Assembly (NCBI GenBank): GCA_016235665.1
Contig: JACRJI010000008.1
Location: forward strand, 1 to 64,000
Length of the DNA stretch: 64,000 bases
Direction: 5' to 3'
Source of the DNA: a candidate division TA06 bacterium
GTDB lineage: Bacteria > Edwardsbacteria > AC1 > EtOH8
Shown: in pieces, positions 1 through 64,000 of the stretch
How the letters are laid out: the number at the start of each line of letters is the position of its first letter
How positions within the stretch are numbered: the first letter of the stretch is position 1
The notes under the pieces: model-generated
The model's input: the letters and a program-made list of their open reading frames with translations, nothing else
What the model was told of the DNA's origin: nothing
Database searches by the model: none
Position numbers and translations under genes: made by a program

Positions 1-27
1 AGTTTTAAGCGACGAGCTTTTTCTTTT

Positions 28-64
28 GGTTCTTTTCTTGTTGGCGGTACAAAAAGAAAAGAAC
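28..64. repeat. Imperfect palindrome (family H)
   Basis: Arms at 28-41 and 49-64 are near-complementary (left GGTTCTTTTCTTGT, right ACAAAAAGAAAAGAAC) around a short GC-rich loop. It lies in the non-coding 162 bases before the first gene. The right arm has three extra A residues. It could form a stable hairpin but lacks a clear terminator tail. No gene is visible in 1-162. Confidence 0.6.
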
Positions 65-162
65 ATAACCGGGTAAAATCTGCATTTTACCAAATCCACT
101 ATATTCTTTCTACTTTTCCTGATCAAGTTAGATAGTCATTAATATAAATCAGCAGGTAAATA

Positions 163-876
163 ATGGATAACATACTTTCATTCATAATGCCCAATCTTCC
201 GTTCCTGATATTCATCGGGGTTTTCCCCCTGATGCTCTACTTGGGCTATTTGGGCCGGCAGAAGCAGAAGGCCAAGATGAAGGACATCGCCATGAAGCTA
301 GGCCTGCAGTTAAGCGAGGGCCAGCTCTTCCAGCAAATGAACCGGCAGACCCAGGGCATTCACAACGCCCGGGACTTCAATACTTACCAGGCTTCCCAGA
401 AACTGGCCGGAAACAGTTTCCTAAGGGATCTGCTGGCCCTGGCATCCCCTTTGTCCCTGACCGGAAAATATAAGGGCTACGATGTCCGGATCACCGTGGT
501 CAAGCGGGACAAGACCACCTACACCGAATTCAAAACCGCTTTTCCCCGGCCGCTGGGCCTGGGGCTTAAGATCAACGCCAACAGCCTGCTGCTGAAACAA
601 TTCATCCTGGGACAGAAGGGCAAAGAGGTGCAGTCCGGCAACGAACCGTTCGACAAGAAGATCCAGGTCACCGGCAGCGATCCTCTGAAGATAAAGTACC
701 TGATGACCCTGGAAAACCAGCGGTCCCTGCTGGACCTCTTCTCCGCCCATCCCGCCGCCGCGGTGGACGACCAGGGGATCACCGTCAGCGTCCGGGGTTT
801 TGTTGACGATCACATGAAATGTTCGGCGGTGCTGGACAAGATGGCGGCGGCCGCCAAACATTTCAGCGGCAACTGA
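163..876 (+). CDS. Single-pass membrane protein of unknown function
   Basis: I do not recognise this 237-residue protein. It has one hydrophobic helix at about residues 9-28, directly followed by a basic stretch (RQKQKAKMK). That predicts an N-terminal membrane anchor with the rest in the cytoplasm. The remainder is a soluble mixed alpha/beta domain without Cys clusters or an obvious catalytic motif; a loose resemblance to membrane-anchored DUF3137-type proteins is possible but unproven. A weak AGGT precedes the ATG by 6 bases. The next gene begins 19 bases after the stop, so the two are probably cotranscribed. Confidence 0.75.
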   Translation: MDNILSFIMPNLPFLIFIGVFPLMLYLGYLGRQKQKAKMKDIAMKLGLQLSEGQLFQQMNRQTQGIHNARDFNTYQASQKLAGNSFLRDLLALASPLSLTGKYKGYDVRITVVKRDKTTYTEFKTAFPRPLGLGLKINANSLLLKQFILGQKGKEVQSGNEPFDKKIQVTGSDPLKIKYLMTLENQRSLLDLFSAHPAAAVDDQGITVSVRGFVDDHMKCSAVLDKMAAAAKHFSGN

Positions 877-895
877 AAGACTGCAAACTTTTAAA

Positions 896-2752
896 ATGCC
901 TGATACCTTTGCTAAAATAAAAGAGAAGCACATTCCCTGGCTGATCGCCCTGGTCATCTTGATCTTGTATGCCCCCGCCTTGCGGCATCAATATACTTAC
1001 ATGGATGATTACGGACTGATAGTCGAGAATTTTAAATTTACCGGGGACATCAAAAACATTCTTCAGGCCTTCACCCAGGACGCTTTCGGCGGCAAGGGGA
1101 CGATCTACCGTCCGCTGTTGACTGTTTCCTTTATGCTGGATGCGGTGTGGAGCGGGGTCCGGCCCTGGGGATACCATCTGACCAACATATTGCTGCATAT
1201 GGCCTGCTGCCTGCTGTTGTGCAAATTGCTAAAGATTTTGCTGTCACGGGCAGGTATTGCCGCCCTGTTCTCTTTGATCTTTGCCGTGCACCCGGCGTTG
1301 AACCAGGCCGTGGCCTGGATCCCGGGGAGGAACGACAGTCTGCTGGCATTGTTTGTACTGTCCTCGGCGCTGGCTTTCATCAGATATGTTGAAAACAGAA
1401 ACTGGCAATGGCTGGGGGCTTATCTTACACTAAGCCTGGCGGCTCTTTTAACCAAGGAAAGCGCGGTACTGCTGCCGCTGGTATTCATCCCGGTCTATGG
1501 ATATGTTCTGAAGCAAAAAGGAGATAGTTTCATCAAGCTCATGCCTTTGCTTTTGGGCTGGCTGGCCATTTTGGCTTTTTGGTATTATTTACGGAACATG
1601 GCTATGCCCGGGAATGTCCAAGTGTCTGGAATGACCTTCAACGGGTTTTACGAGAATGTTAACGGGATGCTGGGATATTTCGGCAAAATATTCTTTCCCT
1701 TCAACCTGGCGGCCATACCCGTCCCCGTTGATACCAACATCGCTTTGGGGATTGCGTCGGTGATCATGATAATCGCGCTTTTTGGCTGGAAGGGCATAAA
1801 TAACAAACCATTATTCATTCTGGGTCTGGCCTGGTACCTGATGTTCCTGCTGCCGTATATAGTAAGCTCCTCCGGTTATGCCAATTTTCTGGAGCAGAGG
1901 CTGTATCTGCCGATGGCCGGCCTGATGCTGATGCTGGGGCAGTCAAAGACACTGGCCAGCCTCGATCTTGGGAAAACGGTGCAAAAGTATCTGGCTGCCG
2001 GGCTGATCTTATTGCTGGCGGCCCTGTCGCTGGCGCACAACCGCAAATATCAGGACGGCAAAACATTCTGGGAGTATGCCGTAAAAACTTCGCCCAGGCT
2101 GTTCTATGCCCATGACATGCAGGGCAAGGTCCGGTTCCAGAATGGCGAATATGCCTCAGCGCTGGAATCGTTCCGGGAAGCCGCCCGGCTGAAGCCTGAT
2201 TATCAGCATGCCTATAACAACATGGGGATGGCCCTGTACTCGCTGGGCAATGTTGCCGAAGCTGAAATGCATTTTAAAAAGGCCCTGTCCATTGACCCCG
2301 GTTATGCCGAGGCCGCATCCAACCTGGGGATTCTTTACGCCGGCAAGGCCCGGATGGATTCTGCCCTGAAATATCAGATCCAGGCTTTTTATCTGGCACC
2401 CGATGATGAGAACTATGCCATAAACGCCGGGCGGTTGTGTTTACAGGCCGGATATGCCGACAGCGCGATCGCGGTCTATCAGGAAGCGTTGGGGCATCAA
2501 CCCGGGTCTTTCCAATTATTGAAAGAGCTGGGAACCTTGTATTTCAAGGGCGGCAGGCCGGCCGAGGCCAAAACAACACTGACCAAAGCCTATCTGGCAA
2601 GTCCAAAGGATCCCGCCATAGCTGGATACCTGGCCCTGCTGAGTTTCCGGGAAAAAGATTATTCAGCAGCTGTCAAATATTACGACCGGGCGGTGGAATT
2701 GGGGCAAAAAGCTGATCCCAGGATACTGGAAATACTGAAACCATACCGGTGA
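896..2752 (+). CDS. TMTC-like GT-C membrane glycosyltransferase with C-terminal TPR repeats
   Basis: The 618-residue protein has a multi-pass N-terminal part (about ten hydrophobic segments up to residue 385) and a C-terminal run of about six TPR units (residues 400-610). Seen motifs are an acidic DD pair in the first extracytoplasmic loop (D37-D38), YRPL at 71-74, HLTNILLH near 94-101 and an HP...AVAWIPGR segment in the fourth hydrophobic region. This set is typical of the TMTC/DUF1736-like GT-C family, whose characterised eukaryotic members are O-mannosyltransferases using lipid-linked sugar. Donor and acceptor here are unknown. The TPR part probably binds the protein acceptor or partners. 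The family call is fairly firm, the reaction is inferred. Confidence 0.8.
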   Translation: MPDTFAKIKEKHIPWLIALVILILYAPALRHQYTYMDDYGLIVENFKFTGDIKNILQAFTQDAFGGKGTIYRPLLTVSFMLDAVWSGVRPWGYHLTNILLHMACCLLLCKLLKILLSRAGIAALFSLIFAVHPALNQAVAWIPGRNDSLLALFVLSSALAFIRYVENRNWQWLGAYLTLSLAALLTKESAVLLPLVFIPVYGYVLKQKGDSFIKLMPLLLGWLAILAFWYYLRNMAMPGNVQVSGMTFNGFYENVNGMLGYFGKIFFPFNLAAIPVPVDTNIALGIASVIMIIALFGWKGINNKPLFILGLAWYLMFLLPYIVSSSGYANFLEQRLYLPMAGLMLMLGQSKTLASLDLGKTVQKYLAAGLILLLAALSLAHNRKYQDGKTFWEYAVKTSPRLFYAHDMQGKVRFQNGEYASALESFREAARLKPDYQHAYNNMGMALYSLGNVAEAEMHFKKALSIDPGYAEAASNLGILYAGKARMDSALKYQIQAFYLAPDDENYAINAGRLCLQAGYADSAIAVYQEALGHQPGSFQLLKELGTLYFKGGRPAEAKTTLTKAYLASPKDPAIAGYLALLSFREKDYSAAVKYYDRAVELGQKADPRILEILKPYR

Positions 2753-2783
2753 AGACAGTAAAACCTTGTTAAAATATTGATCA

Positions 2784-3875
2784 ATGCCTGAAATTATGAA
2801 AAAACTGATATTGCTGCTGTTTCTGACGGTCATTGTCTGTCTGAATGTAAACGCTGAGAACCAGGACAAAATCATTCTTCAGATCGATACTACCGGCACA
2901 ATCGCCAAGATCGCTTTGGACAATGGTCTTACCCCGGAAAAGCTGTTAAAGGGACTTAAGCTAAGGCCGGACCAGTCGCAGCAAACCATGGCCCAGGCCG
3001 GGATTCCCTTGGATAAAGTTCAAAAAGCGGTCCGCAAATTGAAGGTACTGCAGGCCACCGAGAAGGCCAAGGACTGGAAACAGATCGTATCCAAATTCGG
3101 GCTGTGGATACTGGCGCTCATTGGCGCCACTGCATTGCTGGTCAGAAATAAAGTATCCTCTAAACTCCAATTGTCATGGCTGGCCGGGACCGCCTTGTTG
3201 TTCGGCTTCATATACGGCAGCGATCCCAATCCCATGGGAACCATCAAGGACACCATCCTTCTGCTGGGGAAGGAGGGCGTGGTCTTTCCGCCCCGGATGG
3301 TTGCGGCTGTTGTTTTTCTGCTGATGGTATTCACCTCCAACAAGGCCATCTGTGGTTGGGGCTGTCATTTCGGGGCCCTGCAGGACCTTTTGCACTTCAC
3401 TCCTTTCAAGAAGTTCAAACTGCCGTTCTGGCTTACCAACAGCATCAGGTTGGCGGTGTTCGGCTCGGTCATTCTGCTGGCCTTTGCCTGGGGTCTGGAT
3501 TGGGTGGGAGAAATTGATCCTTTCAAGATATTCAACATCCGCACATGGGACATGGGTCTGGCCGGGCTGATATTCACGGCAGCGATCCTGCTGCTCAGCC
3601 TTTTCTTCTACCGCCCCTGGTGCCAGCTGTTCTGCCCCTTTGGACTGGCCGGCTGGCTGGTGGAGCAGATCAGCCTCCTGCACCCCCGGATAGACCGTCA
3701 GGGGTGCCTTAAGTGCCAGAAATGCATTCAGGTCTGTCCCACCCAGGCCATGAAGGGGATCTATCACGATAAAAAGTTCCGGGCCGATTGTTTTGCCTGC
3801 GGTGTGTGCATCAGCCAGTGCCCGGCTAAAGTAATAAACTGGAAACATCAATCCAGCCGCAAGGAGTTGAAATGA
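2784..3875 (+). CDS. NapH/YccM-like membrane protein with two 4Fe-4S clusters
   Basis: This 363-residue protein has a signal-like N terminus, a soluble segment (25-100), about five membrane helices (105-275) and a C-terminal di-cluster ferredoxin domain. The cluster ligands are Cys308/311/314/318 and Cys336/339/342/346, each in the CxxCxxCxxxCP pattern. Two further Cys pairs at helix ends (C190-x3-C194 and C280-x3-C284-P) match the NapH/NosR/CcoG type, which passes electrons between the quinone pool and extracytoplasmic reductases. The electron partner is not in the window. The soluble segment before the helices is unusual for NapH. ATG at 2796 is an alternative start that gives a cleaner signal peptide; neither start has a good ribosome site. 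The next gene starts on the ATGA overlap. Confidence 0.8.
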   Translation: MPEIMKKLILLLFLTVIVCLNVNAENQDKIILQIDTTGTIAKIALDNGLTPEKLLKGLKLRPDQSQQTMAQAGIPLDKVQKAVRKLKVLQATEKAKDWKQIVSKFGLWILALIGATALLVRNKVSSKLQLSWLAGTALLFGFIYGSDPNPMGTIKDTILLLGKEGVVFPPRMVAAVVFLLMVFTSNKAICGWGCHFGALQDLLHFTPFKKFKLPFWLTNSIRLAVFGSVILLAFAWGLDWVGEIDPFKIFNIRTWDMGLAGLIFTAAILLLSLFFYRPWCQLFCPFGLAGWLVEQISLLHPRIDRQGCLKCQKCIQVCPTQAMKGIYHDKKFRADCFACGVCISQCPAKVINWKHQSSRKELK

Positions 3876-4378
3876 AAAGAGCGATCCTGATCCTTTCATT
3901 GTGCCTGGCCCTGTTCGGCCTGACCCTGGCCCAAACCACCCAGCCGCTGTTCCTGATAGAGCGGACCAAGAACGTCAACAAGCTGTATTACGAGGCCAAC
4001 ATAGCCAAGAACGGCGAGATCAATGCCAAGGAACCGATCAAGGCCTTCTGGATAATGTGGGCCAAGGATTCCACCGGGAAGACCACCGAACCGCTGTCCT
4101 TCATCGAAAAGAAGATGGCCTACGGCTACAATGTGGAACCGGATCCCTCGGGCAAACATTACAATATGACACTCAAGCCTTTTAAGGAAAGACTGATCAA
4201 GATATCCCTGCTGAACGGGACCGCCCGGGCCGAGATGCTGATCAACGGCCAGCCAACGGTCTTCGAAAAGATGTACATCTATTCCAAGGGAGATTCCAAG
4301 CCGGATTCCATAAAGCTTTACGGTACTGAGATAGAGTCCGGTGCCAGGAAGTACGAACTGGTGATTCCCAAGAAATGA
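3872..4378 (+). CDS. Secreted DUF4833-type protein
   Basis: The 168-residue product begins with a signal peptide (MKRAILILSLCLALFGLTLA, cleavage near residue 20). The mature part contains an NKLYYEAN segment, a KAFWIMWAKD segment and a C-terminal sequence resembling DUF4833 domains as I remember them. The function of that family is unknown. The start codon overlaps the stop of the Fe-S protein gene by 4 bases, so the two are translationally coupled and may act together in the periplasm. An AAGGAG ribosome site lies 7 bases upstream. Confidence 0.65.
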   Translation: MKRAILILSLCLALFGLTLAQTTQPLFLIERTKNVNKLYYEANIAKNGEINAKEPIKAFWIMWAKDSTGKTTEPLSFIEKKMAYGYNVEPDPSGKHYNMTLKPFKERLIKISLLNGTARAEMLINGQPTVFEKMYIYSKGDSKPDSIKLYGTEIESGARKYELVIPKK

Positions 4379-4413
4379 TGATCTAAGTTACATACCGAAC
4401 TTATAAGGAAGCC

Positions 4414-4473
4414 AGGAATACAGGAAACTATTGTGGCTTTCAAAACTTAATCTTCATGGTTTCATGGATTCCT
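4414..4473. repeat. Imperfect intergenic palindrome (family C)
   Basis: Left arm 4414-4428 (AGGAATACAGGAAAC) pairs with right arm 4459-4473 (GTTTCATGGATTCCT) with two mismatches in 15. It fills most of the gap between the DUF4833 gene and era. Related sequences lie at 20686-20710 and 39280-39315. Confidence 0.6.
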
Positions 4474-4542
4474 AATTAAAAACGTCATTAGTTTTAGTCC
4501 TAGTAATATTATGAATTTGTTGAAAGTTCAGAAAGCGTTTAA

Positions 4543-5421
4543 ATGACCTTTAAATCCGGTTACGTGGCCCTGGCCGGGCGGCCCAATGTGGGAAAATCAA
4601 CCCTGCTCAACGCCCTGCTGGGCCAGAAGCTGGCGGCGGTCAGCCGCCGTCCCCAGACCACCCGTCAGAGGGTGCTGGGGATCATTTCCAGCGGCCAGCA
4701 CCAGGTTGTCCTGATGGACACTCCGGGCCTGCTGGATCCCCGCTATGCTATGCAGGACGCTCTGCTGAAGATCGCGGTCAATTCCATTTCCCAGTCGGAT
4801 GTCCTGGCCTTTCTGGTGGATGCCCAAAAGGGCTGGCATGACGAGGATTGGAATTATCTGCAAAAATACCGGCGCAAGAACACTATCGTGGTGCTGAACA
4901 AGATCGACGCGGTGCCAAAGGAGGGAGTGCTGGAACTGATCGCGCAGGTGAACCAGGCCACCGGGCTGGACCGGATATATCCCATCTCGGCCCTCAGGCA
5001 ATTCGGACTTAAGGAACTGGAAGCCGGTCTGATAGAACTGCTGCCGGAAGGCAAGCCGTTCTATCCCGATGAAATGGTGTCCGACCAGCCGGAGAAGTTC
5101 TTCGTGGCCGAGATCATCCGGGAAAAGATCTTTGAACTGTGCGGAGCCGAAGTGCCGTATGCCACCGCGGTGATAATTGACGAATTCAAGGAGCAGGAGG
5201 GACGTAAGGACGTGATCAAGGCCACCATCTGGGTGGAGAAGCAGTCTCAAAAGCCGATCCTGATAGGCCAGGGCGGCCATAAGGTCAAGGCCATCGGGAT
5301 CAATTCCAGGAGGGAGATAGAGGAGTTTTTGGACCGTCCGGTGTTCTTGGAGCTGTTTGTCAAGGTCAAGGAGAAATGGAGGAACAACGAGTCTGACATC
5401 AGGGAGCTGGGTCTCTCTTAA
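4543..5421 (+). CDS. era: GTPase Era
   Basis: Era is an essential GTPase that binds the 3' end of 16S rRNA and acts in 30S subunit assembly. The 292-residue product has the full set of motifs: P-loop GRPNVGKST (12-20), the RPQTTRQ switch I (36-42), DTPG (59-62), NKID (119-122) and SAL (149-151). A C-terminal KH domain follows, with GQGGHKVKAIG near 243-253. Length is normal. The start fits the usual Era N terminus although no clear ribosome site is visible. The gene is followed at once by a strong bidirectional terminator shared with the convergent mltG operon. Confidence 0.98.
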   Translation: MTFKSGYVALAGRPNVGKSTLLNALLGQKLAAVSRRPQTTRQRVLGIISSGQHQVVLMDTPGLLDPRYAMQDALLKIAVNSISQSDVLAFLVDAQKGWHDEDWNYLQKYRRKNTIVVLNKIDAVPKEGVLELIAQVNQATGLDRIYPISALRQFGLKELEAGLIELLPEGKPFYPDEMVSDQPEKFFVAEIIREKIFELCGAEVPYATAVIIDEFKEQEGRKDVIKATIWVEKQSQKPILIGQGGHKVKAIGINSRREIEEFLDRPVFLELFVKVKEKWRNNESDIRELGLS

Positions 5422-5429
5422 AATAGAAA

Positions 5430-5456
5430 AGCCCCGCAGTTTGCGGGGCTTTTTTA
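5430..5456. terminator. Bidirectional rho-independent terminator between era and mltG
   Basis: A perfect 9-bp stem (AGCCCCGCA, 5430-5438, with TGCGGGGCT, 5442-5450) and a 3-base loop is followed by a T run on the + strand. An A run precedes it, so the hairpin also ends transcripts from the convergent minus-strand operon. Confidence 0.95.
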
Positions 5457-5467
5457 TTTACTTTATG

Positions 5468-6472
5468 CTATTTTATCTGTATCCTGTTCTTGGCGTTTAT
5501 ATGCTCCCTCAAACTCTTGCTGAAAACATGACTGCCGTCCCCCTTGGCCACGAAGTACAGATATTCCGTCTTAGCAGGGAAAACGGCCGCTTCCAGCGAT
5601 TTTCGTCCGGGGTTGCAGATGGGGCCGGGAGGGAGACCGATCCGGCGGTAGGTGTTGTAAGGCGACTTGATCTCCAGGTCGGCGTAGGTCAGCCGGGTCT
5701 TTTTCCGCCGGGGAAGGATGTATTCAATGCTGGCGCAGGATTCCAAAGGTCTTCTCAGTCTCAAACGGTTGTAAAAGACCGAGGCCACCACCGCCCGTTC
5801 CGAGTCCACCCGGGCCTCAGCCTCAACCATCGAAGCCATGATCACCGCCTGGTGCAGGGTGCGCCGCTGTTTTTTAAGCTCCTGTTCCCATTCCGGGGGG
5901 ATCTGACGGCGGAATTGTTCCAGCATCAGGGAAGCGATCTTATCCGCCGGGGTCTCCCATTCAAAGGAGTAGGTGTCGGGGAAAAGATATCCTTCCATGT
6001 TTCGGGCCGGGATCCCCTGACCGTGGCAGAAGGCGGTGTCATTGAACTTTTCCAGCAGGGCGGAACTGTCGTTGCCGGTGGCGGATTGCAGCAGGCCGGC
6101 GATCTGAGCCATGGTCAACCCTTCGGGGATGGTCAGCATGTTGTAGATGTTCGCTCCCCGGTTCAGCTGTTGCAGGGCCTCCCAGGAAGACATCGGCCAT
6201 TCAAACTTATATCTTCCGGCCTTAAGGTGCTGGTTCAACCCCAGGACATAGGACAAAAGTTTGAAGCTGCGGGGGCTGCTGATCACGCCTTCCTGGTGCA
6301 GGTTATAGGCGATGCGGGTGGTGGATTGCCCCTTGGTGATGGTTATTATCCGGGCTTCCCAGCCGGTATCGCCGGCTGGGGAGACGAAGAACAGCAGATA
6401 GCCGGCGGTTCCCAGCACGACGACGGCCAGAAAAAGGGACAGTCCGGTGATGTGTTTTTTAGCTGACGGCAT
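5468..6472 (-). CDS. mltG: Endolytic murein transglycosylase MltG
   Basis: MltG cuts nascent glycan strands in the periplasm and sets their length. The 334-residue protein has one N-terminal membrane helix (9-30), a LysM-like part (40-115) and the YceG catalytic domain. Visible family motifs are EGYLFPDTY (160-168), S-M-V-E217-A-E219 carrying the catalytic Glu, SPYNTY..GLPPGPI (270-285) and the terminal GDGSH.FS..EH block. Length and order match the family. The gene is last in the nudix-ruvX-mltG set and its start overlaps the end of ruvX by 14 bases, which implies coupled translation. Confidence 0.95.
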   Translation of the reverse strand: MPSAKKHITGLSLFLAVVVLGTAGYLLFFVSPAGDTGWEARIITITKGQSTTRIAYNLHQEGVISSPRSFKLLSYVLGLNQHLKAGRYKFEWPMSSWEALQQLNRGANIYNMLTIPEGLTMAQIAGLLQSATGNDSSALLEKFNDTAFCHGQGIPARNMEGYLFPDTYSFEWETPADKIASLMLEQFRRQIPPEWEQELKKQRRTLHQAVIMASMVEAEARVDSERAVVASVFYNRLRLRRPLESCASIEYILPRRKKTRLTYADLEIKSPYNTYRRIGLPPGPICNPGRKSLEAAVFPAKTEYLYFVAKGDGSHVFSKSLREHINAKNRIQIK

Positions 6473-6896
6473 GGTCTTTCAAAAAATCGGTAAGAATTAT
6501 GGTGGCGGCCGTTTTGTCAAGAAGTTGTTTGTTGTTCTTAAACTTTATCCCGGACTGGTGCAGGCTTTGCTGTGCGATCTTGCTGGTGAACCTTTCATCA
6601 TACAGATGAATGGGTATCCCCAGGTATTTCTCCAAGAAAGTCCTGGTCTCGTCTACCATTTTACTGAGGTCGGTAGGGGAGCCGTCCAGGTGGGACGGTT
6701 TGCCCAGCACGATGGCGGTGATGGGGAACCGCTGCTGATAATCTTTTATTTTAGCAAGCAGGTCCTGCCGTCCCCGGATCTCAAAGCATTCCAGCCCCTG
6801 GGCTGTGATGCCCAGTTCGTCGCTGACGGCGGAGCCCACCCGGCGCTTGCCCAGGTCCAGGGCCAGCACCCGGCCCTTAGGTTTTGATACCGGCAT
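6459..6896 (-). CDS. ruvX: RuvX/YqgF Holliday-junction-resolvase-like nuclease
   Basis: This 145-residue protein has the RNase H fold of YqgF/RuvX. It starts with the LALDLGKRRVGSAVSD block holding the first catalytic Asp. The VLGKPSHLDGS segment, the LYDERFTSK segment with a conserved acidic residue and the C-terminal DKTAATIIL follow. The family processes the 5' end of pre-16S rRNA and has been linked to recombination. The start overlaps the preceding nudix gene by 20 bases. The yqgF-mltG pair is a common gene neighbourhood. Confidence 0.93.
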   Translation of the reverse strand: MPVSKPKGRVLALDLGKRRVGSAVSDELGITAQGLECFEIRGRQDLLAKIKDYQQRFPITAIVLGKPSHLDGSPTDLSKMVDETRTFLEKYLGIPIHLYDERFTSKIAQQSLHQSGIKFKNNKQLLDKTAATIILTDFLKDHAVS

Positions 6897-7383
6897 ATCG
6901 GCAAAAATCCTTGATGGCTTGGGTATGGGCTTTGAAGGCGATATTCTTGGGCAGCTTGTCCAAGGGGAAGAGTTTTATGGCGCTGGCATCATCCCCGGCC
7001 CGGCATTCATCACCGGAGGGAAGCCCCAGGTAGACTATCAGGACGGCATGGGTGCGGGGGTCGTCGGTCCCGCTGTACACCCCGATCAATTCGCCCGCCT
7101 TGATCCTAAGCCCGGTCTCTTCCAGGATCTCCCGCCGGGCGCAGGCCTTGGGCGATTCCCCGTATTCCATGAAACCGGCCGGCAGGCACCAGTCTCCGCG
7201 GTAGGGTTCATATTTGCGCCGGACCAGCAGCAGTCTGCCTTTGATCAATATTATGCATCCGGCCGCCGGAGCCGGGTTGCGGTAATAGACAAAGCCGCAG
7301 GCCGGGCAGTTTTGGCGCTGGTGCCCGTCAATCTTGGTCTTCTTTAGCGTTCCGCCGCAGCCGGGGCAATGCTTATAGATCAT
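6877..7383 (-). CDS. NUDIX hydrolase with N-terminal zinc ribbon
   Basis: The 168-residue protein begins with a zinc ribbon (Cys6, Cys9, Cys26, Cys29) followed by a Nudix domain. The Nudix box is complete: G70, E76, R84-E85, E88-E89 and G91, with the usual spacing. Zinc-ribbon Nudix proteins include NADH pyrophosphatase (NudC) and smaller ADP-ribose/NADH hydrolases; the short length and lack of the NudC N-terminal domain leave the substrate open. The gene starts just downstream of the rpmB terminator and leads the nudix-ruvX-mltG group. Confidence 0.88.
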   Translation of the reverse strand: MIYKHCPGCGGTLKKTKIDGHQRQNCPACGFVYYRNPAPAAGCIILIKGRLLLVRRKYEPYRGDWCLPAGFMEYGESPKACARREILEETGLRIKAGELIGVYSGTDDPRTHAVLIVYLGLPSGDECRAGDDASAIKLFPLDKLPKNIAFKAHTQAIKDFCRYAGIKT

Positions 7384-7409
7384 ATTTTCTTAATAATGGA
7401 TAGTATTGT

Positions 7410-7446
7410 AAAAAAAGGCTGCGGTATTTTTTCCGGCAGCCTTTTA
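7410..7446 (-). terminator. Rho-independent terminator after rpmB
   Basis: Read on the minus strand, an AAGGCTGCCGG arm pairs with CCGCAGCCTT (one bulged C) around an A-rich loop and runs into seven T residues. It closes the long ribosomal-protein operon and separates it from the nudix gene. Confidence 0.85.
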
Positions 7447-7462
7447 AAGGTAGGGGCAAGGT

Positions 7463-7657
7463 CTATTTTGCTTTCTTTTGAACTTTACCGGAGCGCAGGC
7501 AGCGGGTGCAGACCTCTATTTTTTTGGTCTTGCCGTCCACCGAAGCGTGAACGGTATGCAGGTTGGGGTTCCAGCGCCTGGGTCCCACGTTGTGGGCATG
7601 GCTGACGGTATGGCCGAAGCTGACTCCCTTGCCGCAGATCTCGCAAATGTTACCCAA
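7463..7657 (-). CDS. rpmB: 50S ribosomal protein L28
   Basis: This 64-residue protein is L28 of the large ribosomal subunit. It opens with a MGNICEICGKG zinc-binding pair and contains the conserved RRWNPNL segment and a second pair (CTRC), so it is the Cys-containing, zinc-binding form. Length is normal. An AGGAGA ribosome site precedes the ATG. It is the last gene of the minus-strand translation operon and is followed by a terminator. Confidence 0.97.
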   Translation of the reverse strand: MGNICEICGKGVSFGHTVSHAHNVGPRRWNPNLHTVHASVDGKTKKIEVCTRCLRSGKVQKKAK

Positions 7658-7692
7658 TGTATCTCTCCTTGTTTAAAAAATTACGATGAAAA

Positions 7693-8046
7693 CTATACTG
7701 CCGGCCAGTATAAAAACCGTCCGCAGTTGCCGCAGTTGGTGATGGTCTGATTCCTTTTGACATTGGTGGCCTGGGAAGTGGGCATCATGATGTAACAGCC
7801 GCAACAAACCCCGTTGATGACCGGCACCACCGGGCGTCCGTATTTCTGTTTGAGCTTTTTATAGCGGTTCAGGATCTCGGGATCCACCTGTTTTTCAACC
7901 TCGGACAGCGCTTTATTAAGGTGCTCCTGGCTGGCCTCGATCTTAAAACCCATAGCTTCCTGTTTGTTGGCCTCTTCGGTGGATTCCTTGATCATCAGTT
8001 CCAGGTCGTGCAGGGTTACCAGCAGCTCCAGTTGAGGGTGTATCAT
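7693..8046 (-). CDS. C4-type zinc-ribbon protein with coiled coil
   Basis: The 117-residue product has a charged helical, probably coiled-coil N-terminal part (residues 5-70) and a C-terminal treble of Cys pairs (CCGC at about 82-85 and CGNC at about 106-109). This matches the short C-terminal zinc-ribbon half of the CT398/YbgI-neighbour type of C4 zinc-ribbon proteins, here without the long N-terminal coiled coil. Function is unknown; nucleic-acid or protein binding is a guess. It sits 18 bases downstream of the PTS IIA-like gene and 35 bases before rpmB, within the operon. Confidence 0.75.
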   Translation of the reverse strand: MIHPQLELLVTLHDLELMIKESTEEANKQEAMGFKIEASQEHLNKALSEVEKQVDPEILNRYKKLKQKYGRPVVPVINGVCCGCYIMMPTSQATNVKRNQTITNCGNCGRFLYWPAV

Positions 8047-8064
8047 TTTATCAGCTTCCGTGTT

Positions 8065-8538
8065 TTAAAGTTTCTTTTCCAGTTCGACCATTCGGAGTGT
8101 GAAATCTTCGGGGGTATCCGCTGTGAACAGGGCGTCGTTGGCGGTCAGCCCCTTAGCCAGCTGGGCGATCTTACCCAAGACTATCAGGTACTGGTTCTGG
8201 GGGTCGTGGGGCGGGGCGATGATCAGAAAGAACAGCCGGGAGGGCTTCTTGTCGATGGCGTCGAAGTCCACGCCGTTCTTGGACCGGCCCACTATCAGCG
8301 ACAGGGAGTTCAACAGCAGGGACCGGCAGTGGGGGATGGCCACTCCCTTGCCGATGCCGGTGGATCCCAGTTCTTCCCGCTGTTTTAAATTGACCAGCAG
8401 CATATGCTGGGCCTTTTCGTTCAAAGAGGTCAGGCCTACCAGTTCCTTAAGTATTCCGTCGCGGCTTTGGGCCTTTAAATTCAGGCTGATCTGTCCGGGC
8501 TTTATGATGCCGCTTAAGTTTATTGGCGCACTACCCAT
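8065..8538 (-). CDS. ptsN: PTS EIIA-like protein (PtsN/fructose type)
   Basis: A single-domain 157-residue IIA protein of the fructose/mannitol/nitrogen-PTS type. The phospho-acceptor is His70 in GKGVAIPHCRS, the hallmark of the family. No sugar-specific IIB or IIC domain is present or nearby, so a regulatory rather than transport role is likely. PtsN elsewhere controls potassium and nitrogen metabolism, and a KimA-like K+ transporter lies in this window, though not adjacent. Its start overlaps the end of rplI by 19 bases, so expression is tied to the ribosomal operon. The symbol is given for family, not proven orthology. Confidence 0.82.
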   Translation of the reverse strand: MGSAPINLSGIIKPGQISLNLKAQSRDGILKELVGLTSLNEKAQHMLLVNLKQREELGSTGIGKGVAIPHCRSLLLNSLSLIVGRSKNGVDFDAIDKKPSRLFFLIIAPPHDPQNQYLIVLGKIAQLAKGLTANDALFTADTPEDFTLRMVELEKKL

Positions 8539-8963
8539 AGTTTTATATTGGCCTCCACTTCCGGATGAAGTTTGATGGGGATGTTATAGACGCCCAGCAC
8601 CTTGATGGGCTGTTCCAGGATCAGTTTGCGCTTGTCCAGCTTGACGCCTTGGGCCGCCAGAAGTGCGGAGATGTCGGCGGCGGTCACCGATCCGAAGAGC
8701 TTGTCATCCTCTCCGGCCTGAACAGCGGCGGTGCAGGAAACCTCATTGAGCTTCTTGGCCTGCTCTTCGGCTTCCGCTTTCTTCCGGGACAGGCTGAGGG
8801 CCTCGGTCTGGATCTTCCGTTCCAGCTGTTTCAGGTTTCCGGCGCCGGCCAGCATGGCTTTGCCCTGGGGAAGAAGGTAATTGCGGGCGTAGCCCGGCTT
8901 GACCTCGACCACCTGGGTCTTGGTTCCCAAAGAAGGTATATCCTGGGTCAAAATGACTTTCAT
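8520..8963 (-). CDS. rplI: 50S ribosomal protein L9
   Basis: L9 binds 23S rRNA domain V and limits frameshifting. The 147-residue product has the N-terminal RNA-binding domain (MKVILTQDIPSLGTK, then VKPGYARNYLLPQGKA), a long charged helix (about 45-75) and the C-terminal domain with KLFGSVTAADI. Length is standard. It follows rpsR, as in most bacteria, with a 26-base gap and a GGAG ribosome site. Confidence 0.98.
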   Translation of the reverse strand: MKVILTQDIPSLGTKTQVVEVKPGYARNYLLPQGKAMLAGAGNLKQLERKIQTEALSLSRKKAEAEEQAKKLNEVSCTAAVQAGEDDKLFGSVTAADISALLAAQGVKLDKRKLILEQPIKVLGVYNIPIKLHPEVEANIKLWVVRQ

Positions 8964-8989
8964 TATTGTTTTACTCCTGCAAGATTATA

Positions 8990-9250
8990 TTAACGGTGTT
9001 CCGAGATGAAGGGCAGCAGCGCCAGGTGGCGGGCCCTTTTGATGGCGTCGTTCAATAGGCGCTGATGTTTGGCGCAGTTGCCGGAGATGCGGCGGGGCAC
9101 GATCTTACCGCGCTCGGTCATGAAATGACGCAGTTTCTTATCGTCTTTGTAGTTTATCAATTCGGACTTATCCTGGCAGAATTTGCATTCCTTGCGGCGC
9201 ATGATCCGCGGAGGAGCGTTGGGGTCTCGTCTTTCTCTGGTTTCTCTCAT
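8990..9250 (-). CDS. rpsR: 30S ribosomal protein S18
   Basis: The 86-residue protein has the conserved S18 core: CKFC..K near residues 18-21, [25 protein letters not shown] and [21 protein letters not shown]18 binds S6 on the small subunit platform. The retained CKFC and Cys59 suggest the zinc-binding form. It lies between the second ssb gene and rplI; an AAGGAT ribosome site precedes the ATG. The order rpsF-ssb-rpsR-rplI is classical except that ssb is duplicated here. Confidence 0.98.
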
Positions 9251-9291
9251 GAATATCCTTTAAGGTGGTTTATGGTATATTTATTGTTATT

Positions 9292-9693
9292 TCAGATATC
9301 GGGTGATTCAGACGGCTCTTCGGGGCCCGGGGCGGCGGCGGTTGATTCAAAACGCTCCAAAAACCTAACGTTATCGGCCCGGACCTCCAAAGAATTCCTT
9401 TTTTGCCCGGTCTCGGTCTCCCAGGACCTGCTTTCCAGCCGGCCTTCCACCAGCACCGGGCTGCCCTTGTGCAGATGTTTGCCGATGTTCTCGGCCGCGC
9501 TCTGCCAAGCCACCACGTTGACGAAAGTGGGCTCGTCCTGCCAGTTGCCGGCCTGGTCCTTAAAGCGGCGGTTGAGGGCCATGGAAAAATTGCAGACCGC
9601 AGTGCCATTGGGGGTAAATCTTAACTCGGGGTCCCGGGTCAGCCGGCCGGCCAGCAGCACCCGGTTCAGATTGGGTATCTTAAGCTCGGTCAT
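9292..9693 (-). CDS. Second single-stranded DNA-binding protein, without the acidic C-terminal tip
   Basis: The 133-residue protein carries a complete SSB OB fold (NRVLLAGRLTRDPELR, then VCNFSMALNRRFKD, VVAWQSAAENI and GSPVLVEGRLESRSWE). It is about half identical to the adjacent upstream ssb product by eye. The tail is short, acidic and ends in ESPDI, not in the DDDLPF-like tip by which SSB recruits repair and replication partners. That suggests a specialised paralog or a subunit that forms mixed tetramers. It lies 41 bases downstream of the first ssb in the same operon. Confidence 0.93.
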   Translation of the reverse strand: MTELKIPNLNRVLLAGRLTRDPELRFTPNGTAVCNFSMALNRRFKDQAGNWQDEPTFVNVVAWQSAAENIGKHLHKGSPVLVEGRLESRSWETETGQKRNSLEVRADNVRFLERFESTAAAPGPEEPSESPDI

Positions 9694-9734
9694 ATAATGA
9701 TGCTCCGGTTATTGGTACGGTTCTATTAAATGAT

Positions 9735-10187
9735 CTAAAAGGGAAGGTCGTCATCGCTTTTGCTGAAGGCAGGTTCTTCGCCGTGAACCGGCTCGGGGCT
9801 GGATTCCTGTCCGGAGGCCCCTGTTCCAATGGACGGCCGTCCTTCCCGGTCCAAAAACTCGATCCGGTCGGCCCTGATCTCGATGGTGCTGCGCTTTTGC
9901 CCGTCCTCTGTCTCCCAGTTGCGGTTCTGAAGTTTTCCTTCCACTAACACCGCCCGGCCCTTGGCCAGATACTGTTTGCAAAGTTCGGCCAGTTTTTGCC
10001 AGGCTACCACACCCACATAAGTGGCCTCATCCTTCCACTCGCCAGTGGCGCTTTTATATCGCCGGTTAAGGGCGATGGTAAAATTGGCCACGCTGGTTCC
10101 GTTGGTGGTCTGTCTGAGCTCGGGGTCCTTGGTAAGGCGGCCCACCATGAAAACGCGGTTTAAATCGGCTAAACGCAATTCTGACAT
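9735..10187 (-). CDS. ssb: Single-stranded DNA-binding protein
   Basis: The 150-residue product has an SSB OB fold (NRVFMVGRLTKDPELR, VANFTIALNRRYK, VVAWQKLAELC, GRAVLVEGKLQNRNWE), then a short flexible linker and the canonical C-terminal tip DDDLPF. It therefore represents the standard replication and repair SSB. It follows rpsF as in most bacteria. An AGGAT ribosome site lies upstream. A second, tip-less ssb follows in the same operon. Confidence 0.97.
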   Translation of the reverse strand: MSELRLADLNRVFMVGRLTKDPELRQTTNGTSVANFTIALNRRYKSATGEWKDEATYVGVVAWQKLAELCKQYLAKGRAVLVEGKLQNRNWETEDGQKRSTIEIRADRIEFLDREGRPSIGTGASGQESSPEPVHGEEPAFSKSDDDLPF

Positions 10188-10255
10188 GTTGCTTGATCCT
10201 TAAATGATTGTAATCTAAATATCAGGTTATTTTACAAAACTAAAGGACATCCGGA

Positions 10256-10624
10256 TCAGAGGTTGGCGGTCTCGGGAGCGGCTTCTGGTACCGCATCGGG
10301 AGACCCAGGGGATAGTGGGGCAGCCACAACTACGCTGGGCACGTGGCCCTTTATTGTCATGTGGCGGATGATGCTTTCGTCCAGCCGGATGTTCCGGTTG
10401 AGCTCGGCCGGAAGGGAGGCCGGAGAATTAAACTGGAGGCAGACGTAAAAACCCTCACGCCGGCTGTTGATGGGGTAGGTCATTTTGCGGCGGCCCCATT
10501 TCTCCACCAGGGCGATCTCTCCCTGATGGCTTTTGATCAGGGCGGAGTATTTTTCCACCTGTTTGTCGACTCCGGCCTCATCAACCGCCGGATCGATGAT
10601 CAGTACTGTTTCGTAAGCGTTCAA
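10256..10624 (-). CDS. rpsF: 30S ribosomal protein S6
   Basis: The 122-residue protein has the S6 fold: MNAYETVLIIDPAVDE at the start, EKWGRRKMTYPINSRREGFY in the middle and NIRLDESIIRHMTIK toward the end. S6 pairs with S18 on the 30S platform. A Pro/Ala-rich tail follows the core. It is the first of the rpsF-ssb-ssb-rpsR-rplI set and lies 26 bases after pth, so it is probably also read from upstream promoters. Confidence 0.97.
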   Translation of the reverse strand: MNAYETVLIIDPAVDEAGVDKQVEKYSALIKSHQGEIALVEKWGRRKMTYPINSRREGFYVCLQFNSPASLPAELNRNIRLDESIIRHMTIKGHVPSVVVAAPLSPGSPDAVPEAAPETANL

Positions 10625-10650
10625 TTTCGTTTAAACTCCCTTGTATTGGT

Positions 10651-11247
10651 TTAGGATATATTTTGCTGATTTAAGTTTATGATGGCTTTGTCCACCCCGG
10701 TTCTGACCACTTCAGACGCCGTCTTGGCCGCCTGCCCGGTCATTGCCCCGACTTCAGATCTTTCCGCCTTGGCAAAACTGGAAAGCACAAAATCGGCCAT
10801 TTCCTGGGAGTCTGGCACCGGTCCCATCCCCAGCCGCAGCCTTGCGAAATCCTGGCTGTTTAAGTGTTTGATGATGGACTTGAGGCCGTTATGACCTCCA
10901 TCGGAGCCCTTGGGCCGTAAACGGATCTTTCCCAGCGGCAGGTTTACGTCATCGCAGATCACCAGCAGCTGCGAGGCTGGGATCTTTTGATAGCTGAGGG
11001 CTTTGGCCACGGCCAGGCCGCTTTGGTTCATGAAGGTCAGTGGTTTTAGCAGGAACAGCCCGCGCTTATTGTCGCCGGCGCAAGAATACAAAGCCCGCCT
11101 TTTCCAGCTGAGCTTAAGCTGTTCCGCCAGCAGGTCCAGGACCATGAATCCCAAATTGTGGCGGGTTTGGCTGTATTCCCGGCCGGGATTGCCCAGTCCG
11201 GCCAGACACCAGATGTTGGATTTTTTGCCTGAAGCTGAAGGAAGCAT
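10651..11247 (-). CDS. pth: Peptidyl-tRNA hydrolase
   Basis: Pth frees tRNA from prematurely released peptidyl-tRNA. The 198-residue product shows GLGNPGREYSQTRHNLGF with the catalytic His30, KPLTFMNQSG, the VICDDVNLPLGKIRLRPKGS block and HNGLKSI. Length is typical. The gene lies 15 bases downstream of rplY; the rplY-pth pair is conserved widely. The start gives a short N-terminal extension (MLPSASGKKS) that is not conserved in the family. Confidence 0.97.
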   Translation of the reverse strand: MLPSASGKKSNIWCLAGLGNPGREYSQTRHNLGFMVLDLLAEQLKLSWKRRALYSCAGDNKRGLFLLKPLTFMNQSGLAVAKALSYQKIPASQLLVICDDVNLPLGKIRLRPKGSDGGHNGLKSIIKHLNSQDFARLRLGMGPVPDSQEMADFVLSSFAKAERSEVGAMTGQAAKTASEVVRTGVDKAIINLNQQNIS

Positions 11248-11262
11248 AAGGGAGGAACAGGC

Positions 11263-11934
11263 CTAGACCTCTTCCTCGGCCTCCTTCTTTTTCTTGGCCA
11301 CCAGCTCGGGTTCCTTGGGAGCGGTTTCGGCCACTGCGGCTACAGCTCCTTCGGCCGCTACCGGTTCGGCTTCGGCCCTGGGAGCCAGTACGCTGGCCAC
11401 CGGCTGGGTGGGGGATCCGTGCAGTTCGGCCTTTTCCAGCTTGATGTCGGAGATATGCAGGGTCTGTCCCAGTTTCAGCCCCGAAACGTCGACCACGATC
11501 TTTTCAGGGATGTCGGTGGGCAGGCAGGAAAGCTCTATCGAATGCAGGGTCTGCTCCAAGCTGCCGCCCTCATTCTTGACGCCGGTTGGCTCGCCGGTCA
11601 GGACGACGGGAACGTTGATCCTGATCTTCTCCGTCAGCAGGATCTCCTGAAAATCCATGTGCAACAGGGTGTTCCTCAGGGGTTCGGTCTGTACCTGGCG
11701 CAGCAGGGCCTTCATCTGTTTTTTGTCGTCAGCCATTTCCAGGTTGATGATCACGTTGTCGTGGGAGGCCAGCTTGAACAGGGGCAGCAGGTCTGCCGAG
11801 TTGATGAAAATGGAGAGGGCCGGCTGGCCGTGGCCGTAAAGCACTGCCGGGATCTTTCCGCCCCGGCGCATTTTTTTTGCCCGCTGCTTGCCGGTCTCCT
11901 CCCGGCGGTAGGCTGTCAAATTCACTTCGTTCAT
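11263..11934 (-). CDS. rplY: 50S ribosomal protein L25, CTC/TL5 form
   Basis: A 223-residue two-domain L25. The N-terminal 5S-rRNA-binding domain runs from LTAYRREETGKQRAKKMRRGG through PAVLYGHG, and the C-terminal beta domain (about 95-190) includes the VVDVSGLKLGQTLHISDI block. A low-complexity Ala/Glu/Lys tail follows (AEAEPVAAEG... to KKKKEAEEEV). The long CTC form is usual in many phyla and linked to stress in some. It lies between prs and pth, a conserved order, with an AAGGAAAG ribosome site. Confidence 0.96.
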   Translation of the reverse strand: MNEVNLTAYRREETGKQRAKKMRRGGKIPAVLYGHGQPALSIFINSADLLPLFKLASHDNVIINLEMADDKKQMKALLRQVQTEPLRNTLLHMDFQEILLTEKIRINVPVVLTGEPTGVKNEGGSLEQTLHSIELSCLPTDIPEKIVVDVSGLKLGQTLHISDIKLEKAELHGSPTQPVASVLAPRAEAEPVAAEGAVAAVAETAPKEPELVAKKKKEAEEEV

Positions 11935-12006
11935 GTTTTGGTTGTCTTTCCTTGTTCTATTGTTTTGGGGTTAATTCATATTTGGGAACTTCACTCCGGA
12001 GAAAAA

Positions 12007-12948
12007 TCAAACGAACAGAGAGCTGACCGATTTTTCCTGATGGATCCTACGGATGGCCTCGGCCAGCAGCGAGGCGATGGAAAGCACTTTGATCTTGGGG
12101 ATCTTCTTGTCGGCGGTCAGCGGGATGGTATTGGAAAGCACCAGCTCCTTGATGGGGGATCGTTCCAGCGAATCTATGGCGCTGCCGGAAAGCACTCCGT
12201 GGGTGGCGCAGGCGTAGATCTCCCGGGCGCCGTTCTTTTTTAGGATGACCGCCACCTCGCTAATGGTGCGGGCGGTATCCATGATATCGTCCACTATCAG
12301 ACAGTTCTTGCCGTCCACGTCGCCCACCACGTTAAGGATCTCCACCCGGTTGGGACCTGGCCGCCTTTTATCGATGATGGCCAGGGGGGTATCGTTGCCC
12401 AGCCGTTTGGCAAAAGCCCGGGCCCGGGGCACTCCTCCGGTGTCGGGCGACACCACCACCAGGTCCTTGAGCTTGTGTTTGACGAAATGGCGGATCAGCA
12501 CCGGCGAGGCGTACAGATGATCCACCGGGATGTCGAAGAACCCCTGAATGGGTTCGGCGTGGAGGTCCAGCGTCAGCACCCGGTTGGCTCCGGCAATGGT
12601 GATCAGATTGGCCACCAATTTGGCGGTGATGGGAACCCGGGGCTGGTCCTTGCGCTCCTGGCGGGAGTAGCCAAAGTATGGAATGACCGCGGTGATCCGC
12701 TTGGCGGAAGCCCTTTTAGCGGCGTCGATCATGATCAGCAGTTCCATCAGGTTATCGCCGGGGGAGAAGGTGGGCTGGACTATGAAAACATCGGCCCCGC
12801 GGATGTTTTCATTGATCTTGACCCGGAGCTCACCGTCTGAAAAATGACAGATGGTGCAGTCTCCCATAGGCTGGCGCAATACCTTGCAGATCTCTTTGGT
12901 CAGCTCGGGGTTGGCAGTTCCTGAGAATACCTTCATTTCATTATGCAT
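12007..12948 (-). CDS. prs: Ribose-phosphate pyrophosphokinase
   Basis: Prs makes PRPP from ribose 5-phosphate and ATP, feeding the purine genes found further along this window. The 313-residue product shows KVFSGTANPEL, the ATP-binding FGYSRQERKDQPRVP flexible loop, the catalytic LDLHAEPIQGFF, the PRPP loop LIVDDIMDTARTI and RRPGPNRVEI. A start at 12936 (MKVFSG) is an alternative that better matches the family N terminus. A TATAAT box occurs at 12987-12982 on the minus strand. Confidence 0.97.
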   Translation of the reverse strand: MHNEMKVFSGTANPELTKEICKVLRQPMGDCTICHFSDGELRVKINENIRGADVFIVQPTFSPGDNLMELLIMIDAAKRASAKRITAVIPYFGYSRQERKDQPRVPITAKLVANLITIAGANRVLTLDLHAEPIQGFFDIPVDHLYASPVLIRHFVKHKLKDLVVVSPDTGGVPRARAFAKRLGNDTPLAIIDKRRPGPNRVEILNVVGDVDGKNCLIVDDIMDTARTISEVAVILKKNGAREIYACATHGVLSGSAIDSLERSPIKELVLSNTIPLTADKKIPKIKVLSIASLLAEAIRRIHQEKSVSSLFV

Positions 12949-13022
12949 ATCTATTGAATGGTTTGATTGCTGGGCGTCATTATTATATCCGGGCCTGCCA
13001 TAGTAACCCTATATTCTGTGCA

Positions 13023-13052
13023 ATTATATGGCATAGTCTGGCCCGGGGGCAG
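13023..13052. repeat. Direct repeat copy 1 (tRNA-Gln 3'-end-like)
   Basis: Bases 13023-13052 match 13184-13213 at 28 of 30 positions. The second copy covers the encoded CCA and acceptor arm of tRNA-Gln plus 16 bases beyond it; this copy has no tRNA body after it. Apart from this repeat and a TATAAT upstream of prs, the 12949-13199 gap shows no gene. Confidence 0.8.
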
Positions 13053-13199
13053 CCCGCCTGCGTTATAACCTGTCTGGATGAAAGGAAACTTCGGCGGACA
13101 AGGGACTGTATTTTTGATATTATGGTGACCTATCGCAGAAAATGTCATGGCCTGCCAGACGAAGCCTCTTGCCTGTTATGAGTATTATATGGCGTAGTC

Positions 13200-13274
13200 T
13201 GGCTCGGGGGCAGGGACTCGAACCCTGGTTCTCAGCTCCAAAGGCTGGTGTCCTACCAATTGGACGACCCCCGA
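13200..13274 (-). tRNA. tRNA-Gln (anticodon TTG)
   Basis: On the minus strand the 75-nt sequence folds into a tRNA. The acceptor stem TCGGGGG pairs with CCCCCGA, the anticodon loop is CTTTGGA (anticodon TTG, reading CAA) between 5-bp stems, and the T loop is GGTTCGAGTCC. Discriminator G and an encoded CCA end the gene. It lies between spoVG and prs, where many bacteria keep a tRNA-Gln. Confidence 0.95.
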
Positions 13275-13279
13275 ATACT

Positions 13280-13285
13280 ATTATA
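13280..13285 (-). promoter_or_regulatory. -10 box of tRNA-Gln
   Basis: On the minus strand a perfect TATAAT ends 5 bases before the mature tRNA-Gln 5' end, so transcription may start at or next to the first base of the tRNA. The -35 region (TTTAGT at 17 bases) is weak. Confidence 0.5.
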
Positions 13286-13413
13286 TACTGCAATGATACA
13301 GGACTAAAAATAGGCAATTAAAAAATGAGGAAGCAGTAATCCTGCCATTTTGGCGCTTCTTAGTATGTGCTTAGTGTGGCAGTGTCTTTGCGGCTATGCT
13401 ATATGCGGGACAA

Positions 13414-13516
13414 TAAAAAATTGACACCAGGCCGCTTGAAAAAGTCAAGCTTGGTAAGCCGCACGGAGATGTCTCTGGACCATTAAGGCCAGTGACGCAG
13501 CGACCTACTGTCAATC
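13414..13516. ncRNA. Candidate structured RNA in the spoVG - tRNA-Gln gap
   Basis: The 13275-13603 gap has no protein gene. Inside it, ATTGACA (13420-13426) pairs with TGTCAAT (13509-13515), enclosing two further hairpins: GCTTG(A)/CAAGC near 13434-13450 and CTGG-CC/GG-CCAG near 13475-13493. On the minus strand the closing stem runs straight into six T residues, as in a terminated small RNA of about 105 nt. I could not match it to a known riboswitch or to 6S, SRP or tmRNA. The strand is uncertain. Confidence 0.3.
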
Positions 13517-13603
13517 TATATTTTTGCCCGCTAAACTCACGAAAGGGATAATCGGGCTTTTTGTACCTTTTGGTGCCTTTTCGTGGGAAAGGACTCTTTT
13601 CTG

Positions 13604-13912
13604 TTATTTCTCGTCAGCCGGGATCTCGGTCTCGACAAGCCTGGAGGGGCCTTCCTTAAGCACCTTGTGATATTCGTCCAGAATGGATTTTTCCAGCATC
13701 AGTCGGGTCTCGGCGTTGATGGGGTGGGCGATGTCCTTGTAAGTGCCGTCGGCCATCTTGCGGCTGGGCATGGCAATGAAGGGTCCGGTGGTTCCCTGGA
13801 TGATCTTGATGCCGCGCACCGCAAACGCATTGTCGAACGTGACGTTGGCAAAGGCCAAAAGTTTGTCGTTGTCCTTCTGCCGCAGCGAAACCCTGATCTC
13901 GGTGATCTTCAT
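13604..13912 (-). CDS. spoVG: SpoVG family regulator
   Basis: The 102-residue product matches SpoVG: MKITEIRVSLR at the start, DNAFAVRGIKIIQG in the middle, then FIAMPSRKMADGTYKDIAHPIN. SpoVG is a small nucleic-acid-binding protein, named for sporulation in Bacillus but widespread in non-sporulating bacteria, where it affects envelope and virulence gene expression. Nothing here indicates sporulation. It lies just downstream of ispE, a very common order (ispE-spoVG-prs or tRNA-Gln). Confidence 0.96.
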   Translation of the reverse strand: MKITEIRVSLRQKDNDKLLAFANVTFDNAFAVRGIKIIQGTTGPFIAMPSRKMADGTYKDIAHPINAETRLMLEKSILDEYHKVLKEGPSRLVETEIPADEK

Positions 13913-13984
13913 GCAAGTTATCCTTTTCGTCCGTTAATAGCTTGGTGGATGAAAATTCTTTGTATTAATTTAGGATAAACTTCT

Positions 13985-14962
13985 TTAGGATCTCTGACTG
14001 CCGGCGTAAAAGCAGCAGGGCCATTGCAATTTCAATTTTAATGCGGCCTGGCGGGCGGAACCGGAATCGGGAAATATGCCGAAGACCGAGGAACCGCTGC
14101 CGGACATCAGGGCGCCCAGGGCGCCGCTTTGGACAAGTTCTTGTTTGATCTGATCTATCTGGGGATGGGAGGGTATCACCGCTTTTTCCAGATCGTTGCA
14201 TAGAGATATTGCCAATTGTCCCGGTTCCGGCCCCAAAGACGGACCATAATTAATCATTTTACTAAATCCGGGCCCTTTTGTCAATGGTATTTTAAGGTTT
14301 TTGTAGGCCCAGGCAGTGGAGACCCCGAACCCGGGATAGACTATCACGAAATGGTAGGCCTGCTTCCAATCCAATGGTTTGATCTTTTCGCCCCTTCCGG
14401 TGACCAGGGCCGTGCCGCCCTGCAGAAAGTATGGGACGTCCGAGCCCAGTCCCAGCGCCATCCGGTGCAATTCAGGACTGCTGATCTCCATTCCCCAGAG
14501 TTTTGGCAAACCCTGCAGGGCGGCTGCGGCATCCGAAGATCCGCCGCCCAGGCCAGCTCCGATGGGGATGTTCTTGGTAAGGGTTATTTTTGCGCCGGGC
14601 AACCTGTCACCTTGCAGAGTGTCACCCTGTGTAGGGCTTATTGCTTGACAAGCCGAAGGATCTTCAAATGATTCTTCGGAGGGTAAACAGGTAGTCTTTC
14701 TCAGAATGACATGGTCCTTTAGATAACCCTGCAGCAGCCGGGCGGCCTTGACCACCAAATTTTTTTCGTTGACGGGCAGGTGGTCGTTATTGCAGGTTAA
14801 AATTATCCGCCCGTTCTCCAATGGTTCGAATTTGAGTTCGTCGTAAAGCGAGACCAGATGGAAAATGGACCAAAGGTCGTGATACCCATCGGGGCGTTTG
14901 CCCAGCACTTCAAGGTGAAGATTGAGCTTGGCATAGGCTTTTAGTTTGATGGATGCTTCCAT
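13985..14962 (-). CDS. ispE: 4-diphosphocytidyl-2-C-methyl-D-erythritol kinase with an in-frame repeat insertion
   Basis: IspE phosphorylates CDP-methylerythritol in the MEP isoprenoid pathway. The product (325 residues from ATG 14962) has the AYAKLNLHLEVLGKRPDGYH start, the GHMP ATP motif PIGAGLGGGSSDAAAAL, and the C-terminal GALGALMSGSGSSVFGIF. Between LQGYLKD and GAKITLTKNIP lies an extra stretch of about 39 residues. It coincides with a palindromic repeat element in the DNA (14597-14713), and normal IspE proteins have only a short loop there. I chose 14962 because a TATAAT sits 6 bases before it; the 14980 ATG would overlap that box. Confidence 0.93.
   Translation of the reverse strand: MEASIKLKAYAKLNLHLEVLGKRPDGYHDLWSIFHLVSLYDELKFEPLENGRIILTCNNDHLPVNEKNLVVKAARLLQGYLKDHVILRKTTCLPSEESFEDPSACQAISPTQGDTLQGDRLPGAKITLTKNIPIGAGLGGGSSDAAAALQGLPKLWGMEISSPELHRMALGLGSDVPYFLQGGTALVTGRGEKIKPLDWKQAYHFVIVYPGFGVSTAWAYKNLKIPLTKGPGFSKMINYGPSLGPEPGQLAISLCNDLEKAVIPSHPQIDQIKQELVQSGALGALMSGSGSSVFGIFPDSGSARQAALKLKLQWPCCFYAGSQRS
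14597..14713. repeat. Palindromic repeat element inserted in frame in ispE (family F)
   Basis: Nested inverted repeats are seen here. The outer arms are TGTCACCCTG (14620-14629) and TCAGAATGACA (14701-14711). The inner arms are CCGAAGGATC (14653-14662) and GATTCTTCGG (14670-14679), with one mismatch. The translated segment is 39 codons without a stop. The motifs resemble dispersed repeats of the TCATTCTGAG...AAGGATC type that I recall from intergenic regions of many environmental genomes. Confidence 0.75.
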
Positions 14963-14968
14963 AAAAAT

Positions 14969-14974
14969 ATTATA
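14969..14974 (-). promoter_or_regulatory. -10 box immediately upstream of ispE
   Basis: On the minus strand TATAAT is followed by six bases (ATTTTT) and then the ispE ATG at 14962, so the predicted transcription start is at or within a base of the start codon. The -35 candidate TTTAAG at 17 bases is poor. Confidence 0.45.
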
Positions 14975-15019
14975 CAACATTCCGGTTCAAACTTAAAGAT
15001 TTATTTTTCACTTTTAGTC

Positions 15020-15048
15020 TTGAATTATTTTTTTGATAATGGTATATT
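15020..15048 (+). promoter_or_regulatory. Sigma70-type promoter of the Crp/Fnr gene
   Basis: TTGAAT (15020-15025) and TATATT (15043-15048) are separated by 17 bases, about 100 bases before the regulator's ATG. It lies in the divergent gap between ispE and the regulator. Confidence 0.6.
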
Positions 15049-15148
15049 TAGACTTTATATCAGTACACCAAAAATCACCTAAATTCCAAATCCCGAAAGA
15101 TTTACTGTTTGGCCGGTTTCGGCTGAGGGATTTCGTAAAAGGAGAGTT

Positions 15149-15784
15149 ATGGCTGGGCAGGAATTCGAAAGATCGCTTAAGGCCGGAGAACTGCTATTCA
15201 AGCAGGGCGACCCCGGCAACGAGATGTTCCTCATCCGTTCCGGAAAGATCAAGATCACCCGCTCGGCCGGGTCCGTGGAGAAAACCCTGGCGGTGCTCAA
15301 GGAGGGTGACTTCTTCGGCGAGATGGCGGTGATCGACGGCAGCCCGCGATCGGCTGCGGCCACGGCCATCGAGGAGACCAAGCTGATGATAGTGGACCGG
15401 GAGGCCTTCAACTCACAGCTTAAGAACAACCCCATGATAGCCTATGTGCTGGAGACCATGTCCCGGCGCCTGAGGGAGACCAACAAGCAGGTGGAATTCC
15501 TCCTGATCCGCGACGAGATGCGGAGGGTGGTGGCCATGCTGGTCTCCATGGCCAAGGAACGGGGAGCCAGCACCCCGGACGGCGTGGTGATAGATTTTCC
15601 CTACGATTACGCCACCCTGGGCGGGATGGTGGGAATGGAGGCCCACAAGACCGAGGAGATCATCAAGAAGCTTTTGAGCCTGAACCTGATCAAGATAGAG
15701 GACCGCAAGCTGATCATGCCCAGCCTCAACGATATCGACGAATACCTCAGATACATCACCCTCAAGGAAAAATTCTCCTCATGA
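15149..15784 (+). CDS. Crp/Fnr family transcriptional regulator
   Basis: A 211-residue cyclic-nucleotide-binding-type regulator. The N-terminal beta-roll (about 10-115) includes GDFFGEMAVIDGSPRSAAATA, the phosphate-binding-cassette region. A long dimer helix (about 95-130) follows, and the C-terminal winged helix-turn-helix (about 150-195) contains TLGGMVGMEAHKTEEIIKKL. There are no N-terminal Cys residues for an Fe-S cluster, so it is not an Fnr-type oxygen sensor. The ligand may be a cyclic nucleotide but is unproven. A strong AAGGAGAG ribosome site fixes the start. It is transcribed divergently from ispE. Confidence 0.93.
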   Translation: MAGQEFERSLKAGELLFKQGDPGNEMFLIRSGKIKITRSAGSVEKTLAVLKEGDFFGEMAVIDGSPRSAAATAIEETKLMIVDREAFNSQLKNNPMIAYVLETMSRRLRETNKQVEFLLIRDEMRRVVAMLVSMAKERGASTPDGVVIDFPYDYATLGGMVGMEAHKTEEIIKKLLSLNLIKIEDRKLIMPSLNDIDEYLRYITLKEKFSS

Positions 15785-15805
15785 TCAAGGTCACCCACCC
15801 GGGCT

Positions 15806-15877
15806 TACCACGGAAACACTGAACGGATGAGAACACGGAAAGGTTATTAAATTCCCATTTCCTGTGTTTCAGTGGTA
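15806..15877. repeat. Imperfect intergenic palindrome (family B)
   Basis: TACCACGGAAACAC (15806-15819) pairs with GTGTTTCAGTGGTA (15864-15877) at 13 of 14 positions across a 44-base loop. It fills the gap between the Crp/Fnr gene and thyA. Confidence 0.7.
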
Positions 15878-15922
15878 GGGTAATTTCCCCGGTAAGATGC
15901 AACATTTGTAGAGACAGGGTTA

Positions 15923-16786
15923 ATGCGCGAATATCTTGATCTGGTAAAATACGTACTGGACAACGGGACGGCGCAGAAGAACCGTACCGGAGTCGATACC
16001 TTGAGCTGCTTCGCCTGTTTCTACCAGGTCGATCTGCAGAAAGGCTTTCCCCTGCTGACCACAAAAAAAGTGAATTTCGACGCCATGCTGCATGAGCTTT
16101 TCTGGTACCTCAGCGGGCAGGCCCATATCCGCGATCTTAGAGCCAAGACCAAGATCTGGGACGACTGGGCCGACGGCGAAGGCCGACTGGAGACCGCTTA
16201 TGGCAGGTTCTGGCGCAGGTTTCCCGTTCCCTCCAAAGGCGCTGAGGGTGAGAAGTGGGGCAGCCGCTGGGTCACCACCGATCCCGAGACCGGGGACAGG
16301 ACCTTCGATCAGATCCGGTACATCATAGATATCTTAAAAGAAATCAGACAGAATCCGGCCGCTTCCAACCGGCGGCGGATGGTGGTGACGGCCTGGCATC
16401 CCGGGAACGCCGCCGAGAGCAAACTGCCGCCCTGTCATTACACCTTCTGTTTCAGTGTGATCGGTGGCCGGCTGAACTGCCACCTGACCCAGCGCTCCGG
16501 GGACATTGCCCTGGGCATACCTTTCAATCTGGCCTGCTATTCGCTGCTGACCATGATGCTGGCCCAGGAGACCGGATTCAAGCCGGGCAGTTTTGCTCAT
16601 ACCATCATCGACGCCCATATCTACGCCAATCACATAGAAGGGCTTAAACAGCAGCTGACCCGCGGTCCGAAAGAACTGCCCAGCGTAAACATAGCAGCCA
16701 AGCCGTTCTTTGAATTAAACACTTCTGACATTATATTGGAAGGGTACGATCCGCATCCAGGAATAAAATTTTCCGTTGCGGTATGA
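15923..16786 (+). CDS. thyA: Thymidylate synthase
   Basis: ThyA methylates dUMP to dTMP with methylene-tetrahydrofolate, leaving dihydrofolate for FolA, the next gene. The 287-residue protein shows RTGVDTLSCF, the nucleophile Cys171 in LPPCHYTF, QRSGDIALGIPFNLA and HIYANHIEG. Length is normal, with a short insertion around residues 85-120 as in several ThyA forms. The stop overlaps the folA start by 4 bases. No strong ribosome site is visible upstream. Confidence 0.98.
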   Translation: MREYLDLVKYVLDNGTAQKNRTGVDTLSCFACFYQVDLQKGFPLLTTKKVNFDAMLHELFWYLSGQAHIRDLRAKTKIWDDWADGEGRLETAYGRFWRRFPVPSKGAEGEKWGSRWVTTDPETGDRTFDQIRYIIDILKEIRQNPAASNRRRMVVTAWHPGNAAESKLPPCHYTFCFSVIGGRLNCHLTQRSGDIALGIPFNLACYSLLTMMLAQETGFKPGSFAHTIIDAHIYANHIEGLKQQLTRGPKELPSVNIAAKPFFELNTSDIILEGYDPHPGIKFSVAV

Positions 16787-17256
16787 CCATTCCTGAAAAA
16801 ATAATCGTTGTGGCCATGACCAGGGACCGGGTGATCGGCCTGAACGGCAGGATGCCCTGGCACATTTCCGATGACCTGAAGCTCTTTAAAAAGATAACCC
16901 TGGGCGGCACGGTGATCATGGGCCGCACCACTTTTGAATCCATCGGCAAGCCGCTGCCGGGACGGAACAACATAGTGGTCAGCGCCACGGTCAAGGAGAT
17001 ACCGGGAGCAACAGTCTGCCAGGGCTTCGAAAAAGCGGTTAAAAAGGCCGAAGCCCTTGGATCCAAAATATTTTTTATCGGCGGAGCCAGCATCTATAAA
17101 CAAGCACTGCCTCTTGCAGATGCCATGCACATCTCCTGGGTCAATCAGGAATATGCAGGCGATACTCATTTCCCGGAATTTAACCCGGACCTCTGGCAGG
17201 AAAAGGAAAAGAATGAATATCCTGAATTTACCCACGTACTCTACCAGCGTAAATAA
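16783..17256 (+). CDS. folA: Dihydrofolate reductase
   Basis: FolA reduces the dihydrofolate made by ThyA back to tetrahydrofolate. The 157-residue product shows RVIGLNGRMPWHISDDLKLFK with the substrate-binding acidic residue, TVIMGRTTFESIGKPLPGR, and FFIGGASIYKQALPLAD, the NADPH and folate site blocks. The start overlaps the thyA stop (ATGA), so the two genes form a coupled thyA-folA operon, a common arrangement. Confidence 0.97.
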   Translation: MTIPEKIIVVAMTRDRVIGLNGRMPWHISDDLKLFKKITLGGTVIMGRTTFESIGKPLPGRNNIVVSATVKEIPGATVCQGFEKAVKKAEALGSKIFFIGGASIYKQALPLADAMHISWVNQEYAGDTHFPEFNPDLWQEKEKNEYPEFTHVLYQRK

Positions 17257-17312
17257 AAACATCTTTAGTTTCATATAATAACCAACCCAAATTATATTAG
17301 GGAGGTCAGGAG

Positions 17313-18077
17313 ATGAAAAAGGTCATTATGCTATTGCTGGCCGTTATGATCATTCCGGTCATAGTGTCGGCCCAAATGCCAGACAAGAACATTTCCCAGC
17401 CTCAAGGTCAGACCTTAAAAGATGCCGTGGAATCCAAAGCCAAACCGGAACCACAGGCCCAGACCATTACCTGTCCGTTGGTCAAGGATACCTGGGTATA
17501 TGCTTTCCGTCCAGATTCCAATTACGGCAACGGATACGGCTGGAAGGACCGCACTGCCAAAGATAAGGACTTGACCGTCCCCAAAATGTTTCTGGGATTC
17601 GGCGGCGCCGACATCAAGGTGATACTTCTGCAGTTCGATCTGTCAAAACTTCCCAAGGATAAGACGCCGGTGAAAGCGGAAATAAAACTTTATAATGATA
17701 TTGCCGGGTCTGCAGCCGAAACCAGAGTAACCGCCAAGATGATAACAGCACCATGGGAGGAGATGAAGGTCACCTGGCGGAATAGACCCAAATGGACCTC
17801 CATGATATTTTCCACCCAAACCCTTAAGGGGGAAATTAATTACGGCCAAGGAGGGAAATGGTATACCTGGGATGCCTTGAAGCTGTTAAACCAATGGGTT
17901 TCCAAAGGTAAAATCAATTACGGGCTGGCTTTGGTGCCGGAAGGAGAGTCGGGAGTGGACCGCGATTTTATATGCCGGGAATATCATGGCAAGGAGCAGT
18001 TCTATCCAGTGCTGGAAGTGACTTACGTAAAAGAATCCCCGGCCAAGAAGCCGGTTTCCAAAGATTCCAAACAATAA
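17313..18077 (+). CDS. Secreted DNRLRE-domain protein
   Basis: The 254-residue product has a signal peptide (MKKVIMLLLAVMIIPVIVSA) and a short Pro/Gln/Lys-rich linker. A DNRLRE-like beta domain (about 50-240) follows: DTWVYAFRPDSNYGNGYG, then ILLQFDLSKLP, EIKLYND and WEEMKVTWRNRPKW. In other proteins this domain is an extracellular beta-sandwich in adhesins and polysaccharide enzymes, but alone it has no known activity. A strong AGGGAGGTCAGGAG ribosome region precedes the ATG. It may be a surface or matrix protein. The context (folA, purB) gives no clue. Confidence 0.8.
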   Translation: MKKVIMLLLAVMIIPVIVSAQMPDKNISQPQGQTLKDAVESKAKPEPQAQTITCPLVKDTWVYAFRPDSNYGNGYGWKDRTAKDKDLTVPKMFLGFGGADIKVILLQFDLSKLPKDKTPVKAEIKLYNDIAGSAAETRVTAKMITAPWEEMKVTWRNRPKWTSMIFSTQTLKGEINYGQGGKWYTWDALKLLNQWVSKGKINYGLALVPEGESGVDRDFICREYHGKEQFYPVLEVTYVKESPAKKPVSKDSKQ

Positions 18078-18095
18078 CTTTTGCTTTTTTAGCTG

Positions 18096-19391
<1,296 letters not shown>

Positions 19392-19416
19392 GTTCCATTC
19401 TTCAGGAGGACGCACC

Positions 19417-20634
19417 ATGTCAGTGACCATAATAGCCTTTGGTCTGGCCGCCCTGTTTGGGGTGCTATGGCTGGTATGCATCGGCGGGGCCGGGAAGAAA
19501 GCGGCTGAAGTCAAGGACGCACAGGAGCAGCTGGCCAGGCTTAAAATGGAGGACAGGCGCCAGAGCGAGCTTATCCAGAACCTGAAGTCCAACATGGCCA
19601 ACCTGGAAAAGGAAAAGAACGAGCGGGGCCGGGTGTTCATGGTGCTGCTGGAGCTGGCCCGGACCTTAAGCGGGAACATCGAGCAGGAAAAACTGCCGCC
19701 GCTGCTGCTACGGATCGCCCAGCAGCTGTTTGACGCCGAAGAATTGATTTTCTTCCGGCCGGTGAAGGACGGCCATGTGCTGGCTCCCGCCGCCCAGATA
19801 GGGCTGGACGAAAGAACGGCCAAAACATTGAACATCAAGGTCGGCGACGGCTATGTGGGGCATTGCGCGGCCAAGAAACTGGTGATGACCAAGGAGGATT
19901 TTGCCACCGAAAGCAACCTGATCAAACAGCATATCGAGAACACCAGGGAAAGCGGGATCGCCCCGGTATTATGCCTGCCTTTGGTGCAGCATAATGTCCT
20001 TTTGGGGCTGGTGTCCATCGGCAAAATAACCCACCGGGCCAAGGAGGAGCGCAACATGCTGATGATCTACCAGAGCCTGGGGTCCATGGCCATGGAGAAC
20101 GCCAGGATGTTCGACCAGCTGTATACCAAGGACCGGATGACCGACCTGTTCAACTGGCGCTATTTTGAGGAACGGGCCCAGGCCGAGCTGTCGCGGTCCA
20201 AGCGGTTCGGGCACAAACTTTCCTTCACCCTGCTGGACCTGGACAACTTCACTCCCTTCATCCAGGCCAACGGCACCCAGGCCTCCGAGAAGGTGCTGGC
20301 CAAGGTGGGGGCCCTGCTTAACGAGTACGTCCGCAAGATCGATGTCTCCTGCCGGATGTCCGAGGATTCCTTTGCCGTGGCCCTGCTGGAGACCGAGCGG
20401 GTGCAGGCGGTGCAGTTCGCCGAGAAGATCAAGAAGATCATCGAGGAATCGCTGGTCAACATCGACCAGGCCTTCGCCTCCCAGAGCCTGACCGTGACCC
20501 TGGCGGTGATGACCTTCCCCGACGACGGGTTCACCATGGCCGAGATGTTCGATGCGGCCGCCCTGAAGATCAAGGATGCTCAGGCCAAAGGGGGCAGCCG
20601 GGTGATCAAGAACATCACCGAGGAAACTGTCTAA
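19417..20634 (+). CDS. Membrane-anchored GAF protein with degenerate GGDEF domain
   Basis: The 405-residue protein has an N-terminal membrane helix (5-25), a coiled coil (about 30-75), a GAF domain (about 80-225) and a GGDEF-like domain (about 235-395). The diguanylate cyclase signature is lost: the expected RxGGDEF position reads RMSEDSF, and the metal-binding DLDNF before it is only partly kept. It is therefore probably a c-di-GMP- or ligand-responsive regulator, not a cyclase. An AGGAGG ribosome site supports the start. An HD-GYP protein lies 2.7 kb downstream. Confidence 0.88.
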   Translation: MSVTIIAFGLAALFGVLWLVCIGGAGKKAAEVKDAQEQLARLKMEDRRQSELIQNLKSNMANLEKEKNERGRVFMVLLELARTLSGNIEQEKLPPLLLRIAQQLFDAEELIFFRPVKDGHVLAPAAQIGLDERTAKTLNIKVGDGYVGHCAAKKLVMTKEDFATESNLIKQHIENTRESGIAPVLCLPLVQHNVLLGLVSIGKITHRAKEERNMLMIYQSLGSMAMENARMFDQLYTKDRMTDLFNWRYFEERAQAELSRSKRFGHKLSFTLLDLDNFTPFIQANGTQASEKVLAKVGALLNEYVRKIDVSCRMSEDSFAVALLETERVQAVQFAEKIKKIIEESLVNIDQAFASQSLTVTLAVMTFPDDGFTMAEMFDAAALKIKDAQAKGGSRVIKNITEETV

Positions 20635-20685
20635 GGATACCTAAAAACGGTACCTTGGGAAATATTTATAATGAAACCATGAAGG

Positions 20686-20710
20686 ACAGGAATGATTCTT
20701 GGTTTCCTGT
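20686..20710. repeat. Imperfect intergenic palindrome (family C)
   Basis: ACAGGAA (20686-20692) pairs with TTTCCTGT (20703-20710). The surrounding GAAACCATGAA and TTCCTAATTA words match those at 4414-4473 and 39280-39315. It lies between the GAF protein gene and psd. Confidence 0.5.
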
Positions 20711-20728
20711 TTTCCTAATTAATTTAGG

Positions 20729-20734
20729 TATGAT
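20729..20734 (+). promoter_or_regulatory. -10 box immediately upstream of psd
   Basis: TATGAT is followed by AAGTTT and the psd ATG at 20741, the same 6-base spacing as at ispE, purL and the gene at 48003. No ribosome site is visible. The -35 region is weak. Confidence 0.4.
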
Positions 20735-20740
20735 AAGTTT

Positions 20741-21403
20741 ATGAGAATCGCGCCCGAGGGTTTTGCCACCATAGCCATAGCCTTTTTGCTGGCCGCCGCC
20801 GCCCTTTTTGCCTGGATGTTCTGGCGGGGACCGTTGCTGCTGTACCTTACCCTGGGTTTTTCTATTGTTTTCCTTTTCATGGTCTACTTCTTCCGCGACC
20901 CGGCCCGCAGCGGCAGTTTTGGGCCGGGGCAGATAGCCTCGCCGGCCGACGGCCGGGTGGTGATCGTCCGGGAGACCGAGGATGCATTTCTCCACAAACA
21001 AAAGGTCTTGCAGGTCAGCATCTTTTTGTCGCCGATGGACGTCCACATCAACCGGATACCGGTCACCGGCAAAGTGATATACCAGCAGTACCATCCGGGA
21101 AAGTTCCTGCCGGCTTTTGAGGAAAAGGCATCTTTGAACAACGAGCAGATGCATTTGGGGATCGAGACACCTTACGGGAAAATACTGATGAAGCAGATCG
21201 CCGGGATCCTGGCCCGCCGGGTGGTCTGCTATCCGAAGCTCGGGGACTCTGTAACCGTCGGGCAGAGGATGGGGCTGATGAAGTTCGGCTCCCGGATTGA
21301 TCTGATGCTGCCGCTGGGGACCAAGGTCAATGTCAAGGTGGGGGATAAGGTCAAGGGCGGAGTGACGTTAATTGGTGAATTGGTCCACCAGAATAATATT
21401 TAA
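20741..21403 (+). CDS. psd: Phosphatidylserine decarboxylase (short, archaeal-type form)
   Basis: Psd converts phosphatidylserine to phosphatidylethanolamine and works directly after PssA, encoded next. The 220-residue proenzyme has two N-terminal membrane helices (10-50), SPADGRV with Asp70, SPMDVHINR with His102, and the self-cleavage site FGSR (G183-S184), whose Ser becomes the pyruvoyl group. The FGSR variant and short length mark the archaeal-like Psd type common in many bacterial phyla. It is probably membrane-attached through the N-terminal helices. Confidence 0.95.
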   Translation: MRIAPEGFATIAIAFLLAAAALFAWMFWRGPLLLYLTLGFSIVFLFMVYFFRDPARSGSFGPGQIASPADGRVVIVRETEDAFLHKQKVLQVSIFLSPMDVHINRIPVTGKVIYQQYHPGKFLPAFEEKASLNNEQMHLGIETPYGKILMKQIAGILARRVVCYPKLGDSVTVGQRMGLMKFGSRIDLMLPLGTKVNVKVGDKVKGGVTLIGELVHQNNI

Positions 21404-21544
21404 CGAACATAAACAAAAAATTATAAACCCACTATCTTGTCCTTCGTAGCACAATTTATATATTCGTAGCACGAAATGAGATTTATTCTGCTTCTATAGG
21501 TTCCGAAATACCCAAAATTAAATTTAACAAATAGCTGATCTGCC

Positions 21545-22285
21545 ATGTCTCCACACAAAATCAAAACCCCGTCCTTCCTTCCCAGCATCTTCACCAGTGG
21601 CAACCTGTTCTGCGGGATGCTGGCCGTGATGGAAGCCTTTAGGGGCAACAGCAACCGGGGGGCCTGGCTGATCATCCTGGCGGCCTTCTTCGATTCCACC
21701 GACGGGATGGTGGCCCGGCTGACCCACCAGACCAGCCGCTTTGGGGTGGAGCTGGACTCGCTTTCGGACATGGTCTCCTTTGTGCTGGCCCCGGTGATGC
21801 TGATCTACCCGCTGTGCCTGATGGACCTGAACCTGGCCGGGGTTCTGGCCGGATTTGCCTTCGTGGTCTCCGGAGCCATCCGGCTGGCCCGTTTTAACGT
21901 GGAGCAGAAGAACCTGCTGGAGAAGGGCGGGTTCATCGGCCTGCCCACTCCGGCCGCCGGCGGGGCCGTGGCCGGATATCTGATATTCTCCAACTACCTG
22001 CAGATCGACCTGATCGCCCCGGTGCTGATGCCGTTCTTTTTAGCCCTGCTGGCCCTGCTGATGGTCAGCCCGGTGGAATATCCGCCTTTTCCCAAGCTGG
22101 CATCCAGGAACGTAAAATCCTATTTCATCTACAGCCTGCTGGTGCTGGCCATGATCGGCCTGGTTATCCGGCCCCAACTGGTGATCTTCCCGGTGCTGTT
22201 CCTGTACATACTGTTCGGACTGATCCGGAGGCTGGTGGTAAAGATCGCCAGCAAAAGAAGAAAGACACCTATACCCAGCCACTAA
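21545..22285 (+). CDS. pssA: CDP-diacylglycerol-serine O-phosphatidyltransferase
   Basis: PssA makes phosphatidylserine from CDP-diacylglycerol and serine. The 246-residue membrane protein carries the full CDP-alcohol phosphotransferase motif D50-x2-D53-G54-x2-A57-R58-x8-G67-x3-D71-x3-D75. Several hydrophobic helices follow and the C terminus is basic. The pair psd-pssA completes the PE branch. No ribosome site is obvious before the ATG. The 141-base gap to psd holds no other recognised feature. Confidence 0.96.
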   Translation: MSPHKIKTPSFLPSIFTSGNLFCGMLAVMEAFRGNSNRGAWLIILAAFFDSTDGMVARLTHQTSRFGVELDSLSDMVSFVLAPVMLIYPLCLMDLNLAGVLAGFAFVVSGAIRLARFNVEQKNLLEKGGFIGLPTPAAGGAVAGYLIFSNYLQIDLIAPVLMPFFLALLALLMVSPVEYPPFPKLASRNVKSYFIYSLLVLAMIGLVIRPQLVIFPVLFLYILFGLIRRLVVKIASKRRKTPIPSH

Positions 22286-22352
22286 GACACCAAGGCACAA
22301 AACGATTTACGTTTTTCTATTCTTAAATTTAAGTTAAATTGGTGTCTTAGTG
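22280..22352. repeat. Palindrome with perfect 14-bp arms (family B)
   Basis: CACTAAGACACCAA (22280-22293) and TTGGTGTCTTAGTG (22339-22352) are exact reverse complements around a 45-base AT-rich loop. The left arm includes the last bases of pssA (CAC of the final CAC-TAA codons). The outer words (GGCACAAAA; GCCTTTGTGGC) also echo each other. Confidence 0.85.
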
Positions 22353-22397
22353 CCTTTGTGGCAGAATAAATGAAAATATAAATTTGGAGGACAAAAA

Positions 22398-22649
22398 TTG
22401 CTGACGGCAGAGATCCGCGTTACCTTGAGGGATGGCGTGCTGGACCCCCAGGGAACCACGCTCAACCGCTCCCTGGAGAATATCGGTTATAAGGGGCTGA
22501 AGGACGTCCGGATGGGCAAGCTTATCCAGCTGACCCTGGACCTGAACGACCGGGCTCAGGCCCAGAAGCTGGTGGAAGAACTGTGCCAGAAGGTGCTGAC
22601 CAACCCGGTGATAGAACAATACCAATTCACCATCGGGGAGAGCAAATGA
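22398..22649 (+). CDS. purS: Phosphoribosylformylglycinamidine synthase subunit PurS
   Basis: PurS is the small bridging subunit of the three-part FGAR amidotransferase with PurQ and PurL. The 83-residue product has the PurS fold ([18 protein letters not shown], then [12 protein letters not shown]). Translation starts at TTG: a GGAGG (22386-22390) lies 7 bases before it and no in-frame ATG is available. The stop overlaps the purQ start (ATGA), so the two are coupled. Confidence 0.93.
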
Positions 22650-23344
22650 AGTTCGGCATCATCACCTTTCCCGGCTCCAACTGCGATTACGACTGCCACC
22701 AGGCGGTGGAAGAAGGGCTGGGCTTAAAGCCCGTCCGGATATGGCACCGGGAGACAGACCTGCAGGGCTGCGACTGCATCATCCTGCCCGGTGGGTTCTC
22801 CTACGGCGATTACCTGCGGACCGGAGCCATCGCCCGGTTCTCCCCGGTCATGCAGAAAGTCAAGGACCATGCCGAACGGGGCGGGCTGGTGATCGGCATC
22901 TGCAACGGCTTTCAGATACTTTTGGAATCCGGCCTGCTGCCGGGGGCCATGATGGTCAACCGGGGCCTGCAGTTCGTCTGCAAAACGGTCAACCTCTCAG
23001 TGGAGCGCAACGACCTGGCTTTCACCAATAAACTGGCCAAAAAGCAGGTGATACGGATACCCATCGCCCATAAAGAGGGAAACTACTATATCGACCAAAA
23101 GTCGCTGAAGGAACTGGAGGACAACAAGCAGGTGGTGTTCCGCTACTGCGACCGGAACGGCCAGATCTCAGACGCTGACAACCCCAACGGGTCGCTAAAC
23201 AACATCGCCGGCATCGTCAACAAAAAGGGCAATGTGCTGGGGATGATGCCCCATCCAGAGCGGGCCATGGAAGAACTGCTGGGCTCGGACCAGGGCAGGC
23301 TGATATTCGACTCGATCAAAGCCCATCTGCAAAAAACCGGATGA
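22646..23344 (+). CDS. purQ: Phosphoribosylformylglycinamidine synthase glutaminase subunit PurQ
   Basis: PurQ hydrolyses glutamine and passes ammonia to PurL. The 232-residue class-I amidotransferase shows [16 protein letters not shown] at the start, [21 protein letters not shown], the nucleophile elbow GICNGFQIL and the catalytic His/Glu near [12 protein letters not shown] longer reading from 22583 is rejected because the family start coincides with the ATGA overlap with purS. The stop in turn overlaps the HD-GYP gene start. Confidence 0.97.
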
Positions 23345-24081
23345 AAAACAAACCAGTTCATAAAAAAACCGACGTAGCCGCCATCACTTCGCTGCTGGTC
23401 CGGCTGGACCGGATCCTGGCTGGCTCCAAAGACGGCCTTTTGCCCAGCATCCGCAAACTGGCCAGGGAAGTGGACCAGCTGGTGCCCTATTATGACGGGC
23501 ACATGGTGCGGGTCACCTTTTATTCCCTGGCCATCGGGCTGAAGATGGAACTTGCCCGGGAGGACCTGCTGACACTGGAGGTGGCGGCCCTGCTGCATGA
23601 TTTCGGCAAGCTGGGGGTGGACGAGTATACTTTGGAAAAAGAGGACCAGCTCAGCGAGGACGAAGTGGTGGAGATTCATCACCACGCCGAGCGGGGCTTT
23701 CACATCCTTTCGGGCTTCGCCAAACTGGAGCAGGCGGCGGTGATCATCCGGGACCATCACGAGAAATACGACGGCAGCGGTTATCCCGCCCACAAAAAGG
23801 GCCCCGACATCTCGCTTTTGGCCAGGATCATAGCAGTGGCCGACGCCTACGATGCCATGACCGCCGACCGGCCCTATAGAAAAGGCCTGTCCCAAAAGGA
23901 AGCCGAGGCCGAACTGCTGGCCCACGCCGGCAAGCAATTCGATCCCCAGGTGGTGGATTATTTTGTAAACCATATTAAGAACAAGAAACCCAGGCTCAAA
24001 CGCAAAAAGAGCAAGGGTTCCATTTCCTCGGGCAAGAACCAGTTCACCGAGTACCTGCCGGTCTTCTATAATTACTACTGA
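23341..24081 (+). CDS. HD-GYP domain phosphodiesterase
   Basis: A 246-residue single-domain HD-GYP protein. It shows [15 protein letters not shown] with the HD metal pair, [25 protein letters not shown] as the GYP signature and [14 protein letters not shown]. This is the set of a c-di-GMP-degrading HD-GYP enzyme. No receiver or sensor domain is fused, although residues 1-60 form a short helical lead. The start overlaps the purQ stop (ATGA), so it is cotranscribed and coupled with purine synthesis, whose end product GTP is the c-di-GMP precursor. The C terminus is basic ([12 protein letters not shown]). Confidence 0.92.
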
Positions 24082-24103
24082 ACCAGCACCACCGGGAGCC
24101 AAC

Positions 24104-24188
24104 CACAGAAATCCAGAAAGCCGGAAGGCACGGAATTATTAATACAAAACATACACGAAGGAATGTTCCTCTTTTCATGATTTCTGTG
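24104..24188. repeat. Imperfect intergenic palindrome (family B)
   Basis: CACAGAAATC (24104-24113) and GATTTCTGTG (24179-24188) are perfect 10-bp arms. Further partial matches lie inside (GGAAGGCACGGAAT; ACGAAGGAATGTTCC). It fills the gap between the HD-GYP gene and purL. Confidence 0.65.
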
Positions 24189-24246
24189 CTTCAGTGATAA
24201 AAGTTAATCGGTTTACCCCTCAAACAGTAATTAAACCACAAGGATA

Positions 24247-24252
24247 TATAAT
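24247..24252 (+). promoter_or_regulatory. -10 box immediately upstream of purL
   Basis: A perfect TATAAT is followed by ATTTAC and the purL ATG at 24259. No ribosome site is present in this stretch. The predicted transcription start falls at the start codon. No good -35 is seen. Confidence 0.45.
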
Positions 24253-24258
24253 ATTTAC

Positions 24259-26511
<2,253 letters not shown>

Positions 26512-26555
26512 CTTTCCTGAGAAAATCTGCAAACCAAGGTAAAAGGGAGTTAACA

Positions 26556-26780
26556 ATGCCGACAAAAAACATTTCTGCTGCGGCCAACAATTTAAACATT
26601 GCCATAACCGTTGAACAAGTAGTAAAGGCGCTGAACGGCCTTAACGCCAAACAAAGGAGCGCCTTTATTGAGGACCTGCTGGCCGCCACCAATTCCGAAT
26701 ATTTGGCAAGCATCAAGGAAGCCCGGGCTGATTACCGGCACGGCCGGGTAAAAAGTCACAAGGATGTTTTTGGCTCGTAA
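26556..26780 (+). CDS. Putative antitoxin of a RelBE-type pair
   Basis: A 74-residue protein preceding a RelE-like toxin gene by 2 bases, the usual antitoxin position. It has a helical N-terminal half (AAANNLNIAITVEQVVKALN) and a basic C-terminal part ending KSHKDVFGS. I do not recognise a specific DNA-binding family. The identification rests on context and size. A GGGAG ribosome site supports the start. Confidence 0.7.
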   Translation: MPTKNISAAANNLNIAITVEQVVKALNGLNAKQRSAFIEDLLAATNSEYLASIKEARADYRHGRVKSHKDVFGS

Positions 26781-26782
26781 CT

Positions 26783-27040
26783 ATGGCCTATAATCTGGTA
26801 TACACCAATACCTCTTGCCGGGATATTGATAAGCTGGATTACTCGGTTAAAGCAAGGTTGAAACAGGTTTTGGAAAGGCTGGCTTTAGATCCCCGGCATA
26901 ACATAGAAGCCCTGCGTAACTCTCCTCTGGGCAGTTACCGGATGCGTATGGGTAATTATAGGGTGATATTTGACATTGAAGGGACGGATATCGTGATTTT
27001 ACGGGTGGGCCACAGAAGGGAAATATACCGGGGAAGATGA
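26783..27040 (+). CDS. RelE/ParE-superfamily toxin
   Basis: The 85-residue product has the RelE fold signature: an N-terminal YTNTSCRDIDKLD, then LALDPRHNIEALRNSPLGSYRMRMGNYRVIFDIE and the C-terminal VILRVGHRREIYRGR. RelE toxins cut mRNA in the ribosomal A site; ParE members act on gyrase. The conserved C-terminal RR-Y pattern favours the RelE mRNase type. It forms a pair with the upstream 74-residue protein, and a long-stem terminator follows. Confidence 0.87.
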   Translation: MAYNLVYTNTSCRDIDKLDYSVKARLKQVLERLALDPRHNIEALRNSPLGSYRMRMGNYRVIFDIEGTDIVILRVGHRREIYRGR

Positions 27041-27050
27041 AATAAAAACA

Positions 27051-27114
27051 AAATAGCCCAGGCCTTATTTATCTGACGAAGTTGTAAAACGTAGTCGGAA
27101 GGCCTGGGCTATTT
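27051..27114. terminator. Bidirectional terminator with perfect 16-bp stem
   Basis: AAATAGCCCAGGCCTT (27051-27066) and its exact complement (27099-27114) flank a 32-base loop. AT-rich flanks on both sides suit termination of the toxin gene and of the convergent methyltransferase gene. Confidence 0.85.
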
Positions 27115-27125
27115 ATCTTTAGGGG

Positions 27126-27968
27126 TCATCCATACCGCACAAAAATACTGCAGGGCAGGCTTCTACCGGTATCCTTTACCTCCAAATGCAGCTCCCCGCA
27201 TTCGATCTTTTTCAACGGCAGAATATCCGCCAACAGATTTTTCAGCGCCTGGGACGAGAAATTAGTGGAATAGGCGTTGACCAAAAAGAACAAGGGCTGA
27301 TCGGACAATATTTTGCCGCAGTTATGTATCAGTTCCGGCACGTCGTCCCCAAAACGGAAGATCTTTCCCTTGTGGTCCCGGCCGAACGAAGGCGGATCCA
27401 TGATCACCGCGTCGTACCGGGCCTTTCGTTTTACCTCCCGTTCCACGAACTTTGAGCAATCGTCCACTATCCAGCGGAAGGATGTTTCTTCCATTCCCGA
27501 GAGGGCGGCGTTGTGCCTGGCCCACAGGGTGGCCGGCTTGGAGGAATCCACTTGGGTCACCCTGGCCCCGGCCGCGGCGGCGGCCACAGTAGCCGCCCCG
27601 GTATAACCGAATAAATTCAGGACATTGGGCCGGTATCCGCATTCTCTGATCAGCTTTCCGCACCAGTCCCAGTTGACCGCCTGCTCGGGAAAGATGCCGG
27701 TGTGTTTGTAAGGCGAAAGCTTCAGTTCGAACTTTAAATTCCCGTAGCTGAAGATCCACGGTTTATCCGCCCAGTTATTTAATTCCCAATTACCATTAAC
27801 GAATCGTGCATCCGCTTTGCGCCATGCCGAGTCATCCAGCTTCTGCTCCCAGACGGCATTGGGTTCTGGCCGCGAGATGAGCCGCCCGGAAAAGCGCTCC
27901 AGCTTTTGCCCCCGGCCGCTGTCCAGCAGCTGATGATCTTTAAGATTTGCAGGATGGAAGATATTCAT
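27126..27968 (-). CDS. RlmI/RlmK-type SAM-dependent methyltransferase
   Basis: A 280-residue class-I methyltransferase. It shows the SAM-binding VLNLFGYTGAATVAAAAAGA (motif I), the acidic end of strand 2 in TQVDSSKPA, and the catalytic-type VIMDPPSFGRDHKGKIFRF. This matches the catalytic half of the 23S rRNA m5C methyltransferase RlmI/YccW family. The N-terminal PUA domain is missing, so the substrate may differ. It is monocistronic, minus-strand, between the toxin gene and purF. Confidence 0.87.
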   Translation of the reverse strand: MNIFHPANLKDHQLLDSGRGQKLERFSGRLISRPEPNAVWEQKLDDSAWRKADARFVNGNWELNNWADKPWIFSYGNLKFELKLSPYKHTGIFPEQAVNWDWCGKLIRECGYRPNVLNLFGYTGAATVAAAAAGARVTQVDSSKPATLWARHNAALSGMEETSFRWIVDDCSKFVEREVKRKARYDAVIMDPPSFGRDHKGKIFRFGDDVPELIHNCGKILSDQPLFFLVNAYSTNFSSQALKNLLADILPLKKIECGELHLEVKDTGRSLPCSIFVRYG

Positions 27969-28067
27969 GAAATGATGATACTATAAAAAGGGCGGGGCAG
28001 TCAACAAATATTCTACAAGCTATAAGCTGTACGCTGACCCCTATGTTTAGAAGTTGCGTTGTTTTTG

Positions 28068-28095
28068 TTGACAAGATATATATTTATGATATAAT
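28068..28095 (+). promoter_or_regulatory. Consensus sigma70 promoter of purF
   Basis: Perfect TTGACA (28068-28073) and perfect TATAAT (28090-28095) with a 16-base spacer. The transcript would have a leader of about 43 nt before the purF ATG, too short for a known purine riboswitch. Confidence 0.85.
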
Positions 28096-28144
28096 TCTCA
28101 TACAAACGGCCCGTTAACCATTTCATATTTTTCAATTTACCAAG

Positions 28145-29497
28145 ATGTGCGGAGTCTGCGGAATATTCAACCATGAAAAGGCCTCCGAGGTGCTTTACCT
28201 GGGGCTTTTTGCCCTGCAGCACCGGGGGCAGGATAACGCCGGGATGGCGGTGTGGGACGGCCAGCAGTCCATGATCGTCAAGGACAAGGGGCTGGTGTTC
28301 GACATCTTCAAGCCCGGGGTGCTGGCGGAGCTCAAGGGAAGGATGGGCATCGGCCATACCCGGTATCCCACCGCCGGGGACAGCTCCATCGCCAACGCCC
28401 AGCCCCATTATGCCGAAACCAGGGAAGGCCGGATGGTGATAGTATCCAACGGCGACATCACCAACATGCTGGAGCAGACCCGCTACCTTAAGTCCCAGGG
28501 ATTCACCCCCTACGGATCCAACGACGCCGAGGTGATCGTGGCCAGCATCGCCTGCTACTATGAGCAGGAGCGCGACATGGCCAAGGCCGTCAAAAGGATG
28601 ATGGAGACGGTGCTGGGCAGTTATTCGGCCATTTTGATGTTCAAAGGCACCATGTACGTCTTCCGCGACCCGCTGGGCATACGTCCTTTGGCCATGGGGC
28701 ACAAGGGGGCGACCAGGATATTCGCCTCCGAAAGCTGCGCCATCGACACCATCGGAGGCATTTTTGAGCGCGAGGTGGCACCGGGCGAACTGCTGACAGT
28801 CACTGACCAGGGGCTGGAAAGCCGGATATTGGTGGACAAAAAACCATATAAACACTGCGTTTTTGAGCATATTTACTTCTCCCGGCCCGACAGCGTGATC
28901 TTCGGCGAAAGCGTGGCCAAAAAGAGGTTCATGATGGGCCAGCGCCTGGCCAGCGAGCAGTACACCGGGGCCGATTTCGTGATGCCGGTGCCCGATTCAT
29001 CAAACAACGCCGCCCTGGGCTTTGCCGAGGAGAACGGCATACCATACAAGCTGGCCCTTATCCGAAGCCACTACATCGGGCGCACTTTCATAGGCTCCAC
29101 TCAGGAAATCCGGGATTTTGCCGTCAGGCTGAAGTTCAACCCGGTCAAAAGCATCGTGGCCGGCAAGAAGGCAGCGGTAGTGGACGATTCCATAGTCAGG
29201 GGGACCACCTCCAAGAAGATTATGGGGATGATCCGGGAGGCCGGGGCCGGCCAGGTACATCTGAGGATCGCTTCTCCGCCCATCAAACATCCCTGTTTTT
29301 ATGGGGTGGATACACCCCGGATCAGCGAACTGATAGCCTCTACCAAGTCGGTGGAGGAGATCCGGGAGTTTGTGGGGGTGGAGAGCCTTAATTACCTGAC
29401 ATTGGCCGGGCTTAAATCCTGTCTAGAAAGGCCCCAGGACTTCTGTTTCGCCTGCCTGGACGGGAAATACCCTATAGAGCCGCCGTCAACCAAGTAA
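28145..29497 (+). CDS. purF: Amidophosphoribosyltransferase
   Basis: PurF commits PRPP to purine synthesis. The 450-residue enzyme begins MCGVCGIFN, so the N-terminal nucleophile Cys2 is exposed by removing Met alone, with no propeptide. Other motifs are LFALQHRGQDNAG and the PRPP loop AVVDDSIVRGTTSKKI. Cysteines in KHCVFEHIY, KHPCFYGVD and DFCFACLDGKYP match the four [4Fe-4S] ligands of the Bacillus-type, oxygen-sensitive enzyme. It has its own strong promoter. Confidence 0.97.
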   Translation: MCGVCGIFNHEKASEVLYLGLFALQHRGQDNAGMAVWDGQQSMIVKDKGLVFDIFKPGVLAELKGRMGIGHTRYPTAGDSSIANAQPHYAETREGRMVIVSNGDITNMLEQTRYLKSQGFTPYGSNDAEVIVASIACYYEQERDMAKAVKRMMETVLGSYSAILMFKGTMYVFRDPLGIRPLAMGHKGATRIFASESCAIDTIGGIFEREVAPGELLTVTDQGLESRILVDKKPYKHCVFEHIYFSRPDSVIFGESVAKKRFMMGQRLASEQYTGADFVMPVPDSSNNAALGFAEENGIPYKLALIRSHYIGRTFIGSTQEIRDFAVRLKFNPVKSIVAGKKAAVVDDSIVRGTTSKKIMGMIREAGAGQVHLRIASPPIKHPCFYGVDTPRISELIASTKSVEEIREFVGVESLNYLTLAGLKSCLERPQDFCFACLDGKYPIEPPSTK

Positions 29498-29508
29498 CCT
29501 GGAACGCA

Positions 29509-29535
29509 GACTTCGGCGTGAGCTCAGTCGAACGC
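29509..29535. repeat. Intergenic repeat (family E)
   Basis: The stretch CTTCGGCGTGAGCTCAGTCG with flanks contains the palindromic core GAGCTC and belongs to the CCCTTCGAC...GCTCAGGG type of repeat also seen at 57091-57140. It lies directly after purF. Confidence 0.5.
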
Positions 29536-29553
29536 TACCCGCCGATTGATTTC

Positions 29554-29599
29554 GATTGACGCTGATATTTAAAAGAATGATCTGCGTTTATCCGCGTCC
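29554..29599. repeat. Imperfect intergenic palindrome (family A)
   Basis: GATTGACGCTGATA (29554-29567) pairs with GATCTGCGTTTATC (29579-29592) at most positions and continues into CGCGTCC. Related words occur at 39352-39373 and 59061-59084. The rest of the 29498-29792 gap shows only a promoter before the next gene. Confidence 0.65.
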
Positions 29600-29738
29600 A
29601 ATAATGGTATTACTGCTATTTACCAATGATAGGATAACCATTTTGCCGCAATTTATGCATAAAACGGGCCAAGTATTTCATTTTTCACCATCCGTGCCAG
29701 ATAAAAATAAAATATTGCAAAATAATTTTTTAAAACTA

Positions 29739-29770
29739 TTGACTTTAAAATAAAAATGTGGTTATATAAT
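29739..29770 (+). promoter_or_regulatory. Promoter of the FlgT/CsgG-like cluster
   Basis: TTGACT (29739-29744) is followed by an overlapping TATATA/TATAAT -10 region (29763-29770; spacer 18-20). The AT-rich surround and an AAGGAGA ribosome site 10 bases before the ATG at 29793 support it. It is the only clear promoter ahead of the six-gene cluster. Confidence 0.55.
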
Positions 29771-29792
29771 AAAAAGAAGGAGAAAGGTCCAA

Positions 29793-31127
29793 ATGTCAAA
29801 ATTTAAAAGTCTTATAATCCTGGTTCTATCGGTCGCTTTTGTACCGGCCCTGCTGTGGGCGGGCGGACAGAGCTATAATTACTACGAGAACGGGCTGGAA
29901 TACATGAAGAAAGCCCAGTGGGACCGGGCCATTGACGAGTTCAAGAGCGCTGTTTCCCTGGAATTCACCGACCGGCCCAATTTTAAGACATACGGAATGC
30001 ATTTCATAGACTATTTCCCCCACCGGGAGATGGCCATCTGCTACTACAATCTGGGCGATCTGGACAAGGCCAAAAAGGAAATGGAGCTGTCCATGGCTTT
30101 CAAATCCACCGGCCGCTCCAAGGATTACTGGGCCAGGATCAGCAAGGGCGAAGCCCCGCCAACCACAGTGGTTTCCCGGGCCGAAGATGAGAACCTGGCC
30201 AGGGAAAGGGCCCGGTTGGATGCCGAGAAAAAACGCATAGCCGAAGAGCAGGCAGCCCTGGATGCCCGCAAACGGGATATGAGCGCCGAAGCCGCCCGCA
30301 AAGCGGCTCAGGAGGAACTGAAGCTGGCTGCCCAGCGCGACAGTATAGAACGGGCAGAACGTCAGCACCAGGCAGTGGCCCTGGACAAGGGCAAACTGCC
30401 GGTGGGCGCCTTAACTTATGATCCTTCCAGGGTCACCCAGGTCGGCTCCCGGCTGTCCATAGCTGTTCTGCCGTTCGACAACCGGAGCGGCAATGCCGAG
30501 GTCACCAACACCGTCCAGGACAAGATGATCACCTCGCTTTACAGCCTTAAACGGTTCAAGATCATCGAGCGTTCCCAGATCGACAAGGTCTTAAGCGAGC
30601 AGAAGCTGGGCATGACCGGGGCCCTGGATCCGGCCAAGGCCGTCAAAGTGGGCAAGATCATAGGGGTGGACGCAATCCTGATGGGCTCCATTTCCTCCAC
30701 CGCCACAGGGATCGGCATGGACGCCCGGCTGATTGACACCGAAAGCAGCGGCGTGATCACCGCCAAGGACGCTTACAGCGGCCAGAACACCCTCCAGGAC
30801 ATCAAGACCATGGCCACCGACATCTCCATCCAGATATACAACGACATTCCGCTGGTGGAAGGCTATGTCATCAAGTCCAATCCCACCGGCGAGGTGTTTT
30901 TGGATATCGGCACCGCCAAGGGCATGCGCAAGGGAATGAAGGTGGTGGTTTACAAGGAAGGCGAGGAGATCAAGCATCCGGTTACCGGCGAGATCCTGGG
31001 CAAGCAGGTGACCAAAGTGGCCGAGCTGCTTTTGAACGAGGTTCAGGAAAAAATGTCCGAGGCTCAGATACTGGAAAAGGAAGCCGGGCAGACCCTGACC
31101 GTCGGCCAGAAGGTGGTGGCCAAGTAA
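29793..31127 (+). CDS. Exported TPR - coiled-coil - CsgG/FlgO-like - FlgT-C-like protein
   Basis: The 444-residue protein has a signal peptide (to about residue 23) and a TPR-like part (25-110). A strongly charged Ala/Glu/Arg coiled coil (135-195) follows. A CsgG/FlgO-like domain (215-345) shows SIAVLPFDNRSG, KMITSLYSLKRFKIIERSQIDKVL, and KIIGVDAILMGSIS. A C-terminal beta domain (355-444), with GEVFLDIGTAKGMRKGMKVVVY, resembles the FlgT C-terminal domain. CsgG proteins form outer-membrane secretion channels; FlgO and FlgT belong to the Vibrio flagellar H ring. Function here is unknown. It heads a six-gene cluster of related exported proteins. Confidence 0.82.
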   Translation: MSKFKSLIILVLSVAFVPALLWAGGQSYNYYENGLEYMKKAQWDRAIDEFKSAVSLEFTDRPNFKTYGMHFIDYFPHREMAICYYNLGDLDKAKKEMELSMAFKSTGRSKDYWARISKGEAPPTTVVSRAEDENLARERARLDAEKKRIAEEQAALDARKRDMSAEAARKAAQEELKLAAQRDSIERAERQHQAVALDKGKLPVGALTYDPSRVTQVGSRLSIAVLPFDNRSGNAEVTNTVQDKMITSLYSLKRFKIIERSQIDKVLSEQKLGMTGALDPAKAVKVGKIIGVDAILMGSISSTATGIGMDARLIDTESSGVITAKDAYSGQNTLQDIKTMATDISIQIYNDIPLVEGYVIKSNPTGEVFLDIGTAKGMRKGMKVVVYKEGEEIKHPVTGEILGKQVTKVAELLLNEVQEKMSEAQILEKEAGQTLTVGQKVVAK

Positions 31128-31210
31128 TCGGGCTTAAAAATCACGATTTTGAAATCGTATTAACTGGCATAAAAAGAAAAACACAAACCTAATTTCAAAA
31201 GGAGAAAAAC

Positions 31211-32491
31211 ATGCGTAAAATTGGTCTGGTATTGGCCATTTTGGCTTTGGTTGCATTGCCGGCGATGGCCCAGGATATGAACATCATGGGTGCCGGCGCC
31301 AGGGCACACGGTATGGGCGGGGCCTTTATCGCTATCGCAGATGACGCCACCGCGATTTCCTGGAACCCGGCCGGCATAGCCAACCTGGACAGGCCTGAGG
31401 CCTCAGCGGTCGGCTTGTTCAATATGAAAACCTTTAAGAATGAGTGGTCATACAACGATCCTACCATACCATATGACACAGCAGGAACCGCGGAGAACAG
31501 CGTCAGCCACATTGCCCCTAACTTTTTCAGTCTGGCGGTGCCATTCAAGGCTGCTGACCGTAATCTGGTTATAGCAGTTGCTTACAACCGGATGATCGAT
31601 TTTGGCGAAGCTAAGTCAGAGGATACACTGATTGGCGGGATTAAATACGAATCGAGCTACAAACAAACCGGTGGAATTGATGCCATATCTCCGGCCATCG
31701 CTTTCCAACTAACACCAAAGGTTTCATTGGGCTTAACAGCTAATATTATTGTCAACGGTTCAACTTATACTGAAGAAGAGAGCGGTACAGACGGTTATAA
31801 TTATGAATATGAAGAAACCATGGATTTTTCTGGTTTCAACATGCATATGGGAATGCTGGCCCAGGTTAATAAGCAACTAAGCTTAGGCTTAGCCTACCGG
31901 ATGCCTTTTGAGTTGACCCGCGAAAGTTCATGGGAGTGGTCAGAAACAATTCCGGGAATCGGGACCACCACCGGCGATGGCGAGGATTTGTATGAACAAA
32001 CATGGACCATGCCCTGGATGTTGGGTGTCGGTTTGGCCTTCAGGCCTTCCGAAAATATGACCTTGGCTTTTGATTACGAACGCAGAAACTTTAGCAGTAC
32101 AGAGTATACCTATGGCCCATCTCCTTCTGTTGAAATGGGCTGGAATAATGTCAATCAGTTCCGGGTTGGCATGGAATACTTGTTTGTGGGTCCGAATGCT
32201 GTTTTCCCAATTCGACTGGGCTTCAGGACAAACCCCCAGGTTGAATACGCTATTCAGCGTTTTACCGATGCCAGTTGGATTGACACTGACGATTCCACCG
32301 GGATGAACGGCATGGTCTTTACCGGCGGTTTTGGCATGAAATTCGGCAATATCTGGCTGGATCTGGCCGCGGAATACGGAATCACCACGGTTTATAGTTA
32401 TGAGCATACCTATTGGGATAACACAATATACAAGGATGAAACCAAGGAAAATTCCCTGAATTTGCTGGCTTCTTGCATCGTTCATTTCTAA
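31211..32491 (+). CDS. FadL/PorV-like outer-membrane beta-barrel protein
   Basis: The 426-residue product has a signal peptide (MRKIGLVLAILALVALPAMA) and then the typical hatch-like start GAGARAHGMGGAFIAIADDA..SWNPAGIANL, followed by alternating aromatic/polar beta strands. It ends in LLASCIVHF with the C-terminal aromatic residue expected for Bam-dependent barrels. Such proteins are transporters (FadL) or shuttles for secretion (PorV). The placement among CsgG/FlgT-like genes suggests a role in the same envelope complex. Base composition is somewhat more AT-rich than in its neighbours. Confidence 0.87.
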   Translation: MRKIGLVLAILALVALPAMAQDMNIMGAGARAHGMGGAFIAIADDATAISWNPAGIANLDRPEASAVGLFNMKTFKNEWSYNDPTIPYDTAGTAENSVSHIAPNFFSLAVPFKAADRNLVIAVAYNRMIDFGEAKSEDTLIGGIKYESSYKQTGGIDAISPAIAFQLTPKVSLGLTANIIVNGSTYTEEESGTDGYNYEYEETMDFSGFNMHMGMLAQVNKQLSLGLAYRMPFELTRESSWEWSETIPGIGTTTGDGEDLYEQTWTMPWMLGVGLAFRPSENMTLAFDYERRNFSSTEYTYGPSPSVEMGWNNVNQFRVGMEYLFVGPNAVFPIRLGFRTNPQVEYAIQRFTDASWIDTDDSTGMNGMVFTGGFGMKFGNIWLDLAAEYGITTVYSYEHTYWDNTIYKDETKENSLNLLASCIVHF

Positions 32492-32615
32492 CCGCAAATA
32501 AAATAACGAAATTCAACATTAACCCGGCAGGAGGTGGTGACGTTAAACCGCGGTAGACACTGAATATTTTGCTTTAGCAATTTTTGGTAAATCAAATATA
32601 AGGAGCATAATTTAA

Positions 32616-33449
32616 ATGTTTAAGAAAACTTTGGCCTTGCTGGCCATACTCGGCTTTGCCTCTCTGGCTTTGGCCCAGGTGGAACAGAACATCCAGGGCG
32701 CCGGCATGATTGACTGGACCGACCAGTCGGTTAAATCCACTGGCATCGGAGCCTTGAACCCCAAGCTTCCGCCTTCGGCCCAGCGCAAGAACGCCCTGCG
32801 GGCCGCCCAGCTTGACGCCATGCGCAACATGATCGAGACCCTCAACGGCGTGCTGCTGACCTCCGAGACCACGGTGGAGAACGCCATGATGAGCTCCGAT
32901 ATCATCAAGACCCGGGTGGACGGCATTGTCAAGAACTTCCGCTTTACCTCCAAGCCCCGTTACATGTCGGATGGTTCGGTGGAAGTGGACATGGAAATGC
33001 TGCTGACCGGCAAGGTGGGCGACGTGCTTTATCCAGAACAGATGGGCGGCAAGACCCCCACCTACCAGAATCTGCCTTCCAGCTTTAACGCCCAGGAGCC
33101 CCAGACTTACACCGGCCTGATCATCGACGCCAGCGCCACCGATGCCATGCCGGCCATGGTGCCCAACGTCCTTGATGAATCGGGCGAGGGAATCTACGGG
33201 GAAGATTTCGTTCCCCGTGAAGCTGCGGTCAAGAACGGCGTGGTGATCTACGCCAAGACCATGGAAGAAGCCAGGGCCAATGCCGCCCGGGTTGGCAGCA
33301 ATCCGCTGGTGATCAAGGCCGTCAAATCCTCGGGACTCAACAAGGCCGATCTGATCATTGCCGACAACGATGTGGAGAACGTGGCCGTGATAGCCGACAA
33401 CACAGACATCTATGATAACTGCCGGGTGATCATAGTCCTGAAACAGTAA
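32616..33449 (+). CDS. Exported LPP20/FlgP-like protein
   Basis: A 277-residue exported protein. Signal peptide MFKKTLALLAILGFASLALA lacks a lipobox Cys. Residues 30-130 (GAGMIDWTDQSVKSTGIGA, then QRKNALRAAQLDAMRNMIETLNGVLL and VDGIVKNFRFTSKPRYMSDG) have the pattern of LPP20 domains, the family of the Vibrio flagellar H-ring protein FlgP. The C-terminal half (160-277) ends in DVENVAVIADNTDIYDNCRVIIVLK. An AAGGAG ribosome site is present. It is followed by a hairpin terminator. Confidence 0.8.
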   Translation: MFKKTLALLAILGFASLALAQVEQNIQGAGMIDWTDQSVKSTGIGALNPKLPPSAQRKNALRAAQLDAMRNMIETLNGVLLTSETTVENAMMSSDIIKTRVDGIVKNFRFTSKPRYMSDGSVEVDMEMLLTGKVGDVLYPEQMGGKTPTYQNLPSSFNAQEPQTYTGLIIDASATDAMPAMVPNVLDESGEGIYGEDFVPREAAVKNGVVIYAKTMEEARANAARVGSNPLVIKAVKSSGLNKADLIIADNDVENVAVIADNTDIYDNCRVIIVLKQ

Positions 33450-33473
33450 CTGGCCGGTCACGGGAACAAACAT

Positions 33474-33529
33474 AAAAGGGAGAGCGAGCCTTTTAAAAGG
33501 AAAATTTTTAAAACGCCGTTCTCCCTTTT
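33474..33529 (+). terminator. Probable terminator after the LPP20-like gene
   Basis: AAAAGGGAGA (33474-33483) pairs exactly with TCTCCCTTTT (33520-33529). The loop contains a second palindrome, CCTTTTAAAAGG. The end is T-rich within the stem. It may attenuate rather than fully stop reading into the next gene. Confidence 0.6.
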
Positions 33530-33605
33530 GACTGCCGGCTTGACGGCCCAAGTTGATCAAACCGGATTTTGATCCTAACACTATAAAAAGGAATATCCAG
33601 GCAAA

Positions 33606-34781
33606 ATGAAAAAAATATTATACTCAATTCTATCTCTTCTGATGTTCTTCGGTATGGCGTTTGCCCAGGAAGCAATGCAAACAATTACCACCGATGGCAC
33701 TGCCTCGGTCCTGAATGGCGATAAGGCCCAGGCCCGGGACGTGGCCACCCAGGATGCCCTGCGCAATGCGGTGGAGCAGGTGACCGGGGCTGTTATCAGT
33801 TCCAGTACCATAGTGGAGAACGCAATGGTGGTGGAGGACAACATCTATTCCAAGGCCAAGGGCTACGTCAAGAACTACTCCATTGTCAGCGAGGGCGAGG
33901 CCGACGGGGGCTTAAGCTACAACGTCACGGTCAAGGCACTGGTGCGGTCCGGCGCCATCAAGGAAGATATGGCCGACATCATTCGCGGCGCCGGCAACCC
34001 CAAGCTGATGGTGCTGATCACCGAAAGCAACGTGGGGAGCTCGGCCATCGGAGGGATCGACGCCCAGCTGGGCACGGCCGAGAACACCATCATCGAAGCC
34101 ATGCGCAACAAGGGGTTTGACTTTGTGGATCCCGAGACCGCCGAGAAGAGCATCCGGCGGGACAAGGCCCTGGCGGCCCTGGACGGGGACGCCCAGGCGG
34201 CGGCCTTCATCGGGGAACGGGCCGGAGCCGAGGTGATCATCACCGGCAAATCCTTCGCCAAGGAAGCCACGGCGGCCAACGACATGCTGGGAGGGATGAA
34301 GTCCATCCAGGCCACGGTCTCGGTCAAGGCCTTCAACACCGATGACGGACGGATCCTGGTGTCCAAGGTGGAGACCGGGCGGGCGGTCCATATCGAGGAG
34401 ATCACCGGCGGCACCAAAGCCATAGAGCAGGCCTCCGCCAAACTGGCCGATTACCTGGCCGAGGAGATCGTCAAAAAATTCGCCCGGGGCGGGAACACCG
34501 TCACCCTCAACGTCACCGGAGCCTCCAATTACGATCTGTACCAGGAGCTGATCAACATTCTAAAATACGAGGTCCGGGGGGTCAAGGCGGTCAACGACCG
34601 GGAGATCACCGGCAACACCGGGCTGGTGGAGGTGGAGACCAAATTCAACAGCAGCCAGCTGGCCCAGGAACTGCTTTACAAGAATTTTACAAAGTTCTCG
34701 GTCAAGATATTAAGCCGGACCGCCAACCGCATCAATCTACGGCTGACGGCCAAGAAGACAAGACAAGCAACCTCACAATAA
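33606..34781 (+). CDS. Exported FlgT-N/LPP20-like protein with TolB-N-like domain
   Basis: The 391-residue product has a signal peptide (MKKILYSILSLLMFFGMAFA). It continues with a domain matching the LPP20/FlgT N-terminal pattern: DGTASVLNGDKAQARDVATQ, DALRNAVEQVTG, then AKGYVKNYSIVSEGEADGGL. A CsgG/TolB-N-like domain follows (130-280; LMVLITESNVGSS, RAGAEVIITGKSFA), and a C-terminal domain (305-385; LYQELINILKYEVRGVKAV) ends the protein. This order parallels FlgT. No flagellar gene is present in the window. It is cotranscribed with the FecR-domain gene 12 bases downstream. Confidence 0.82.
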   Translation: MKKILYSILSLLMFFGMAFAQEAMQTITTDGTASVLNGDKAQARDVATQDALRNAVEQVTGAVISSSTIVENAMVVEDNIYSKAKGYVKNYSIVSEGEADGGLSYNVTVKALVRSGAIKEDMADIIRGAGNPKLMVLITESNVGSSAIGGIDAQLGTAENTIIEAMRNKGFDFVDPETAEKSIRRDKALAALDGDAQAAAFIGERAGAEVIITGKSFAKEATAANDMLGGMKSIQATVSVKAFNTDDGRILVSKVETGRAVHIEEITGGTKAIEQASAKLADYLAEEIVKKFARGGNTVTLNVTGASNYDLYQELINILKYEVRGVKAVNDREITGNTGLVEVETKFNSSQLAQELLYKNFTKFSVKILSRTANRINLRLTAKKTRQATSQ

Positions 34782-34793
34782 GGGAGAATAAAG

Positions 34794-35570
34794 ATGTCCG
34801 GAATCAATAAGAACAACGCCGGTCTGCTATGGCTGCTGGCCGCGGTTCTGCTGGTCAGCCTGACGGTTACCACGGTGCAGCTTACCGCCAAAGCCACCCC
34901 AGTAGCCAAGGTTTCCTTCGTGGTTGGCGATGTCAAGACCCAGAAACCGGAAAAGAACGACTGGAAAAAGGTGACCTTTGACCAGCCGCTGGCGGCCGGG
35001 GAAAAGGTAAAAAGCACCGAGGATGCCCGGGCCGAGATAGCCTTCTCGGACGGCAGCATCATCCGGGTGGATGCCAACACTCAGCTGGCCATAGAAGAAC
35101 TGAGCAAAAGCCCCAAGAAGGGTCTGTCGGCCTCGGGCAAGGTCTGGAGCGGCAAGGTCTGGGCCAACGTCAACAAGGTCAGCAAGAAGAGCAAATTCGA
35201 GCTGGAGTCCCCCACCGCGGTGGCCGCGGTCCGGGGCACTGTCTACCGGATGACGGTTATGCCGGACAGCAGCACCAAGGTGGCTGTTTACCAGGGCGAG
35301 GTAAAGGTGGAGGTCAATCCAGACTTCTTTGCCAACCAGAAGAAGAAACAAGGAGGCCGGGAGGGCGAGATCGAGGGCCCGCAGGAGATAGCCGGGCCGC
35401 GTGAGGTAAAGCTGGAGCAGTGGATCCAGATCGTCAAGGCCCAGATGGAGATCACCATCAACGCCGACGGCACCTATGGCATAGTCAACTTCAATCCCAT
35501 CATCGACAGTCAGGATGAGTGGGTGAAGTGGAACCAGGAACGGGACATGAAACTGGGCCGCAAACAGTAA
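34794..35570 (+). CDS. FecR-domain protein
   Basis: A 258-residue protein with one N-terminal membrane/signal helix (about 10-33) and a FecR domain (40-165). The domain shows VSFVVGDVKTQ, LAAGEKVKSTEDARAEIAFSDG, SIIRVDANTQL, then PTAVAAVRGTVYRM and AVYQGEVKVE. Alone, FecR domains are periplasmic beta-rich modules found in iron-signal transducers and in many uncharacterised surface proteins. No sigma factor or TonB gene is nearby, so iron signalling is unlikely. The C-terminal 75 residues are charged. It is coupled to the FlgT-like gene. Confidence 0.85.
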   Translation: MSGINKNNAGLLWLLAAVLLVSLTVTTVQLTAKATPVAKVSFVVGDVKTQKPEKNDWKKVTFDQPLAAGEKVKSTEDARAEIAFSDGSIIRVDANTQLAIEELSKSPKKGLSASGKVWSGKVWANVNKVSKKSKFELESPTAVAAVRGTVYRMTVMPDSSTKVAVYQGEVKVEVNPDFFANQKKKQGGREGEIEGPQEIAGPREVKLEQWIQIVKAQMEITINADGTYGIVNFNPIIDSQDEWVKWNQERDMKLGRKQ

Positions 35571-35572
35571 AC

Positions 35573-35640
35573 TTAGCCACAAAGACACGGAGACACAGAG
35601 CTTTTCAATCCTTTGCGTTCTTTGCGTCTTAGCGGTTAAA
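35573..35640. repeat. Imperfect intergenic palindrome (family B)
   Basis: The left half TTAGCCACAAAGACAC (from 35573) and the right half ending TTTGCGTCTTAGCGGTTAAA (to 35640) are imperfect reverse complements around a CTTTTCAATC centre. It fills the gap between the FecR gene and the next CsgG-like gene. Confidence 0.6.
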
Positions 35641-35657
35641 TAATATCGGAGAGCTTA

Positions 35658-36659
35658 ATGAAGAAATTTCTGGCATTGGCTGCAGTCATTGTTCTGGCTG
35701 TGGTTTCCTGCGGTCCGGTAATCGTGTTAATCCGCCGGACGGAAAAACCCCGGCTGGAGATCCCGGCCATCAAGCGGGTGGCGGTGGTCGATTTTGTCGA
35801 CCCCTACAACCGCAACCTGGGTCCGGGAGTGGGCAATGTGCTGGTCTCCAAGCTGGCCGAACAGGGATATTACGAGATGATGGAGCGGGAGAAGATCAAT
35901 TCGGTGATGTCCGAGCACAAGTTCAACCTGACCGGGGCGGTGGACCCCAATACGGTTAAGCTATTGGGCGGTCTGCTGGGGGTAGACGCTATCATCACCG
36001 GCGAGATACTGGCCTACAAGGTGGAAACCTCCAAACGGACAGAGAAGGTGGAGCGCAAGGAGGGCACCGGCCGCTACGAGGAGGTGGAGAAGACCAACCC
36101 CTTTAACAAGAAGAAATACAAGGTCAAGGAAGAGATAATGAAGACGGTGCTGGTGGACGAGGAACGGACCACCAAAAGCGGCACGGTATCCATCAACTAC
36201 CGCCTGATAGACATCGTTTCCGGCAAGGTGGTGGCCAGCAAGTCCCAGTCGGCCAGCTACAACAAATGGTTCAAGGACAATGTTCCCGGCGATGACCAGA
36301 TCTTAAGCGGCCTGCTGAACGAGGTCACCGATGCTTTTGTGGGCGACATCTCTCCCCACTATGTCAACGTTGCCAAAAGGCTGATGAAGAGCAAGGCCGA
36401 TCCCAACGACATCGGCAGCAAGTATGCCAAGGCCGGTGAATGGCAGAGGGCGGCGGAGATATGGGAGCGCTCGGCCTCATCCCTGCCCGGTGATCCCGGC
36501 CTGTGGCACAATATCGGAGTAGCCTACGAAGCATTGGGCAGTTATGACAAGGCCCTGGAATCATACAAGAAAGCCTCTGACCTGGATCCGGCCAATGAGA
36601 CCTATATTCAGGACCAGGCCGGAGTGCGGAATGCATACCGAAGAGGGCTGGTGCAATAA
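35658..36659 (+). CDS. CsgG/HfaB-like lipoprotein with C-terminal TPRs
   Basis: The 333-residue protein has a lipoprotein signal with lipobox VVSC (Cys18). A CsgG-like domain (30-245) shows KRVAVVDFVDPYNRN, VLVSKLAEQGYYEMMEREKIN and LLGGLLGVDAIITGEI. About two TPR units (255-325) follow, with AKAGEWQRAAEIWERSASSL and NIGVAYEALGSYDKALESYKKA. CsgG forms a nonameric outer-membrane channel for curli subunits; HfaB anchors the holdfast. Here the substrate is unknown and TPRs are an added feature. A strong terminator follows, closing the cluster. Confidence 0.87.
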   Translation: MKKFLALAAVIVLAVVSCGPVIVLIRRTEKPRLEIPAIKRVAVVDFVDPYNRNLGPGVGNVLVSKLAEQGYYEMMEREKINSVMSEHKFNLTGAVDPNTVKLLGGLLGVDAIITGEILAYKVETSKRTEKVERKEGTGRYEEVEKTNPFNKKKYKVKEEIMKTVLVDEERTTKSGTVSINYRLIDIVSGKVVASKSQSASYNKWFKDNVPGDDQILSGLLNEVTDAFVGDISPHYVNVAKRLMKSKADPNDIGSKYAKAGEWQRAAEIWERSASSLPGDPGLWHNIGVAYEALGSYDKALESYKKASDLDPANETYIQDQAGVRNAYRRGLVQ

Positions 36660-36686
36660 AAGGGGCAGTTCAATCACGATTTTCCG

Positions 36687-36722
36687 GCAAAAGGGAGCGT
36701 TTTACGCTCCCTTTTGCGTTAG
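36687..36722 (+). terminator. Terminator closing the CsgG/FlgT-like cluster
   Basis: GCAAAAGGGAGCG (36687-36699) pairs perfectly with CGCTCCCTTTTGC (36705-36717) around TTTTA. The T-rich side of the stem is followed by GTTAG. Confidence 0.85.
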
Positions 36723-36824
36723 ATTTGACTTGACTTCCATAATTATTTATGGTAACATAACCCCCTTGCTTAAATACAGTTAGGCACATTAATTAAAATA
36801 TCTCTTAAAGTAAAAATACTATCT

Positions 36825-37592
36825 ATGCTGTTCCTGCTTAAGAAATTAGTAAGCTACACGCTTAACCCGATGACCATTATCCTGATGCTTTTTGCCGCAG
36901 GGTTGTTATTGTCATGGCAGAAAAAATACAAAAAAGCAGGTCAATGGCTGATTGTTTTGGGTATCGTGGCCTATGTTTTTGCCGGTTTTGGGTTGATTGG
37001 AAACAGACTGCTCAAGCGGCTGGAGAATAAATACCCGCCATTGCTTGATGCCTCCAGGGCTGTGGGGGCCAAGTGGGTGGTGGTGCTGGGGGCGGGAATG
37101 ACCAGTGATTCCAAAGTTCCCTTAACCTCGCAGTTAAGCGAAGGATCGGCCATTCGCACTATCGAAGGCATCAGATTATGGCGTCAGCTGAAAAACTCCA
37201 AACTCCTCTTTTCCGGCGGAGCGGTGTTCAACATCCAGTCCGAGGCCTATGGCATGGCCGGGCTGGCCAGACAATTTGGTATTCCTGATACTGCGGTCAG
37301 TCTGGAGGATAAATCGTTGGATACAGACGATCAGGCCCGATTGATAAAAGTAATGGTTAAAGGGGATACCGTGGTGCTGGTGACCTCGGCTGCTCATATG
37401 CACCGCTCTGTTTCCTTGTTCAAAAAACAGGGAGTGGCGGTGATCCCGGCCCCCACTCATTATTTGATCAAAGAGGAGCCAAAGTTCAAACCCAATCGGT
37501 TGTTTCCCAATTCCGGAAACATCATAGCGGCCGAAACCCTGTTCCACGAATACCTGGGACTGGCCTGGTCCAAACTCAGAGGAAGGATATGA
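36825..37592 (+). CDS. ElyC/SanA/YdcF family (DUF218) membrane protein
   Basis: The 255-residue protein has two N-terminal membrane helices (about 15-32 and 40-58) and a DUF218 domain (75-250). The domain shows [38 protein letters not shown], and [21 protein letters not shown]. ElyC of E. coli has this layout and affects peptidoglycan and lipid-carrier metabolism under stress; the reaction is unknown. Its end overlaps the DedA gene start by 4 bases. The DedA link is notable because some DedA proteins recycle undecaprenyl phosphate. Confidence 0.87.
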
Positions 37593-38233
37593 TATTGCAA
37601 TTCGTCGATGTTTTCATCCATCTGGACAAATACCTGACCACCATCATTCAGAACTACGGGACCTGGACCTATCTGATACTTTTTGCCATCATCTTCTGCG
37701 AGACCGGGCTGGTGGTGCTGCCTTTCCTGCCGGGTGATTCCCTGATCTTCGCCGCCGGGGCCCTGGCCGCTCTGGGGGCGCTGGACATCAAATGGCTGAT
37801 CATACTGATGTGCCTGGCGGCGGTGGCCGGCGACACGGTCAACTACTGGATCGGCTGGTGGGTTGGGCCCAAGATCTTTCAGAAGGAGAACGTGAGACTG
37901 CTTAATAAAAAACACCTGATGGAGGCCCATGCCTTTTACGAGAAGTACGGCGGGATCACCATCATCCTGGCCCGTTTCATGCCCTTCGTCCGCACCTTTG
38001 CCCCGTTCGTGGCCGGCATCGGCACCATGTCCTACTGGCGCTTCATGTCCTACAACGTGGTCGGGGGGATCCTTTGGATCAACATCTTCGGCTGGATGGG
38101 GTACTATTTCGGCAACCTGCCATACATCAAAAAGAACTTCAGCCTGGTGATCCTGGCCATAGTGGTGATCTCGGTGATGCCGGCGGTGATCGAGTACTTT
38201 AAACGCAGGCAAAGAACAAATAACAGTAAATAA
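37589..38233 (+). CDS. DedA family membrane protein
   Basis: A 214-residue multi-pass protein with DedA/SNARE-associated motifs: [35 protein letters not shown] and the conserved F-x-R-F-x-P-x-x-R region as [20 protein letters not shown]. DedA proteins include undecaprenyl-phosphate and phosphatidylethanolamine flippases. This subgroup resembles the E. coli DedA/YohD type. The start overlaps the ElyC-like gene. A DUF4337 membrane protein gene follows by 13 bases, giving a three-gene membrane operon. Confidence 0.93.
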
Positions 38234-38246
38234 AACCAAAGATACC

Positions 38247-38774
38247 ATGTCTGAATCCAACAAAGAAAAGTGGATGGCCTGGATCTCTCTGACCACCACC
38301 ATACTGGCGGTTTGCGCGGCCATCAGCTCGCTTCGGGCCAGCAGCTATTCCACCAAAGTGCAGCTGACCAACACCAAGGAAGCCAGCAGCTGGGCCTATT
38401 TTCAGTCAAAAAGCATCAAACAGCATACCTGCGAAACCATGCACGATGTGATGCAGGCCAATCTGCTGGCCGCCACCAGCGCCAAAAGCAGGGAATACCT
38501 TGAGAATAAGCTGAAAATATACCAGGCTGACATTGTCCGGTACGATCAGGAGAAGAACCAGATAAAGACCGAGGCTGAGCAATTTGCCAAACAGCAGGAT
38601 ATTTTCAAAAAGCACGGGGCATCCTTCGGCCTGGCGGTGATACTGCTGCAGATAGCCATCATGCTGTCCTCCATGGGCGCATTGCTTAAACGGCAGCTGC
38701 TTTGGTTTCTGGGGCTTGGATTTGGCCTGTGGGGCATATTCAATATGCTTAACGGTTTCTTTCTTTTCATCTGA
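38247..38774 (+). CDS. DUF4337-type membrane protein
   Basis: The 175-residue product fits DUF4337. It has an N-terminal helix (WMAWISLTTTILAVCAAISS), a central polar and helical region with SSWAYFQSKSIKQHT and a long KEDQ-rich segment (85-120), then two C-terminal membrane helices (about 128-172). The function of the family is unknown. Downstream of dedA it may be part of the same envelope unit. The start is preceded by a weak site; an ATG at this position gives the conserved N-terminal SNKEKWMAW. Confidence 0.8.
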   Translation: MSESNKEKWMAWISLTTTILAVCAAISSLRASSYSTKVQLTNTKEASSWAYFQSKSIKQHTCETMHDVMQANLLAATSAKSREYLENKLKIYQADIVRYDQEKNQIKTEAEQFAKQQDIFKKHGASFGLAVILLQIAIMLSSMGALLKRQLLWFLGLGFGLWGIFNMLNGFFLFI

Positions 38775-38830
38775 CATCGGATTGCTGGCTCAGGCACATT
38801 GCAAACCAAACATAAAATACGGATATCATT

Positions 38831-39253
38831 ATGAACCCGGTTCAAATATCGCATCTGGTAAAATACGAGGACCTGAACCACCACGGCACTTTGTTCGCCG
38901 GAAGAATGTCCGAGTGGATGGTGGAGGCCTGCTTCATCTGCGCGGCCCGGGCGGTGAAGAGGCCGGAGGACGTGGTCTGCGTCCAGGTCCACGGGATGAG
39001 CTTCATCAAGCCGGCCAGGCGGGGCGACATCATCCGGGTGGAATCCCAACTGGCCTACCTGGGGCAGAAGAGCATCACGGTCTACGGCCGGGTCTTCGCT
39101 AATCAGGATGCCGAACCGTACGTCACCAGCTTCGCCACCTTCGTCACCATCGACCAGCAGGGCAAGCCCTACGCCCACGGCCTGACCCTGACCCCGGAAT
39201 ACATCCAGCAGAACCAGGCCATACACCAAAAGGCCAGGGAACTGAGAAAATAG
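38831..39253 (+). CDS. Hotdog-fold acyl-CoA thioesterase
   Basis: A 140-residue hotdog protein of the YciA/BFIT type. It contains the conserved NHHGTLFAGRMSEWMVEACF segment, then FIKPARRGDIIRVESQL. These carry the helix-and-sheet core and the catalytic-type Asn/Asp region. Members hydrolyse acyl-CoAs, with unknown chain length here. It is a single gene between the DUF4337 gene and der. No operon partner is obvious. Confidence 0.85.
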   Translation: MNPVQISHLVKYEDLNHHGTLFAGRMSEWMVEACFICAARAVKRPEDVVCVQVHGMSFIKPARRGDIIRVESQLAYLGQKSITVYGRVFANQDAEPYVTSFATFVTIDQQGKPYAHGLTLTPEYIQQNQAIHQKARELRK

Positions 39254-39279
39254 GGACCAAGCCGGGGGTATTATTATCA

Positions 39280-39315
39280 GGAAACCATGAAAGCAGGAAT
39301 CGTATTTCAGTTTCC
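39280..39315. repeat. Imperfect intergenic repeat (family C)
   Basis: GGAAAC (39280-39285) and GTTTCC (39310-39315) enclose the word ATGAAAGCAGGAAT. The same words occur at 4414-4473 and 20686-20710. Confidence 0.45.
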
Positions 39316-39351
39316 CATTCTTCCAAATCACCGTCTAATAGGTTATTTTAT

Positions 39352-39373
39352 AAATCTGCGTTAATCAGCGTCC
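39352..39373. repeat. Intergenic repeat (family A)
   Basis: AATCTGCGTTAATCAGCGTC with flanks matches the right arm of the 29554-29599 element and, in reverse, the 59061-59084 element. It lies just after a family C copy in the gap before der. Confidence 0.55.
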
Positions 39374-39420
39374 TATAAAATATAGGATTTGCATACCGCT
39401 TAAAAGCCGACTGGAAATAA

Positions 39421-40809
39421 ATGAATTATCCCATCGTAGCCATCATCGGACGCCCCAACGTGGGCAAGTCCACCCTGTTCAACCGGATCCTCAAATCCAA
39501 GGCCGCCATCGTCGACGACATGCCCGGGGTGACCCGGGACCGCAACTACGCCATCGCCGACTGGAACGGAAAATACTTTTACCTGATAGACACCGGCGGG
39601 CTGGTGCCCAACACCAAGGACCGGATGGAGAACTCCATCAAGCGCCAGGTGGATGCGGCCATGGAAGAGGCGGATCTGCTTTTGTTCCTGGTGGACCGCA
39701 AGAGCGGCATGACCGACGCCGACGCCCAGATAGCCAAGACAGTCCGCAAGCAGGGAAAGCCGATCATCCTGGCGGTCAACAAGGTGGACAAGCCCAAGGA
39801 CGAGGCCGAGTCATATGAATTCATGCGGCTGGGGCTGGGCGAGCCCCTGCTGATAGCGGCCGGGCCGGGCCTGTCCATAGGCGACCTGCTGGACGAGGTG
39901 GTCAAAAAACTGCCCAAGAGCCCGGAGCAGCCCCTTAACGACAAGGCGGTCCAGGTGGCCATCGTGGGCAAGCCCAACGTGGGGAAATCATCCCTGGTCA
40001 ACGCCATCGTGGGCCGGGAGCGGGTGATAGTGGATTCGGTGCCGGGCACCACCAGGGATTCGGTGGACACCATCTTCAGCTGGAACGACCAGGAATTCGT
40101 GCTGATAGACACCGCCGGCTTAAGGCGCAAGACCAGCGCCCACGACGATGTGGAGTTCTACACCCGGCTGCGGACCGAACGGGCGGTGGAGCGCTGCCAG
40201 GTGGGGGTGCTGGTGCTGGACAGCTCCCAGGGGCTTTCCCACCTGGACACCACTTTGGTGGCCATGCTGGAGACCTCCAACAAGGCCCTGGTGGTGGTGA
40301 TCAACAAATGGGACCTGATGACCGAGGAGAACAAGGCCAATTACCTGGGCTGGCTTAAACAGCAGCTGGCCTTCGTCAACTTCGCCGAATTCGTCTTTAC
40401 CTCGGCCCTGAACAATGACGGGGTCTTTAACCTGCTGCAGAAGATACTCAATGCCTATCACCACTGGAACAAGGTCTTTGAACCGGCGGTGGTGGTCCAG
40501 GCCTTTGAGGATACCATCAAGAAACTGCACCCGCCGGCGGTGAGGGGCAAGGAGATTACCCTTTACTCCATCAGGCAGGAGGGCCAGGCCCCGCCCCGGT
40601 TCGTGATCGAGAGCAACCTGCCCAATCTGATACCCACCAACTATCTGCGTTATCTCCAGAGTAGCCTGCACACCCGGCTGGCCATCACCGGCACGCCCAT
40701 CAGGCTGATGTTCCAAAGGTCCAAGGCGCCCTCGGGCTGGAAGAAGCGGCAGATGCTGGATTTCGGGAAGAGGCCCAAGTTCCGGGCGGAACTGGAAAAC
40801 AGCAAGTAA
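39421..40809 (+). CDS. der: GTPase Der (EngA)
   Basis: Der is the double-GTPase needed for 50S subunit assembly. The 462-residue protein has two P-loops (GRPNVGKSTLFN near 10 and GKPNVGKSSLVN near 183), two DTxG motifs (DTGG, DTAG), two NKxD motifs (NKVD, NKWD) and the C-terminal KH-like domain (about 350-450). Length and domain order are standard. With era upstream, the window encodes two ribosome assembly GTPases. Confidence 0.98.
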   Translation: MNYPIVAIIGRPNVGKSTLFNRILKSKAAIVDDMPGVTRDRNYAIADWNGKYFYLIDTGGLVPNTKDRMENSIKRQVDAAMEEADLLLFLVDRKSGMTDADAQIAKTVRKQGKPIILAVNKVDKPKDEAESYEFMRLGLGEPLLIAAGPGLSIGDLLDEVVKKLPKSPEQPLNDKAVQVAIVGKPNVGKSSLVNAIVGRERVIVDSVPGTTRDSVDTIFSWNDQEFVLIDTAGLRRKTSAHDDVEFYTRLRTERAVERCQVGVLVLDSSQGLSHLDTTLVAMLETSNKALVVVINKWDLMTEENKANYLGWLKQQLAFVNFAEFVFTSALNNDGVFNLLQKILNAYHHWNKVFEPAVVVQAFEDTIKKLHPPAVRGKEITLYSIRQEGQAPPRFVIESNLPNLIPTNYLRYLQSSLHTRLAITGTPIRLMFQRSKAPSGWKKRQMLDFGKRPKFRAELENSK

Positions 40810-40844
40810 GGTAAATTACATTATATAAGGAAGCCGGGTGCAAT

Positions 40845-41285
40845 ATGAGCAAAGCATCTTTTTCGAGAATAATCGAAATCGTAATTGGTCTTGTGGCAAT
40901 ATTATTCGCACTTATTTACATATTGATTTCAATCCCTGAATTAGTTAGTAGCTACAACAGGATTAATAACTTATTTAGAATAGTATCTTTTACTATTTTA
41001 TTTAGCTTCAATTTGACTTGTTTAATATCCTCCGGCATTGTAGTAGTATGGGAAAAATACAAAAAACCATTTTTTTGGTTTAATTTAAATTGTTTGTCGT
41101 TAGTCTTGTTACTAGTTTATAGTTTAATAGATATGGCAGGACAATCAGAATCGTTTCTGTCATTTATAATAAACTATCTTTACGGATTATTATTCTATTT
41201 GCCAATTATTTTATTGTTTTTGTTTTTCTGTAGTTACTTTAGAAAACGTTATACTACTAATTATTCGGGGAAATTAATTACTTGA
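40845..41285 (+). CDS. Orphan AT-rich membrane protein
   Basis: I do not recognise this 146-residue protein. It has about four membrane helices (residues 12-30, 45-63, 75-92 and 108-130) and few charged residues apart from the ends (KYKK, FRKRYTT). The gene is visibly AT-rich and uses TTA/ATT/AAT codons, unlike the GC-rich der and plsY on each side, which suggests recent acquisition. An AAGGAAG site lies 11 bases before the ATG, with a TATATAA just upstream of it. Confidence 0.65.
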   Translation: MSKASFSRIIEIVIGLVAILFALIYILISIPELVSSYNRINNLFRIVSFTILFSFNLTCLISSGIVVVWEKYKKPFFWFNLNCLSLVLLLVYSLIDMAGQSESFLSFIINYLYGLLFYLPIILLFLFFCSYFRKRYTTNYSGKLIT

Positions 41286-41334
41286 TTTGTTTTAACGAAT
41301 TTGTGTTTAACGTCAAGGGTAAAAAGAGAACTTT

Positions 41335-41976
41335 ATGTTGTATCGTATACTATTCATCATAGGAGCTTACCTGACCGGAGGCATTCCCTTCGGCTACCTG
41401 GCCGGGAAAATGCTTAAAGGCATTGACATCCGGGAGCATGGCAGCAAGAACGTGGGGGCCACCAATGTTCTTCGGGTCATCGGTAAAGGTCCGGGGATAG
41501 CGGTCTACCTGCTGGACGCCGTAAAGGGCCTGCTGCCGGTTCTATTGGCCCAAATGCTCTGGCCGGCCGCCACGCCCCAGCAGCAATGGTTCCACATTGC
41601 AGTCGCCCTGGCCGCCATTCTGGGCCACGTCTTCACCCCGTATCTCAAATTCAAAGGCGGCAAGGGCGTGGCCACGGCCTCCGGGGCCATGCTGGGGCTG
41701 GCGCCGCTGCCGCTGCTGGCCGCCTTGCTGGTCTTTGCCCTGGTCTTTGGCCTTACCCGCTATGTTTCGCTGGGCTCCATCTGCGCCTCGATAACCTTTC
41801 CCATCGGGGTGGCCGTTCAGTTGATACTGAAGGGCGAAGATCCTTTTGCTCCGATGCTGGCGGTGGGCTGGTTCGTGGTGCTGCTGATACTGGTGACCCA
41901 CAAGGCCAACATCGTGCGGTTGATGCATGGCAATGAGAACAGGATCAGTTTCAAGAAGGCCCAGCCAACAAAATAA
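41335..41976 (+). CDS. plsY: Glycerol-3-phosphate acyltransferase PlsY
   Basis: PlsY adds an acyl group from acyl-phosphate to glycerol 3-phosphate, the first step of phospholipid synthesis. The 213-residue membrane protein shows GIPFGYLAGKML, the catalytic loop GSKNVGATNVLRVIGKGPG, KGLLPVL and HVFTPYLKFKGGKGVATASG. Length is typical. gpsA, which makes the substrate glycerol 3-phosphate, lies next with a 95-base gap. Confidence 0.97.
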   Translation: MLYRILFIIGAYLTGGIPFGYLAGKMLKGIDIREHGSKNVGATNVLRVIGKGPGIAVYLLDAVKGLLPVLLAQMLWPAATPQQQWFHIAVALAAILGHVFTPYLKFKGGKGVATASGAMLGLAPLPLLAALLVFALVFGLTRYVSLGSICASITFPIGVAVQLILKGEDPFAPMLAVGWFVVLLILVTHKANIVRLMHGNENRISFKKAQPTK

Positions 41977-41991
41977 TATTCTTTGGAAACC

Positions 41992-42058
41992 TTCCCACGA
42001 AACACACGAAATGATCTAAAATATTTATCGTTATTTTTTCGTGCTCTTTGGTGGGGAA
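41992..42058. repeat. Imperfect intergenic palindrome (family B)
   Basis: TTCCCACGAAACACACGAAA (41992-42011) is an imperfect complement of the segment 42037-42058 ending GGTGGGGAA. It fills the gap between plsY and gpsA. Confidence 0.6.
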
Positions 42059-42071
42059 TAGGTATTGATCA

Positions 42072-43082
42072 ATGTCACATAAAACCAAGAACATATCCAT
42101 CCTAGGCGCAGGCAACTGGGGCACCACCCTGGCCGTGATCCTGGCCGAGCAGGGCCACCGGGTGCGGCTTTGGGAATATCTGCCCCAGGCAGCGGAAGAG
42201 ATCCAGCGTATCCGCCAGAACAGGCAGTTCCTGCCGGGGGTAACCATTCCCCAAGGCGTGGCCGTAAGTTCCGATCTGGGCCTTTCATTGCAGAGGGCTG
42301 ATATCTGTTTCCTGGCGCTGCCATCCTCAGTGCTCAGGAAGGTCTGCGAACAGGCCTATCCATTGCTGTCTTCGGACACAGTGATCGTCAGCGCCATCAA
42401 AGGCTTGGAGGACAAGACCCGCCTGCGGATGTCGCAGGTCATAGAACAGACACTGAAGGAAAAGGCCGGGCGGCTGACGGTATTGTCCGGCCCCAATATC
42501 GCTTCCGAGATCGCCCGCCATCTGCCTGCCACCACTGTCGCATCTTCCGCCGATCTGCCGGCCGCCCAGGAAGTACAGTCTGCCCTGATGTCCCGGTATC
42601 TGCGGGTCTACACCGGCAGCGATGTGGCGGGGGCCGAGCTGGGCGGGAGTCTGAAGAACGTTATCGCCATCGCGGCCGGGATCATAGACGGGATGGAACT
42701 GGGGGCCAACACCAAGGGGGCGCTTCTGACCCGGGGACTGGCCGAGATCACCCGGCTGGGAACAGCTCTGGGAGCCGATCCGGCCACTTTCGCCGGCCTT
42801 ACCGGAATGGGGGACCTGATCACCACCTGTTCCAGCCCGCAAAGCCGCAACCATATCGTGGGAAGCAGGATCGGCCAGGGACAAAGACTGGACGACATCT
42901 TAAAGGAAATGGTGATGGTGGCCGAGGGGGTGAATACCGCCAAGGCGGCCTACGAATTGTCAAAAGAATATCGAATAGAGATGCCCATCACCGAGCAGAT
43001 GTACCTGGTGCTTTTCCATGACAAATCTCCCCGCCTGGCGGTGGAGGCCCTGATGACCCGCGATCCCAAGTCCGAAAAATGA
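42072..43082 (+). CDS. gpsA: NAD(P)H-dependent glycerol-3-phosphate dehydrogenase
   Basis: GpsA reduces dihydroxyacetone phosphate to glycerol 3-phosphate for phospholipids. The 336-residue protein has the Rossmann GAGNWGTTLAVILAEQGH, the LSGPNIASEIA block, the catalytic Lys in ELGGSLKNVIAIAAGI, and GLTGMGDLITTCSSPQSRN. Length is standard. Its stop overlaps the pgeF start by 4 bases. plsY, gpsA and pgeF form one transcription group. Confidence 0.97.
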   Translation: MSHKTKNISILGAGNWGTTLAVILAEQGHRVRLWEYLPQAAEEIQRIRQNRQFLPGVTIPQGVAVSSDLGLSLQRADICFLALPSSVLRKVCEQAYPLLSSDTVIVSAIKGLEDKTRLRMSQVIEQTLKEKAGRLTVLSGPNIASEIARHLPATTVASSADLPAAQEVQSALMSRYLRVYTGSDVAGAELGGSLKNVIAIAAGIIDGMELGANTKGALLTRGLAEITRLGTALGADPATFAGLTGMGDLITTCSSPQSRNHIVGSRIGQGQRLDDILKEMVMVAEGVNTAKAAYELSKEYRIEMPITEQMYLVLFHDKSPRLAVEALMTRDPKSEK

Positions 43083-43792
43083 CCGCAGAACTGATCTCGG
43101 AACAGAACGGCCTGAGCATCCTGAGCTTTGATATCCTGAACCGGTATGGCATAAAGCACGGGATGGTCATCAAGTCAAACGGACGGGAAATAGACAAGGA
43201 GCAGGTTTACCAGAAACTGGGAACCGGGGGCAGGCTGGCGGTGACCCACCATGTCCACGGAGCGCACATAGAAACGATCCCGCCGGAATATTCCGGGTAC
43301 TACCCAAAAAAGATCGAAGCTGACGGGCTGATGACCCAGGTTCCCGGCGCGGTGATCACCATCCACACCGCCGACTGCGTCCCCATATTCCTGGCGGACA
43401 AGGAAAACAAAGCGGTCTGCCTGATCCATGCCGGATGGAAGGGTACCGCCCTGGGCATCGCCCAAAAGGGACTGCAGCAGTTCATGGCGGCATACGGCCT
43501 TAAACCGGGAAGCATTGCGGCGGTGATCGGTCCGGCCATCGAACAGAACTGCTATCAGGTCGGGGCAGAAGTGGCTGACAAGTTCGGTCCGCCGGTCAAA
43601 ATATCAGAGGGCGGCGGCAAATGGCGGTTGGACCTGAAGGCAGAGAACCGGAGCCAGATAGTTCAAGCCTGGCTTTCACCTGAAGACATTCATGTCTCGG
43701 AACTCTGCACCTTCTGCCAGCACCGCCTGCTTCATTCATACCGGAGAGAAAAAAAGCTTAAAAGCCAAATGATCTCATTTATGGAGGCTTAG
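43079..43792 (+). CDS. pgeF: Peptidoglycan editing factor PgeF (YfiH, laccase-domain family)
   Basis: The 237-residue protein matches the YfiH/DUF152 family: HHVHGAHIETIPPEY, the HTADCVPIFLAD segment with Cys, HAGWKGTALGIAQKGL and the IEQNCYQVG region. Those His and Cys residues bind metal. The E. coli member removes misincorporated Ser from peptidoglycan precursors, and other members hydrolyse purine nucleosides. The ATGA overlap couples it to gpsA. It lies next to a MerR-type gene, as in several deltaproteobacteria. Confidence 0.92.
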   Translation: MTAELISEQNGLSILSFDILNRYGIKHGMVIKSNGREIDKEQVYQKLGTGGRLAVTHHVHGAHIETIPPEYSGYYPKKIEADGLMTQVPGAVITIHTADCVPIFLADKENKAVCLIHAGWKGTALGIAQKGLQQFMAAYGLKPGSIAAVIGPAIEQNCYQVGAEVADKFGPPVKISEGGGKWRLDLKAENRSQIVQAWLSPEDIHVSELCTFCQHRLLHSYRREKKLKSQMISFMEA

Positions 43793-43795
43793 GAA

Positions 43796-44221
43796 ATGGA
43801 CGAACAAACAGCCCCGGTTGCGGAACAGCCACAAAGCAGACCCAAGATGGACAGATCCGACCGGATGAAGGTCTACCACAACATCCGGGAGGTTTCCCAG
43901 ATGGCGGAGCTGGAGCCGTATATCCTGAGATTCTGGGAGAGCGAGTTTTCGGCGCTCAAGCCCAAGACCACCCGGGGCGGCCGCCGCCAGTACCAGGTGG
44001 AGGACATCAAGATGGTGCTGCTGATCAAGAAGCTGCTGTACCAGGACGGCTACACTATAGCCGGGGCCCGCAACCGCCTGAAGGAGATCAAGGAAAAGGA
44101 GCGGGACCAGCTGGAGATCCCTTTCAACCAATGGCGCAGCCGGTCGGGGGTCAAGGCCATCGCCGGAGAACTGAGGCAGGTGCTGGATATTCTAAACCGG
44201 AAGCCGCCCTCTTTAAAATAA
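43796..44221 (+). CDS. MerR-family transcriptional regulator
   Basis: A 141-residue protein with a short, charged N-terminal lead (1-25) and a MerR-type winged helix (26-100). The domain shows YHNIREVSQMAELEPYILRFWESEF, then LKPKTTRGGRRQYQVEDIKMVLLI. No Cys-based metal site is present, so this is the short, non-metal MerR type often placed before tRNA-Pro genes. It starts 3 bases after pgeF and is cotranscribed. Its target is unknown. Confidence 0.87.
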   Translation: MDEQTAPVAEQPQSRPKMDRSDRMKVYHNIREVSQMAELEPYILRFWESEFSALKPKTTRGGRRQYQVEDIKMVLLIKKLLYQDGYTIAGARNRLKEIKEKERDQLEIPFNQWRSRSGVKAIAGELRQVLDILNRKPPSLK

Positions 44222-44232
44222 ATAAATACTGC

Positions 44233-44261
44233 TTGCATTAAAACTGATTTTTTCGTATAAT
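44233..44261 (+). promoter_or_regulatory. Promoter of the tRNA-Pro genes
   Basis: TTGCAT (44233-44238) and perfect TATAAT (44256-44261), 17-base spacer. The start is predicted about 6 bases before tRNA-Pro(GGG). Confidence 0.8.
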
Positions 44262-44273
44262 TAGAGTTTGTGT

Positions 44274-44351
44274 CGGGGTGTAGCGCAGTCCGGTTAGCGC
44301 ACTTGACTGGGGGTCAAGGGGCCGGTGGTTCGAATCCACTCACCCCGACCA
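44274..44351 (+). tRNA. tRNA-Pro (anticodon GGG)
   Basis: The 78-nt gene has acceptor stem CGGGGTG/CACCCCG, anticodon stem CTTGA/TCAAG with loop CTGGGGG (anticodon GGG), T arm GGTTCGAATCC and encoded CCA. It reads CCC and CCU. Confidence 0.95.
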
Positions 44352-44364
44352 TTTAAAAAATCAA

Positions 44365-44436
44365 ACAGGATAGACAGATTACCCGGGATACTTTGCCAGT
44401 TCTCAAGTTGTGATCCCATAATCATGTTAATCCTGT
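44365..44436. repeat. Imperfect palindrome between the tRNA-Pro genes (family D)
   Basis: ACAGGAT (44365-44371) pairs with ATCCTGT (44430-44436). The words AGACAGATTA and ATCATGTTAATCCTGTCAA recur in part at 46764-46783 and near 52645-52735. Confidence 0.55.
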
Positions 44437-44460
44437 CAATTAAACTCTAACTCAATCAAA

Positions 44461-44537
<77 letters not shown>

Positions 44538-44602
44538 CTTTTATAAAACTAAATAAAATACGGCATGACCTTGGATCCGGACCAGGGAGTGCCTTTTTCC
44601 CT

Positions 44603-44635
44603 GCCTTTTATTGTAAAAAATAAAAGGCTTTAGTT
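44603..44635 (+). terminator. Terminator after the tRNA-Pro genes
   Basis: GCCTTTTATT and AATAAAAGGC (within 44603-44628) form a hairpin followed by TTTAGTTTT. An upstream smaller hairpin, CAGGGA/TCCCTG, precedes it. Confidence 0.65.
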
Positions 44636-44688
44636 TTAAGGGTCAAGACCAGAGAAAATACCGTCATCAACACTATTACAGGAATGAT

Positions 44689-46671
44689 ATGCCGTTTTCC
44701 GAGTCGGAATTCATCACCAAGTTAGTCAACAAGTTCCGCCGCACAGTCATCGGCGGCCCCAAGGACGTGGATGATCCTAAGATATTCCACAAGATCTCGC
44801 TGGTGGCCCTGATGGCCTGGATCGGTCTGGGAGCGGACGGGCTTTCGTCGTCTTCCTACGGTCCGGATGAAGCTTTTCGGACTCTGGGGACCCACACCTA
44901 CCTGTTGGTGTTCATCGCCCTGGCCACGGCCCTGACGGTCTTTATCATCTCCTACGCCTACTCCCGGATCATCGAGCATTTCCCCCACGGCGGAGGCGGT
45001 TATATAGTGGCCACCCATACCCTGGGGGAGAAGGCCGGGGTGATTTCCGGCGCGGCCCTGCTGGTGGATTACATCCTGACCATCACCGTTTCCATCGTTT
45101 CCTGCGGCGACGCCCTGTTCAGCTTCCTGCCGCTGCATTACCATGTTTACAAGATCCCGCTGTGCGCCTTACTGATCCTGGTGCTAATCCTGCTGAACCT
45201 GAGGGGCGTCAAGGAGTCGGTCACCTTTCTGGCCCCGATCTTTGTCGTATTTTTTCTGACCCATATCATCATGATCGGTTACGGCATCCTGAGCCATACG
45301 GGACAATTTGTCCCGGTAGCCGTAGAGGTCCGAAACAGCCTCAAAACTGATATTGCGGCCATCGGAATGTGGGGAGTGCTGGCCATATTCATGCGGGCCT
45401 ATTCAATGGGCGCCGGCACCTACACCGGGATCGAGGCGGTCTCCAACGGCCTGCAGGTGATGCGCGAGCCCCGGGTGAAGACCGGCAAACGGACCATGGC
45501 CCTGATGGCCACCTCGCTGGCCTTCACCGCCGGCGGACTGCTGATTTGCTATATGCTGCTCCGGGTGCAGCCGATGGCGGGAAAGACCATGAATGCGGTG
45601 CTGGCCGAAGCGTTGTTCGGCAGCTGGCCGCTGGGATCGGCGCTGGCCCTGGTGACGCTGGCATCGGAAGGGGCATTGCTGTTTGTGGCCGCCCAGACCG
45701 GTTTCATCGACGGGCCGCGGGTGATGGCCAACATGGCCATCGACTCCTGGTTCCCCCACCGCTTTGCGGCCCTGTCGGACCGGCTTTCGATGCAGAACGG
45801 CGTGCTGCTGATGGGGATCGCGTCTATGGCCCTGCTATTCTACACCAAGGGATCGATCACCATGCTGGTGATCATGTATTCCATCAACGTTTTTCTGACC
45901 TTTTCCCTTTCGGAAACGGGGATGATCAGGTATTTCATCACCCACCGCAAACGGGAAAAAGACTGGAAGAAGCATATCCCGGTGCATATCACCGGCCTGA
46001 TCCTGTGCCTGACCATCCTGGGCATCGCGGTTTATGAAAAATTCCTGCACGGCGGATGGCTGACACTGGTGATCACCTTTGTATTGGTTGTTTTGTGCTA
46101 CCGCATCCGCAACCATTACGAGACGGTCAAGAAGGGTTCCCGGGAGCTGGACGAGATGCTGCTGGATCTGCCAACCCACGGATCCAAGAACGTGGAACCG
46201 CTCAATCCCAAGGAGATGACGGCGGTGGTGCTGGTAAACGAATACAACGGGTTCGGGGTTCATACTCTGCTTTCAGTGATCAGAAATTTCCCGAAACTAT
46301 ACAAAAATTTCATCTTTATCTCAGTGGCGGTGGTTGATTCCGGATCCTTCAAGGGGGCCCAGGAAGTTGATGCCCTGAAAATATCGGTGGAGGAATCGCT
46401 TAAAAAATACGTGGATATAGCCCGGCGTTTCGGCTTCCCGGCCGATTACCGGATGGATGTGGGCACCGAGGTGATTGAGACCGCCAGCCAGCTTTGCCAG
46501 GAGGTAGCCAAGGAATATCCACGGTCCACAGTCTTCGCCAGCAAGCTGATATTCACCCGGGAAAGCATCTTCCACCGGTTCCTGCACAACGAGACCCCGT
46601 TCGCCCTGCAGCAGCGCCTGCAGTGGCTGGGCATCACCACCGTGGTGCTGCCGATCAGGACCACGATCTGA
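44689..46671 (+). CDS. KimA-like APC-superfamily potassium transporter
   Basis: The 660-residue protein has about 12 membrane helices (45-480) and a cytosolic C-terminal domain (500-660). Conserved blocks match KimA/YdaO-type K+ importers: GADGLSSSSYGPDE, FPHGGGGYIVATHTLGEKAG, ALLVDYILTITVSIVSCGDAL and LILLNLRGVKES. KimA in Bacillus is controlled by c-di-AMP; the C-terminal domain here could serve the same role. An amino-acid permease cannot be excluded from sequence alone. The 150-base leader shows no ydaO-type riboswitch, only a terminator. A PtsN-like gene (8065-8538) might regulate potassium uptake elsewhere. Confidence 0.82.
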   Translation: MPFSESEFITKLVNKFRRTVIGGPKDVDDPKIFHKISLVALMAWIGLGADGLSSSSYGPDEAFRTLGTHTYLLVFIALATALTVFIISYAYSRIIEHFPHGGGGYIVATHTLGEKAGVISGAALLVDYILTITVSIVSCGDALFSFLPLHYHVYKIPLCALLILVLILLNLRGVKESVTFLAPIFVVFFLTHIIMIGYGILSHTGQFVPVAVEVRNSLKTDIAAIGMWGVLAIFMRAYSMGAGTYTGIEAVSNGLQVMREPRVKTGKRTMALMATSLAFTAGGLLICYMLLRVQPMAGKTMNAVLAEALFGSWPLGSALALVTLASEGALLFVAAQTGFIDGPRVMANMAIDSWFPHRFAALSDRLSMQNGVLLMGIASMALLFYTKGSITMLVIMYSINVFLTFSLSETGMIRYFITHRKREKDWKKHIPVHITGLILCLTILGIAVYEKFLHGGWLTLVITFVLVVLCYRIRNHYETVKKGSRELDEMLLDLPTHGSKNVEPLNPKEMTAVVLVNEYNGFGVHTLLSVIRNFPKLYKNFIFISVAVVDSGSFKGAQEVDALKISVEESLKKYVDIARRFGFPADYRMDVGTEVIETASQLCQEVAKEYPRSTVFASKLIFTRESIFHRFLHNETPFALQQRLQWLGITTVVLPIRTTI

Positions 46672-46763
46672 ACTTATCCCCTTGGCCCCTTCTCTTGGAT
46701 ATATTATGGCATTCATTCAAGCAAGAAAAGGGGATCGGAGTTGAGTTTGGGATGAACTGAATA

Positions 46764-46783
46764 GATCATGTAAATCCTGTCAA
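46764..46783. repeat. Intergenic repeat half (family D)
   Basis: GATCATGTAAATCCTGTCAA matches the right arm of the element between the tRNA-Pro genes. No partner arm is visible, so it may be a decayed copy. Confidence 0.4.
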
Positions 46784-46798
46784 AGGAGGGTATTTCAC

Positions 46799-47899
46799 AT
46801 GGAATTATTGATCCAAAAGCACGCCCAGGTTATAACCCGGTATTGCCTGGACCTGAAAAAGGGCGAGAAGGTCCTGATCCAGGGCGCTTATGTCACTTAT
46901 CCCTTGATGAAAGAGTGCTTCAGAGCCGCCTTGGAACTGGGCGCCCATCCCCAGGTCAGGATCTCCAACGAGGAACTGAGCGAGATCATGCTCCAGCAGG
47001 GCAGCGAGGACCAGATAAAGTTCATCCACGAGAACGACCTGACCGCCTACAAGACCTTCGATGTCTTTTTGACCCTGATGGGCACCATCAACACCAGGCT
47101 GATGTCCAACGTAGACCCGGCAAAGTCCAGGCTGGCCTCGCAATCCGGGGCCCCGGTGATGCAGATTATGATGGAGCGGATGGCCAAGGGAGAGGCTCGC
47201 TGGTGCGGAACCATGCATCCCAACTGGGCCAATGCCCAGGAAGCCAGCATGTCGCTGGCCGATTATCAGGATTTCGTCTACGGCTCATGCTATCTGAGTG
47301 AGGCCGACCCGGTGGCCAGGTGGAAACAGATCCACTCGGAGCAACAGCGCCTCTGCGATCTCTTGGATAAAAAGAAGACCCTGCGCATCATCTCCAGGGA
47401 CACCGACCTGAAGATGTCCATAGCCGGGCGCAAGTGGGTTAACTGTTCGGGCCATCAGAATTTCCCGGACGGCGAGGTGTTCACCGGGCCGGTGGAGGAC
47501 ACAGTGGAGGGCACAATCCGCTTCAGCTATCCCGGCATCTTCATGGGCCGGGAGGTGGAGGACATCCGGTTGACCTTTGAGAAGGGGAAGGTAGTCAAGG
47601 CCTCGGCCGGCAAGGGCGGAGAACTGCTGAACCAGATACTGGAGACCGATCCCGGCGCAAGATTCGTAGGCGAGATAGCGGTGGGAACTAATTATAACAT
47701 CAAGAAATTCACCCGCAACATGTTGTTTGACGAGAAGATCGGCGGCACGGTGCATTTGGCCATAGGGCGCTCGCTCCATGAATCCGGGGGCAAGAATGTT
47801 TCTTCCGTTCATTGGGACATGCTCTGCGATATGAAGGAAGGCGGGAAGATATTTGCCGATGATGAATTGGTCTATGAGAACGGGAAATTCATTATTTGA
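46799..47899 (+). CDS. M29-family aminopeptidase
   Basis: A 366-residue member of the M29 (AmpS/PepS) cobalt- or zinc-dependent aminopeptidases. Visible features are MELLIQKHAQVITRYCLDLKKGEKVLIQG at the start (split at 20 residues: the LKKGEKVLIQG block is the diagnostic part), FPDGEVFTGPVEDTVEGTI with metal-ligand Glu residues, and SSVHWDMLCDM with the ligand His/Asp. The enzyme is cytoplasmic and removes N-terminal residues from peptides. A GGAGGG site 9 bases before the ATG fixes the start. It is monocistronic, followed by a terminator. Confidence 0.92.
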   Translation: MELLIQKHAQVITRYCLDLKKGEKVLIQGAYVTYPLMKECFRAALELGAHPQVRISNEELSEIMLQQGSEDQIKFIHENDLTAYKTFDVFLTLMGTINTRLMSNVDPAKSRLASQSGAPVMQIMMERMAKGEARWCGTMHPNWANAQEASMSLADYQDFVYGSCYLSEADPVARWKQIHSEQQRLCDLLDKKKTLRIISRDTDLKMSIAGRKWVNCSGHQNFPDGEVFTGPVEDTVEGTIRFSYPGIFMGREVEDIRLTFEKGKVVKASAGKGGELLNQILETDPGARFVGEIAVGTNYNIKKFTRNMLFDEKIGGTVHLAIGRSLHESGGKNVSSVHWDMLCDMKEGGKIFADDELVYENGKFII

Positions 47900-47930
47900 T
47901 AGCTTATCCCGGTAATTTACGGTTTTTAAC

Positions 47931-47965
47931 AACGGCATATCGATTTGATCGGTATGCCGTTTTAA
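47931..47965 (+). terminator. Terminator after the M29 aminopeptidase gene
   Basis: AACGGCATA (47931-47939) pairs with TATGCCGTT (47953-47961); an inner CGAT/ATCG extends the stem. It is followed by TTAAT. Confidence 0.8.
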
Positions 47966-47967
47966 TA

Positions 47968-47996
47968 TGGACAAAAGCCGGTAAATTGGTTATAAT
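47968..47996 (+). promoter_or_regulatory. Promoter of the 48003 gene, probably leaderless
   Basis: TGGACA (47968-47973) and perfect TATAAT (47991-47996) are separated by 17 bases. The -10 ends 6 bases before the ATG at 48003, so the predicted start base is the A of ATG. No ribosome site is present. Confidence 0.65.
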
Positions 47997-48002
47997 AAAA
48001 TC

Positions 48003-50831
48003 ATGCAAATCCGTTTTAAATCATTGGTTTGGCTGGCGCTGGCCGTAATATTTATCTTGCCAATTTATAGCCCAAAGCTGGCAGCCCAAACCTATGGTAT
48101 AGATCTGGTTCCTCCGGGCCATTCCTGGCTGCAACTGGAAACACTCCATTTCAAAATCCTGTTCCAGCCCGCCCACCGGGCTCAGGCGGAAAAATGCGCC
48201 CGGCTGGCCGAACAGACCCATGACCGGTTGGTCCCGTTCTTAAAATGGAGACCGGAAGGCCGGACCGAGATCATAATCACCGATCATCTGGACCAGGCCA
48301 ACGCCATCACCACGGCCTTTCCCCGGAGGACCATCGTCATTTACCTGAGCCAGCCGGCCGGGCAGCCAGGCAACTATGACGACTGGATGGAAGAGCTGAT
48401 AGTTCACGAATACGCCCACCTGCTGGATATGGACATGGTCAGCGGGTTTCCCGGATTCCTGTGTTCTGTTTTCGGAAGGCTTTTTCTGCCCAACGCCGTC
48501 CAGCCCTGGAGCCAGATCGAAGGTTTGGCGGTCTACGCCGAAAGCCGCTACACCAGGTTCGGTCGAAACAACGGGGCTTTGTACAACGGGGTGCTGAGGT
48601 CGGCGGTAAATGAAGGCAGGTGGGCGGCCATAGATCAGGCGGCCGTCTTCGGCCCGGACTGGCCGGCCGATGCCCCTTATCTGTTGGGCGGTAAATTCAC
48701 CGAATATCTGGCGGATACCTACGGGGAATCCAAGCTGGCCGAATATCAAAGAAGGCACAGCGGCCTGGTGCTGCCGTTCATGCAGAACCGTCCGGCCAAG
48801 AGGACATACGGTAAAAGCCTGCCCCTGATGTGGGATGAATGGAGGCTTTGGAGCCGGCAATTCTACCGGGCACAGATAGATTCAATAAAAGCATCCGGCC
48901 CGCTCCTGGGTGAAAAACTGACCTCCGACGGATTTAAAAAGGAGGGGCTGGACGTTTCCCCGGACGGCAGGCATGCCGCCTATTTGCAGAGCGACAGCCG
49001 GGACCGCGCCCGGTTGGTGCTCTATGATCTGGCCGCCAAAGCTTCCCGCATCCTGGCACGGGGCGATTTCCAGGGCAGCCTGTGCTTCAGCCCCGACGGC
49101 ACCCGGTTGGCTTTCGCCAAGGCGGAATATCTGGGAACGGGGAATCAGCGATACAACGACCTGTATGTGCTGGAGATCGCCTCCGGCAAGACCGCCAGGC
49201 TAAGCCAAGGCCTCCGGGCCAAAGATCCTGCCTGGTCCGCCGACGGGAATACCCTTTATTTCTCCACCGAGAACGGGGGAGGTTATGCCCTGGGCCTGAT
49301 CGACATCGCCTCCCGTCGGGTCAAATTCCTTACCGAGTTTTCGGATTCCTGCACCTACAGCCACCTGAAAATGTCGCCCGACGGCAACAGGCTGGCCCTG
49401 TCAGCCTGGACCGGAGAGGGTTTCAACGACATCTACGTCTATGACCTCTCCGGGGCAGAATTCCAGCCGCTGTTCTGCGACCAGGCCCAGGAGCTGTGGC
49501 CCGGCTGGTCAAAGGACGGGAAAACCTTGTATTTCTCATCCGACCGCTCCGGCATCTGGAATGCGTACAGCTATGATCTTGGTCTAAGAACGATCTCCCG
49601 GTTGACCAATGCGGTGGGCGGTTCTTTCAGCTCCAGGATCATTGATGACAGCACCGTCGTGTATCTCGACCTTTCGGCCCGGGGATATGACCTGGTCAAG
49701 TCAAAAACCGGTGACTATCCTGTTCCCCAAGGGGTGTTCCTTGATGCCGAAACGCTCCAGTCCTCCGGCGTCCAAGTGGTGGCTGGCCCCCAGGTCAAAA
49801 AATACCATCCTATCACGACCATGCTCCCGGTGCTGTGGTTCCCCGCCGCTTTTGCCGACGAGCAGGACACAGCAATGGGCTTCAGCTTTATGGGATGGGA
49901 CGCCTTGCTGCAAAGGGATTATTACCTGTCGGCCGGGGTCGGTCCGGCCAGCAAAAGATTATACTATGCTTTGGAGTACAACGATCAGAGCTCGATTGTA
50001 CCCTGGAGCCTGATGCTGAGGGATTACCCGGTCAGATATGTCCGCCATTTATCAAAGACCTGTGTGGACAGGGTATACTGGCAGAGGGAGCAGCAACAGA
50101 GTTTGACCTTACGTCTGCCATTCAAGCGGTCCGACTACAGCATCACGCCGTATGTTCGTTTCAGGCATCAGCGGCTGCGGAGTTCGGGAGATCTGGACGC
50201 GTGGTACTGGACCGGGAACCTCTGCGACATCAGCCCGTCCCTGCAGTTCGCCAGTTACCGGGTATACCGGAATTCAATCAGCCCCACGGGCGGAAGGCTG
50301 CTTTACTTCAGGACCGGTTTTTACAGCGAAGCCTTCGGAAGCGACGTCGACCAGACCTGCCTGTTCGGGATGTGGAACGAATACTTCAGCCTGCCGTTCG
50401 ACCGCCAGGTGCTGTACGCCAGCTTCCGTTCCGATGTTTGCCTGGCGGAGGGCCAGGCCTATCCCGAGAGCAACGACCGGTTCCACCTGCGGGGCTATGA
50501 TGACGGGATCCCCCAGTCCCCGCGCCGGGTGGCCGCTACCCTGGAATACCGTTTCCCCCTGTTAGACATCAACAGGGGGCACTCCACCTGGCCGGTCTAC
50601 TTTAAGAACATTCATGCCGCGGCCTTCTGGGAGGGAGGAGCCGGGGCCGCCAGCTTTTCCGGTTTAAAGGACAAACCTTTCAAACAAAGCCTGGGCGCGG
50701 AACTGATCACCGATTGGACCGTGTTTTATGCCCTGCCTGTTTCCATGAAAATTGGTCTGGCCGGGCCCCTGCAAAGTTCAAAGGAATTAATGCTTTATCT
50801 TTCACTTACCCGGGATATTTTGGGAATATGA
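48003..50831 (+). CDS. HExxH metalloprotease-like - beta-propeller - beta-barrel protein
   Basis: The 942-residue exported protein has a signal peptide (to about residue 28). A gluzincin-type domain (35-300) follows, with H135-E136-Y-A-H139 and the third ligand Glu173 in IEGLAVYAE. TolB/PD40-like propeller repeats come next (about 310-580; DVSPDGRHAAYL, CFSPDGTRLAFA, AWSADGNTLYFS, KMSPDGNRLALS). The last part is a beta-barrel (about 640-942) with a RFHLRGYDDG motif like Omp85 loop 6 and YRFPLLDI. It is probably an outer-membrane-bound surface or periplasmic protease; activity is inferred. Its stop overlaps an Omp85 gene. A paralog lies at 61521. Confidence 0.82.
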   Translation: MQIRFKSLVWLALAVIFILPIYSPKLAAQTYGIDLVPPGHSWLQLETLHFKILFQPAHRAQAEKCARLAEQTHDRLVPFLKWRPEGRTEIIITDHLDQANAITTAFPRRTIVIYLSQPAGQPGNYDDWMEELIVHEYAHLLDMDMVSGFPGFLCSVFGRLFLPNAVQPWSQIEGLAVYAESRYTRFGRNNGALYNGVLRSAVNEGRWAAIDQAAVFGPDWPADAPYLLGGKFTEYLADTYGESKLAEYQRRHSGLVLPFMQNRPAKRTYGKSLPLMWDEWRLWSRQFYRAQIDSIKASGPLLGEKLTSDGFKKEGLDVSPDGRHAAYLQSDSRDRARLVLYDLAAKASRILARGDFQGSLCFSPDGTRLAFAKAEYLGTGNQRYNDLYVLEIASGKTARLSQGLRAKDPAWSADGNTLYFSTENGGGYALGLIDIASRRVKFLTEFSDSCTYSHLKMSPDGNRLALSAWTGEGFNDIYVYDLSGAEFQPLFCDQAQELWPGWSKDGKTLYFSSDRSGIWNAYSYDLGLRTISRLTNAVGGSFSSRIIDDSTVVYLDLSARGYDLVKSKTGDYPVPQGVFLDAETLQSSGVQVVAGPQVKKYHPITTMLPVLWFPAAFADEQDTAMGFSFMGWDALLQRDYYLSAGVGPASKRLYYALEYNDQSSIVPWSLMLRDYPVRYVRHLSKTCVDRVYWQREQQQSLTLRLPFKRSDYSITPYVRFRHQRLRSSGDLDAWYWTGNLCDISPSLQFASYRVYRNSISPTGGRLLYFRTGFYSEAFGSDVDQTCLFGMWNEYFSLPFDRQVLYASFRSDVCLAEGQAYPESNDRFHLRGYDDGIPQSPRRVAATLEYRFPLLDINRGHSTWPVYFKNIHAAAFWEGGAGAASFSGLKDKPFKQSLGAELITDWTVFYALPVSMKIGLAGPLQSSKELMLYLSLTRDILGI

Positions 50832-52633
50832 GAAATCACCTTTGGCATAAGTTGCTGATATTACTATTTCTGGGGGCCACAGCCGTTGTCCCGGCCCGGG
50901 CCGCGGGGGCGGGCCGGTTGGAGATAACCTTTGACGGCAACAAAACCTATTCTTCGGCGGTGCTGAAAAAGCAACTGAAGTTCAGGCCGGTTGAAGGAAA
51001 GATCATTCCCGAGAGCTTGGAGACGGCAACGGGAAGGTTAAGGTCATTCTACAGCCGCCAGGGTCATTTGGATGCCGTCATCAGCCATAAATATTCAGAT
51101 CCAATGGGGGAACTCCCGGGCCTGGTTGAGGTCACGATTGAAGAAGGCCGGCGCTGCATAGTGGGGGAAATAGTCTTCAAGGGCAACACAGTTCTGGCAA
51201 GTGAACAGCTGGCTATGGTCTTAAGGTCAAAGCCTGGCGCCGGGCTTGATCTGTCCGCCTTGGGAGAGGATGATTTCAACCTGATGCTGCTCTATGCCGA
51301 CTTGGGTTATATCTTTGCCGAGGTGGAGCATGAGTTGAATTACAAGAATTCTTATCTGGTGGAACTGGTATTTACTGTAATTGAAGGCCCGATAGCCAGG
51401 ATAGGCCGAATCAACATCCACGGCAGTGAGCTGACCAAGACCCAGGCAATAGAACGTGAACTGACGATGAAGCCGGGAGACATCTTTTCCCGGCGGGCGC
51501 TGTTAAAATCACAACTCCAACTGTTGTCTACCGGCTTGTTCAAAGAGGTCCGGGTCTCTCCCGGCGCTACCAACCCCGACCAGTCATTGATAGACATCGA
51601 TATTGAAGTGAAGGAGAAGACCCGCCATGTGTTTGCCACGGGTTTTGGTTACGGCAGCGGCGATGCCTTCCGGATATCGGCCGGCTGGGCTGACCGCAAC
51701 ATCAGCGGAATGGGGAGAACCCTGGAGTTCAAGGCCCTGACAGCCTTTCAGGTCTGGAGCGGATTCAACACGGTGAGACGCCAGGCCAGGGTTTCTTATC
51801 TGGAACCATGGCTGTGGGGCGGCCGCACCCAGTCCGAGGTTTCGCTGTATTACGACGATTTCCGGCCGCCCTATACCGATTACCGTCTGCAGACCATCGG
51901 GCTGGATCTGATGCTGTCAAAAATCGTGGGCCGGTATTCCAATCTGGGTGCCCGCTGGAAGCAGGAATGGCTTAAACTATCACCCGACTGGAGCAGGCAG
52001 GGCAGCGCGGCCGACACCGTCAGCTACCGGGGGCGGCGTTCGATGCAGTTGTTCGGCGAATACCGCCGGTTTGATGATCCGGTGAATCCCCGTTCGGGTT
52101 TCGGGTTTGAATGGCAGACCGATTACACCGGAGGATTGTTGGGAGGGGCCGAGACATATCAGCGCCTGGTGCACGAGTGGATATGCCATCTAAATCCGTA
52201 CAAACATATAGGGATCTCCGCCCGGATTAAATACGGGATTATTGGAGATTGGGCTCTGCACGCCCAGGTGCCTCTTTATGAGAAGTATTTTATAGGCGGG
52301 CCAAACACGGTCAGGGGATTCAGCAATGGCCGAATGGGCCAGGCGGATGCATCAGGAAACAACATCGGCGGCGACAAGATGGGACTGACTAACTTGGAAC
52401 TAAAAATATTTTTCCCCAATCACTGGGTGGGTGTAATATTTACTGATGCCGGTTTGCTGGAAAACTGCATGCTTGCTAAACTCTCCCTGGCCCAGTGGCA
52501 CGGAACGCCGGGATTCGGGGCCAGGTACGTCTTTCCATTCGGAACCGGACGGGCCGACATTGCTTTTCCGTTTGACAAAATCGATCATATCAAATATTGG
52601 CGAGCGGTGATTGCCTGGGGCGAGGCGTTCTGA
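50828..52633 (+). CDS. Omp85/BamA-TamA-type outer-membrane protein
   Basis: The 601-residue protein (ATG on the ATGA overlap with the upstream gene) has a signal peptide, then about three POTRA domains (35-270; EITFDGNKTYSSAVLKKQL, GEIVFKGNTVLASEQL, GRINIHGSELTKTQAIEREL). A 16-strand-type barrel follows, with GGPNTVRGF as the conserved loop-6 R-G-F and a final Phe. Three POTRAs fit TamA or a small BamA better than the five-POTRA E. coli BamA. Coupling to a protease-propeller-barrel protein suggests a dedicated assembly partner. A longer reading from 50714 is rejected, since it would precede the signal peptide. Confidence 0.9.
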   Translation: MRNHLWHKLLILLFLGATAVVPARAAGAGRLEITFDGNKTYSSAVLKKQLKFRPVEGKIIPESLETATGRLRSFYSRQGHLDAVISHKYSDPMGELPGLVEVTIEEGRRCIVGEIVFKGNTVLASEQLAMVLRSKPGAGLDLSALGEDDFNLMLLYADLGYIFAEVEHELNYKNSYLVELVFTVIEGPIARIGRINIHGSELTKTQAIERELTMKPGDIFSRRALLKSQLQLLSTGLFKEVRVSPGATNPDQSLIDIDIEVKEKTRHVFATGFGYGSGDAFRISAGWADRNISGMGRTLEFKALTAFQVWSGFNTVRRQARVSYLEPWLWGGRTQSEVSLYYDDFRPPYTDYRLQTIGLDLMLSKIVGRYSNLGARWKQEWLKLSPDWSRQGSAADTVSYRGRRSMQLFGEYRRFDDPVNPRSGFGFEWQTDYTGGLLGGAETYQRLVHEWICHLNPYKHIGISARIKYGIIGDWALHAQVPLYEKYFIGGPNTVRGFSNGRMGQADASGNNIGGDKMGLTNLELKIFFPNHWVGVIFTDAGLLENCMLAKLSLAQWHGTPGFGARYVFPFGTGRADIAFPFDKIDHIKYWRAVIAWGEAF

Positions 52634-52644
52634 ACGTTCCGGGG

Positions 52645-52735
52645 GATGACAGGATTGCCTTGCGCCACCGCAGCAGCTTAGGCGCACGCGGTAGTAATAT
52701 AAAAGCGTAAGCGAATTTACATGATTAACGGGATT
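52645..52735. repeat. Split family D element with nested hairpin
   Basis: GATGACAGGATT (52645-52656) and AATTTACATGATTAACGGGATTT (ending near 52735) look like the two halves of a family D repeat. They are separated by a GC-rich insert with TGCGCC (52661-52666) / GGCGCA (52681-52686). It lies between the Omp85 gene and deoC. Confidence 0.45.
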
Positions 52736-52768
52736 TAATATATTAAGGATAAGAACATTGGAGATGCC

Positions 52769-53554
52769 ATGCAAGACCAGATAGAACAAGTCCGGCAGTT
52801 ATTGGAGAACTCAGGCGTAATTATTCCAGGCCAGTTGCCTGATGATCCCATATGGCAAGAAGTAAAACATCAGACCGCAAAAACAGGAAAGATCCAGGGT
52901 TCCAATACAGAGATGGCCGGGTTCATTGATCATACCATCCTTAAACCCGATGCCAAAAGTGCGGACATCGAAAAACTGTGCGCCGAGGCCAGGCAGTATG
53001 GTTTCTACTCGGTCTGCATAAACCCTGTCTGGGTGCCTTTGGCCGTCCACTCGTTGAAGGGCAGCCGGGTCAAGGTCTGCACGGTCTGCGGTTTTCCGCT
53101 GGGGGCCAATGCCACGGAAACAAAGTCCAATGAAGCCCGCCTGGCGGTAAAACAGGGGGCCGCCGAGGTTGACATGGTGGTGAACATCGGTGAGCTGAAG
53201 TCACAAGACCTTAAAACAGTGCACCAGGACATCTCTTCCGTGGTCAAAGCTTCTTCCGGGGCGCTGGTCAAGGTGATCATAGAGACCTGTCTGCTGACCG
53301 AAGAGGAGAAGATACTGGCCTGCCTGATCTCAAAGTCAGCTGGAGCCCATTATGTGAAGACCTCCACCGGTTTTTCCAGCGGCGGGGCCACGGCCGCAGA
53401 CATAGCTCTGATGCGGCTGACGGTCGGACAGCAGATGGGGGTCAAGGCCTCAGGCGGGGTGCGCAGCCTTGAGGATGCCAACCAGATGATCCTGGCCGGG
53501 GCCAGCCGGATCGGAACTTCGTCGGGCGTGAAGATCATAGGGAGCTTGAAATAG
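52769..53554 (+). CDS. deoC: Deoxyribose-phosphate aldolase
   Basis: DeoC cleaves 2-deoxyribose 5-phosphate to glyceraldehyde 3-phosphate and acetaldehyde. The 261-residue product has a roughly 45-residue N-terminal extension ahead of the normal [14 protein letters not shown] start. The TIM-barrel motifs follow: EVDMVVNIG, the Schiff-base Lys in [15 protein letters not shown], and [17 protein letters not shown] site 5 bases before the ATG supports the extended form. The extension contains no known motif. Confidence 0.95.
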
Positions 53555-53600
53555 GTATCCGGTAAGATACACCTCATTCAAAACGGAACAGTGTCTTTCA

Positions 53601-55394
53601 GTGTCCGATATCGTAAACAAAATACAAAACTTCCCCCAACAGCCCGGTGTCTATCTGTTCAAGGATACGGCCGGAGAATTCATCTACATCGGCAAGGCCA
53701 AGAGCGTAAAGGACCGGGTGCTGGACCATCTGCGCAACAACACCGACCCCAAGGAAATGCGGATGGTGTCTTTGGCCGCGGACATCGAGTACATCCTGAC
53801 CGACTCCGAGATCGAGGCCCTGATCCTGGAGGCCCAGCTGGTGAAGAAGCACCAGCCCAAGTACAACATCAATCTGAAAGACGACAAGAAATTCCCCTGG
53901 ATCAAGGTGACCAGGGAAGCCTTTCCCCGGATCTATTCCACCCGCGACCTGGACGACGATGGGGCAAAACTATTCGGGCCGTATATCGACGCCACGGCGG
54001 TCAAGCGGACACTGAAACTGCTGAAGACCATCTTTCCCCTGCGTTCTTGCACCCACCAGCTGCCGGGCAAAGGGCCTGCCCGGCCCTGCCTGAACTACCA
54101 TATCGGAAAATGCTACGGGCCCTGCCAGGGTTACATCTCGGAACAGGAATACCAGGCCATGATAAAATCGGCGGTGAGCTTTTTGACCGGACGCAGCAAG
54201 GAACTGGAGCGGGAGCTGATAAGGCTGCGGGATGAATCCGCCCAGAAGCTGGATTTTGAGGAGGCCGCACGCTGGCGCGATCACCTGCAAAATCTCCAGA
54301 AAGTTACCGCCCACCGGAAGACCGTTTTACCCGATGAGGCCGACTGCGACGTGATGGCCATGGGGCGGCTTAAGGCCCAGGCCTTTGTCACCGTGCTCCA
54401 GTTCCGGGAGGGCCGGCTGGTGGCCCGGCTGGACCGGGTGCTGGACAACCCGCTGGAACTGGAGGAAAGCAGGCTGTGGCCGGGCTTTTTGGAACAGCAT
54501 TACCTGAGGGCCCTGACCATCCCGGAAAAAATCGTGGTCGAAGCATTGCCCGAGGACCGGGACCTGCTGCAGGACTGGCTGAGCCGCTTAAATGACCAGA
54601 AAGTAAGCATCGCCCGGCCTTCCACAAACTTGGAAAAGAAGTTCCTGAACCTGGCCCAAAAGCAGATCGGGTTCAAGCTGGACGAGACGGTGGCCCAGAA
54701 GGAGGAGCTCAATTCCAAGACTGTCAAGCCGCTGCTGGAGCTGCAGCAGGCGCTGGACCTGGCAACATTGCCCCGCAGCATCACGGCCTTCGACATCTCG
54801 CACATCTCGGGCACCGATGCGGTGGGCTCGGCGGTCAGTTTCAAGGACGGCCGGCCCTACAAGACCGGCTACCGCAAGTTCAAGATCAAGACGGTGGAGG
54901 GCATCAACGACCCGGCCATGATGCGCGAGACCATCGAACGATATTGGGCCAGCCAGGAGGAAAAGAGCGAGCCGCACCCCGATTTCCTGCTGGTGGACGG
55001 CGGACTGCCCCAGCTGAATGCGGCCTTGCAATTGGTTGATGAAAAGGGTTATAATGTAATGGTGGCCGGGCTGGCCAAGCGGTTGGAAGAGATATACTTG
55101 ACCGGGGGCGAGGTGGTCAGTTTGGCCAAGAATTCCTCAGGCCTGCATCTGCTGCAAAGACTGCGGGACGAGTCGCATCGTTTTGCCCAGAGCTACCATC
55201 ACAAATTAAGACAGAAGGGCATAGATTCCGAACTGAACAAGATACCGGGCATCGGGCCCCAAAAGGTCAGTCTTTTGCTTAAAACATTTGGATCGGTGGC
55301 CAAAGTTAAGGAGGCCAGCCAGGATAACCTGGCCGAAGTATTGGGGCCCAAAACCGCGGTCAAGATCGTTGAGCATCTCAAGAAAGAAAAGTGA
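53601..55394 (+). CDS. uvrC: Excinuclease ABC subunit C
   Basis: UvrC makes both cuts in nucleotide excision repair. The 597-residue protein starts at GTG and has the GIY-YIG nuclease (GVYLFKDTAGEFIYIGKAKS), the UVR/coiled-coil domain near 200-235, the RNase H-like C-terminal nuclease (ITAFDISHISGTDAVGSAV, LVDGG) and terminal helix-hairpin-helix motifs (LNKIPGIGPQKVSLLLKTFG). No ATG lies in frame near the conserved start. Neither uvrA nor uvrB is in the window. Confidence 0.97.
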   Translation: MSDIVNKIQNFPQQPGVYLFKDTAGEFIYIGKAKSVKDRVLDHLRNNTDPKEMRMVSLAADIEYILTDSEIEALILEAQLVKKHQPKYNINLKDDKKFPWIKVTREAFPRIYSTRDLDDDGAKLFGPYIDATAVKRTLKLLKTIFPLRSCTHQLPGKGPARPCLNYHIGKCYGPCQGYISEQEYQAMIKSAVSFLTGRSKELERELIRLRDESAQKLDFEEAARWRDHLQNLQKVTAHRKTVLPDEADCDVMAMGRLKAQAFVTVLQFREGRLVARLDRVLDNPLELEESRLWPGFLEQHYLRALTIPEKIVVEALPEDRDLLQDWLSRLNDQKVSIARPSTNLEKKFLNLAQKQIGFKLDETVAQKEELNSKTVKPLLELQQALDLATLPRSITAFDISHISGTDAVGSAVSFKDGRPYKTGYRKFKIKTVEGINDPAMMRETIERYWASQEEKSEPHPDFLLVDGGLPQLNAALQLVDEKGYNVMVAGLAKRLEEIYLTGGEVVSLAKNSSGLHLLQRLRDESHRFAQSYHHKLRQKGIDSELNKIPGIGPQKVSLLLKTFGSVAKVKEASQDNLAEVLGPKTAVKIVEHLKKEK

Positions 55395-55409
55395 ATTAGA
55401 TTAGCATTC

Positions 55410-55438
55410 CTTTGTGTCTTTGTGCCTTGGTGGTAAAG
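55410..55438. repeat. Intergenic repeat half (family B)
   Basis: The stretch CTTTGTGTCTTTGTGCCTTG with flanks repeats the CACAAAGACAC word of the family in reverse orientation, without a clear partner arm. It lies between uvrC and ogt. Confidence 0.5.
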
Positions 55439-55459
55439 AAATAATCAATCAGCGCAACA

Positions 55460-55972
55460 ATGAACATATACTACGGACAATACGAATTCCCCATAGGCAA
55501 GATATTCATCTCCGCCACCGATTCCGGGCTGTTCAACCTGGCGCTGGGCCAGCACGACCTGGCGCTTAATTTCGCCAATCTCAGCTTTAAGTCCGATTTC
55601 ACTTTCATAGAGGACCCGGACCGGTTCGAGGACCTGCTGGTGGACCTGGCCGGTTATTTCGCCGGACTGCCCACCGACTTCAACTACCCGCTGGACCTGC
55701 GGGGGGCCTCGCCCTTTGAACGCTCAATCTGGGAAAAGGCCCGGCAGATACCCTACGGCCAGGTGCGCAGCTACAAGTGGATGGCGGCCCAGGTGCACAA
55801 CCCAAATGCCTCCAAGGCGGTGGGCCGGGCGCTGGGCATGAACCCTCTGCCCATAGTAATTCCCTGCCACAGGGTGATAATGCACGACATGTCGCTGGGC
55901 GGGTTCTCGGCCGGGGCCGGGTGGAAGGAGAAGCTGTTGATGCAGGAACGGGGAGAGTTGAGGATATTGTAA
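55460..55972 (+). CDS. ogt: Methylated-DNA-protein-cysteine methyltransferase
   Basis: This suicide repair enzyme takes the methyl group from O6-methylguanine. The 170-residue protein contains the acceptor-Cys motif IPCHRVI (PIVIPCHRVIMHD), the recognition helix region SYKWMAAQVHNPNASKAVGRALG and NPLP. Length matches the Ogt/MGMT class without the Ada regulator domain. It follows uvrC, so two DNA repair genes are adjacent. Confidence 0.95.
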   Translation: MNIYYGQYEFPIGKIFISATDSGLFNLALGQHDLALNFANLSFKSDFTFIEDPDRFEDLLVDLAGYFAGLPTDFNYPLDLRGASPFERSIWEKARQIPYGQVRSYKWMAAQVHNPNASKAVGRALGMNPLPIVIPCHRVIMHDMSLGGFSAGAGWKEKLLMQERGELRIL

Positions 55973-55988
55973 ACAGTATTTTTATTTT

Positions 55989-56007
55989 GCCACAAAAAGC
56001 ACAAAAG
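55989..56007. repeat. Intergenic repeat half (family B)
   Basis: GCCACAAAAAGCACAAAAG repeats the family B word. It lies between ogt and the AT-rich orphan gene. Confidence 0.4.
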
Positions 56008-56038
56008 CAAAAAAAGGAATTAATTAAAAGGTTGAGCT

Positions 56039-56380
56039 ATGTTGCAAGAGGGTATGATTGAAGAAGATCAAGTATCAAAATCAACAGTTATATTTGACGG
56101 GCACCCTTTACTGTTAATGGTTATTGGTTTTGTTACAGCACTCACGATACCGTATATACTGTCGAAATTAAGTGAGTTATTTCAATTTTATATCATATTA
56201 ATAGGCGATGGCTTAATATTACTTGCGGTTTCTAAAATAGCGATTGTAAGAAAAGACTTCCATGTGTTATTTTGTAAAAAACCAACGTCAATATTTTATC
56301 GCGTAATAGCTTTTGTTGGTTATTTTTTAATTGTTTTAGGTGGGTTCGGATTAATATTACTTTTGTTTTACAATAGATAA
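56039..56380 (+). CDS. Orphan AT-rich small membrane protein
   Basis: I do not recognise this 113-residue protein. It has about three hydrophobic helices (residues 24-42, 50-66 and 85-110) and a short polar N terminus. The gene is visibly AT-rich compared with ogt and the glycosyltransferase around it, like the orphan at 40845. The ATG has no strong ribosome site. It may be acquired DNA, or not be expressed. Confidence 0.5.
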   Translation: MLQEGMIEEDQVSKSTVIFDGHPLLLMVIGFVTALTIPYILSKLSELFQFYIILIGDGLILLAVSKIAIVRKDFHVLFCKKPTSIFYRVIAFVGYFLIVLGGFGLILLLFYNR

Positions 56381-56387
56381 CGTTCTC

Positions 56388-57053
56388 ATGAAAACCGCCA
56401 TCATCATACCTGCCTACAACGCAGCCAGCACGCTGAATTTGCTTTTAGCCCGACTGCTGGAATTCGCGCCAAAGCATGATATAATAATCATCGACGACGG
56501 TTCCAGCGATGGCACAGCGGAGGCCGCCAAATTGTCGGGGGTGGAGCTTATAATCCACCAACATAACCGGGGCAAGGGCGCGGCCTTAAGAAGCGGGTTC
56601 GAACTGGCTTTGAACAAAGGCTGCGAGGCGGTCATCACCATTGACGCAGACGGACAACACGATCCGAAGTACATTCCAGCCCTGGCGGATACTATGGACA
56701 CTGGACATTGGGACATTGTGGTTGGTTCCCGCAGGAATGAGTTTGGCAGAATGTCTTTTGCCCGCTACTTGAGCAACAGCATCACCACTACGGTGGTCTC
56801 AATATTAGCCGGAACGAGAATAACCGACAGCCAGTCAGGTTACCGCATCATCAGGACCAGCGTGCTGAAAAATGTGAAACTTAAGGCCTCGCGCTACCAG
56901 ATGGAATCCGAACTGCTGATCAAGGCCGCCCGGCAGGGGTTCAAGATAGGGTCTGTGGACATCACCAACATCCCCGGCAGCACCAGCCATATCAGTCATC
57001 TTAAGGATACCCTGCGCTTCGTAAAAATGGCGATGCAAGCGCTGTGGATTTAA
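56388..57053 (+). CDS. GT2-family glycosyltransferase (DPM-like)
   Basis: The 221-residue protein has a GT-A nucleotide-sugar domain: IIIPAYNAASTLNLLLARL, IIDDGSSDGTAEAAK, NRGKGAALRSGFELAL and the metal-binding DADGQHDPKYI. It resembles dolichyl-phosphate mannose synthase and bacterial undecaprenyl-phosphate sugar transferases, but lacks C-terminal membrane helices. If it makes a lipid-linked sugar, the TMTC-like protein at 896 could be a user; that is speculative. GATAAC lies 6 bases before the ATG. Confidence 0.9.
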   Translation: MKTAIIIPAYNAASTLNLLLARLLEFAPKHDIIIIDDGSSDGTAEAAKLSGVELIIHQHNRGKGAALRSGFELALNKGCEAVITIDADGQHDPKYIPALADTMDTGHWDIVVGSRRNEFGRMSFARYLSNSITTTVVSILAGTRITDSQSGYRIIRTSVLKNVKLKASRYQMESELLIKAARQGFKIGSVDITNIPGSTSHISHLKDTLRFVKMAMQALWI

Positions 57054-57090
57054 TATTTAAACAATAATTAAGGAATCCCCGGAGGTCTCT

Positions 57091-57140
57091 GTGCCCTTCG
57101 ACAAACAGTCCGGTAAATATGGCCGGGCAGCTCAGGGCAC
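57091..57140. repeat. Interrupted intergenic palindrome (family E)
   Basis: GTGCCCT (57091-57097) and AGGGCAC (57134-57140) frame CTTCGACAA and GCTCAGGG words. It lies just before surE. Related to 29509-29535. Confidence 0.6.
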
Positions 57141-57158
57141 ACTCTGTGGCAAAATTAA

Positions 57159-57919
57159 ATGACCAAAAAATCTGTAATCCTCATCACCAACGACGACGGC
57201 ATCAACGCCGAGGGCATCAAGCACCTGCGACGCTCGCTGGATAAGCTGGGAACCACCTACGTCTTCGCACCCATGTCCGAGAAGAGCGGGGCCAGCCATT
57301 CCTTTTCCCTGCGCAAGCCGCTGGAGGTGGAATGGCGCGATGACCGCACCGCGGCGGTGGACGGGACCCCCACCGACTGCATAATGCTGGCGGTGCGAGG
57401 CCTGCTGAAGGTGAGGCCCGACCTGGTGGTCTCCGGCATCAACCACGGACCCAACCTGGGCGACGACGTCACCTATTCCGGCACGGTGGCCGGGGCCATG
57501 AGGGAACCCTGCTGGACATCCCGTCCATCGCGGTCTCCTGCGTATCCTGGAACAAGTGCGATTTCCGGGCCTCGGCCGTTTACGCCCGGCGGGTGACGGA
57601 GGTGGTGCTCAAAAAGGGCCTGCCCAAAAATACATTGCTCAACGTCAACGTCCCCAGCCTGCCGATAGGTAAGATCACAGGCCTTAAAGTTACCAGGCTG
57701 GGCAAGCGGATCTACCGCGACATGATAGTGGAGCACAAAAAGCCGGGCGGCAAGAAATATTTCATGATCGACGGCCTGGACCCGGACTGGAAACGGGAGA
57801 CGGGCACCGACTTTGAGGCCATAGAACAGAAGATGGTCTCGGTAACCCCGTTCCACCTGGACTGGACCAACCACTGCGAGCTATCCCGGTTGAAGAAGTG
57901 GGAGAAGCTGTTCAAATGA
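57159..57919 (+). pseudogene. surE: surE, split by a one-base frameshift
   Basis: SurE is a 5'/3'-nucleotidase. Reading from 57159 gives the metal-site ITNDDGINAEGIKHLR, the EKSGASHSFS block and VSGINHGPNLGDDVTYSG, then the frame fails at GAM near 57500. Supplying one G after ATG (57500) restores EGTLLDIPSIAVSCVSW and the rest in the second frame (to 57919). That gives a standard 253-residue protein. The missing base lies in ATGAGGG (expected ATGGAGGG). It may be an assembly error or a true null allele. The stop overlaps the pcm start. Confidence 0.85.
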
Positions 57920-58593
57920 TCCAGGATAAATTCGTACAGGCCCGGCTGAATATGGTGGAATACCTGGTCAATTATCCGGTTGAAAAAGACCATCAGAAGA
58001 TCAAGGACCCCAGGGTGATTGCCGCCCTCAAAAAAGTGCCCCGCCAGATGTTCATGCCCGAAGCCTTCAAGTTCAGGGCTTACGAGGACAACGCCCAGGC
58101 CATTGGCGAGGGGCAGACCATCTCCCAGCCATACATCGTGGCCCTGATGAGCCAGGCCCTGGAGCTGAAGGGCAGCGAGAAGGTGCTGGAACTGGGCACC
58201 GGGTCCGGCTACCAGGCGGCGGTGCTGGCCGAGCTGGCCGCCCGGGTCTTTACCGTGGAGCGGATTGACAAGCTTTCCCGCGGGGCCGAAGAGGTGATCA
58301 GGAACCTTAAATACCATAACATATTATTCCATATCGGCGACGGAACCTTGGGCTGGCCCAAGTTCGCCCCTTACGACCGGATCATCGTCACGGCCGGGGC
58401 CCCGGAGGTTCCCAAGGCCTGCTGGGAGCAGCTGGCCGAAGGCGGGCGGATGGTGATACCGGTGGGAGATATGAACGTCCAGAAACTCCTGCTGATAGAC
58501 AAGGTCAACGGCAGGGAGGTAAAGAAGGAACTGAGCGGCTGTATGTTCGTTCCGCTGATCGGAAAATACGGATGGCAGGCCAATGGCCAGTAA
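57916..58593 (+). CDS. pcm: Protein-L-isoaspartate O-methyltransferase
   Basis: Pcm methylates isoaspartyl residues to start repair of aged proteins. The 225-residue product (ATG on the ATGA overlap with surE) shows VPRQMFMPE, QTISQPYIVALMSQ, LELGTGSGYQAAVL as SAM motif I and RIIVTAGAPEVP. The surE-pcm order is classical. An upstream ATG in frame at 57898 is rejected in favour of the overlap start. Confidence 0.95.
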   Translation: MIQDKFVQARLNMVEYLVNYPVEKDHQKIKDPRVIAALKKVPRQMFMPEAFKFRAYEDNAQAIGEGQTISQPYIVALMSQALELKGSEKVLELGTGSGYQAAVLAELAARVFTVERIDKLSRGAEEVIRNLKYHNILFHIGDGTLGWPKFAPYDRIIVTAGAPEVPKACWEQLAEGGRMVIPVGDMNVQKLLLIDKVNGREVKKELSGCMFVPLIGKYGWQANGQ

Positions 58594-59044
58594 ACCGCGG
58601 ATCGGCGTCATCGGCGCCTCGCAATGCGGCAAGGCCTTGACTGAAACGGCCTATCAGACCGGCAAGCTCATAGCAAAGTCCGGCGGCATCCTGGTCTGCG
58701 GAGGCATGGGCGGGGTGATGGAAGCGGCCTGCCGGGGCGCCTCCGGGGCCGGCGGCCTGACGGTGGGCATCCTGCCCGGGGCCTCGGCCCGCGACGCCAA
58801 CCGCTTTGTGGACGTGCCCATAATCACCGGGATGGGGTACACCCGGAACTCCCTGGTGGTGCTCTCGTCCCAAGCGGTCATCGCCATCGGCGGCCGGTAC
58901 GGCACGCTTTCCGAGATTGCCTATGCCATACAATACAAGATACCGCTTGTAGGCCTGAACACCTGGAAGATAGCGTCAGTCATCAGGCACGTCAAGACCC
59001 CGGAGGAGGCGGTGAAACTGGCGTTCAAGCTGATAGGATACTGA
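58583..59044 (+). CDS. TIGR00725-type LOG-like protein
   Basis: The 153-residue protein resembles the TIGR00725/YvdD-like Rossmann family: RIGVIGASQCG, GGILVCGGMGGVMEAACRGA, GILPGASARDAN and IAIGGRYGTLSEIAYA, with the GGxGTxxE motif varied to GGRYGTLSE. LOG proteins release cytokinin bases from their 5'-monophosphates, and related bacterial proteins bind nucleotides. Activity here is unproven. It overlaps pcm by 11 bases. Confidence 0.85.
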   Translation: MASKPRIGVIGASQCGKALTETAYQTGKLIAKSGGILVCGGMGGVMEAACRGASGAGGLTVGILPGASARDANRFVDVPIITGMGYTRNSLVVLSSQAVIAIGGRYGTLSEIAYAIQYKIPLVGLNTWKIASVIRHVKTPEEAVKLAFKLIGY

Positions 59045-59060
59045 GCTAAGTTTATTTATT

Positions 59061-59084
59061 AGGACGCGGATTGACGCAGATTTT
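59061..59084. repeat. Intergenic repeat (family A)
   Basis: AGGACGCGGATTGACGCAGA and the following TTTT are the reverse-orientation copy of the word at 39352-39373. It lies between the LOG-like gene and acyP. Confidence 0.55.
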
Positions 59085-59145
59085 GTGGATATAATCTTCA
59101 AGTTATGACCCATCTTATTTTTACTCAGTTTTGCTGTTAGCTTAA

Positions 59146-59421
59146 ATGAACCAAAAACTCATAGTTCATATCTCCGGCAGGGTGCAGGGCGTAGGTTACC
59201 GCTATTTTGTTCTTCATAGGGCCCAAAGCCTGGGACTGACCGGCTATGTCCGAAACTTAAGGGACGGCCGGGTGGAAGTGGTGGCAGAGGGAGAGGAGCA
59301 GGCGTTGAAAACCATTTTGGAGGAATTAAAGGAGGGTCCGGTCGGGGCGATAGTGGAAAAAATGGAAACGCAGTGGCAGCTTTATACCGGGGGTTTCTCC
59401 AGTTTTGAAATTATGTTCTGA
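59146..59421 (+). CDS. acyP: Acylphosphatase
   Basis: The 91-residue enzyme hydrolyses acyl phosphates. It has GRVQGVGYRYFV with the catalytic Arg and GYVRNLRDGRVEVVAEG with the catalytic Asn region. Length is standard. No strong ribosome site is seen. It follows a repeat-bearing gap of about 100 bases and is probably monocistronic. Confidence 0.95.
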   Translation: MNQKLIVHISGRVQGVGYRYFVLHRAQSLGLTGYVRNLRDGRVEVVAEGEEQALKTILEELKEGPVGAIVEKMETQWQLYTGGFSSFEIMF

Positions 59422-59606
59422 GCTCCTCTAACATTCCTGCCTATATCAACTTGGCGCTTTTTTTAAAGCTGAAAGTTAAACCATTTATCAGAAATAACAG
59501 TCTAATATTGGTTAACCGGCGGAGTTTGCCATACCATGGTTTCTTATCTCCCGTTGCAGGTTTTCGGCAAGCCCGTTCATCAACCAACCAATTCCGGAGA
59601 AAGACT

Positions 59607-60437
59607 GTGAAAAAGAACTTTTGGCCCGTTACTTTGATCGCCGCCATTTTGGCCCTGACCTCATTGGCCGGTTGCCAAAAACTGAGCCTGAAAAGCTATC
59701 CCTGCGTAAATGCCATGACGGTTGACGGCAGCGATTCCGACTGGCCGGACTCGGCTTTTCATTACTTTAAAAAGAAGGATGTTTCCATCGGCTTTTGCCA
59801 CAACGATTCATTTCTTTTTGTAGCACTAAGAAGCACCAACCAGGAGATAGTTCCCCAGGTAATGCAGGGTTTTACCGTTTGGTTCCAGGCCCGGGACGGC
59901 AGCGCTTCCAAAATGGGCATTCATTTTCCCATGGGCCGGCCGCAGACGGGGCCGGGAATGACGGAACGCTCCGGGAAAATCGATCCCGAGCAGGGAAAAC
60001 AGAATTTCGCAATGGTTCCGCAGGATTTTGAAGTGCTGGTCCCAAGCAAGGCCCTTAAACAGAGGATATTGTTCGGTCTGGCGGCTTCCTACGGCCTGGG
60101 GGCCAAGGTCAGCCTTGACGGCAGCGGTAAGTTTGTGTACGAACTGAAAGTGCCGCTGGTCCAGAGCGACAACCATCTTTTCGCGGTCTGGTACCAAAGG
60201 GGTGAAGATACCGGCATTGAGATCTTGCTGGAAAGCGACGGATTAGAGCCGATGGCCATGAGGGGGAACAACGGTCAAGACCGGCCGGCTGGCGGCGGAC
60301 CAGGCGGGATGGGCGGAGGGAACCATCGGCCCGGCGGTATGGATGGCGAAATGCCCAGTCCGCCAAACGGAGGCCGGGATCCGGGTATGAGGGCATCAAC
60401 CCAAAAACTAAATCAGAAGATACTGCTGCATCTGTAA
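59607..60437 (+). CDS. Lipoprotein with DOMON/CBM9-like domain and Gly/Pro-rich tail
   Basis: I start this 276-residue product at GTG 59607, where GGAGAAAG gives a ribosome site and the sequence begins a lipoprotein signal with lipobox LAGC. An ATG 52 codons upstream adds a non-signal stretch. The mature part opens with NAMTVDGSDSDWPDSAF, a pattern common in CBM9/DOMON-like beta-sandwich domains, and ends in a Gly/Pro/Met-rich low-complexity tail (QDRPAGGGPGGMGGG). Function is unknown; sugar or heme binding is possible. Confidence 0.75.
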   Translation: MKKNFWPVTLIAAILALTSLAGCQKLSLKSYPCVNAMTVDGSDSDWPDSAFHYFKKKDVSIGFCHNDSFLFVALRSTNQEIVPQVMQGFTVWFQARDGSASKMGIHFPMGRPQTGPGMTERSGKIDPEQGKQNFAMVPQDFEVLVPSKALKQRILFGLAASYGLGAKVSLDGSGKFVYELKVPLVQSDNHLFAVWYQRGEDTGIEILLESDGLEPMAMRGNNGQDRPAGGGPGGMGGGNHRPGGMDGEMPSPPNGGRDPGMRASTQKLNQKILLHL

Positions 60438-60523
60438 TGCCAACCCAGCATTCTTTGTGATTATTAACTGCTATAACACACCAACAATAAACAGTAAACA
60501 GAATTATTACAGGAGTCTGCCCA

Positions 60524-61051
60524 ATGGCGGTAAATCTTAAAAAACACATCCGCGAAGTGCCGGGTTTTCCCAAGCCGGGGATCAATTTCAAGGACATCAC
60601 TACTTTGCTGCGGGACAAAAAAGCCTTTAAACAGGCGGTGGATCAGCTGCACCTGCAGGCTAAAAAACTGAAAGTTGACGCCATCGCGGTGATAGAATCC
60701 CGGGGATTTCCCTTTGGCTCGGCCCTGGCATACAAAATGGGAGCTGGGGTGATCCTGGTGCGTAAGCCGAACAAACTGCCGGCCAGGACCATCAAGCAGA
60801 CCTACTCCCTGGAATACGGCACCGACTCGCTGGAGATGCATGCCGATGCGGTTAAAAAGGGGCAAAATATCCTGATTGTGGATGATCTTTTAGCAACTGG
60901 CGGAACCGCGCTGGCGGTGGCCAAGCTGGTGGAGAAGCTTGGCGGCAAGGTGGCGGCCATTGCGTTTGTAGTGGAGCTGGATATCTTAAAAGGCAAAGAA
61001 AAACTAAAAAAATACAAAGTGATCTCGCTGGTCCATTACGATGACGACTGA
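60524..61051 (+). CDS. apt: Adenine phosphoribosyltransferase
   Basis: Apt salvages adenine with PRPP to AMP. The 175-residue product shows IREVPGFPKPGINFKDITTL, IESRGFPFGSALAYKMG and the PRPP loop ILIVDDLLATGGTALAVAKL. Length is standard. Its end overlaps the next gene by 11 bases. Confidence 0.97.
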   Translation: MAVNLKKHIREVPGFPKPGINFKDITTLLRDKKAFKQAVDQLHLQAKKLKVDAIAVIESRGFPFGSALAYKMGAGVILVRKPNKLPARTIKQTYSLEYGTDSLEMHADAVKKGQNILIVDDLLATGGTALAVAKLVEKLGGKVAAIAFVVELDILKGKEKLKKYKVISLVHYDDD

Positions 61052-61454
61052 CAAGATACGCATATTCTTTTTTGTTTTGTTACTTGGAATGTTGTCATTT
61101 CCTGCAGGTGCTTTGGCTCAGAAGCAGGATAAAGAAACGACGGATTCTCTGTCAGCGTATTACCAGGAGTATTTCATGCAATTGATGGAAGAATGGCGGA
61201 TGGAGAAGGTGGTGGAGTTCGCCCAGCAGTGGAATGTCAATGTGGCCGGCGGCCGGGAAATGGGCCTGAACCGGGCCTTTTGGGAGGAGCGCTTTTCATT
61301 GAGCCTTTCGCTGGGGCTCTCATCGGCCCGCCAATCACAGGTTCTGATAATGGAATACAGAATAAACCCAACCCTGCAGTTAAAGGGAGAAGTATCCCGC
61401 CAGCTTTCAAAAAACGATGCCTGGCTGGATATCATCTTTAAAGCAGAATACTAG
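61041..61454 (+). CDS. Small exported protein with TamB-C-like end
   Basis: The 137-residue product has a signal peptide (to about residue 26) and a short helical segment (YYQEYFMQLMEEWRMEKVVE). The C-terminal half (RFSLSLSLGLSSARQSQVLI, then YRINPTLQLKGEVSR and an end in FKAEY) resembles the last strands of TamB/DUF490 proteins. TamB normally exceeds 1000 residues, so this may be a mini-TamB-like or unrelated beta protein. The start overlaps apt by 11 bases. The family call is tentative. Confidence 0.6.
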   Translation: MTTDKIRIFFFVLLLGMLSFPAGALAQKQDKETTDSLSAYYQEYFMQLMEEWRMEKVVEFAQQWNVNVAGGREMGLNRAFWEERFSLSLSLGLSSARQSQVLIMEYRINPTLQLKGEVSRQLSKNDAWLDIIFKAEY

Positions 61455-61520
61455 TCATTATTTTACCGTTATTGCTATCTTTGCTCTTGTTCATCTCATT
61501 CTAATTGTCAGGATCGCTTT

Positions 61521-64000
61521 ATGAAACATTTCAAACTTTCCCTTTTGTGTCTGACGGCCTTGTTGCTGCTCACTCCGCGGCTGACGCAGGCTCAGGACGG
61601 GTATTTCGGCAAGAATAAGGTTAATTATAAGAATTTCAATTGGCAAAAGATCGCCACCAAGAACTTCGACATCTATTTCTACCAGGGCCAGAACACACTG
61701 GCCGCCATTGCCGCCCGGATCGCAGAGATCGAGGGGGAAAAGCTTTCACGGGACTTTTCCCACAAGCTCAACGCCAGGATCCCGGTGCTGGTATATTCCT
61801 CACACAACGATTTTGAGCAGACCAATATCACCCAGGAGATCCTGGAGGAATCGGTAGGAGGATTCACCACCCAGTTCAAGAACCGGGTGGTGGTGCCCTA
61901 TACCGGCTCCTACGCCGATTTTCAGCATGTGCTGGCCCACGAGATGGTCCACGCCTACATGTTCGACCTGTTCTTTGGCGGGGGAATGGAATCGGTGCTT
62001 TCCGGCCAGAACTTCAACCAGGTCTCGCTGTGGTTCATAGAGGGCCTGGCCGAATACGAGTCCCGGGGCTGGGACCCGGAATCCGAGATGATCATCAAGG
62101 ATCTGGCCATCAACCAGCGCCTGATCCCCATCAACGAACTGGACAACTACGGCGGCAGCTACCTTGTCTACAAGGAAGGCCAGGCAGTGATGAGATACAT
62201 CGCCCGGCATTACGGCCAGGCCAAGGTGGGCGAGCTGCTTCATTTGGTGCGGGCCAACCGCAATGTGGACAAGGCCTGCCAGATGGTGCTGGGCCAGGGG
62301 GTGGAAAAACTTTCCGAGGACTGGGTCAAGTCGGTCAAAAAGGAATACTGGCCTTATCTGGCCGAAAAGAAGGAGGCCTCCGACATCGGCAAACAGCTGA
62401 CCGAACACGATAAGAACGAATCCTACTTCAATCTCAGCCCGGTCCTGTCGCCCCGGGGCGACAAGATAGCATACATATCCGATCAGGGAGGCTATTCCGG
62501 GATCTACGTGATATCCAGCATCGACGGCCGGAAGATCAGCCACCTGGTCAAAGGGGAGAAGAACTCTCTGTTTGAAGCCATGCACCTGGCCTGGTTCCGG
62601 GGTGGTCTGTCCTGGTCGCCGGAGGGCAATCGTTTGGTGTTCGCCGCCAAATCCACCACCGGGGACAGGCTGTATATCGTCGATGCCGGCAACGGCAAAC
62701 TGATCAGGAAATACAAATTTGACCTTGATGGGATATATTATCCCTCCTGGTCGCCCACCGATGAGCGGATTGTCTTTTGCGGCCTCAAGAACGGACACGC
62801 CGATCTGTACCTGCTGAACAACGTGGACGGCAGCATCAAACAGATCACCAGCGATATCTATGACGACCGGGAACCGGCCTGGGCCCTGGACGGGTCGGCC
62901 CTGGTATTTGCCTCGGACAGGCCAATCCCCGGAGATTCGGTTGTTTCCGACAGCCTGCATTTCGGAAGGTACCGGCTGTTCACGGTAAACCCGGATGGAG
63001 AATCCCTGGCCTGCTATACTCCGGATGAACTTTACGCGGTCAGCCCCAGCTGGGGAAAATCCGGAATAATATACAATACCTACCAACAGGGAGTAGCCAA
63101 TATCCTCTATCGGGCCGGCCCGGACAGCGCCTCGGTCCCCCTGACCGACGTTTTGACCGGATGCCTTCAGCCCAGGTGGTCGGTTGAAGGGGACAAGATA
63201 GTTTTTGTCGGATACCATCAGACCGGCTGGAACATATACACCATTAAAAATCCATTGGAAAAGAAACCGGACATTAAGTCCGTGATACCCGATACGACCG
63301 ATACCGATAGTTCCCGAAACAAGCTATGGCAATATCCCAAGACTTTCAGCCTGTCGGCCGGAGACACACTGGCGGATCCGGTTTTGGCCCGGGCAAAATT
63401 CTCCATGGATATGGCCCGGGGCACGGTAGGCTACAATACCCTAAGCGGGCTGGGGGGGCAGGCCCAGATACTGGTCACCGACATCCTGGGAAACCACTTG
63501 TTCTATCTGCAGTCCGATCTGATGGTCGATTTTGAAAATTCCGATTATCAGCTGGCCTACTATTATCTTCCAAAACGCTTCGATTACGGCGTCAGCTATT
63601 ATCAGTATCACAATTATTATCTGGCCCCCAACGACGACATCGTGATCGAAAAGGTCAACGGGGTTCAGGGGATAGTGTCCTATCCCCTGAACCGCTACCA
63701 ACGCTTTGACCTGATGGCCAGCTGGAACCACTATAAGCAGGCCTATTATAATTACTCGTACCCCGAGGCCAGCATGGATGTGATCGTGCCGGGGTTGAGC
63801 TTTGTCCACGACAACACTCTGTGGGGCTACATGGGACCCATCAGCGGCCAGCGGGCCATGCTGGTGACAGAGACCAGCCGGAAAGCTTTCGGCAGCGACC
63901 TGAGCTTTAATACCGGGTACGCCGACATCCGCAATTACTGGAGGATCTCCCGGCGATATCAGGTCGCCCTGAGGCTGATGGGGGGAATGTCCCAGGGTCC
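61521..64000 (+). CDS. HExxH metalloprotease-like - beta-propeller - beta-barrel protein (partial, runs off the end)
   Basis: The frame stays open to the last base (826 codons). It has a signal peptide (to about residue 24) and a gluzincin-type domain with H140-E141-M-V-H144 and Glu174 in FIEGLAEYE. TolB/PD40 repeats follow (VLSPRGDKIAYISDQGG, SWSPEGNRLVFAAK, SWSPTDERIVFCG, AWALDGSALVFASD), then Tyr/Phe-rich beta strands to the end. It has the same order as the 48003 protein, so the two are paralogs. The C terminus lies outside the window. The ATG has a weak AGGA site. Confidence 0.8.
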   Translation, partial: MKHFKLSLLCLTALLLLTPRLTQAQDGYFGKNKVNYKNFNWQKIATKNFDIYFYQGQNTLAAIAARIAEIEGEKLSRDFSHKLNARIPVLVYSSHNDFEQTNITQEILEESVGGFTTQFKNRVVVPYTGSYADFQHVLAHEMVHAYMFDLFFGGGMESVLSGQNFNQVSLWFIEGLAEYESRGWDPESEMIIKDLAINQRLIPINELDNYGGSYLVYKEGQAVMRYIARHYGQAKVGELLHLVRANRNVDKACQMVLGQGVEKLSEDWVKSVKKEYWPYLAEKKEASDIGKQLTEHDKNESYFNLSPVLSPRGDKIAYISDQGGYSGIYVISSIDGRKISHLVKGEKNSLFEAMHLAWFRGGLSWSPEGNRLVFAAKSTTGDRLYIVDAGNGKLIRKYKFDLDGIYYPSWSPTDERIVFCGLKNGHADLYLLNNVDGSIKQITSDIYDDREPAWALDGSALVFASDRPIPGDSVVSDSLHFGRYRLFTVNPDGESLACYTPDELYAVSPSWGKSGIIYNTYQQGVANILYRAGPDSASVPLTDVLTGCLQPRWSVEGDKIVFVGYHQTGWNIYTIKNPLEKKPDIKSVIPDTTDTDSSRNKLWQYPKTFSLSAGDTLADPVLARAKFSMDMARGTVGYNTLSGLGGQAQILVTDILGNHLFYLQSDLMVDFENSDYQLAYYYLPKRFDYGVSYYQYHNYYLAPNDDIVIEKVNGVQGIVSYPLNRYQRFDLMASWNHYKQAYYNYSYPEASMDVIVPGLSFVHDNTLWGYMGPISGQRAMLVTETSRKAFGSDLSFNTGYADIRNYWRISRRYQVALRLMGGMSQG

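Follow-up and report, generated by a model that had tools for sequence, protein, structure and literature searches.

A REP-like palindromic repeat dimer lying in frame within the ispE gene of an uncultured bacterial lineage

Among described repeats, the closest to the element considered here are the CGTC-tagged REPs (families CGTC-1 to CGTC-4), in which the tag CGTC is often TGTC (Di Nocera et al. 2013; PMC3733652). Their stems, of 8–9 bp, start with AT and enclose loops of 4–5 nt, and most are arranged as head-to-head dimers. They are found in several phyla without a dedicated transposase, sometimes within ORFs, and RPE-4 and RPE-6 of Rickettsia (R. conorii) have been classed with them (PMC3733652). 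The presence of a palindromic repeat in frame within a gene is a known phenomenon (REP/RPE-type; Di Nocera et al. 2013), of which the ispE locus described below is a well-supported further case.

The element in ispE shares with the CGTC-tagged REPs a CGTC/TGTC tag, an A-T pair at the start of the stem, an inverted-dimer arrangement, the lack of a linked transposase and occurrence within a gene, but differs from them in its 5-bp stem, GA/GA mismatch and loop of ∼22 nt. Like the Rickettsia palindromic elements (RPE-4/RPE-6 and the longer RPE-1), it stands in frame in a housekeeping gene, to which it adds tens of residues. The Rickettsia-type trait of an in-frame palindromic repeat in a conserved protein gene, missing from homologues, is present, translation being predicted here. 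The parallel with these elements drawn in an earlier, sequence-only reading of this DNA is apt, given that RPE-4 and RPE-6, as CGTC-tagged REPs, have the same kind of tag (PMC3733652). The sequences are nevertheless different, and intragenic copies, numerous in R. conorii, are exceptional here. The same reading considered a mobile repeat in an essential enzyme unusual; such a case is indeed rare, yet in-frame examples in housekeeping genes had already been described, and no transposase is linked to the present repeat.

REPINs and BIMEs (RAYT, GTAG REPs) likewise consist of two inverted hairpins that make up a larger palindrome and number tens of copies per genome, but the GTAG tag is absent here and 25 of 26 Y1-transposase loci have no repeats around them. 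MITEs such as NEMIS, RUP and ERIC resemble the element in size (∼100 bp), 12-bp terminal inverted repeats, dispersal and the absence of coding capacity of their own; unlike in these, each half of the present element is its own hairpin. A literature search with the DNA strings of the repeat returned no relevant match, which does not prove the family undescribed, and an Rfam search of the repeat gave noise matches only.

Repeat family and hairpin anatomy

A covariance model was built from 28 copies of the repeat, including the ispE copies. Because these were part of the model, a leave-out model was rebuilt from 26 copies with the two ispE copies omitted. The leave-out model finds the ispE copy at E = 2e-13, as the sole match within the window (the whole 64-kb stretch of DNA analysed). 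Matches of the 28-copy model on both strands numbered 21 in G000, the genome of the window, and 24, 50, 99 and 132 in the other four of five genomes; with both-strand counts halved, these correspond to ∼11 palindromic loci in G000 and 12–66 in the four relatives, nearly all of them intergenic. Further copies of the element, sought in the genome to follow up the sequence-only reading, thus exist. Exact matches to the end motif TGTCATYCTGAG number 113 in the ten family genomes, against 0 for its reversed pattern; with ≤1 mismatch allowed, TGTCATTCTGAG is found at 13 places in the genome, many of which border similar intergenic palindromes. The ispE copy agrees with the intergenic copies over its full length. 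At one locus of a relative (L136; G005 C6:295900-298400), three consecutive copies stand at a spacing of 102 bases.

Two REP-like hairpin units with a TGTC/CGTC tag make up the element, as an inverted dimer of about 95 bp with terminal inverted repeats of 12 bp. Each half-unit comprises a 5-bp stem, a GA/GA tandem mismatch and then a loop of ∼22 nt. In the alignment of 28 copies, pairs within a half covary, with 23 double-change cells, a value reached in 0 of 500 shuffles, and columns 7 and 42 are T-A in 18 sequences and C-G in 10, with no exception. Covariation between the two halves did not go beyond that of shuffles in the same alignment; the whole-element palindrome was rejected as a conserved structure on this ground, whereas the half-unit hairpins covary. 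The first stem pair is A-T in 23 of 28 copies, and the two pairs that follow it show compensating changes; the second pair is T-A in 16 and C-G in 9. Tag columns 1–4, in copies partly picked by motif, read T (21), C (6) or A (1) followed by GTC in 28/28. Between the paired blocks of the first half-unit, GA at columns 10–11 and GA at columns 37–38 are invariant (28/28) and would form a tandem G-A mismatch, possibly of sheared pairs.

Pairing was also assessed across 87 elements. The triplet after GTCA was perfectly complementary to its partner in 131 of 146 half-units, related copies not being independent, as against a shuffled mean of 39 and maximum of 59; here, the anchor was set by position, and either of two one-base offsets was allowed in data and shuffles alike. 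Eight triplets were represented among the complementary half-units (TCC, CCC, TTC, CAC, TCT, CTC, TGC and TAC).

Y1 transposases (PF01797) were detected in 8 of the 10 genomes. Two repeat-bearing genomes gave no Y1 match at threshold, among them G009, which is 97% complete and has ∼50 copies. Only 1 of 26 Y1 loci has a repeat copy within 1.5 kb. RAYT mobilisation was rejected as an explanation, the transposases being present in most genomes yet unlinked to the repeats. In G005, whose ispE is without the insert, a Y1 transposase gene (C3:110628-110969) lies ∼0.4 kb from ispE. At two intergenic sites where G002 has a copy, the orthologous sequence of G000 has none, but is too diverged to display a clean junction or target-site duplication.

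Hairpin units of this kind extend beyond the family. Of 145 genomes, 22 contain the pattern TGTCATTCTGAG-N5-30-GAAGAATC, and these come from many different families; the reversed control gave 0 matches. Short-loop forms such as TGTCATTCTGAGCGAAGCGAAGAATC are frequent in other lineages. Tentatively, units of the form TGTC-ATTCT-GA-G...C-GA-AGAAT with strict GA/GA may represent one ancient superfamily spread across many lineages, undescribed since the mismatch hid the unit from REP searches, of which the ispE copy would be an in-frame insertion; we consider this possible but doubtful. Units of the type TGTCATTCTGAG...CGAAGAATC reach 73 per genome (e.g. G014, G033, G041, G067, G072 and G139), and in other lineages their spacers often look palindromic themselves. 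In G002 (L111, contig C164), a CGTCATTCCCGC...GCGGGAATCC hairpin just downstream of the family element at 9853-9949 resembles a canonical CGTC REP.

The copy within ispE

Table 1. Features of the ispE locus, numbered by position in the window
Feature	Position	Strand	Length	Remarks
ispE, 4-(cytidine 5'-diphospho)-2-C-methyl-D-erythritol kinase	13988..14962	minus	325 aa	TIGR00154
Inverted-dimer palindromic repeat in ispE	14620..14711	minus	92 bp	in frame; encodes VILRKTTCLPSEESFEDPSACQAISPTQGD, residues 85-114; covariance model match
First half-unit, TGTCATTCTGAG...CGAAGAATC	14670..14711	minus		TGTC tag, ATTCT/AGAAT stem, GA/GA tandem mismatch; intact
Spacer separating the half-units, ATTTGAA	14663..14669		7 bp	
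Second half-unit, inverted, TGTCACCCTGTG...CGAAGGATC	14620..14662	plus		slightly decayed
Rest of the variable loop, beyond the repeat, TLQGDRLPG	14597..14619	minus		contains a partial second GGTGACA; not needed by the element

The ispE ORF matched its profile at E = 3e-72, the one single match in the whole genome. The protein retains Lys12, GLGGGSS at 137-143 and Asp175; we take these residues, including the GLGGGSS ATP loop, to have the catalytic roles that they have in GHMP kinases, and IspE with the insert is apparently still functional. Given that an AlphaFold model made with a 4-sequence alignment was unusable (mean pLDDT 44), the loop was placed by aligning the sequence with IspE structures already solved. 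A turn of ∼4 residues in Mtb IspE (3pyd, 80 to 85) is the counterpart of residues 78-120, and the extra stretch joins the helix around NLVVKAARLL, which follows the N-terminal sheet, to the strand before GLGGGSS. By this alignment, the insert is assigned to a surface loop, and the earlier view that the site is a loop in other IspE enzymes holds for the Mtb protein. In an IspE of an unrelated lineage (G047, L037), a tandem RINSATTS-type insert of ∼59 residues occupies a different loop, as another tolerated expansion.

The sequence-only reading had equated a 39-codon extra stretch with a nested inverted repeat at 14597-14713. The repeat is real, but the 28-copy model draws its borders more narrowly (Table 1), and ∼8 of the codons belong to ordinary variable loop. 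Along the coding strand, the element reads TGTCATTCTGAGAAAGAC...CCGAAGAATC-ATTTGAA-GATCCTTCGG...CACAGGGTGACA, and TTCLPSEESFEDPSACQAISPTQGDTLQGDR is one peptide from the ∼30 amino acids that it adds to IspE. Exactly one of the six reading frames of the segment is free of stops, and this is the ispE frame, which bears out the claim that the element is in frame with no stop. Given that 92 bp is no multiple of 3, the frame can have been kept only with one additional base or a minor indel. Folding of the palindrome was only mildly unusual (z of -1.7 for RNA and -0.9 for DNA); the palindrome alone is therefore unconvincing, and single-sequence folding was set aside as proof of an element.

Among ∼90 full-length copies whose surroundings were examined, only that in ispE (G000 and G002) is an insertion in a recognisable conserved gene; other ORFs spanning full copies were judged by eye to be short, spurious or upstream extensions. 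The repeats had a mean of 1.24 open frames out of 6, compared with 1.37 for shuffled sequences. Evolved coding potential of the repeat was rejected for want of any excess of open frames, and chance landing in ispE therefore suffices. A degenerate copy is also present, in frame, in a hypervariable loop of a GT2-type glycosyltransferase of G000 (L169/L011; C16:179729-181129), so named from sequence without a family search; homologues of this protein carry other repeat-like inserts in the same loop.

The ispE loop in related genomes

When IspE from relatives was aligned, the insert was found in full in one congener, as a half in another and not at all in 7 of the 9 other family genomes (G003–G009), in keeping with the insertion proposed earlier. 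The seven have a short connection at this place, the absence in G006 being judged from match coordinates only, and so do the IspE homologues of more distant genomes. In G002, a sister species of the same genus, the full insert has the same place and length, with the frame open and 87% identity over 111 nt; its second half-unit, decayed in G000, is intact there (ACCCTGAG/CGAAGGGT). In G001, the third congener, the loop is 46 nt as against 118 and apparently contains a half-element only, in the opposite orientation. This assignment draws on the alignment of the first half-unit as GTCTTTCTCAGGATGACA, which scored 16.5 (0 of 2000 shuffles) compared with 9 in the same orientation; the half-element is in frame, and the model matched it at E = 2.8e-6 in 401 bases. 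Because the half-unit is palindromic, a right half in unchanged orientation comes close to this in the model (E = 7.3e-6), and both an inversion with deletion and a second insertion are therefore possible at G001.

Substitutions between G000 and G002 at the first, second and third codon positions numbered 4/6/4 in the insert and 39/18/80 in the remaining ispE (Fisher p for insert versus remaining gene, 0.047 for the third and 0.011 for the second position). For the same pair, dN/dS was ∼1.1 in the insert and 0.06 and 0.21 in the ispE flanks. From the codon-position pattern and dN/dS, purifying selection acts on the IspE protein but not visibly on the inserted peptide. Total divergence of the insert was 13% between G000 and G002, as against 0.5–1.0 for ispE synonymous divergence, which is slower than simple neutral drift predicts.

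Origin and fate of the inserted segment

Very probably, IspE owes its extra stretch to a genomic palindromic repeat dimer that was inserted within the genus, in frame, and is neutrally translated in a loop. A REP-like inverted dimer, TGTC/CGTC-tagged, would have entered the ispE loop within the history of the genus, presumably by being copied in, perhaps via a single-stranded hairpin intermediate. It would have landed, or been adjusted, in frame without a stop, leaving ispE intact. The ∼30 inserted residues would then be translated rather than removed and would drift without visible constraint at the protein level, in an enzyme that probably works normally.

An unlikely alternative is that the repeat is kept in ispE for a nucleic-acid function, either as an mRNA hairpin acting in translation or decay or as a protein-binding site in DNA. 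The low divergence of the insert relative to ispE synonymous sites speaks for such a function, as does the conserved hairpin pairing across the repeat family, but the second half-unit has decayed in ispE of G000, G001 has only a half, the fold energy is unremarkable (z of -1.7 for RNA and -0.9 for DNA) and seven family members are without the insert. It is less probable again that the peptide has taken on a role in the protein, such as interaction, regulation or IspE stability. In favour of this, the frame is open in two species with no stop; however, dN/dS is ∼1.1 in the insert compared with 0.06–0.2 in the gene, and the different orientation and length in G001 give a different peptide. Slightly less credible still is removal of the segment after transcription, or its skipping in translation, such that it never appears in the enzyme: events of this sort make use of features like hairpin-forming borders, although nothing direct points to them, and skipping would not need the frame that is open in G000 and G002 and kept by the half-element of G001. 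Finally, a lineage-specific loop expansion resembling the repeat by chance, for which the tandem octad insert of L037 offers a precedent in that IspE loops do expand otherwise, is refuted by the leave-out match at E = 2e-13; the absence from seven relatives and the full-length agreement with intergenic copies also speak against it.

Read as a repeat dimer inserted into a loop, the ispE case extends Rickettsia-style in-frame palindromic insertion to an enzyme of the isoprenoid pathway in bacteria of an uncultured lineage. The occurrence of full, half and no insert within one family provides a natural comparison set for the effects of the peptide on the enzyme. Outside the family, the GA/GA hairpin unit could help to explain the spread of REPs that have no transposase of their own.
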